A stretch of DNA of 33,022 bases from Candidatus Aminicenantota bacterium. GTDB lineage: Bacteria > Acidobacteriota > Aminicenantia > JAMOAD01. Location of the stretch: contig JALVQI010000141.1 in NCBI GenBank assembly GCA_027031485.1, positions 1 to 33,022 on the forward strand, written 5' to 3'. Numbering within the stretch: position 1 is the stretch's first letter; every line of letters begins with the position of its first letter. A model generated the notes under the pieces. That model did no database searches. It was given only the letters and a program-made list of their open reading frames with translations, and was not told the DNA's origin. Position numbers and translations under genes: made by a program. Positions 1-33,022 of the stretch are shown here, piece by piece.

Positions 1-707
1 TTACATACAATCATATTCATCATATTGGCTGGGATTTATTAAGCGATCTGTCCGGCATATATACTCTGGGGCCTTCGGAAGGAACCGTTATAAGCAACAA
101 TGTTGTCCATGATATCCATGCTTATTCGTATGGAGGATGGGGCTTATACACGGATGAAGGCAGTACCGGTATTTTAATGGAAAACAATCTGGTTTACAAT
201 ACAAAAACCGGAGGATTTCATCAACATTACGGTAAAAACAATACAATCAGGAACAATATTTTTGCATATTCCAAACTTTATCAATTACAATGTACAAGAG
301 TGGAAAATCATCGATCCTTTAATTTTACCAACAATATTATTGTTTTTGATGAAGGTGTTGTTTTATACGGCCCATGGCATAAGATTGATATATTTATGGA
401 CTATAATATCTATTGGAATACAGCCGGAAAAACATATGATTTTGACGGTAATTCTTTTGAAGAATGGCAACAAACAGGACATGATTTAAACAGCTTTATT
501 ATAAATCCGAATTTCACCGATGCCCCTGATTTAGACTTTACATTTAAAAACCATAAGAGTATTCAAAAAATAAACTTTAAACCCTTTGACTATTCAAAAG
601 CGGGAGTCTACGGAGATAAAGAATGGATAAAAAAAGCCTCATTGCCTGAATACATTATTACTGAGTTTAAAAAAGCTGTAGAGAAAAACATGAAAAAACA
701 ACATTGA
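1..707 (+). CDS. C-terminal part of a right-handed parallel beta-helix (pectate-lyase-like) protein, truncated at the window edge
   Basis: The frame of ORF 177..707 is open upstream to base 3 (TYNHIHHIGWDLLSDLSGIYTLGPSEGTVISNNVVHDIHAYSYGGWGLYTDEGSTGILMENNLVYNTKTGGF...). It shows repeated N-N-I/V-H/V-Y beta-helix rungs. Confidence 0.85.
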   Translation, partial: TYNHIHHIGWDLLSDLSGIYTLGPSEGTVISNNVVHDIHAYSYGGWGLYTDEGSTGILMENNLVYNTKTGGFHQHYGKNNTIRNNIFAYSKLYQLQCTRVENHRSFNFTNNIIVFDEGVVLYGPWHKIDIFMDYNIYWNTAGKTYDFDGNSFEEWQQTGHDLNSFIINPNFTDAPDLDFTFKNHKSIQKINFKPFDYSKAGVYGDKEWIKKASLPEYIITEFKKAVEKNMKKQH

Positions 708-943
708 CCATATTGCGGACACCTTTGAGAAAGAATCGGTAGTATATATTGCCGCCGGACAGAACCTTTTGGCGGTATTCCGGTTTTAGCTGAGGATAGA
801 TGAACAAAATTGCAAAAAACCCCGGGAAAAGTTTACAATTTTTTCATGCCAAACATTTGGAGCAAAACCCTATTGATCAACTTGCTCGCCATGATAAAAG
901 CATTTCGCATTTTATATTTATATAGTTTCTCCCAAAAAATCAT

Positions 944-972
944 TTGACAGGCAATAATTTTTGTGTTAAAAA
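944..972 (+). promoter_or_regulatory. Putative sigma70-like promoter TTGACA-17-TAAAAA
   Basis: TTGACA at 944-949, 17-nt spacer, TAAAAA at 967-972, upstream of the 1068-2704 gene group. Confidence 0.4.
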
Positions 973-1067
973 ATGTTATTGGTTAAAAAAAAGGGTTTGT
1001 TAAATGGTGGTTGGAATGAATTGTAATTTTACTTGTAGTGGCGGTAGCATTTTTTGGAGGAGATGAT

Positions 1068-1214
1068 ATGTATAATTATAAGAGTAAAAAAATAAAGATT
1101 AACAAGCAACATAGGCTAGTTACTTATAATGAGCATCAATTACTATTTCCATTCATTAGGACAGTTAATTTTATGCTAAGTGATATATTATGGAAAATTT
1201 TATTTTATATTTAA
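1068..1214 (+). CDS. Putative 48-aa small protein (MYNYKSKKIKINKQHRLVTYNEHQLLFPFIRTVNFMLSDILWKILFYI)
   Basis: Strong SD (GGAGGAGATGAT-ATG) and an open frame to TAA 1212-1214. It ends 9 nt before the next ATG and is below the ORF-track cutoff. Confidence 0.45.
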   Translation: MYNYKSKKIKINKQHRLVTYNEHQLLFPFIRTVNFMLSDILWKILFYI

Positions 1215-1223
1215 GGAAAATAT

Positions 1224-1988
1224 ATGAACTCTTCTACCATTGAATATAGCACTATTCGTTATAAAAGAAATTTTCTTAAAGAAGTAATTGCACGTATTGA
1301 TTTTTTGAATCCCATTCCTTTGCTTGCAAACAAAATTCCTAAAAGTATTACGGACTTAATAAAAAAGAATTTTCCAATTGCAGAACCAAGAAAGGCAATA
1401 GCCCAAGAATTACAAATATCGCCAAAAAGTTTTTCTCATAAAAGAGAAGAATTTCAGGAATGGAAATTTTATAGTAAAGATAAGGATAAAACTTTAACTA
1501 TTAATCAAAATTCAATTTTTGTGAGTTATAAAAAGTATAAAACATATAAAGAGATAAAAGATGAATATCTTTCAGTTATTAATATATTCGCAAAAATTTT
1601 TAATGATATTCAAGTAAGAAGAGCAGGATTAAGATATATAAATGAAATTGTTTTGGAAGGGGATCCCTTTGAGTGGCAAGAATATTTAAATAAAAAAATA
1701 TTATGCTTACTAAGTTATTATCAAAAAAAAGAAGAATTATCAAGAATATTCCACGTTTTGGAATTCAATTTTAATATTTTTAATCTTAGATTTCAGTTTG
1801 GCTTATTCAATCCTGATTTCCCAGCACCAATAAAACAGAAAAACTTTATTTTAGATATGGATGCTTATAATGAAGGGATATTAGATATATCTGAGATATC
1901 AAAAATCATAGATAATTTCCATCAAAAAATTCAAGAAATGTTTGAAAATACAATTACGAACAAATTTAGAAAGATTCTCAATGGATAA
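1224..1988 (+). CDS. TIGR04255-like family protein (sporadically distributed, unknown function)
   Basis: 254 aa. N-terminal 'F.KEVIARIDFLNPIP' and central 'NQNSIFVSYKKYKTYKEI...VRRAGLRYINEI' resemble the TIGR04255 pattern as remembered; no search was run. Confidence 0.65.
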   Translation: MNSSTIEYSTIRYKRNFLKEVIARIDFLNPIPLLANKIPKSITDLIKKNFPIAEPRKAIAQELQISPKSFSHKREEFQEWKFYSKDKDKTLTINQNSIFVSYKKYKTYKEIKDEYLSVINIFAKIFNDIQVRRAGLRYINEIVLEGDPFEWQEYLNKKILCLLSYYQKKEELSRIFHVLEFNFNIFNLRFQFGLFNPDFPAPIKQKNFILDMDAYNEGILDISEISKIIDNFHQKIQEMFENTITNKFRKILNG

Positions 1989-2154
1989 AGAAAGTGTCTT
2001 TAGTAAAGAATACCGTCCAAAAGGTTCAACACAATCTTTTAAGATTGAAAAAACAAAAAAACATGAATCAATAGAACCAGAAATTGAAATTAAAAAGTAT
2101 GGGATTAATAAACCAGTAAGACAAATAATTCGAGCAAAAGTTATTAATGATTAA
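1981..2154 (+). CDS. Small (57 aa) hypothetical protein, coupled to the upstream and downstream genes
   Basis: ATG 1981 overlaps the stop of the upstream gene (ATGGATAA), and its end overlaps the next start (ATGATTAA). The 1942 start in the ORF track is less likely. Confidence 0.6.
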   Translation: MDKESVFSKEYRPKGSTQSFKIEKTKKHESIEPEIEIKKYGINKPVRQIIRAKVIND

Positions 2155-2704
2155 AGTAAAAGTACAAAAAAAAACTAGAATCTATCAAGGTGATATTTTT
2201 AGGAAAGTGGAATATATAGAATATGTTTCTGAGAAATCTGGGATAATTGAAGTTTCTAAAATAATTTTTCCTTTGGTTATTGTGTTGACCCAAGATTGCG
2301 ACCTTCAACAAGATTATAAATTCAGATGGTCTAGGTTAAGAAATAGTACCACTCATGATAAACTTTTGCTTTCTGTTTTGGTTGCACCTTTATACAATAT
2401 AGAACATGTCTATTTAGGAGAACATTTATCTGAGTTGGGTTTTAAGATGGAACCTATCAATAAAAATAAAACTCCAGGTAAATATCTAAGGAACAATGAA
2501 AGACCTCGATATCATTATATTGAATTTCCTCCTGAAATACCTATAGTTCCATCTGTTATTGATTTTAAACATTATTTTTCTGTTAATATTAATTTTTTAA
2601 GGGAAATAAAAAATACAAATTTTGTTTGCCGTGTTTCTGAACTATACCGTGAAAATATATCACTGCGATTTTCTAATTATTTATCAAGAATTGGTCTGCC
2701 ATGA
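2147..2704 (+). CDS. Hypothetical protein (185 aa), partner of the TIGR04255-like gene
   Basis: Start overlaps the previous stop. The sequence '..IYQGDIFRKVEYIEYV...VLTQDCDLQQDY..' is well formed. Confidence 0.7.
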   Translation: MIKVKVQKKTRIYQGDIFRKVEYIEYVSEKSGIIEVSKIIFPLVIVLTQDCDLQQDYKFRWSRLRNSTTHDKLLLSVLVAPLYNIEHVYLGEHLSELGFKMEPINKNKTPGKYLRNNERPRYHYIEFPPEIPIVPSVIDFKHYFSVNINFLREIKNTNFVCRVSELYRENISLRFSNYLSRIGLP

Positions 2705-3152
2705 AAATAACTTTACCCAACTCCGGACTACACGCGGACACAAATATATAAATTATAAATGATGATTCTGCGAAAGCAGATTTATTAAAATGTCTCACGT
2801 AAGTTAAGACTATTCGTTGGTGGGGGAAAATGTTAAAACTCAAAAATCTAACTAAAATACAGCCTATGTGCTGTTGAAACATCAGCTACTAAACCCTTGA
2901 GAAGAATAAAGAAAGCATAACAAATCACTTTACGTAGAAATATTTTTATTCCACTTCTCTGCTTTAGACAATAAATACGCGAAGGATAAGAACAATTTAA
3001 CAAACATTTTTTTTAAAATTGACATTAGTAGTGAAATAAATAGAGTAAACATTTGAGAAGTAGCTGTTAAAGGTTTATAATTAATAATCAAAGATGAGAG
3101 AATGTTGTATAAGAAAGAGATTAATATTTAATATTAAGGAAGGAGGTATTTT

Positions 3153-5303
3153 ATGTCTCAAAAGGTTGTTTATGATATTATTCATGGAAATATTGAAATA
3201 TCCAAACTTGAATCTATTTTATTAAAAGATCCTATAATTAATAGATTACACCAAATACTTCAAAATTCTACAGCATATACAGTATATCCAAATTTAAAAT
3301 ATACAAGATTTGAACATTGTTTAGGGACAATGGACTATGCAGGAAAAATCTTCCAATATGGGCTAGTAAATTCCTTATCTTCTAAAGAGTTTTTGGAAGA
3401 AAAAAAGGATATTATAATTAAAATAATTCAAACAGAGGAAGAAGATTTATTTACCGATTTTAGGGAAATGGCTAAATACAGTGAAACCATAAGAAAAATT
3501 TTTTCCTTAAAAGAGAATGACTCCTTCTCAATAGTACTTAGCAAAGAGGATTTTCTTACTTATTTAGATGATTTAATTGGAGTAGGTTTTCACAACAGAA
3601 ATCTATTTTCAAGTAATTATAAAGATAAGATTACTAATAAATATTATCAATACGAAATTATCAATAAATTATTAAATCAATCCGTCAGGATTTTTGGGCT
3701 TCTTCATGATATCGGTCATCTTCCATTAAGTCATTTATTTGAATTTGCTATTGACAGTTTTTATGACTATTTATCAAAAATAGAGAATAAGGAAGGTATT
3801 TATAATGAATATTTTAATAATATAAAGGAAATTTCTGACAAATCTGATGAGAAGAATAAAGACCAGATCCATGAATTAATTGGGAAAAAAATTACCCGAT
3901 ATATTTTATATAATTTAAATTTAAAGATCCACGAAGATAAATCACTTGAGATAAAACAAAAAGCAATTTTTCTTTTTATAGTACAAATCATAGATTTCAT
4001 CTTAAAAGAAATTGAAAAAGGAAAAGAAAGCAGATTGTATTCTATTTATTCAATTGTTTCAGGAACTATTGATGCAGATAGACTCGATTTTGTACAAAGA
4101 GATGGCTTATTATCCGGAGTAGCTAAATGTTCAAGTAATGTAAATCGATTAATTAGAATGTTTTGTCTTGGGAAGAATCCATTACCAGAAAAAAATGATA
4201 AATTTTTGTTTATGCCATCAATACAATCACTAAATGATGTGGAAGAATTACTAAACAATAGATTGAAAATTTATAAATTTGTAATAAATCATCATGCTGT
4301 AAAAAGATCAGATTTCCTTTTTCAAAAATTAATTGAACTAAAATTAAAAAAAGAAATAGAAGAATTAAACAAAACAAATCATAGATCACTTTTGAAATTA
4401 AACAGATTAATTAATACAATTGATATTGCAAGGGATTTATTAAAAATAAATAATATTACAAGGGGTCTTTCCTCCATAAATGTTAGAAAATACATACAGC
4501 TTACTGACTATTGGTTGTTAAGTATATTAAACAAAGAATATATTGAAGTTATTTTGAATGATGAACCTGAGAATGATAATCTCTACGATAGTTTATTAAA
4601 GGAGATATATGAAAGTAAGCGTGAATTCAAAAGTCTCTGGAAACGAAGCTATGAATATCAAAATTTTTTATTAATTTTGGGTCGAAAATTTATTGAGAGT
4701 AAAAAACTAACTGAATATCAGTTCAAAAAAGATAGAGGGCTTGAACGTTTTGAAAAAGAAATAGACTTATTATATAATAAGTCTATGAAAATAATAGAAA
4801 AATTTAAAGAAAATGAAAATAAAATTAAAGATTATGAAAAAAAATTTTGGAAAAATATTGATCAAAAGGAACGAGGACAGTGGCGAGAAAAATTAAAGAT
4901 AGAAATAGAAGACAATATTAATTACAAGAATTCTTTTATAGAATTAGGGAATAGTTTGATTTCATATATGAATGTGTTTGACGAAGCTCTTTGGGTAAAA
5001 GAGATTTCTAATGAAATTTCCAAAGAAACCTCTTCGGAAATTCTTATATCTCCAGCTAAAATAAAAAAAGGGATAGAAAATTTATATTTAATTGATAATA
5101 AAAATGGGAAAAAGGTATTCTTTTATAAACAAGTCTCCTGTCAAGAAGAAACAATCAAGAAAGAAATTAAATTATATACTAAATTTTTTGTTTTTTATTC
5201 TAATTCTAATAAAAAAGGGAAAATCAAAAATCTGCTTGTAGAGAAAATATGTGAATTTTTTACTACAAATTATTTAAAAAGGAGGAGAAACGATAATGTG
5301 TAA
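3153..5303 (+). CDS. HD-domain phosphohydrolase, dGTPase/SAMHD1-like
   Basis: 716 aa with 'NRLHQILQNSTAYTVYPNLKYTRFEHCLGTMDYA', 'GLLHDIGHLPLSH' (HD motif) and 'GTIDADRLDFVQRDGLLSG'. RBS AAGGAGG. Confidence 0.85.
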   Translation: MSQKVVYDIIHGNIEISKLESILLKDPIINRLHQILQNSTAYTVYPNLKYTRFEHCLGTMDYAGKIFQYGLVNSLSSKEFLEEKKDIIIKIIQTEEEDLFTDFREMAKYSETIRKIFSLKENDSFSIVLSKEDFLTYLDDLIGVGFHNRNLFSSNYKDKITNKYYQYEIINKLLNQSVRIFGLLHDIGHLPLSHLFEFAIDSFYDYLSKIENKEGIYNEYFNNIKEISDKSDEKNKDQIHELIGKKITRYILYNLNLKIHEDKSLEIKQKAIFLFIVQIIDFILKEIEKGKESRLYSIYSIVSGTIDADRLDFVQRDGLLSGVAKCSSNVNRLIRMFCLGKNPLPEKNDKFLFMPSIQSLNDVEELLNNRLKIYKFVINHHAVKRSDFLFQKLIELKLKKEIEELNKTNHRSLLKLNRLINTIDIARDLLKINNITRGLSSINVRKYIQLTDYWLLSILNKEYIEVILNDEPENDNLYDSLLKEIYESKREFKSLWKRSYEYQNFLLILGRKFIESKKLTEYQFKKDRGLERFEKEIDLLYNKSMKIIEKFKENENKIKDYEKKFWKNIDQKERGQWREKLKIEIEDNINYKNSFIELGNSLISYMNVFDEALWVKEISNEISKETSSEILISPAKIKKGIENLYLIDNKNGKKVFFYKQVSCQEETIKKEIKLYTKFFVFYSNSNKKGKIKNLLVEKICEFFTTNYLKRRRNDNV

Positions 5304-5571
5304 ACAATTTAGTTATGCAAAAAAAATAGTTGAATCTTATATTAAGAAGAAAGAGCCTTTTACATTTAACCAAATTAAGAACAAAATTATTGAGAAAGAT
5401 GGTGTATTGCGAATTTCACCTGGAGTTACTGTTAGCGATTTTCTGTCAAATTTAGAAGAACGAAGAATAATTTATTATGATTCTTTTTTAAAACAATATA
5501 ATTTTTACGAAAATCTAAAAAATCTTGATACAAGAACAAAAAAAATTATTAAAAAAATATATATTTGTTGA
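5296..5571 (+). CDS. Small winged-helix-like protein, coupled to the HD gene
   Basis: ATGTGTAA overlap with the HD-gene stop. 91 aa with a wHTH-like pattern (FTFNQIKNKIIEKDG...VSDFLSNLEERRIIYYDSFLKQYNFYE). Confidence 0.6.
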   Translation: MCKQFSYAKKIVESYIKKKEPFTFNQIKNKIIEKDGVLRISPGVTVSDFLSNLEERRIIYYDSFLKQYNFYENLKNLDTRTKKIIKKIYIC

Positions 5572-5676
5572 AAATGAAAGAAATAGAAAAAAACAGGAAA
5601 TAAAAATCATGTTTTTGTTGAAAAACGAAGAAAAGAAAGAAATATTATTATTAGAACAAAGCGTTTAAAATTAATT

Positions 5677-5738
5677 ATAATAATACTAAATAATAATAAT
5701 AATAATACTAAATAATAATACATAATACTAAAAAAATT
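5677..5738. repeat. TAA-rich microsatellite with the repeated unit aataatactaaataataata
   Basis: Visible tandem repetition of (AAT)n interrupted by 'actaaat'. Confidence 0.7.
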
Positions 5739-6327
5739 TTAAAATAATCTCATTATGAGAAATGTTTGAATAGATGTGTTTTTAATAGATATTAAAATAA
5801 GCTTATAAGTAGTTATTATTGCCAACAAATGCTATACATAACAGAGAAAGGAATATTGGTATTGAACTTTGAACCAACAAAATAAGATCATTTGTAAATT
5901 TAAAAAAGTGTCTTCCAATATTTCATACCTATACAATTAGACTTAATTTAAAAAATACGATTATTAACAACTCAATAACAACTAGGGATTAACAATTTCT
6001 ACTTTAGAATAATAAAGCATATAATTATGTAATTAAAAACAATTTTATTGAAAAATTTCTGTTTTCCCCCTTAAACCAAAAGAGGGGAATTCATCATTTC
6101 CTCTTAGCTGTAAATTTTCGTATAAGAACTTTGTAAAACTTGTTTGAGTGGAGATTTTCATTATGTTAAAAATTGTATTAGTAGCAAAAGAGCCAACCTA
6201 AGGTTTCAAAATGTGTTACCGAAAAGAATTAATTAATGATTAAAAAATATTATAATAATTTGTTGTTTAACCTAAAGTGATGTTAATTTGTTTAATAGAT
6301 TTGTTTTTTAAGGGTGTAATTTTTTAA

Positions 6328-7338
6328 ATGAAATTAAAAGAAAAAGGACATCGTGTTTCAAGTGTAAAAAAGTTTGATTTACTTGGTAATGATGAAATAG
6401 GCTTATCAAAAGCTTTAGCATACACTCTTGCCCATAACAGAAATTCATTATTTGAATTACTACATTATTTAGGAATCAAGAAAAAAAATACATTAAAAAA
6501 TTTTGAAAGAATAATTATTGAAATAGAAAAGGAGCGAACGGAAGGAAGGACCGATATAGAAATAAAAATGGAAAATAAATTTCATATAATTATAGAAAGT
6601 AAAGTTAAAAAGAACAAAGTTACTAAACAAAGAACTCAATATTTAAATTCGTTTGACGATAAGGTAAGGAAAAAAGTAATGTGCTTTATTACTAAAGTAA
6701 GAAATACTAATAAAGAAATTCAAAAAGGAATCGATATAATAAATCTCGATTGGTTCGAATTAATAGAATTATTTAATACAAATAAGTTGACAAAAAGTAA
6801 TGTAGTAAAAGAATTTTTAGAATTTACTACAAGGAGTTATAAAATGAATGAGCTAAGAGAAATTTTAATTCAAGATCTTAGTGACGAAAATGAAATCAAA
6901 CGATTTAAGGAATTTCATGTTTACAGGAGAGATATAACATTTGGAAGCCCATTATATTTTGCTCCATATTTTACACGAAGAGCAAAACAAAAAGAAGGGG
7001 TAGGTATTGCATATTTATCAAAAGTTTTAGGCGTTTTAACTTTAAAGCCCAAAGATATTATATACTTTGAATCAGATTTGTTAAGATTTGCGAATAAAGA
7101 TCAAAGTATAGTGGACACATGGAAAGATGGAGTATTGTTGACTGATGAAAAAACAGAGAATTTTTACACATTTTACTTTTTAGGAGAACCACTAAAACTA
7201 AATAAGAACTTGCTCAAAGATGGAACGAAGAAAAAAGGTAGAGGAAAAAATTGGATCGCAGCAATGATACCCAAAAACAGAAGTGTAACTTTCGAGGAGT
7301 TTGTAAAAAGAATAAATATGGCATATAAAAAGAATTGA
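6328..7338 (+). CDS. PD-(D/E)XK nuclease-superfamily-like protein
   Basis: 336 aa; 'RTDIEIKMENKFHIIIESKVKKNKVTKQRTQYL' matches the D-x(n)-ExK core pattern. Confidence 0.65.
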   Translation: MKLKEKGHRVSSVKKFDLLGNDEIGLSKALAYTLAHNRNSLFELLHYLGIKKKNTLKNFERIIIEIEKERTEGRTDIEIKMENKFHIIIESKVKKNKVTKQRTQYLNSFDDKVRKKVMCFITKVRNTNKEIQKGIDIINLDWFELIELFNTNKLTKSNVVKEFLEFTTRSYKMNELREILIQDLSDENEIKRFKEFHVYRRDITFGSPLYFAPYFTRRAKQKEGVGIAYLSKVLGVLTLKPKDIIYFESDLLRFANKDQSIVDTWKDGVLLTDEKTENFYTFYFLGEPLKLNKNLLKDGTKKKGRGKNWIAAMIPKNRSVTFEEFVKRINMAYKKN

Positions 7339-8018
7339 TAACAATATTTGTAACTCTCTATAAGTAATTTGAATGCTTATATATCTAGTTTGAACATAAC
7401 TTTAAAAATACAATATTTTTATTTGTAATATATTTTAACCTTTACTTTTTTAATAAAAGAACAAAAAGGGGATATTTTCATTTATTCTTGACTGTTGTAC
7501 TTATAATCCTTTCTCAATTACCCTTTATCAATCAAAAACCCCCAATCCAAATTCCCCAAAACCTCATTTTTTTTATCAACAACCTTCCCCAAATCCGCAG
7601 AGCAGATGTTTAAAGAGATATTATCCTCAAATTTCCAGCTTTGTTCCTGATTACGTAAATCTTTGGGGAAATATCAGAAAGCAAATATTTATGCTCTTTT
7701 GATTTTCAGTTTTATTATTTGTTTTTGTAGAAATTTTGAGGGTTTGAAACTCTTGTTATTTATGTAAATACAAACTTCTCCGTCGTCTACTATTTCAGTA
7801 TAGAGATGGGGGAGTTTCTAAACTCCTAAATGAAATAAAGGATTTGAGTAAAGTGAAATGAATATAGATACCCACTTGTTGTACAAGTGCAATAGCATCG
7901 AAGCGAAGAATTATGGGCCTCCACTATATCTTTTTTTTTAATTTTGTTAATCCCAGTTTTTCTTTAAATACTTCAATGAATTGGCTTTTTCTCCCTTAAT
8001 TTTAGAACAGGAAACCAA

Positions 8019-8279
8019 TTAGCTTGTATCTTTTTCTCCAAATAATCTCGGCGGCTCAATCTTAATCTTGTATTTTTGTTCAATTTCTTCTAAAAAATCC
8101 TTTTTCATTGATCTGTTTTAATTAGAGGTTCTCCTTTTGCTTCTATGAAAAGATGGTATTGTTAAATATCATTGGAATTTTCTTTCTTTAAAAAACAACA
8201 CAAAATCAGCCTCCATAGCTTTCCGATCCCATATATATGTGTTATAAAAAGATGCTCCTGATTTTGGTTTGATTTCTAC
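8019..8279 (-). pseudogene. Relic of the C-terminal nuclease region of a type III restriction endonuclease (Res)
   Basis: Minus-strand translation VEIKPKSGASFYNTYIWDRKAMEADFVLFFKERKFQ* then, after a frameshift, QYHLFIEAKGEPLIKTDQ*KKDFLEEIEQKYKIKIEPPRLFGEKDTS*. It has stops and a frameshift, with a Res-like 'FIEAKGE..I..D..KKDFL' signature. Confidence 0.6.
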
Positions 8280-8307
8280 CCTTTTTCTCCTTCTTTTCTA
8301 TTTTTTT

Positions 8308-8380
8308 GTCTAACGTGACAGCTTAGGGGAGCCTTTGTAGCGTCAGCGGAATAGCGGATAGGTGGAGCGCTTTGTTGGGC
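8308..8380 (-). repeat. attC-like integron recombination site (site 1, degenerate)
   Basis: Minus strand starts GCCCAAC (RYYYAAC) and ends GTTAGAC (GTTRRRY), 73 bp. The stop codon TAG of the upstream gene ends in the R'' box. L-box complementarity is weak. Confidence 0.6.
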
Positions 8381-9408
8381 TATTTATCAGTTTTAAATGC
8401 GTCTTTATACGATTGTATTCTATCAAGTTCTTGTTGAACTCTTATTCCAAGATACCCTCTTTTAGGCCAGTCAAGCCAAGATAGCTCCAAGTTAAAATTA
8501 AAAAGCCTGTGTAACCCTTGATATAAAGCCTTTGGAACCTCGTTATCCCTTTTGTGATTCTGAAAAACTACATGGTCTGTACGGGTATCAGTCACAACAA
8601 AATCAATCAAAGAATTTGACCAGAACCGACCATCATATTCCATTTTGTATAACTTAGACGGTAAGCCAATCATTGAAAGCTGATCAAAAATATATGTGCC
8701 TTTTTTTGCATAAAAAGTATTCCAAAAAGCACCAGATGTTATCTCCTCTTGAAAAGCGCTTATCGGAAGAAATTGTTCCATCCCAAGATCTAGAATCCAA
8801 AGCATTGGATCTTTAAGATCTACCCATAATATATTGATAGAGTTTTTCTCAAATTGGTGCTCCTTCTGTTTTATTGCAGCCAGTTTTGACACTGCCTCGC
8901 CTTGAACAGTATCTATATTCCTTTCTGGCCACCCAAAGGGAAAAATCTCATATACTTTACCTTTGACTTTATCAGTACCAAACGATTCGTGTTCTAAGGT
9001 ATGTCTTTTTGTTCTATGCTGAGGGGTATTAACTTCTATTCTGATTGTATTTCCATCTATATCGATCGAAAAATCACTTCCTTTTTTTCCAGATTTTATA
9101 CGAGAACCCCAAACCCATATAAGCTCACCATAAGCCCTTATCTCTCCCAATGCTGCAGATACATTTGATACATCCTCATCCTCTAAAATTATTTTTGCTT
9201 TTTCTCTTAGCCATGATTCATTTTCATCTTTTACTAATTTAACGCATTTGTCCGTTCTCATAGCAACATCCTTGGTTCTGTCGTTCTCCCCAAGAATAAG
9301 TGAGATTAGAGGATGAGTCTTATCGATAGAATACTTTAGCCCATTTGCGTAAGGCCAAAATATTTCTCTCAAGTTAGGATAGTTTTTAAATTTTTCTTTG
9401 AGGCTCAT
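8380..9408 (-). CDS. Hypothetical cassette protein, possibly restriction-endonuclease-like
   Basis: 342 aa flanked by two attC-like sites. It contains 'SAALGEIRAYGELIW...KGSDFSIDIDGNTIRIEVNTPQ', a possible degenerate PD-(D/E)XX core (D..ExN). Confidence 0.6.
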   Translation of the reverse strand: MSLKEKFKNYPNLREIFWPYANGLKYSIDKTHPLISLILGENDRTKDVAMRTDKCVKLVKDENESWLREKAKIILEDEDVSNVSAALGEIRAYGELIWVWGSRIKSGKKGSDFSIDIDGNTIRIEVNTPQHRTKRHTLEHESFGTDKVKGKVYEIFPFGWPERNIDTVQGEAVSKLAAIKQKEHQFEKNSINILWVDLKDPMLWILDLGMEQFLPISAFQEEITSGAFWNTFYAKKGTYIFDQLSMIGLPSKLYKMEYDGRFWSNSLIDFVVTDTRTDHVVFQNHKRDNEVPKALYQGLHRLFNFNLELSWLDWPKRGYLGIRVQQELDRIQSYKDAFKTDK

Positions 9409-9423
9409 TTAATAATCCTTTTA

Positions 9424-9496
9424 GCCCAACGACCAAGCTCACCTGCACCCTCGCAGGCGTAGCCGAGAAGGCGTCAGGTGCAGCAGATTGTTATGT
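9424..9496 (-). repeat. attC-like integron recombination site (site 2)
   Basis: Minus strand ACATAAC...GTTGGGC. The arms GCTGCACCTGACGCC / GGGTGCAGGTGAGC pair with unpaired extra bases (G and A in the 5' arm), as in bona fide attC. The stop TAA of the MTase gene lies inside CATAAC. Confidence 0.75.
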
Positions 9497-10396
9497 GGAA
9501 AATTGTAAATATTTTTTTATCTCTTTCGTATTAGTTGGATTAGAAATATTTGGTACTGATAAATTATTATTAAATATAATAATTTCTTTGCCCATTGAAG
9601 CGCCACCTGCAAAATAATTTAGTGAATAAATATTTTTCTTAAAATTATTATATAAATTTTTTATTAGTGAAACATTATCATATGATATGATCCAATATTG
9701 ATTTTTTAATTTTTTTAATAGAGTAGCAATACTCTTATGGTCTTCATAATTATAGAAGTTTAAATATAGGTTTTTGCCTTTCTCATAATATGGAGGATCT
9801 AAATAAAATAGTGTCTTTCGCGGAAGGTCTTTATATAGTCTTCTAATTATTATTAAAGCATCTTCATTGTATAAGTGAATTCTATTTTTGTAATTTGCTA
9901 TCAATTGTATTCTATTTATCAATTCTTTCTTATTGAATCTTGCGTCCATTTTCCATTTACCATTTTGGTTTTTACCACCTATTAATCCAGCGTTTAATAT
10001 ACCTGACCTATTTGTACGATTAAGATAGAAAGTAGAAAATCCAACTTCTAATATTGAATATTCATATGATTTTAAATATATATTCTTTTGTTTTCGCCAT
10101 TCATCTACACTTATATCTGTGTCAAAAACTTTTTTACATAATTCCTCAGTAAAATTCAACACAGAATACCAAAAACAGTAAATATTAAAATCTAAATCGT
10201 TAATATGAATATCAGAAACATATTCGTTTATAAGTAAATCCAATGCAATTGATGCGCCACCTGCATATGGTTCAACATAATTTCCATCAATCAAGAGGTT
10301 CTCTTGTAAAATAAGTTTAATAAAATTTGATAATTTACCTTTTCCACCAGGATATCTCAATGGAGAATAATATCTCATATTTACATTAAATCCCAA
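9491..10396 (-). CDS. D12-class (Dam-type) adenine-specific DNA methyltransferase; likely start 10378 (MRYYSPLRYPGGKGKL)
   Basis: 'SPLRYPGGKGKL', 'YVEPYAGGASIALDLL', 'NRTNRSGIL..GLIGGKNQNGKWKMDARFNK' and 'FYLDPPYYEKG' (motif IV DPPY). Confidence 0.93.
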   Translation of the reverse strand: MGFNVNMRYYSPLRYPGGKGKLSNFIKLILQENLLIDGNYVEPYAGGASIALDLLINEYVSDIHINDLDFNIYCFWYSVLNFTEELCKKVFDTDISVDEWRKQKNIYLKSYEYSILEVGFSTFYLNRTNRSGILNAGLIGGKNQNGKWKMDARFNKKELINRIQLIANYKNRIHLYNEDALIIIRRLYKDLPRKTLFYLDPPYYEKGKNLYLNFYNYEDHKSIATLLKKLKNQYWIISYDNVSLIKNLYNNFKKNIYSLNYFAGGASMGKEIIIFNNNLSVPNISNPTNTKEIKKYLQFST

Positions 10397-11733
10397 ATTT
10401 TTTGAATGAAAGGTTCAATATTATCCCAGGTAATTTTTAAATCATTTTCCATAGGATTATAATTTTTATTATGAACATAAGCATTAAAGGTATTAATTGA
10501 AAATATGGAATTGGGACTTGCGACCATTGTGTTAATAGGTTTTAATTGATGCTTCGTTAAGTGACCGTTTTTTCCCAAGTATTCTGAAACTGCTTGGACC
10601 TTTTTAATCAATTTTGCATTGATATTAACATTTATATTTTTATTTTCTATAAATGAATCCAAACTTAATTCAATAAAAACTCTAAATGTAATCGCGGCAG
10701 CATTAATGTATTCTCTTAAATCAAGATCTTTTAATTCTCTATAAATTTTATTTATACGAATTTGATTAATATGTATGATACAACTCTTTGGAATAATCGT
10801 ATTTCTGGTTGTTGATAAATGCTTACTTTTTTTCTTCTCTTTTTCTTCAGGCTTTATAGTGGTAGGGGGCGAAGAAGTTATTATTTCCCATTTCGACGTT
10901 TTCTTCGTTTTATCAGGTAACTCTGAATCTTTAAACGTTTCAATATAATTTGCTCTATCATCTTTGTAATAAATATTTTTTACAGTAAAATCATCTTTTA
11001 GTAAATCTTTTATTATTTTGGTAAGAGGTTTAATAATCTCTTTAGGTGGTAAATGGGAAATAATCCTACCATCTTTTATTTCAATTCCAATAACTTCTCT
11101 TATATCTGGATCAGTAATAAGACGTTGAAGACTAGATATTGGAACCTGTCCTAATTTTTGTCTTATATCATCATTAAAAAATTCACTCTTATTAAGAAAA
11201 TCTATGATTTGTAAGGAATATTTTGATTTGCCTTCAAATCTTTCTTCAAATCGAGCTTTTTGCTGTGCATCCCAACTTACTATGCCAATACCTTCATTTT
11301 CACCAGTATGTTTTAATTTTATCCATCTTAAAGCATCTTTTTCATCACTAAAAATAACACAATTTAATTTCGTTATAGGATTAGATTTAAACTGTCCTGA
11401 CAATTTTCGAAATTTGTTTAAAATACTTTTTTTGCTTTCAGGAATTAAATCCGGGTTATTAAGTAATTTTAGAACAGTCACTCTTCTGTTCCCTTCTAAA
11501 ACATTGTATTTTCCATCGTTTTTAGGATGATGTGTCACAATAATTAAATCAGAAGGGTTAACACCATTATCAATAATATCTTGAGCTAATTTTACAAGTT
11601 TTTCTTTTTGATTATCTATCATTAAAGATATAGCTTCTCTTTGAGTTCCTACCATTTCAAAACGCGGATTTTCAGTATTTACCATTAATAGAGTAACATC
11701 TAATAGACGAATTTCATATTTCATATCAACCAC
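10381..11733 (-). CDS. ParB/Srx N-terminal-domain protein
   Basis: 'NVLEGNRRVTVLKLLNNPDL' is ParB/Srx-like. The stop lies 2 nt before the MTase ATG at 10378, so the pair is bicistronic. Confidence 0.75.
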   Translation of the reverse strand: MVDMKYEIRLLDVTLLMVNTENPRFEMVGTQREAISLMIDNQKEKLVKLAQDIIDNGVNPSDLIIVTHHPKNDGKYNVLEGNRRVTVLKLLNNPDLIPESKKSILNKFRKLSGQFKSNPITKLNCVIFSDEKDALRWIKLKHTGENEGIGIVSWDAQQKARFEERFEGKSKYSLQIIDFLNKSEFFNDDIRQKLGQVPISSLQRLITDPDIREVIGIEIKDGRIISHLPPKEIIKPLTKIIKDLLKDDFTVKNIYYKDDRANYIETFKDSELPDKTKKTSKWEIITSSPPTTIKPEEKEKKKSKHLSTTRNTIIPKSCIIHINQIRINKIYRELKDLDLREYINAAAITFRVFIELSLDSFIENKNINVNINAKLIKKVQAVSEYLGKNGHLTKHQLKPINTMVASPNSIFSINTFNAYVHNKNYNPMENDLKITWDNIEPFIQKIWDLM

Positions 11734-11910
11734 CTTTATTATACCACATAATATAAGATCAAGTGTAATAATGAAAAAAGCAAAGGTTGCTCTCCGGGAC
11801 TACCTAATCTATGTTGCACATTAATTTTTAATTATTTGTTATTAATTGTTTTACTCATAATTTCTCCTTATTTTGTTTTCTTGTATATGTTGCTATTTTG
11901 GCAACAAATA

Positions 11911-12180
11911 CTAAAAATCAACGGGACCAAATCCACTTTTTAAATCTTTCTCATGTACTATTTTTACCTTTTTCAAATGTTCCTTTAAAGAATGAACAAT
12001 TTTCTTAGGTAACATAGTAGTACTCTCTTTTTCTCCCATTTCAATAGAATGCTTTTTGTTATGAAAAAATATAAATCTTTTACCCCAATTAATGTAAGAT
12101 CCTTCAGTCTTTAAACTATAATGTTTAACTCGAATAACTTATCTTATTCGGTCTAAAAGTTTTGGTGTATTCTCTCTCAT
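11911..12180 (-). pseudogene. Decayed integron integrase (IntI-type tyrosine recombinase)
   Basis: Translation MRENTPKLLDRIR*VIRVKHYSLKTEGSYINWGKRFIFFHNKKHSIEMGEKESTTMLPKKIVHSLKEHLKKVKIVHEKDLKSGFGPVDF*. This is the IntI N-terminal SAM-like domain fused directly to the IntI middle region (LP..L..LKEHL..VK..HE.DL..GFG), with one internal stop and the rest deleted. Confidence 0.75.
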
Positions 12181-12249
12181 ATCATCAAAAATCTTTTGCT
12201 ATTAATTAACCTCTGAAACCAAGACACAATAAATTTTTTACGAAATATC

Positions 12250-12382
12250 ACCTCCTTACAATGAATTTTCCATCAGACATGCTACCGCCCTTTGTTTAAA
12301 ACAGCAAAAAATCAGAATATTTTTAATCATTAACCTTACTTTGCAGCAAATTAAAACCCTTAATCAAGGTTTTTTTGCTGTT
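12250..12382 (-). ncRNA. Putative structured leader RNA with two alternative pairings
   Basis: AACAGCAAAAAA (complement of 12371-12382) pairs perfectly with TTTTTTGCTGTT (complement of 12299-12310), or alternatively CAGCAAA pairs with the nearby TTTGCTG (complement of 12344-12350). The leader is followed by GGCGGTAGCAT and an AAGGAGGTG SD. Confidence 0.4.
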
Positions 12383-12388
12383 ATTATA

Positions 12389-12417
12389 AATATAAAATAG
12401 GAAAAAGAGATTGTCAA
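12389..12417 (-). promoter_or_regulatory. Promoter TTGACA-17-TATATT
   Basis: Minus strand TTGACA ATCTCTTTTTCCTATTT TATATT. Confidence 0.65.
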
Positions 12418-12640
12418 GTGATTTTGATTTTCCCAGCCCCATCTTTTTAAATTAGTAAAACATTATAAATTCTTTTTTATCACTTTAAATAATTCAAATA
12501 TTACCTTTCTTTTTGAAGTTACAATTTAAAAATGACACATATTGTTAAAATAAATTATGTCACATAATACTATATAAGAGAGAAAGAAAGAAATAAGTTT
12601 TATCTTAAAGTTTATATCAGCTGAAATAAAAGTAAATGGC

Positions 12641-13297
12641 TTAGAGTTCAACAACAGTTATTTCCTTCTCCTTTATCTCTTTGAAAAATTTTTTAATGCA
12701 GCTCAGATACTTTTCCGAGTTTATGGATTTTCCTTTGAAAAACAGATTCAGAATCTCATAAGCATAGCAATAAAAAGCCTCAGAAAGATCTTCAACTTCC
12801 ACACTATCCTCATAAAGATAAATCAAAATCATATCCTTATCCGTGTTTAAAATATCCAGATCATACTTGCCATTATAAACGGGACCTTCAGGGTAAAATC
12901 TAAAACCTCTTAAATCTCCGAACCAGATTTTAACGGGAGCCTTTTCAATATCTTTGAGAAGATGAAGAAAACTGTTTAACCTCCTGAGGGTTTTTTTCAA
13001 AAATTCCATAAGAACCGTTAAATCCTTGAACAAAAACTCCTTCTTTAATATTCCGCTACCTCTCCAATTAATAATATCAAGAGCCTTATCGGAAATCTCC
13101 TTAGAGCCAAAACTCATCAAAAGCTCATAAACCTTTAAAAACACATCAGAGTCAAGATCTTTCCGCTCTTTTGAAATATTTCTAAACTCTTTCAGGGCTT
13201 CTAACTTCTCATCATCCGAGAGCTTTTTTGCCAACTCCAAACCTTTTAAAAAAGAACCTTCACTTAAAATTTTATTTATCTCATTTAATTTTATCAT
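12641..13297 (-). CDS. Hypothetical protein (218 aa)
   Basis: Long ORF with TATAAT and an RBS-like sequence upstream; no family recognised. Confidence 0.65.
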   Translation of the reverse strand: MIKLNEINKILSEGSFLKGLELAKKLSDDEKLEALKEFRNISKERKDLDSDVFLKVYELLMSFGSKEISDKALDIINWRGSGILKKEFLFKDLTVLMEFLKKTLRRLNSFLHLLKDIEKAPVKIWFGDLRGFRFYPEGPVYNGKYDLDILNTDKDMILIYLYEDSVEVEDLSEAFYCYAYEILNLFFKGKSINSEKYLSCIKKFFKEIKEKEITVVEL

Positions 13298-13329
13298 CTG
13301 CCCTTTTTTATATTATACCATACGACCCT

Positions 13330-13390
13330 CTCAAAATATCACAAAACCTGTATCAAATAGTGATAGAGGTTAGAGTTTTTTTGAAAAAAA
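13330..13390. repeat. Dispersed ~60 bp dyad element, copy 1
   Basis: ctcaaaatatcacaaaacctgtatcaaatagtgatagaggttagagtttttttgaaaaaaa; shared with copies 2 and 3. Confidence 0.9.
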
Positions 13391-13497
13391 TAGTGTGAAT
13401 TTTAAAAAAATCAGCTATTATTGCACTGAGCATTCGAAGAAAAAATGTTCATAATTTTAAAAACAGAGTAATAAGATTAAAATTTGTTTGACTGTTG

Positions 13498-13548
13498 TTT
13501 GACAGATAAAGTAAAATTTGTCAAGTAAAATGCGGAAAATACTTGACA
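13498..13548. promoter_or_regulatory. Upstream AbiE operator half-sites
   Basis: TTTGACA (13498-13504), TGTCAAGTA (13519-13527) and TACTTGACA (13540-13548). Confidence 0.65.
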
Positions 13549-13601
13549 ATATTTCTTATTAAACAGAAAATTGCCACTCTTGATATGAATGGGATGATTA
13601 A

Positions 13602-13631
13602 TGTCAAGTATTTTGAGCAAAATACTTGACA
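13602..13631. promoter_or_regulatory. Perfect inverted-repeat operator of the AbiE operon
   Basis: TGTCAAGTATTTT-GAGC-AAAATACTTGACA: 13-bp perfect arms. The right arm contains the -35 TTGACA. Confidence 0.85.
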
Positions 13632-13654
13632 ATATGCAAAAAAAAGATTATATT
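13626..13654 (+). promoter_or_regulatory. Promoter TTGACA-17-TATATT of the AbiE operon
   Basis: -35 at 13626-13631, -10 at 13649-13654, ATG at 13661. Confidence 0.75.
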
Positions 13655-13660
13655 TTCAGT

Positions 13661-14386
13661 ATGAATGTTGCAAAGAGAATAGAAGAAAAAATTAATAAAA
13701 TTGAAGAAGGTGATATTTTTACATATAAGGATCTTTTAATAAAAAAAGAAGAATATTTTGCTGCTTCAAAAACAATTGAAAGATTAATAAAAAAAGAAAT
13801 AATCAAGCGTATTTCAACAGGTACTTTCTACAAACCAAAGAAAACTATCTTTGGAGAATTAAGACCAAATGAAGAAAAAATAATTACTCCTTATTTATTT
13901 AAAGATGGTAAAAGAATCGCCTATATAACAGGTTTGTTGCTGTACAATAAAATGGGATTGACAACCCAAGTACCCCGAGTTATAAGTATTGCAAGTCGCG
14001 AAAAAAGGATTTATATATCAAGAGGAAACATAAAAGCAAATGCCGTAAAAAGTTATGTGGAAGTTACGGAGGAAAATTTCCAATATCTCCAGATATTGGA
14101 TGCAATAAAAGATTTTAAAAAAATCCCGGATTTGGATTTAAAAAACGGAATAAAAATATTATCTAATATCTTAAAAAAATTATCGAAAGAAAATATTGAA
14201 AAACTTGTAAATTATAGTTTAAGTTATCCCCCGAGGGTAAGGGCGCTACTTGGTGCTATATTAGAAGAGATTGGCAGAAAAGAAAATCTTGAAAAATTAC
14301 AAAATAGCCTGAATCCCTTTTCAGTTTATAAATTGGGGATAACAAAAGAAATATTACCTACCGCTGAAAATTGGAAAATAAAATGA
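13661..14386 (+). CDS. AbiEi-like (DUF6088-type) antitoxin of a type IV TA system
   Basis: MNVAKRIEEKINKIEEGDIFTYKDLLIKKEEYFAASKTIERLIKKEIIKRISTGTFYKPKKTIFGEL: wHTH antitoxin pattern. The 13601 start in the ORF track lies inside the operator. Confidence 0.85.
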   Translation: MNVAKRIEEKINKIEEGDIFTYKDLLIKKEEYFAASKTIERLIKKEIIKRISTGTFYKPKKTIFGELRPNEEKIITPYLFKDGKRIAYITGLLLYNKMGLTTQVPRVISIASREKRIYISRGNIKANAVKSYVEVTEENFQYLQILDAIKDFKKIPDLDLKNGIKILSNILKKLSKENIEKLVNYSLSYPPRVRALLGAILEEIGRKENLEKLQNSLNPFSVYKLGITKEILPTAENWKIK

Positions 14387-15366
14387 ATTTACATAAAAAC
14401 AAGGAAATTTTTAAGGAAGCGATAATTGCAACATCGCAATTAAAAGGCATTGCTGAAATATATATTGAGAAAGATTATTGGTTAACACTAATACTGAAGA
14501 CCGTATTTGAAAGTGAGATTGGTAAAGAGGTTGTTTTTAAAGGTGGAACAGCATTATCAAAATGTAATAGTTTGATAAAAAGATTTTCGGAAGATATTGA
14601 TCTTGTTGTATTGAGAAATCCGAAAGAAACGGGAAATCAACTGAAAAAGAAACTTAAAATAATCTCAAAGTTTGTGGAAAAAATTGTTCCGGAAATTGAG
14701 GTTGAAGGAATAACAAACAAAAAGGGGATGATTAGAAAAACTGTTCATATTTATCCGAAAATATTCAAAGGATTATTCGGACAAATTAAAGATAATTTAA
14801 TTATAGAAGCAACTTGGCTCGGAAGTTTTGAGCCCTTTGAAAAAAGAAAAATTAATTCTATGATTTATGAGATGATGATTGAAACAAATCAGCATAAAAT
14901 TGCTGATGAATACGGACTAAATCCTTTTGAAGTAAATATTTTAAGCCCGAAACGGACAATCTGCGAGAAGATAATAAGTTTAGTCAGATTCTCGTACACA
15001 GAAAACCCAATAGAAGATCTTAATAATAAAATCAGACATATTTATGATATAAATCAAATGTTAAAAGATGAAAACATTAAAATTTTTTTTGAATCGGAAA
15101 AATTTGATAATCTGTTTATAAGAGTAGCAAATGATGATATGTTAAGTTTTAAAAGTAACAATGAATGGTTAAAAAATCATCCCAGCCAAGCTATAATTTT
15201 TAAAGAAAGTAATAGTGTTTGGAATAAAATAAAGACAACTTATTTTTCCACTTTTAGCAAACTGGTTTACGGAGAATTACCAAGCGAGATTGAGATTTTG
15301 GAAACACTGAAAAAAATATCAAAAAGACTATCAAAATTAGATTGGAAAATAAATTACAAAAAATAA
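14371..15366 (+). CDS. AbiEii-like nucleotidyltransferase toxin
   Basis: 'YIEKDYWLTLILKTVF...VVFKGGTALSKCNSLIKRFSEDIDLVV' (GG-T-LSK, ED-IDL nucleotidyltransferase motifs). It overlaps the antitoxin gene. Confidence 0.92.
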   Translation: MENKMNLHKNKEIFKEAIIATSQLKGIAEIYIEKDYWLTLILKTVFESEIGKEVVFKGGTALSKCNSLIKRFSEDIDLVVLRNPKETGNQLKKKLKIISKFVEKIVPEIEVEGITNKKGMIRKTVHIYPKIFKGLFGQIKDNLIIEATWLGSFEPFEKRKINSMIYEMMIETNQHKIADEYGLNPFEVNILSPKRTICEKIISLVRFSYTENPIEDLNNKIRHIYDINQMLKDENIKIFFESEKFDNLFIRVANDDMLSFKSNNEWLKNHPSQAIIFKESNSVWNKIKTTYFSTFSKLVYGELPSEIEILETLKKISKRLSKLDWKINYKK

Positions 15367-15480
15367 ACAACCTCCTATCCCAAACTAACTATATAAGAAA
15401 TGTCGCAAAATCTACAAGTAATTTTTTCACTCTTTCAGGCTTTATTCTTCCTTTACCCCAATATCATTAGGGCAAGATTA

Positions 15481-15885
15481 TCAGGATGAATACTTATATG
15501 CAATATCCAAAATATCGGTTACAATTTCATTAAGATGTTCAATTTCAGGGTTGAATTTAAAAAGATAATCAACTTCAGGATAATCCCAATCATTAATATT
15601 ATCAACAATTATGAGGAATGAATCACACCTGACTTTTTCATCATCACTTAAATTACTATCTTCGGTGTTACCAGCTTTGACAAAAGATAGAAACTGTTCC
15701 CATACCTTATGGTCAAGGACATTTCTGTCAACTATGGTTGCAAAGTTTGGCACTGCTATGATGTCCTGCCCTTCTCCCTCAAAAACTTCAACATTGTTTT
15801 TTTCAGCCCATTTTTTAATACTCTTTTTAAGGTTTTCATTCTTAGCAAAATAGGCAATTGTAGAGCTGAATTTAAAGCCTTTCAT
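15481..15885 (-). CDS. Hypothetical protein (134 aa)
   Basis: RBS GGAGGG upstream of the ATG; no family recognised. Antisense ORFs 15611-15853 and 15709-15975 are judged spurious. Confidence 0.6.
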   Translation of the reverse strand: MKGFKFSSTIAYFAKNENLKKSIKKWAEKNNVEVFEGEGQDIIAVPNFATIVDRNVLDHKVWEQFLSFVKAGNTEDSNLSDDEKVRCDSFLIIVDNINDWDYPEVDYLFKFNPEIEHLNEIVTDILDIAYKYSS

Positions 15886-15900
15886 TATCCCTCCTATCTT

Positions 15901-15933
15901 TTATTTTTTAATTTCACTAATTATCTTATCCAT
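15901..15933 (-). CDS. Possible 10-aa leader peptide MDKIISEIKK
   Basis: GAGGAG SD then ATG...TAA, between repeat copy 2 and the 134-aa gene. Confidence 0.3.
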   Translation of the reverse strand: MDKIISEIKK

Positions 15934-15958
15934 TTAATCTCCTCAGCTTTTTTATATT

Positions 15959-16017
15959 CTCAAGATATCACATAACCTGTATCAAATAATGATAGAGGTT
16001 TGAGTTTTTTTAAAAAA
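15959..16017. repeat. Dispersed ~60 bp dyad element, copy 2
   Basis: ctcaagatatcacataacctgtatcaaataatgatagaggtttgagttttttttaaaaaatc. Confidence 0.9.
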
Positions 16018-16097
16018 TCACAGAGAATAAAGCGGGTGTTTTTTTAGTTTCAATAAATATTGCCAATATTTTTCGCTCATAAAAGATTAAAAATTAT

Positions 16098-16126
16098 TTG
16101 ACAGGGGATTTTTTTTGTTTTAGTAT
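16098..16126 (+). promoter_or_regulatory. Promoter TTGACA-17-TAGTAT
   Basis: TTGACA GGGGATTTTTTTTGTTT TAGTAT, upstream of 16187. Confidence 0.55.
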
Positions 16127-16186
16127 TTATTATCAACAGTAAAAGATGATTAAGGGTTTGGAATAATTAAATAAAAGGAGGATAAA

Positions 16187-16885
16187 ATGAAAAATAAGAA
16201 AAAGGAAATCGTTGAAACTAAAATTCATGAGTATTTATTTGAACTTGTTAAAGAAACATCAAAAGAATTATTGAAAATCTATTTTGATAATCCAGAAAGA
16301 AAAACTCTTTTAAAGTTTCCTAAATACAATAACGGAGAAAAAAGAGTTAGTGAACAAGAATTGAGATTTGCATTGGTTACAATACATCAATTTTTATCTT
16401 CCAATATATACTATTCCATAGAAACTCCTACTAAAGAAACATATGCTTTTAGCAAAGGATCAGACGGACGAAGTGCAGCTTCAGATTTAAGTTTTTACAA
16501 TAAAGAAAAAAAGATTATGAACATTGAGTTAAAGGCTCATAGTCCGAGAGGTTTTGAAATAGACAAAGATATTGAAAAACTTACAAAAGAAAATTGTAAT
16601 GGGGCTTGGATTCATTTATTTAAAAACGAAAATCGTAAGACAGTAAAAAATTTATTTGAAAATTTTAATAAATCATTTAAAGAAAATCCAAAATCTAAGA
16701 AACCCATTTCTTTTCATATTTTAATTTTAAAAACAAAAACATTGCTTTCAAGAATAGGAAAAGAAAATGAAACAGATTATAGTAAACCTAATGAAATTTT
16801 TAGTATAGATTATAATGATTGGCAAGAATACAGAAATAGACCAGGAGAATACAAAAAAGGAGATTGGAAAATAACAATTTTTTAA
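16187..16885 (+). CDS. Hypothetical protein, possible PD-(D/E)XK fold
   Basis: 232 aa; RBS GGAGG; 'EQELRFALVTIHQFL...SAASDLSFYNKEKKIMNIELKAHSP' fits an E/D/ExK arrangement. Confidence 0.6.
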   Translation: MKNKKKEIVETKIHEYLFELVKETSKELLKIYFDNPERKTLLKFPKYNNGEKRVSEQELRFALVTIHQFLSSNIYYSIETPTKETYAFSKGSDGRSAASDLSFYNKEKKIMNIELKAHSPRGFEIDKDIEKLTKENCNGAWIHLFKNENRKTVKNLFENFNKSFKENPKSKKPISFHILILKTKTLLSRIGKENETDYSKPNEIFSIDYNDWQEYRNRPGEYKKGDWKITIF

Positions 16886-16888
16886 CTA

Positions 16889-18193
16889 ATGAAACTATCC
16901 TTTAAAATCCACAGAGGGGCAGATGAGATTGGGGGTTCGTGCGTTGAGGTCTGGACAGAAAACACGAGAATATTGCTTGATTTTGGTATGCCCTTGGTGA
17001 AGAAAAACGGAAATGAATTTGATTTTAGCAAATACAAAAATTTAGATACAAATGAATTAGTTGAAAAAGGGATATTACCAAACATTAAAGGGCTTTATGA
17101 TGATACGGAACAATCAATTTCCGGAGTAATCATCTCCCATGCTCATATTGATCACTATGGATTGACAAACTATATAAATAAAAAGATTAAATTCTATATG
17201 GGGAAAGCCACCTACAAGTTAATTAAAATTAACAATCTCTTCACTTCACAAGAAATAAGTTTAAAGAATGTAGTTTATTTTGAGAAAGAAAAATCATTTA
17301 AAATCGGTAATATTTCAATTACCCCGTATTGGGCTGATCATTCCGCTTTTGATGCATATTCCTTTTTAGTTGAAGCTAATGGCAAGAGTCTTTTTTATTC
17401 GGGTGATTTTCGTTCCCATGGTAGAAAATCAAAAGTTTTTTATCGGTTTACCCATAATGCACCGCAAAATGTTGATTATTTACTTCTTGAAGGAACAACT
17501 ATTAGTAGAGATAATAAGCCATTTAAAACGGAAACCGAAATTGAAAATGAATTGACTAAAATTTTTAAACAAAAGGGAAAGCTTAATTTGATTTATACTT
17601 CGGGGCAAAATATTGACAGAATAATTTCAATCTATAAAGCATGCAAAAGCTCGGGAAAAATATTAGTAGTGGATGTTTATTTAGCAATGATTTTGAAAGC
17701 ATTATCAGAATTTGCAGAAATACCATATCCTTCAAAAGATTTTAAAGACATAAAAGTCTTTTTTTCTTATTATTCCAGCTTAAAATTAAGAAAAAATGAA
17801 AAATTATTGTATCAATTTGCCCATTATAAAATAACAAAAGAAGAGTTATTCAGACAAAAAGATAAAATTGTGATGATTGTCAGACCTTCTATGAAAAAGG
17901 ATTTGGAGAAAATAAGGGGGCTTGAGGGAGGAAACTTTATTTATTCTCTTTGGAAAGGTTATATGCAAAATCCCTATGTAAGGGAGCTTCTGAACTTTTT
18001 AAAAGAAAAAGAATTTAAAATTTACAATATTCACACAAGCGGGCATGCGGATATAAAGACCTTGAAAAAATTAGTTAATGCGATAAAACCAAAACATATT
18101 GTCCCGATTCATACATTTAAAAAGGATGAATACAAAAAAATTTTTCCCATACCTATTTTGGAATTAAAAGACGGAGAAACAGGGGAAATATAG
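16889..18193 (+). CDS. Metallo-beta-lactamase-fold hydrolase, RNase J/beta-CASP-like
   Basis: 'IGGSCVEVWTENTRILLDFGMP', 'GVIISHAHIDHYGL' (HxHxDH), 'LFYSGDFRSHGR' and 'HTSGHADIKTLKKLVNAIKPKHIVPIHT'. Confidence 0.85.
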   Translation: MKLSFKIHRGADEIGGSCVEVWTENTRILLDFGMPLVKKNGNEFDFSKYKNLDTNELVEKGILPNIKGLYDDTEQSISGVIISHAHIDHYGLTNYINKKIKFYMGKATYKLIKINNLFTSQEISLKNVVYFEKEKSFKIGNISITPYWADHSAFDAYSFLVEANGKSLFYSGDFRSHGRKSKVFYRFTHNAPQNVDYLLLEGTTISRDNKPFKTETEIENELTKIFKQKGKLNLIYTSGQNIDRIISIYKACKSSGKILVVDVYLAMILKALSEFAEIPYPSKDFKDIKVFFSYYSSLKLRKNEKLLYQFAHYKITKEELFRQKDKIVMIVRPSMKKDLEKIRGLEGGNFIYSLWKGYMQNPYVRELLNFLKEKEFKIYNIHTSGHADIKTLKKLVNAIKPKHIVPIHTFKKDEYKKIFPIPILELKDGETGEI

Positions 18194-18255
18194 TTTTAAA
18201 TCTCTCGGTTTATTCTAAAATAGAGCACCCTTAAATTTTTTCATTTTTAAGTATT

Positions 18256-18855
18256 TTATTTTTCTGGATTAAAAAACTCTTTGTATTTTACTCTTAAGTA
18301 GGCTTGGAGATATAGAATAATTCCGATATTGTAAAAGGCTTTTTTGCTGCATACATAAGCTGCATAATTTTCCAATTTCTCGTATAATCTTTCAATAAAA
18401 TCTTTTTTAAATCCATTATTAAAAGCTTTTTCCATAAATTCCCTTTTAATACTCTCCAAATTTTTTGTCTTCTTTCCAAGTGATCTTCTCATTGATAGAG
18501 CTTCCTCTTTTGAAAAGCCTCCGAATCTTCTTATAATTTCCTCAATCTGCTCATGATATAAAATCAATCCGTAAGTTCCCTCTAAAATTTCCTTTAAAAT
18601 AGGATGCTCATACTGAACTTTTTTATTAATCCTTTTTCTCTTTATAAACTCTTCACTTATCCCTAAGGATAAAGGCCCGGGTCTTGAAATAGCCAATAAG
18701 TGCACTAAATCATCAAATTCCTCTAATTTCATTTCTCTAACAACTTCTTTTATGATTTCCTTTTCAATCAAAACATCAGTTTCAAAATTCCAGCTATTCA
18801 AAAATCTTAAAACATCTTTTTCATCTAAATTAATTTCAATAATTCTTTCCTTCAT
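18256..18855 (-). CDS. Free-standing DNA polymerase III alpha (DnaE) 'fingers'-like domain protein
   Basis: 199 aa; 'FDDLVHLLAISRPGPLSLGISEEFIKRKR..KVQYEHPILKEILEGTYGLILYHEQIEEIIRRFGGFSKEEALSMRRSLGKKTKNLE..KREFMEKAFNNGFKKDFIERLYEKLENYA...YLQAYLRVKYKEFF' aligns with the DnaE RPGPL...YQEQ...RRAMGKK...TAYLKAHYPxEF region. Confidence 0.8.
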   Translation of the reverse strand: MKERIIEINLDEKDVLRFLNSWNFETDVLIEKEIIKEVVREMKLEEFDDLVHLLAISRPGPLSLGISEEFIKRKRINKKVQYEHPILKEILEGTYGLILYHEQIEEIIRRFGGFSKEEALSMRRSLGKKTKNLESIKREFMEKAFNNGFKKDFIERLYEKLENYAAYVCSKKAFYNIGIILYLQAYLRVKYKEFFNPEK

Positions 18856-18882
18856 TTTACCTCCTCACCTTTTGTTTACATC

Positions 18883-18942
18883 TTCAAAATATCACAAAAC
18901 CTGTATCAAATAGTGATAGAGGTTTGAGTTTTTTTGAAAAAA
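18883..18942. repeat. Dispersed ~60 bp dyad element, copy 3
   Basis: ttcaaaatatcacaaaacctgtatcaaatagtgatagaggtttgagtttttttgaaaaaaa. Confidence 0.9.
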
Positions 18943-19129
18943 ATTTATATATTAAAATAGATAAATGTAAAATTTCGGAGTGTCAGTACTGTTTTTTACA
19001 TAAATTTCAGGAGTTGGTATCCGGATTTCTATATTTTCAATTTTTTTGATACTACTTATACTCCTTTAATTCACCTTTTCTATTCAATATATTTCTTTTT
19101 CAACTCTTATAAATATTAAAAAATTTTAT

Positions 19130-22100
19130 TCACTCTATAATCCTGCCCGGTGTCCAGGGTGCTTTGTATTTTTCAAGAATGGAATTAAGTCTTGGTATAT
19201 CTTTCGTTTTAACTTCTTTTAACTTTTGAATTAAAGGCTCAAGCTCCTCCACTATAATATTGTATGTTTCATACTCACTCTTTGATGGAGCACAGGTTGA
19301 GCTTATCTCTGAATCAATAAGGAAATTTAATCTTGAATAAAGGGGCGGATGGGTCGGAGGAATTTCCTCTCTACTTGCCTTTGGTTTAAATCCTTTAATC
19401 TGAAAGATTATATAATCAAGTTTTTTATAGACTTTCCTTACCTCTGGAAAAATATTTTCCATTCCTCCCGGAACTTCGGATACTGTCTGCTCTATCTGAA
19501 CTACATTTTTCATCAATTCCTGAGCTTCACTCAATGTTCCGATTAACTTTCTTGTAATCTCTGAAACCTTTCTTTGAAATTCATCTTTGGCCTTTTTATC
19601 CTTAGCAGCCAATGGATTTAAATTTAGTGCTTTTACAAAAAATTCCTTGGGCTTTACAAGCTCTGTCACCTTACCGTCAATAACTTTTGAGATTGAAACC
19701 TTATATTTACCCGGCATAACAAGAAAACCGCCTCTTTCCTTTTTATAAGGATTAAACTTTTTACCTTTCACCTTGACGACATCAGTCGAAGGGTATCTTA
19801 AATCCCATACAACCCGGTTTATCCCCTTTTTAGGCTTAACTTTCAAACTTCTGACAATTTTACCTTCACTATTGTAAATATTAAAAAGAAGAAAAGGAGG
19901 AATTTCTTTATTCTCTTCTCTAACCTCTTCCCAAGAAAGTACCCTTATTTTTTTACCCTCTTTAAAGAGCTTCTTTTCAAGAATATGTCTTTTTTGTTTT
20001 TTTGTTTTATACGAATCTTTTAAATAATAGGTAAAAATTGCTCCGAAAGGAGGATTTTGGCCATAGTATTCATTTCCCTGCCCGTATTTGGGTCCTGTTT
20101 CAATATATAAAAGAGCCGGCTTTATATTAAAAAGATGTGCTTCTTTTCTTAAAACTTCCTTTGAAATCTCTCTTAAAGGAGAATAATCATCAAGTATGTA
20201 AAAGCCTCTTCCGAAGGTTGCTATGACAATATCATTTTCTCTCTTTTGAATTGCAATATCTCTTACTGCAATTGTCGGAAGTCCTGATTTTAATTGAATC
20301 CAGTTTTTGCCTCCATTTAAACTAAAGAAAAATCCAAACTCTGTTCCTACAAACAAAATATTTTTGTTTTTAAAATCTTCAGCTATTGTGTGAACAGAAC
20401 CATTTTTAGGAAGATCAGACGAGATTGATTTCCATGTTCTTCCTCTGTCTGTACTCTTTAAAACATATGGTTTGAAATCATCCGATTTGAGATTATTGAA
20501 GGTTGCGTAAACCGTGTCCTTATCAAATGATGAAGCTAAAATATCGCTGACATAGGTATACTTTGGAACTCCCGGGAATTTATCAATTTTTCTCCATGTT
20601 TTTCCACCGTCCTCGGTTACCTGAATCAATCCATCGTCCGTTCCCACATAGAGCAAATTCTCATCAAGAGGGGATTCCTCAAGTGAAACAATTGTTCCGT
20701 AGAGAGATGTTGACACATCCTTTGCCACAGCATCTGTACCCCAATATTTTCCCATGACTTTGAATGAATTTCTGTCAATTTTAGCGGTAAGATCCGGGCT
20801 TATGACTTTCCATGAGTCGCCCATATCATCGCTTCTGAAGACCTTGTTTGCAGCCATATAGAGTCTTGTATGTGAATGATGACTTATGATAAAAGGCGTA
20901 TCCCAATTCCATTTATATGTTTTTTCTCCCTTTTTAGGTTGAGGTTTGATATTTTTCTTCTCTTTTGATTTTCTGTCATATCTGATTATATTTCCATACT
21001 GCCATTCAGAATAAACTATATCGGGATTCACAGGATCAACTCTTGACCAGAACCCATCTCCGAAAACCGTAATAAACCATTCTCCCTTTGTAACACCTTT
21101 TGAGTTTATGTTTCTTGAAGGACCTCCCATGCTTGCATTATCCTGAGTTCCTCCGTAGACATAGTAAAAAGGTTTTGAGTTGTCCACAGTAACTCTGTAG
21201 AACTGAGTTATGGGAAGATTTGCAAAATGTACCCAGTTTTTTGTCCCGTCAAAAGTTTCATATAAGCCCCCGTCAGAACCCACTCTAAGATGTTTTGTAT
21301 CTCTGGGATCAATCCATAAAGCATGGTCATCAACATGCTTACCTTTAAGACCAATGGTTTTCCATGTTTTACCCCCATCTTCTGTATAATGGGTAACTGT
21401 TTCAACCGAGTAAACCTTATCTACATCTTTGGGATCGCAAAAAATCTCATTATAATACTGACCACTTGCGTGATGAGAGCTCATCTTTGTCCATGATTCC
21501 CCTCTGTCAGTTGATCTGAAAAAACCGCCCTGTCCGTCTGCAGCCTCTATTATTGCATAAACATAGTCAGGATTGACCGGAGAAATAGCAAGCCCTATTC
21601 CTCCCATATCAACTTTTGGTAAACCTTTTGTCAATTTTCTCCATGTTTTACCTCCATCCTCTGTCTTATAAATCGCTGTTTCGGGACCTCCGCCGATTTT
21701 GGTAAAAACCCTTCTTCTTCTCTGTTCACTTGATACTATTAAGACATCGGGATTTTTAGGATCCATAACCATTGAATTTACACCTGTATTTTCACTTATA
21801 TACAAAATCCTTTTCCATGTTTTGCCTCCATCAGTTGTCTTATAAAGCCCTCTGTCACCTCCTGGCCCCCAAACCGAGCCTTCGGCTGCCACATAAACAA
21901 TATTTGAATTTTTTGGGTTTACAAGAATCATACCAATCTGTCTTGAATTTTTCAGCCCCATGTTTTTCCATGTTTTGCCTCCGTCCACACTCTTATAAAC
22001 ACCATCTCCGTAACCCAATGCTCTCTGATGATTATTCTCTCCTGTCCCAACCCACACAACATTGTGATTGTTAGGATCTATTGTTACACATCCGATTGAA

Positions 22101-22396
22101 TATGCTCCATAACTATCAAAGACTGGTTTAAAAGTTGTGCCTGCATTTTCGGTCTTCCACACACCTCCCGATGCTGCAGCCACATAAAATTCCGAAGGAT
22201 TATCAGGATTCACAGCTATATCGGCAATCCTGCCCGATGTAAAAGCAGGGCCAATGGATCTGAACTTTAATCCTGAAAATAGTGCGGAATTAATTAATTT
22301 ATTGTTTTTATCCAACTTCTTTTTTGCTGCCTTTGATGAAATCGGAATAAAAACAATAAGTGCAATGATTAAAAACAGAGATAGCTTTTTTTTCAT
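19130..22396 (-). CDS. Exported BNR/sortilin (VPS10)-repeat beta-propeller protein, glycosyl-hydrolase-like
   Basis: Signal peptide MKKKLSLFLIIALIVFIPISSKAA, GGAGG SD at the right distance from 22396, and many 'TEDGGKTWK' Asp-box-type repeats. The ORF-track start at 22459 adds 21 implausible residues. Confidence 0.9.
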   Translation of the reverse strand: MKKKLSLFLIIALIVFIPISSKAAKKKLDKNNKLINSALFSGLKFRSIGPAFTSGRIADIAVNPDNPSEFYVAAASGGVWKTENAGTTFKPVFDSYGAYSIGCVTIDPNNHNVVWVGTGENNHQRALGYGDGVYKSVDGGKTWKNMGLKNSRQIGMILVNPKNSNIVYVAAEGSVWGPGGDRGLYKTTDGGKTWKRILYISENTGVNSMVMDPKNPDVLIVSSEQRRRRVFTKIGGGPETAIYKTEDGGKTWRKLTKGLPKVDMGGIGLAISPVNPDYVYAIIEAADGQGGFFRSTDRGESWTKMSSHHASGQYYNEIFCDPKDVDKVYSVETVTHYTEDGGKTWKTIGLKGKHVDDHALWIDPRDTKHLRVGSDGGLYETFDGTKNWVHFANLPITQFYRVTVDNSKPFYYVYGGTQDNASMGGPSRNINSKGVTKGEWFITVFGDGFWSRVDPVNPDIVYSEWQYGNIIRYDRKSKEKKNIKPQPKKGEKTYKWNWDTPFIISHHSHTRLYMAANKVFRSDDMGDSWKVISPDLTAKIDRNSFKVMGKYWGTDAVAKDVSTSLYGTIVSLEESPLDENLLYVGTDDGLIQVTEDGGKTWRKIDKFPGVPKYTYVSDILASSFDKDTVYATFNNLKSDDFKPYVLKSTDRGRTWKSISSDLPKNGSVHTIAEDFKNKNILFVGTEFGFFFSLNGGKNWIQLKSGLPTIAVRDIAIQKRENDIVIATFGRGFYILDDYSPLREISKEVLRKEAHLFNIKPALLYIETGPKYGQGNEYYGQNPPFGAIFTYYLKDSYKTKKQKRHILEKKLFKEGKKIRVLSWEEVREENKEIPPFLLFNIYNSEGKIVRSLKVKPKKGINRVVWDLRYPSTDVVKVKGKKFNPYKKERGGFLVMPGKYKVSISKVIDGKVTELVKPKEFFVKALNLNPLAAKDKKAKDEFQRKVSEITRKLIGTLSEAQELMKNVVQIEQTVSEVPGGMENIFPEVRKVYKKLDYIIFQIKGFKPKASREEIPPTHPPLYSRLNFLIDSEISSTCAPSKSEYETYNIIVEELEPLIQKLKEVKTKDIPRLNSILEKYKAPWTPGRIIE

Positions 22397-22656
22397 AGAA
22401 ACCTCCAATAAAATAATTATACGTGCCAAAAAGCCTTTTGTTAAACAATAAAGATTCATAAGAAATTATTTTACCGTAAGTTAAAAACTTAATCAAAAAA
22501 ATTACTAAAAGAGGGAGTAAAAAGATAATACGTTTAAAAAAAGAAAAAATTTATCAAAGATTCTGAAAAAAAGCTTATAATAAGCATACGCAATTATCGC
22601 GAACTTTTATGATTCTCACTTCTAAGCTTTTAGAATTGGGTCAAAAAATAGTATGG

Positions 22657-22685
22657 TTGACTTTTTTCATCTCTAATATTATTAT
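22657..22685 (+). promoter_or_regulatory. Promoter TTGACT-17-TATTAT for the nhaD-like gene
   Basis: Consensus-like hexamers 40 nt upstream of the ATG. Confidence 0.55.
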
Positions 22686-22724
22686 ATATTGCTTTTTAAA
22701 TAGAAAACAGAGAGGAGAAAAAAT

Positions 22725-24200
22725 ATGAAAAAGGCCCTATTGATGTTTTTTCTGTTTATAATCATTTTTTCACTGGCAATGCCTATTTTTGCTGCAAATA
22801 CCCATAAAGACAAGGCTTCCCACGGAGATGAGGAGGAGCTTTTGGGAGAAAAACTTCCGCTATGGTCTGCAATTCCTTTCGCTGGGATTTTGCTTTCGAT
22901 AGCTATTTTCCCCCTTGTAGCACCCCATTTCTGGCATCATCATTTCGGCAAAGTAGCTGCCTTTTGGGCAATTCTTCTTTTCATACCATTTTATATAAAA
23001 TTTCCACATGAAGCTGTTCACGAAACATTGCACATAATAATCCTTGATTATATCCCATTTATAATACTTCTCTGGGCACTCTTCACTGTTGCCGGAGGTA
23101 TTCTCGTAAAAGGTTCCTTAAAAGGAACTCCTGCCGTCAATCTTTTGATGTTAATAATAGGGACCTTTTTATCCTCATGGATCGGAACAACTGGTTCTGC
23201 TATGCTTTTAATCAGGCCTGTGATTCGTGCAAACAAACATCGTAAACATAAAACACATGTGATTGCCTTTTTTATCTTTCTTGTTGCAAATATAGGAGGT
23301 TCTCTGACACCTCTCGGTGATCCTCCGCTATTTTTAGGGTTTTTACATGGAGTTCCATTTTTCTGGACATTTAATATCTTCCCCCACATGGGATTTGTTT
23401 CCCTTATCCTTCTCATAGTATTCTTTATTCTTGATACATATTATTATAAAAAGGAAACAGAAGAAGTTAAAACAATGGGTGATGATGAAGAAAAAGAGCC
23501 GATTAAAATTGTCGGTCTTGTTAATATAATTTTTCTTCTTGGAATAATAGGAGGAGTTTTATTAAGCGGTGTCTGGCATCCTGGAAAAGTAAATGTTCTT
23601 GGAATCCCTGTTGAAATAGAAAACCTGGTAAGAAACGGGATTTTAATTGTCATGGGACTTTTATCCCTCTACTTTACAAAGAAGGAAATCAGAGAGGGTA
23701 ATGAATTTTCCTGGGATCCGATTCTCGAGGTGGCATATCTTTTTGCGGGCATTTTTGTTACCATTATTCCCGCAATTGCAATCCTCAAAGCAGGTGAAAG
23801 AGGTGCTCTTGCTTCATTGATGAGAGCTGTTAAAGATCCTGTTCACTATTTCTGGGCAACGGGAATCTTATCGAGCTTTCTTGACAATGCTCCCACCTAT
23901 CTTACATTTTTTAACTCCGCTTTAGGTAATTTTGTCCTTCCTCATTATACTCCCGCAACAGAAGCTCAAGCAGCCCATTATCTGATTAGCCATAACCCAA
24001 CAGTTCTTGAAGCTATATCCGCCGGGGCTGTTTTTATGGGAGCTAATACATATATCGGGAACGCACCAAACTTCATGGTCAAATCTATCGCAGAAGAGAA
24101 TGATATTGAAATGCCAAGCTTCTTCGGATATATAATAAAGTATTCTTTGCCTTATCTTATCACATCCTTTATCCTTGTTTCTCTGGTATTCTTTTCATAA
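22725..24200 (+). CDS. nhaD: NhaD-type Na+/H+ antiporter
   Basis: Polytopic 491 aa; 'NIGGSLTPLGDPPLFLGFLHGVPFFWT', 'SSFLDNAPTYLTFFN' and 'GANTYIGNAPNFMVKSIAEE'. Confidence 0.92.
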   Translation: MKKALLMFFLFIIIFSLAMPIFAANTHKDKASHGDEEELLGEKLPLWSAIPFAGILLSIAIFPLVAPHFWHHHFGKVAAFWAILLFIPFYIKFPHEAVHETLHIIILDYIPFIILLWALFTVAGGILVKGSLKGTPAVNLLMLIIGTFLSSWIGTTGSAMLLIRPVIRANKHRKHKTHVIAFFIFLVANIGGSLTPLGDPPLFLGFLHGVPFFWTFNIFPHMGFVSLILLIVFFILDTYYYKKETEEVKTMGDDEEKEPIKIVGLVNIIFLLGIIGGVLLSGVWHPGKVNVLGIPVEIENLVRNGILIVMGLLSLYFTKKEIREGNEFSWDPILEVAYLFAGIFVTIIPAIAILKAGERGALASLMRAVKDPVHYFWATGILSSFLDNAPTYLTFFNSALGNFVLPHYTPATEAQAAHYLISHNPTVLEAISAGAVFMGANTYIGNAPNFMVKSIAEENDIEMPSFFGYIIKYSLPYLITSFILVSLVFFS

Positions 24201-24221
24201 AAAAATCTAAAGGATATAAAA

Positions 24222-24857
24222 ATGAGGAATTTTGTTTTATTTGAGGGACAGAAGGTTTATCCATCCAAAATAGTTTGTGTCGGAAGAAACTATGTAAAAC
24301 ATATCGAAGAATTAAACAATGAAATCCCGGATGATATTGTTCTGTTCATAAAGCCTAACTCTTCAATAGGGACACCAGATTTTGAAAGGTTTGAATACCC
24401 TATCCATTATGAAGGGGAAATTTCATTTTTAATTTCAGGAGAATTAAAAATCGGAGATAAGATAACAAAATCAGTCTTTAAAGGAATTGGTTTCGGATTG
24501 GACTTTACCATGAGAGACTTACAAAAAAGGTTAAAAGAAAAGGGTCTTCCCTGGGAAAAATCAAAGGCTTTTGACGGAGCAGCTTTTTTCAGTGAATTTA
24601 AAAAAATCCCTGAAGATTTTAATTTTGATGATATAAAATTTTCGCTATTGATAAATGGTCAAACAAAGCAGAAATCCTCCTCAAATTTTATGCTTTTCAA
24701 ACCTTTGAAGATTGTTGAAAAAATAATTGATTTTTTCAGCCTTGAAGAGAATGATATTATAATGACAGGTACTCCGGAGGGAGTTGGTATTGTAAACCCC
24801 GGAGATGTACTTGAGTACAGCATAAACAATATTATAAAGGGCAATATTCAATTATAA
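24222..24857 (+). CDS. Fumarylacetoacetate hydrolase (FAH) family protein
   Basis: 'KIVCVGRNYVKHIEEL', 'LFIKPNSSI', 'HYEGEISFLI', 'DFTMRDLQ', 'KSKAFDGAAFF' and 'IMTGTPEGVGIVNPGD'. Confidence 0.95.
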   Translation: MRNFVLFEGQKVYPSKIVCVGRNYVKHIEELNNEIPDDIVLFIKPNSSIGTPDFERFEYPIHYEGEISFLISGELKIGDKITKSVFKGIGFGLDFTMRDLQKRLKEKGLPWEKSKAFDGAAFFSEFKKIPEDFNFDDIKFSLLINGQTKQKSSSNFMLFKPLKIVEKIIDFFSLEENDIIMTGTPEGVGIVNPGDVLEYSINNIIKGNIQL

Positions 24858-24976
24858 TAAAACTTTTTGAAAAAACAGGAAATCCTAATAGTTGAGTTAA
24901 TAAAAATTGTTCTAACTTCAAATAATCTTAAGTTAAAAATACTATATTTATCCATCTTATTATTGCAAAATTATTA

Positions 24977-25022
24977 TTGACGCAAAGGGGATATTGACAG
25001 TCATAAAAGCGGAGGATAAAAT
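24977..25022 (+). promoter_or_regulatory. Conserved TTGACGCAAAGGG element plus promoter TTGACA-17-TAAAAT
   Basis: Element 24977-24989, -35 24994-24999, -10 25017-25022. The same layout occurs at 26929-26975. Confidence 0.5.
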
Positions 25023-25051
25023 AAAATAAAGATTATCAGGAGGGATTCTCT

Positions 25052-26533
25052 ATGAAAAAGGTGTTTTTAATTTCTCTGTTAATCATTTTTTCTTTCTCCT
25101 TTCTTTTCTCTTATAAGCCTGTAAATTTATACCCTGATCCTTTCGGTGTGGCCTATGGTGGATTTTATGCCGGCGAGCAGTTTATGAATCTGATAAGGGA
25201 CCTCGGAGTGAATAGAACAAAAGTAACTGTATTCTGGCATAAGCTTGAGCCTGAAGAGGGAAAATACAGATGGGATGTTGTGGATAAATATGTCTCGCAA
25301 TTAAAGCCCGGAGACAATGCGCTTATTGGAATTTTCACCACCGGCTATTGCACTACAAAAGAGTCTTTCAAAGGAAGTCCTCTGAAAAATGAACATTGTA
25401 AAGAGAGATACAGAATTTTTATAAAAAAGCTTGTTAAAAGAACGAAAGGTCTTATAAAATACTGGCAGAGAGATACTGAACCAGCTTCAAACAGATTACA
25501 TTATCCTGCAAAACCTGAGCCCTATGTGGAAACACAAAAAATTTTTTATAAGGCTGTCAAAGAGGTTCAACCTGATGCGATTGTTGTCGGCGTTAACAAT
25601 AATGGTACATTTAAAAACGGAAAGCCTCAACATCCTGAGTTTTTTGATTATGTGATAAAACACTCCAAAAAATATTATGATCTCCTTGATATCAGGCTAT
25701 ACGAGGATATGTATACGATTAGAGATAGGGTTAAATGGTTTAGAGATAGAATGAAAAAATACGGTTATAAAAAGCCAATTATTTCAACAGAATTCGGAGG
25801 ACCGGATCCGAGAGCTTTGATTCCCCATTATGTGGAGCTTATAATAATGCAGAATGAGGGGAAAAAGCATCCTGACAATAATGGAGCTTTCAGAAGAAGG
25901 CCTTCAAGAAGGTTTGGAAGAAGAAAAAGAAATTTTAGGCCTCCGATGGGAAACAGAAGGTTTCAAAGAAAAAGGGTGGATTTTAATAAGGAGGATCTTT
26001 ACTATATGAAAATGTTTCAGAAAAATTGCCCGAAAGAGCTTGAAGACTTAAGGAATAAGATACATTTCAAGGATATGGTTCAGCGTCATCTTATTGTTTT
26101 TTCAAATAATGTCAAAGCTGTATGGCTATGGGATCTATCAGCACCCTCAAAGAGGAGACTTGATCCTATTTTCGGAAAAATGAGATTTATGAACAGAGAT
26201 ACAAAAGAGATTTTGCCTCCTTACTATGCATACAAAAGAATGATAAAACATATTGGAAATCTTTCAAAGGTTCAGAGAATTAAAACTGACAACAAAAAAG
26301 TGTATCTTTTTAAATTGTGGATGAAAGATGGCTCGACTATGTATGTGGTCTGGGAAAGGAGGGATCCAATCAGAGACAGGGAAAAGCCACCGATAGATTT
26401 TAGCTTTAGTCCCGGATTTAAGAAAGTTAAGATTACCGATGTTTTTGAAAAATCTGAAATAAAGGAAACAGATAAAGGTAAATTAGAGTTAAAGATTACA
26501 GATACTCCTTTTTACATAGAAAAGACAATTTAG
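25052..26533 (+). CDS. Exported TIM-barrel, glycoside-hydrolase-like protein
   Basis: Signal peptide MKKVFLISLLIIFSFSFLFS; 'LGVNRTKVTVFWHKLEPEEGKYRWDVVDKYV' and 'YWQRDTEPA...STEFGGPDPR'. RBS AGGAGGG. Confidence 0.8.
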   Translation: MKKVFLISLLIIFSFSFLFSYKPVNLYPDPFGVAYGGFYAGEQFMNLIRDLGVNRTKVTVFWHKLEPEEGKYRWDVVDKYVSQLKPGDNALIGIFTTGYCTTKESFKGSPLKNEHCKERYRIFIKKLVKRTKGLIKYWQRDTEPASNRLHYPAKPEPYVETQKIFYKAVKEVQPDAIVVGVNNNGTFKNGKPQHPEFFDYVIKHSKKYYDLLDIRLYEDMYTIRDRVKWFRDRMKKYGYKKPIISTEFGGPDPRALIPHYVELIIMQNEGKKHPDNNGAFRRRPSRRFGRRKRNFRPPMGNRRFQRKRVDFNKEDLYYMKMFQKNCPKELEDLRNKIHFKDMVQRHLIVFSNNVKAVWLWDLSAPSKRRLDPIFGKMRFMNRDTKEILPPYYAYKRMIKHIGNLSKVQRIKTDNKKVYLFKLWMKDGSTMYVVWERRDPIRDREKPPIDFSFSPGFKKVKITDVFEKSEIKETDKGKLELKITDTPFYIEKTI

Positions 26534-26657
26534 CAAGAATATTAGCTTTGAGCCAAAGCGTGAATTGTGAATAGTTAATCGTGAATTGGAGTTAACAGCA
26601 TTTAATTTATTGTTGTTAGTTTTTTTTATATTTCTTTTATCATTAAAAATAATTGAC

Positions 26658-26687
26658 TGTAGGGGCAATTCATGAATTGCCCCTACA
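26658..26687. repeat. Perfect 30-bp palindrome TGTAGGGGCAATTCATGAATTGCCCCTACA
   Basis: Directly visible; REP-like or terminator-like. Confidence 0.9.
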
Positions 26688-26706
26688 ATGTATTAATACT
26701 CAGTAT

Positions 26707-26860
26707 TTATTTATCCTTTTTATCAAGAACTTCCCTTATCTTTTTAGAAAGTTCTGTAATTTTGTAAGGCTTACTTATAAAGTTTAGCTCTTATCTAAAA
26801 TCCCCTTGTTAGCAATGCGATTGTCTGTAAAGCCTGATTTATAGATAATCTTTGATAATC
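26707..26860 (-). pseudogene. Relic of the C-terminus of a response-regulator receiver domain
   Basis: Minus strand reads IYKSGFTDNRIANKGILDK then, after a frameshift, ELNFISKPYKITELSKKIREVLDKKDK*, matching the 'SGYTD...FI.KP....L..K.REVLD' ending of receiver domains of hybrid kinases. Confidence 0.65.
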
Positions 26861-26928
26861 TTTTTTTACTGATAATTCAATGAGATATCTCATATAAACA
26901 TAAGAAAATATTTGCGGTAAGATTATTT

Positions 26929-26975
26929 TTGACGCAAAGGGTAACCTTGAATACCCATAAATATTCTGTTATAGT
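26929..26975 (+). promoter_or_regulatory. Conserved TTGACGCAAAGGG element plus promoter TTGAAT-17-TATAGT
   Basis: Element 26929-26941, -35 26947-26952, -10 26970-26975. Confidence 0.5.
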
Positions 26976-27004
26976 GTTATCTAAAAATTAATAAGGAGTT
27001 TGGA

Positions 27005-27721
27005 ATGAAAAAAAGTCTGGTATTTTTTTTAACTTTAAGTTTTATTCTCATATCGGTCGGATGCAAAAAAGCAACTGAATCAAAAAAAGTTTCAATGGAT
27101 TCAACAGCTGCAAAAAGAGGATATGCTATGGGCTATAATTTTGGAAAGAATATAAAAGATCTTTCCGCTGATATTGACAAAGAAGCCCTTATAAAGGGAA
27201 TAAAAGATGCTCTTGAGGGTAATAAACCAATGCTAAATGACAAAGAGGTTCAGCAAGTATTATCATCCTTTCAAAAAGAGCTTATTCAAAAAGATATGGA
27301 AAAAAGAAAAGCTGCGGGAGATGCTAATTTAGCGGAAGAGAAGAATTTTCTTGAAAAGAATAAAAAAAGACCTGAAGTTAAAACCACCCCAAGCGGACTT
27401 CAGTATGAAGTAATTAAGGAGGGAACAGGTCCCCATCCAAAACCAACCGACACAGTGATTGTTCATTATAGAGGTACTTTTTTAGATGGAAAGGAATTTG
27501 ACAGTTCATACAAGAGAAATCAACCTGCAAAATTCCAGCTAAATAAAGTTATTCCCGGATGGGTGGAAGGACTTCAATTAATGAGAGTCGGGGCAAAGTA
27601 TAAATTCTATATTCCTTCAAAGCTCGCCTATGGAGAGAGAGGAGCCGGTAATGTAATCGGTCCCAACAAACTTCTTGTTTTTGAGGTTGAATTACTTGGT
27701 ATAGAGAATAATAAAAAATAG
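27005..27721 (+). CDS. FKBP-type peptidyl-prolyl cis-trans isomerase, lipoprotein
   Basis: Lipobox ISVGC; 'GYNFGKNIK' N-domain; 'TPSGLQYEVIKEGTGPHPKPTDTVIVHYRGTFLDGKEFDSSY...KFYIPSKLAYGERGAG...LVFEVELLGI'. Confidence 0.96.
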   Translation: MKKSLVFFLTLSFILISVGCKKATESKKVSMDSTAAKRGYAMGYNFGKNIKDLSADIDKEALIKGIKDALEGNKPMLNDKEVQQVLSSFQKELIQKDMEKRKAAGDANLAEEKNFLEKNKKRPEVKTTPSGLQYEVIKEGTGPHPKPTDTVIVHYRGTFLDGKEFDSSYKRNQPAKFQLNKVIPGWVEGLQLMRVGAKYKFYIPSKLAYGERGAGNVIGPNKLLVFEVELLGIENNKK

Positions 27722-27850
27722 TTACATAAAATAGAGTATTCCCCTTTCCAAAAGGGATAAACCTTGTAAAATCGTTTCTTATATCTAATAACATACTTTG
27801 AAGCTCTTGTCTATTTAATGATGCGGGTTTCTTAGATGCTCATTCTTTTG

Positions 27851-27979
27851 GTATAACGGTTTAAATTTGCTATGTTTGGTGTTTTGAAACAATTTATTTT
27901 CAAACTGCCACTATTTAATTTTTACTATCATCCTCAATTTTAGCACTATCTGCCAAATGCAATATATTTGTTGTTAGCG
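27851..27979 (-). repeat. attC-like site (site d, long and divergent)
   Basis: Minus strand CGCTAAC...GTTATAC. Arms show partial complementarity (AAATATATTGCATTTGGCAG versus AAATTTGCTATGTTTGGTG). The stop of the CPBP gene lies in CGCTAAC. Confidence 0.45.
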
Positions 27980-28861
27980 GTTCGTTGTTTTATTCCAATA
28001 TGGGTTTATTATATTTCCTTTTCTATGACTTAGAATTAAAAGAATAATTGTTGCAATTAAACAAAAAAGTGTTGCTTGAATTGAACCTTCCGGACCAAAT
28101 TGTCCTCCAGTAAACCACTCTGCTCCTTGTATTTTAGAAGTTATTAATGTTTTTGAAACTGCATTTCCTGATACATTGGCTCCAAAAATTGCAGATTGTG
28201 TAAAATTCCAAGCAAAGTGTATAGCAATTGGAAACCATAAATTTCTTGAATAGATATAAGCCGCAGCAAGTAGTAATCCCGCTTGAATTGCAAGACCAAT
28301 TCCAGTACTTATTGAACTGTTTGGATTTGCAAGGTGCAAGGCTCCAAAAATAAGAGCTGAAATTATTAGTCCTATATAGCTTCCTAATTTTTCTTCTATG
28401 ATTCTAAATATTATACCTCTGAATAAAATTTCTTCAAAAATGGCAGAACTAAAAGCCATAGTCAATGGTGGAATGATGAATAGAATAGGATTTATGGATA
28501 AAACAGAATATCCGCCTTTTAGATAAATTACTAATATTGTCAATGATTGTAAAATTACACCTAAAATAATTCCAGTAGTTAAATTTTTAATGATACCTTT
28601 TTTTGAGAATTCAGTAATTCTTCTTTTTTCATAAAATTTGTAAAGGAAAATATAAAAGACAATAGCTAAAATTGCGGAAATAACTCCAACTATCAAATGG
28701 TTTAATTCTTTTGTCATTGAAATTAATTTTAACAGTTCACTAAGGAAATACTGAGATACTCCATAGATACCTGCTACAACAATAATCCCAATTAATATTT
28801 TTGTCACAGGAAAATGTAAGATTTTCTGTCCGATGCTTTTTACTTTCATATTATTCTCCAT
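27974..28861 (-). CDS. CPBP-family intramembrane (CAAX-type) metalloprotease
   Basis: 'SSAIFEEILFRGIIFRIIEEKLG', 'ALHLANP' and 'AIHFAWNF' motifs in a polytopic protein. Confidence 0.93.
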   Translation of the reverse strand: MENNMKVKSIGQKILHFPVTKILIGIIVVAGIYGVSQYFLSELLKLISMTKELNHLIVGVISAILAIVFYIFLYKFYEKRRITEFSKKGIIKNLTTGIILGVILQSLTILVIYLKGGYSVLSINPILFIIPPLTMAFSSAIFEEILFRGIIFRIIEEKLGSYIGLIISALIFGALHLANPNSSISTGIGLAIQAGLLLAAAYIYSRNLWFPIAIHFAWNFTQSAIFGANVSGNAVSKTLITSKIQGAEWFTGGQFGPEGSIQATLFCLIATIILLILSHRKGNIINPYWNKTTNR

Positions 28862-28889
28862 TTATTTATATTTTATATCGTTACAATAA

Positions 28890-28969
28890 CCGCTAACGTG
28901 CTGCGGGTATACGAAGCCACTATAGGTGGTTTGGGTAAGCGGAGCGAAGCGCATAACCGCTGTTATCTG
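28890..28969 (-). repeat. attC-like site (site a)
   Basis: Minus strand CAGATAAC...GTTAGCGG. Arms GCGGTTATGCG / CGTATACCCGC. The stop TAA of the preceding gene is in the box. Confidence 0.7.
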
Positions 28970-29517
28970 CCGTTTTCATGATTCATCCTTTCTGAAGTTA
29001 AATCTATAGATTTGAGTTTAATCGAGTTGGCTTCTAGCCTTTTAAGCAATGAATAAAAAAGAGTCCAGCATTCTCTTTCTTTGAGTTTATTCTCTATTTC
29101 AATTCTCGCTTTTTGTTCATTACAATATCGAATATTTTTCTCAATTTGGAGATTTTCAACTTCTAATTTTAATTTCTCTTTGTTTAATTTCCAATTACTT
29201 ATTTTTTCGATTGCCTGCACTATTACCCAAATGGCACCAGAAGAAACAGTAACAACACTTAACATTAGTTCAACTGTAAGTGGGGATTCCTTAATTATCT
29301 TTAATGTTCTAATTCTATGTTCACCTTTTAATGGTCGTCCCCGCCTGTACCAAAAATATTGTGAGAACTGATAATCATAATATTCCTTTGCACAAAGTAA
29401 TAAAGAGAAATCATGCAGTAACTCAAAATCATAAAATAATGATGAAATATCTAAAAGATATGGCTTCTTCTCATCCTCAAACTCCAGCCTTATCTTAATG
29501 AAACTATTACATTTCAT
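28963..29517 (-). CDS. Hypothetical cassette protein with one TM segment and a coiled coil
   Basis: 184 aa; 'SPLTVELMLSVVTVSSGAIWVIVQAIEKISNWKLNKEKLKLEVENLQIEKNI'. Confidence 0.65.
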   Translation of the reverse strand: MKCNSFIKIRLEFEDEKKPYLLDISSLFYDFELLHDFSLLLCAKEYYDYQFSQYFWYRRGRPLKGEHRIRTLKIIKESPLTVELMLSVVTVSSGAIWVIVQAIEKISNWKLNKEKLKLEVENLQIEKNIRYCNEQKARIEIENKLKERECWTLFYSLLKRLEANSIKLKSIDLTSERMNHENGR

Positions 29518-29539
29518 CTACTCACCTCCTTGAAAATGG

Positions 29540-29618
29540 CACATAACGTGTTGCGGGTATCTGAAGTGCCGAAGGCGATTTGGGTGAACGAAGCGAACAG
29601 CAAACACGCTGTTAAGTG
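29540..29618 (-). repeat. attC-like site (site b)
   Basis: Minus strand CACTTAAC...GTTATGTG. Shares CATAACGTGttGCGGGTATCTGAAG...GATTTGGGTG with site c. Confidence 0.7.
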
Positions 29619-29633
29619 AAGTTAGCATCTTTT

Positions 29634-30545
29634 TCATATTTCTATTCCATTTAAAGTTGCCGCTTTATAAAAAGCTAAGAGTTCCGCGATATTTTGTACA
29701 ATAATTAACGGTGAAGCTAACATTCCTTCAAAATTTCTTACCCAAGCTTGTTCTGTTACCTTTCCTTTAGGTGTTTCACATGATACCTCACAACCATGCC
29801 ATTTTATATCTTTCCATACTTTTTGCCTCTGCTTTATCCCTTCAATATCAAAAATATTTTTTATTTCTGGTAATTCTGGTATTGATAAATGTTTAGAACT
29901 AAGACCCGATATAATTCCTTTATTAATTAAGACACCTTCTATTTCCGCCGCTTTTTTAGAAATTGGATTCCATGTTAATTCTAATTCTATTTCTGCTAAT
30001 GTTACTAAATCCTGAATATATTCATAACGTTCGTACTCACTCATAGAATTTAAAGTATCTTTTGAATCCTCCAAATATTCATTTATTTTATCTCGAAATT
30101 TCATCTTTGCAATTGTCTCTCCAATAATACCATCGACAACTGCCAAATGAATTTTTTCTAATAGATACGTTTTCTCATCGTATGAAATTATATAAAATGG
30201 GAAGCGATGTTCCATCGCTATCTTCAGTTTCAATTCCAATTTCTTTTTTCTAAGCTGATCTTTCACAATTTGAATGTATTCACCACCCCTATTATAACCA
30301 TGACTCAATCCATCAAATTCAATACACAGAAGCGGTTTGTCCTCTTTGTCACATACAGTGTAATCGATGTTTGTTTTCAATAGGAAATCTCTTTCTTTAT
30401 GATTGATGTTTAATGTTTCAATATCAAAAATTTTGGTAAACGGTAATTGGGGGTATATATTGAAGTTATCTTTCCAGATTGAATTTAAGTGCCCAAAAAG
30501 CTCTCTTTCGTGATACCCATCAAGTACGCATTTTCTTAAGCTCAT
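29634..30545 (-). CDS. DUF2726-like (PD-(D/E)XK superfamily) cassette protein
   Basis: 'NIDYTVCDKEDKPLLCIEFDGLSHG...VKDQLRKKKLELK' matches the DUF2726/Vsr-like core arrangement. Confidence 0.65.
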   Translation of the reverse strand: MSLRKCVLDGYHERELFGHLNSIWKDNFNIYPQLPFTKIFDIETLNINHKERDFLLKTNIDYTVCDKEDKPLLCIEFDGLSHGYNRGGEYIQIVKDQLRKKKLELKLKIAMEHRFPFYIISYDEKTYLLEKIHLAVVDGIIGETIAKMKFRDKINEYLEDSKDTLNSMSEYERYEYIQDLVTLAEIELELTWNPISKKAAEIEGVLINKGIISGLSSKHLSIPELPEIKNIFDIEGIKQRQKVWKDIKWHGCEVSCETPKGKVTEQAWVRNFEGMLASPLIIVQNIAELLAFYKAATLNGIEI

Positions 30546-30575
30546 AACTTACTCTTTCCTATGTTATACCAATTT

Positions 30576-30665
30576 CACATAACGTGTGGCGGGTATCTGA
30601 AGTCCGAGCCGATAGGCGAGGATTTGGGTGTAGTGCAACGAAGCCAGATACCCGTCTGTTGTGCG
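30576..30665 (-). repeat. attC-like site (site c)
   Basis: Minus strand CGCACAAC...GTTATGTG. Near-perfect arms GACGGGTATCTG / CAGATACCCGCC. Confidence 0.75.
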
Positions 30666-30670
30666 AAGGC

Positions 30671-31945
30671 TCATCGTATCACCTCAGCAGTGTTAATGAT
30701 TATCTCTTCAGCTATAAATCTTAGCAAAGGAATTTCCATTAGCAATTTTCTATCATCCCTAAATGGCATGTATTTGGGTTTACCCCCTTCTTTGCTATGT
30801 ACAATAGAATTTCTTGTTTTGTATATTCTGTCTGCTATTTTTTTAAACACTTTTTCAGCATCAAATATTGAAAAATCAATAGAACTTCCTTGAGAAAATG
30901 GCACTTTATTATCCTTATAGTAATTTATCAATGATTCATCGTATGTTCTTAATTTATCAATAAGATCCTCTAACTTAATATACTTCACTATGGTCAAATA
31001 CAAGGCTTCCTGTTCGTTATATAATACATCTTCATCCTTGTATTTCATTTTTTGACTTATTAACTTAATTAAGTTATCTATATCTTTCTTTCTTTTATAT
31101 GAAAAATCAGGACTTGTTATCTTTGCTCTTATTACATCAATTAACTCTTCATGATATACGTCATAAAAGAAATGTTCAATAATATGATAAAAAGATAAAA
31201 ATTGAAGAGGTATGCTGTCGGTTGATACTGCCATTTGATAATGATATACGAGGTCAGAATTATAAACACGGCGAGGCGGTTCTATCTCCTCTGGTCTAGC
31301 GCGCCTTATCTTGCCAAATCTATATCGAGTAAGTTCATGCAGAAATCTTACCTCGATTATCGCAATATCCAAATTATAACTTAAATTGAAAAGAAATGCT
31401 GTTGCTAACCTAGAAAACTCTCTACTACTTCTAGGTTCTTGTGATTTAATCTTAAGTGTATATACACGAGGCATCGCTATTCTGCTTAAAAATTCAAAGA
31501 ATTCTAATTTTTCTTCGCCTATCTTTTCCCTTAAGATACGTAATGGAAAAAGCCGAAAAAAATCTCTTAAATCTTCAGGTTCCCTCAAGATTCCCAAAAT
31601 AAACAACAAGAATTCATTTGTTAGTGGAGATAATTCATATGTAATACCATTGGCTGTATCTTCTTTTAAAAGGTATTCTTCATCAAAGAAAATTCTAAAA
31701 GAAATCGGCCGAGAGATTTCAAATTTTATCAATGCCTCATATGAATATTCATCATACAAAATTGTCTCATCTTTGATTTTCTTTCTTTTTAAATTTTCTA
31801 TCAAATTTTCTACCGATTTTTTCCCTATTTTCCAATTTTTATCAAACCTTTCAAGAACCAAAACAAATTTATTCTTTTTTTCATAAATAGACAGATAAGG
31901 AAGGTTGCTCAATATTTTTTTAAAATCTTCTATGTTCTCTATCAT
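30671..31945 (-). CDS. Putative HEPN-domain protein (abortive-infection-like)
   Basis: C-terminal 'IADRIYKTRNSIVHSKEGGKPKYMPFRDDRKLLMEIPLLRFIAEEII' has the HEPN Rx4H motif (RNSIVH). Confidence 0.65.
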   Translation of the reverse strand: MIENIEDFKKILSNLPYLSIYEKKNKFVLVLERFDKNWKIGKKSVENLIENLKRKKIKDETILYDEYSYEALIKFEISRPISFRIFFDEEYLLKEDTANGITYELSPLTNEFLLFILGILREPEDLRDFFRLFPLRILREKIGEEKLEFFEFLSRIAMPRVYTLKIKSQEPRSSREFSRLATAFLFNLSYNLDIAIIEVRFLHELTRYRFGKIRRARPEEIEPPRRVYNSDLVYHYQMAVSTDSIPLQFLSFYHIIEHFFYDVYHEELIDVIRAKITSPDFSYKRKKDIDNLIKLISQKMKYKDEDVLYNEQEALYLTIVKYIKLEDLIDKLRTYDESLINYYKDNKVPFSQGSSIDFSIFDAEKVFKKIADRIYKTRNSIVHSKEGGKPKYMPFRDDRKLLMEIPLLRFIAEEIIINTAEVIR

Positions 31946-31947
31946 AC

Positions 31948-32265
31948 TTATCCCTCCTTAGAGCTTTCACACAACTCCTTCACATCCGCATTGCGTATAT
32001 TTCCCAAATTAGTAATGATATCCGCAGTATTGCGTATACACATCCCGCTGGATGAAATTATATACCTCTCATAAATCATCTTTACCTTCCTTACCAATTC
32101 CCGATTATAAGGAACTCGTAATATCAATTTTTTATTTCTTCCTACTCCAATTTTCACGGCGGGAATTTTATCGTCCCTTGCCATTTTATAAAGAGTGGAA
32201 TTTCCTTTTTTAAAATACTGTGCGGTCTTATCAAGTGTCATTATAGGAGGATTTTTTTCCATCAC
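31948..32265 (-). CDS. Helix-turn-helix protein, excisionase/HTH_17-like
   Basis: 'MTLDKTAQYFKKGNSTLYKMARDDKIPAVKIGVGRNKKLILRVPY'. Its stop is 2 nt from the HEPN-gene ATG, so the two are coupled. Confidence 0.7.
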   Translation of the reverse strand: MMEKNPPIMTLDKTAQYFKKGNSTLYKMARDDKIPAVKIGVGRNKKLILRVPYNRELVRKVKMIYERYIISSSGMCIRNTADIITNLGNIRNADVKELCESSKEG

Positions 32266-32523
32266 AGGTTTAATCCCCCTTTAACCCGCCGCAGTTTATC
32301 ATTATTTAACATCATATAAATAATATAGCAAAGAAAAACAAAAAGTCAAGTTAATTTTTAGTGTGCGAGTGTAAGTCAGAAGAACGCCTTGAAAGAGTTT
32401 GAAACAGATATCAAAAAGTCTCCCTTCCTTTAATAATTAAATTAAGGAAAAATTAATAAAATTATCCACAAAAAGGACAAAACTTGAACAAATAACCAAG
32501 ATATTATAAAATAGTTAAGATTT

Positions 32524-32599
32524 GGTGAGTGTAGCTCAATGGCAGAGCATCGGACTGTGGATCCGAATGTTGGGGGTTCAAGTCCCCTCACTCACCCCA
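32524..32599 (+). tRNA. tRNA-His (GTG anticodon), CCA encoded
   Basis: Cloverleaf: G-1 + GTGAGTG/CACTCAC acceptor, D arm TAGCTCAATGGCAGAGCA, anticodon loop CTGTGGA, T arm GGGGGTTCAAGTCCCCT, C73, CCA. Confidence 0.97.
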
Positions 32600-32676
32600 T
32601 CTTATAACTAATAATTATCAATCCTTTAAGAAATTCCCCCGATTTTTAGTCCGAGGGTCGTGTGTCAAATTTGTGT

Positions 32677-32699
32677 CAAATCCCAACCACTGGTATAAT
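32677..32699 (+). promoter_or_regulatory. -10 TATAAT (32694-32699) with an upstream -35-like TTGTGT
   Basis: TTGTGT-17-TATAAT, then AGTTTT-ATG. Confidence 0.55.
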
Positions 32700-32705
32700 A
32701 GTTTT

Positions 32706-33022
32706 ATGGGAAAGAAGTTAAGCATAATAATGCCTGTTTACAATGAAGAGAAAACAGTGGAGGAAATAGTCAAAAGGGTGCTTTCCGTAAAGCTCAATAT
32801 TGAAAAGGAGCTTATAATAGTTGATGATTGTTCAAAGGATGGGAGCTATAAAAAGATTGAGGAACTCAAGTCAAAATTCAGTGAAATTGTTTTACTTAAA
32901 AATGAAAAGAATATGGGCAAAGGCTATTCCTTAAGAAAGGGAATAGAGAAAGCAAGCGGAGATATTATAATCATTCAGGATGCTGACCTTGAGTATGATC
33001 CCGATGAATACGGAAAGCTTAT
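32706..33022 (+). CDS. GT2-family glycosyltransferase (dolichol-phosphate-mannose-synthase-like), truncated at the window end
   Basis: [54 protein letters not shown]...[38 protein letters not shown]. Confidence 0.95.
   Translation, partial: [105 protein letters not shown]

Follow-up and report, generated by a model that had tools for sequence, protein, structure and literature searches.

Clusters of attC sites without an integrase (CALINs) numbered 2,961 in a 2022 survey of RefSeq, and were proposed to be degraded integrons (PMC9024848). In Xanthomonas, CALINs lie at fixed loci while the integrase activity is progressively lost (PMC12444791). In addition, cassettes can enter genomes at attG sites, according to Loot et al. 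(2024) as cited in PMC12901181. We analyzed a stretch of 33,022 nucleotides from a Candidatus Aminicenantota bacterium, hereafter called the window. The minus strand of 27851–31974 is very probably a CALIN, namely integron cassettes without an integrase of their own, and the locus is a well-supported further example of an element kind already known. Less ordinary is the complete exchange of its content between species without a detected integrase, and the least ordinary part of the array is its recurrent HTH-leader.

Cassettes and attC sites of the array

Four genes occupy the minus strand of this region, each with an attC-like site on its 3′ side (Table 1). The first-pass annotation had read four attC-like sites separating single genes of one orientation. 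The minus-strand orientation of every cassette gene and the positions of the three main repeats are as it described, but it ended the array at 30665, which is too short. The array continues to the crossover at 31974, and therefore the HEPN-like gene, which lay outside those limits, is also one of its cassettes. The stop codons lie in or near the R″ boxes, as had been noted: within R″ for the TM and CPBP genes, and 6 nt and 16 nt before R″ for the HEPN and DUF2726 genes, respectively.

Table 1. Positions of the array, its edges, and the integrase relic with its cassette cluster in the window
Feature	Position	Strand	Description
Cassette 1 gene	30671..31945	-	424 aa; HEPN motif RNSIVH close to the C-terminus
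attC site 1, after HEPN cassette	30576..30665	-	R″ GCACAAC, R′ GTTATGT; L″/L′ CGGGTATCTG/CAGATACCCG, perfect 10 bp
Cassette 2 gene	29634..30545	-	303 aa; DUF2726 domain (PF10881, 28.6 bits, above cut-off)
attC site 2, after DUF2726 cassette	29540..29618	-	R″ ACTTAAC, R′ GTTATGT
Cassette 3 gene	28963..29517	-	184 aa; probable TM segment and coiled coil
attC site 3, after TM/coiled-coil cassette	28890..28969	-	R″ AGATAAC, R′ GTTAGCG
Cassette 4 gene	27974..28861	-	295 aa; CPBP/Rce1-like membrane protease (PF02517, 70.4 bits)
attC site 4, last of the array	27851..27979	-	R″ CGCTAAC, R′ GTTATAC; divergent, AT-rich
Left flank, FKBP-type isomerase gene	26943 to about 27855-27860	+	96% identity with the sister species
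attI-like leader	31974..32034	-	two direct-repeat-like boxes; crossover G^TT, first T = 31974
HTH_17 gene upstream of the array	31948..32265	-	MAD1/excisionase-like DNA-binding domain (likeness weak, below family cut-offs); ORF continues into the leader
Right flank: HTH 5′ part, tRNA-His, glycosyltransferase	32065..33022	+	90% identity with the sister species
Sigma-70-like promoter candidate	32320..32349	-	TTGACT-TATATT/TATTAT, upstream of the HTH gene
Decayed integron integrase	11896..12159	-	stops, frame breaks, internal deletion; array about 16 kb away
First cassette cluster, next to the intI relic	8308..11751	-	two cassettes; attC 9424-9496 and attC 8308-8380

What do the cassettes encode? 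The C-terminal half of the HEPN protein (residues 226–414) resembles DzbB (Dazbog; PDLC03836, 48.9 bits). This likeness is C-terminal only, and the DzbA partner was not matched among the cassette proteins scanned. The HEPN protein is the sole cargo of the array with a worthwhile match in the defence library, and the DUF2726 protein is plausible as a nuclease, probably restriction-endonuclease-like as judged by its domain. The profile search returned zero families above the cut-off for the TM/coiled-coil protein. The earlier description of the cargo as “defence-like” is only partly supported, by the likeness of the HEPN protein to DzbB and by the DUF2726 domain; the TM and CPBP genes have no convincing defence match. 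Clear defence genes are present in related arrays, namely the first cluster of the window, the array of the sister species, and contig C116 of the same genome (G000). The cargo of the present array may function in phage defence, and the array adds to the picture in which integron cassettes serve as reservoirs of genes for phage defence.

How were the attC sites detected? Because aligning known attC sites generically with MAFFT gave a result of insufficient quality for covariance modeling, a purpose-written detector was used instead, which combines R-box weight matrices with the pairing of the R boxes and of the L stem. Its training set comprised only attC sites of class 1 integrons and of one cyanobacterial integron, 15 in total. 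This independently trained detector places the four attC-like sites within 2.8 kb, and three of them were also recovered by the family covariance model described below. On the minus strand of the window, sites 1, 4, 2, and 3 rank 2, 4, 5, and 7, respectively; ranks 1 and 3 belong to the first cluster (9424–9496 and 8308–8380), and rank 6 is a false match at 22446. Under a dinucleotide Markov null, 0.0075 matches scoring at least 31 are expected per strand-window, while the minus strand has three. Four matches scoring at least 22 within 2.7 kb of one strand appeared in 2 of 400 Markov-simulated windows. The divergent site at 27851–27979, proposed alongside the three clearer ones, is real, as its rank comes from a detector trained on the sites of other integrons.

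Sites 1–3 share the motif TAACGTG..GCGGGTAT..GAAG. The L stem has a single mismatch in site 3 (GCGGTTATGCG/CGTATACCCGC), and two mismatches and a bulged G in site 2 (GCGTGTTTGCTG/CAGATACCCGC). In free single-strand folding, only site 1 folds well among the four, and sites 2, 3, and 4 fold no better than shuffled DNA (z from −1.0 to +0.8). Sites 2 and 4, with their poor L stems, may be inactive.

The repeats are short, imperfectly palindromic, and GC-rich as compared to their AT-rich surroundings, and these properties would also suit REP- or MITE-like dispersed elements lying between genes by chance, an alternative that the first-pass annotation had itself raised. However, the genome-wide count refutes it: with up to three mismatches allowed, the assembly of 2.97 Mb contains exactly three copies of TAACGTGNNGCGGGTATNYGAAG, all of them within the array, and not one of the reversed-pattern control. 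Moreover, the repeats lie one per gene, at the 3′ end and on the same strand, their L stems vary compensatorily, and the cassette ends match their own fronts. Dispersed elements are thus an extremely improbable explanation, and the MITE and terminator readings of the repeats were rejected. An Rfam scan at gathering thresholds found tRNA-His alone, and scanning the GTDB genomes for the exact pattern gave one match, a chance one inside an ispH gene.

The family covariance model was built from five sites, three from the window and two from the sister species. In the five nearest genomes, it found only its input sites, one site in another species of the genus (G002), and a weak one in the first cluster. 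The new G002 site (63.3 bits; L060, G002:C131, 4691–4777) lies between tRNA-Asn and a DUF262-type gene pair, one member of which is HEC-06/SspE-like. Across the class, 18 of 143 genomes contain matches at E ≤ 0.01; several matches form arrays between genes on one strand, some of them with restriction-modification cassettes. Two such arrays with restriction-modification cargo (L149 and L150, G017:C19) belong to a genome with a listed completeness of 100%, in which an integron-integrase match at E ≤ 1e-30 was not found. Compensatory changes occur at 10 of 10 L″/L′ pairs. In the alignment of 30 sites, which was fitted to the structure and thereby favors the pairing figures, 90.4% of the L-pair cells are paired, and the whole structure is 84.6% paired as compared to 23–43% with slid partners. 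The size of this gap and an RNAalifold recount speak for real pairing in the family. Pairing is poorer in the R-box helix, which is expected since R′ is part of the following cassette. The sites throughout the family have a central CGCCCAAAT-like motif in common.

Cassette closure and exchange with the sister species

Cassette insertion splits the R′ box: the G remains at the cassette end, and the TTRRRY... portion becomes the cassette front. Each cassette's R″ should therefore match its own front, and we scored this closure by comparing the reverse complement of the R″ end with the front of the same cassette. The six cassettes of the window (four here and two in the first cluster) scored 10, 10, 10, 10, 10, and 8 of 12, or 58 of 72 in total, and the true R″-to-front assignment is the only one among 20,160 permutations to reach the observed sum. 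The closure is weaker on the class-wide arrays, where 3.6% of random draws attain the observed value, probably because some intervening sites were missed by the detection. The closure-predicted front of cassette 1, TTGTGTGAAAGC at 31974, is located about 29 nt upstream of the start codon, and the first insertion point therefore lies in the leader behind the HTH gene. The detector ranks, the closure, and the covariation support the attC identity and the cassette structure that had been proposed.

How does the locus differ in the sister species? The FKBP proteins of the two species are 98% identical, and the flanks of the array are conserved (Table 1). In the sister species (G001), the interior has two attC sites, and its genes encode an AriA/OLD-like ATPase (236 bits), a DUF6602/NucC-like nuclease, and two unknowns; similarity to the interior of the array in the window was not detected beyond the attC sites. 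On the left side, the homology breaks sharply at G^TT, with 4 matches per 15 nt inside as compared to 12 outside, and this break point is the crossover of attC site 4. On the right side, the leader is homologous until G^TT, and the similarity then fades. The whole cassette set has been exchanged between the species, and its left edge is the IntI cut point G^TT. A comparison of strains for changes at the cassette boundaries had been suggested as a check, and the sister species swaps all of the cassettes between the predicted points. No empty site is readable in G002, where the FKBP locus has a different gene order, and the G001 copy of the first-cluster locus stops at a contig edge. The sister species pair, with no intact integron integrase detected in either genome and with entirely different arrays, provides a natural experiment. 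Two species with different arrays between the same two points indicate that the content of cassette loci can be replaced at about the time when the integrase is lost, or shortly earlier.

An ordinary tRNA-linked defence hot spot, in which homologous recombination between the conserved flanks replaces the contents and the attC sites come along with the genes as passengers, could produce a similar pattern. The array adjoins tRNA-His, another such locus adjoins tRNA-Asn, and a nearby defence segment has changed by recombination between 70-bp direct repeats; flank recombination could also spread the replacement of whole arrays between strains. However, a left break at the integrase cut point is not expected from flank recombination, nor is the closure of cassette 1 on the leader. 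We consider the hot-spot explanation unlikely, and flank recombination could have moved whole arrays once they were assembled.

The nearby segment encodes an AbiE-like pair and a metallo-beta-lactamase-fold gene, bracketed by three 70-bp direct repeats (13319–13388, 15948–16017, and 18872–18941). In the sister species, 13409 is joined directly to 18881 with a single repeat copy remaining, and therefore 5.5 kb was gained or lost via recombination between the repeats.

The integrase and the HTH-leader

An intact integron integrase was not found in the assembly. TIGR02249 has no match over its cut-off genome-wide, and the nearest trace is the relic, in agreement with the earlier reading that no integrase lies nearby. 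The relic matches integron-integrase models only. Besides it, the assembly contains only two tyrosine recombinases, both Xer-like; with 97.8% completeness in 245 contigs, the absence of an intact integrase could be a matter of chance. Integron-integrase matches over the cut-off were also not found in G001 and G002. Throughout the class, an integrase above the cut-off is present in 6 of 143 genomes, in two cases with a stop codon, and broken or partial integrases occur in several others. Integrase genes are rare and often broken in a class harboring defence-gene cassettes. In the same class, an attC-like site similar in design is situated 3.1 kb from an almost full-length IntI reading frame, which has one stop codon (L084).

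The array had been called the second attC cluster, and a first one does exist, adjoining the decayed intI. Its two-gene PD-Lambda-5-like cassette (9491–11733; 547 and 400 bits) is next to the relic, and the second cassette spans 8380–9408. At the low end of this cluster, a weak attC-family match at 7797–7885 (23.5 bits) is perhaps a decayed site.

Could a recombinase other than IntI, such as the host Xer proteins or an Xer-like enzyme, have moved the cassettes? Several genomes of the class have attC sites of the family but no integrase match over the search threshold, and in L148 an Xer-like recombinase is one gene away from an attC site. On the other hand, IntI genes and relics occur in the class and in the window itself, and the R and L boxes follow the design of IntI substrates. 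The movement of the cassettes by a non-IntI recombinase is therefore very unlikely. In L148 (154–3000), the Xer-like recombinase with an N-terminal extension is followed by a TPR/HNH gene and then by the family attC. This recombinase appears to lack the IntI-specific region and was classed as Xer-like rather than as an IntI; in this one case only, a different enzyme may work on the attC sites of the family.

Where did the first cassette enter? The leader, which we take to be attI-like, contains boxes at 32034–32018 and 31995–31982, with a period of about 38 bp. The combination of an HTH_17 gene, two boxes about 38 bp apart, and G^TT is present in three loci: the window, G001 (L027), and G000:C116 (L051). 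The promoter-like TTGACT..TATATT is among the best candidates of the region, and is also readable in both homologous loci. An intI adjoining the HTH-leader is absent at all three loci, and a motif scan for additional leaders in G002 and G003 gave only chance matches within genes. In L051, the HTH-leader lies beside tRNA-Asn and is followed by a MjaI-type restriction enzyme and a methylase (1289–3618), with a weak attC-like stretch past this locus at 1161–1237.

A trans-acting integrase could instead have inserted the cassettes at a chromosomal secondary site, attG, rather than at a true attI. The assembly has no intact integrase, which suits this possibility, and cassette insertion at attG is established by Loot et al. 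(2024), as far as it is presented in PMC12901181 and PMC12444791. However, the HTH-leader carries cargo in three loci, which better fits a dedicated site than scattered ones, and the two repeat boxes upstream resemble the attI organization. Insertion at attG is accordingly conceivable, though somewhat unlikely.

We favor an attI-like leader and propose the following scheme. An integron integrase, either the ancestor of the relic or an enzyme acting in trans, would have joined the four cassettes in one orientation at the cut G^TT, and would since have been lost from the genome. Cassette 1 would have entered at the leader behind the HTH gene, serving as attI for this integrase. The later cassettes would then have joined at the R′ boxes, and the last R′ box would form the chromosome edge. 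Transcription may start upstream of the HTH gene, and the promoter there probably reads through the leader and the array, like Pc in an integron.

More speculatively, the HTH gene, the promoter, and the two-repeat leader might constitute a reusable docking and expression module beside tRNA genes, apart from the integrase, which receives cassettes via an integrase in trans. We regard this idea as doubtful. The landing site and the switch of such an integron platform would be uncoupled from intI. If the HTH-leader is such a dedicated landing and expression site, it would show that integrons can maintain their receiving half separately from the integrase.

Comparison with known integrons

The array shares with class 1 integron arrays the R″/L″...L′/R′ design, the G^TT crossover, and the spacer of about 6 nt before R′. 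In contrast to class 1, the spacer after R″ is about 2–3 nt rather than 5, the conserved central CGCCCAAAT-like motif is present, and no resistance genes were seen in the array. A functional intI beside the array, which together with attI and attC would make a complete integron, was not found.

As in the sedentary chromosomal integrons of Vibrio and Xanthomonas (PMC12444791), the genome has one attC family and accessory or defence-rich cassettes, and the progressive loss of intI leaves CALINs at fixed loci. Unlike these integrons, the cassettes are few and are distributed over more than one locus, in an assembly without an intact intI. The attG insertions likewise place cassettes in the chromosome at a distance from an integrase, but attG sites are scattered and non-classical, while the insertion site here recurs with an HTH gene.

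The closest likeness is to the CALINs as defined in IntegronFinder 2.0 (PMC9024848): at least two attC sites of the same orientation separate single genes, a nearby integrase is absent, an integrase relic lies elsewhere, and the cargo is poorly known or defence-like. The present array differs from them in two respects. Its contents are wholly different in a sister species that itself has no integrase over the family cut-off, and its 5′ edge carries a fixed, recurrent HTH-leader with its own promoter candidate.
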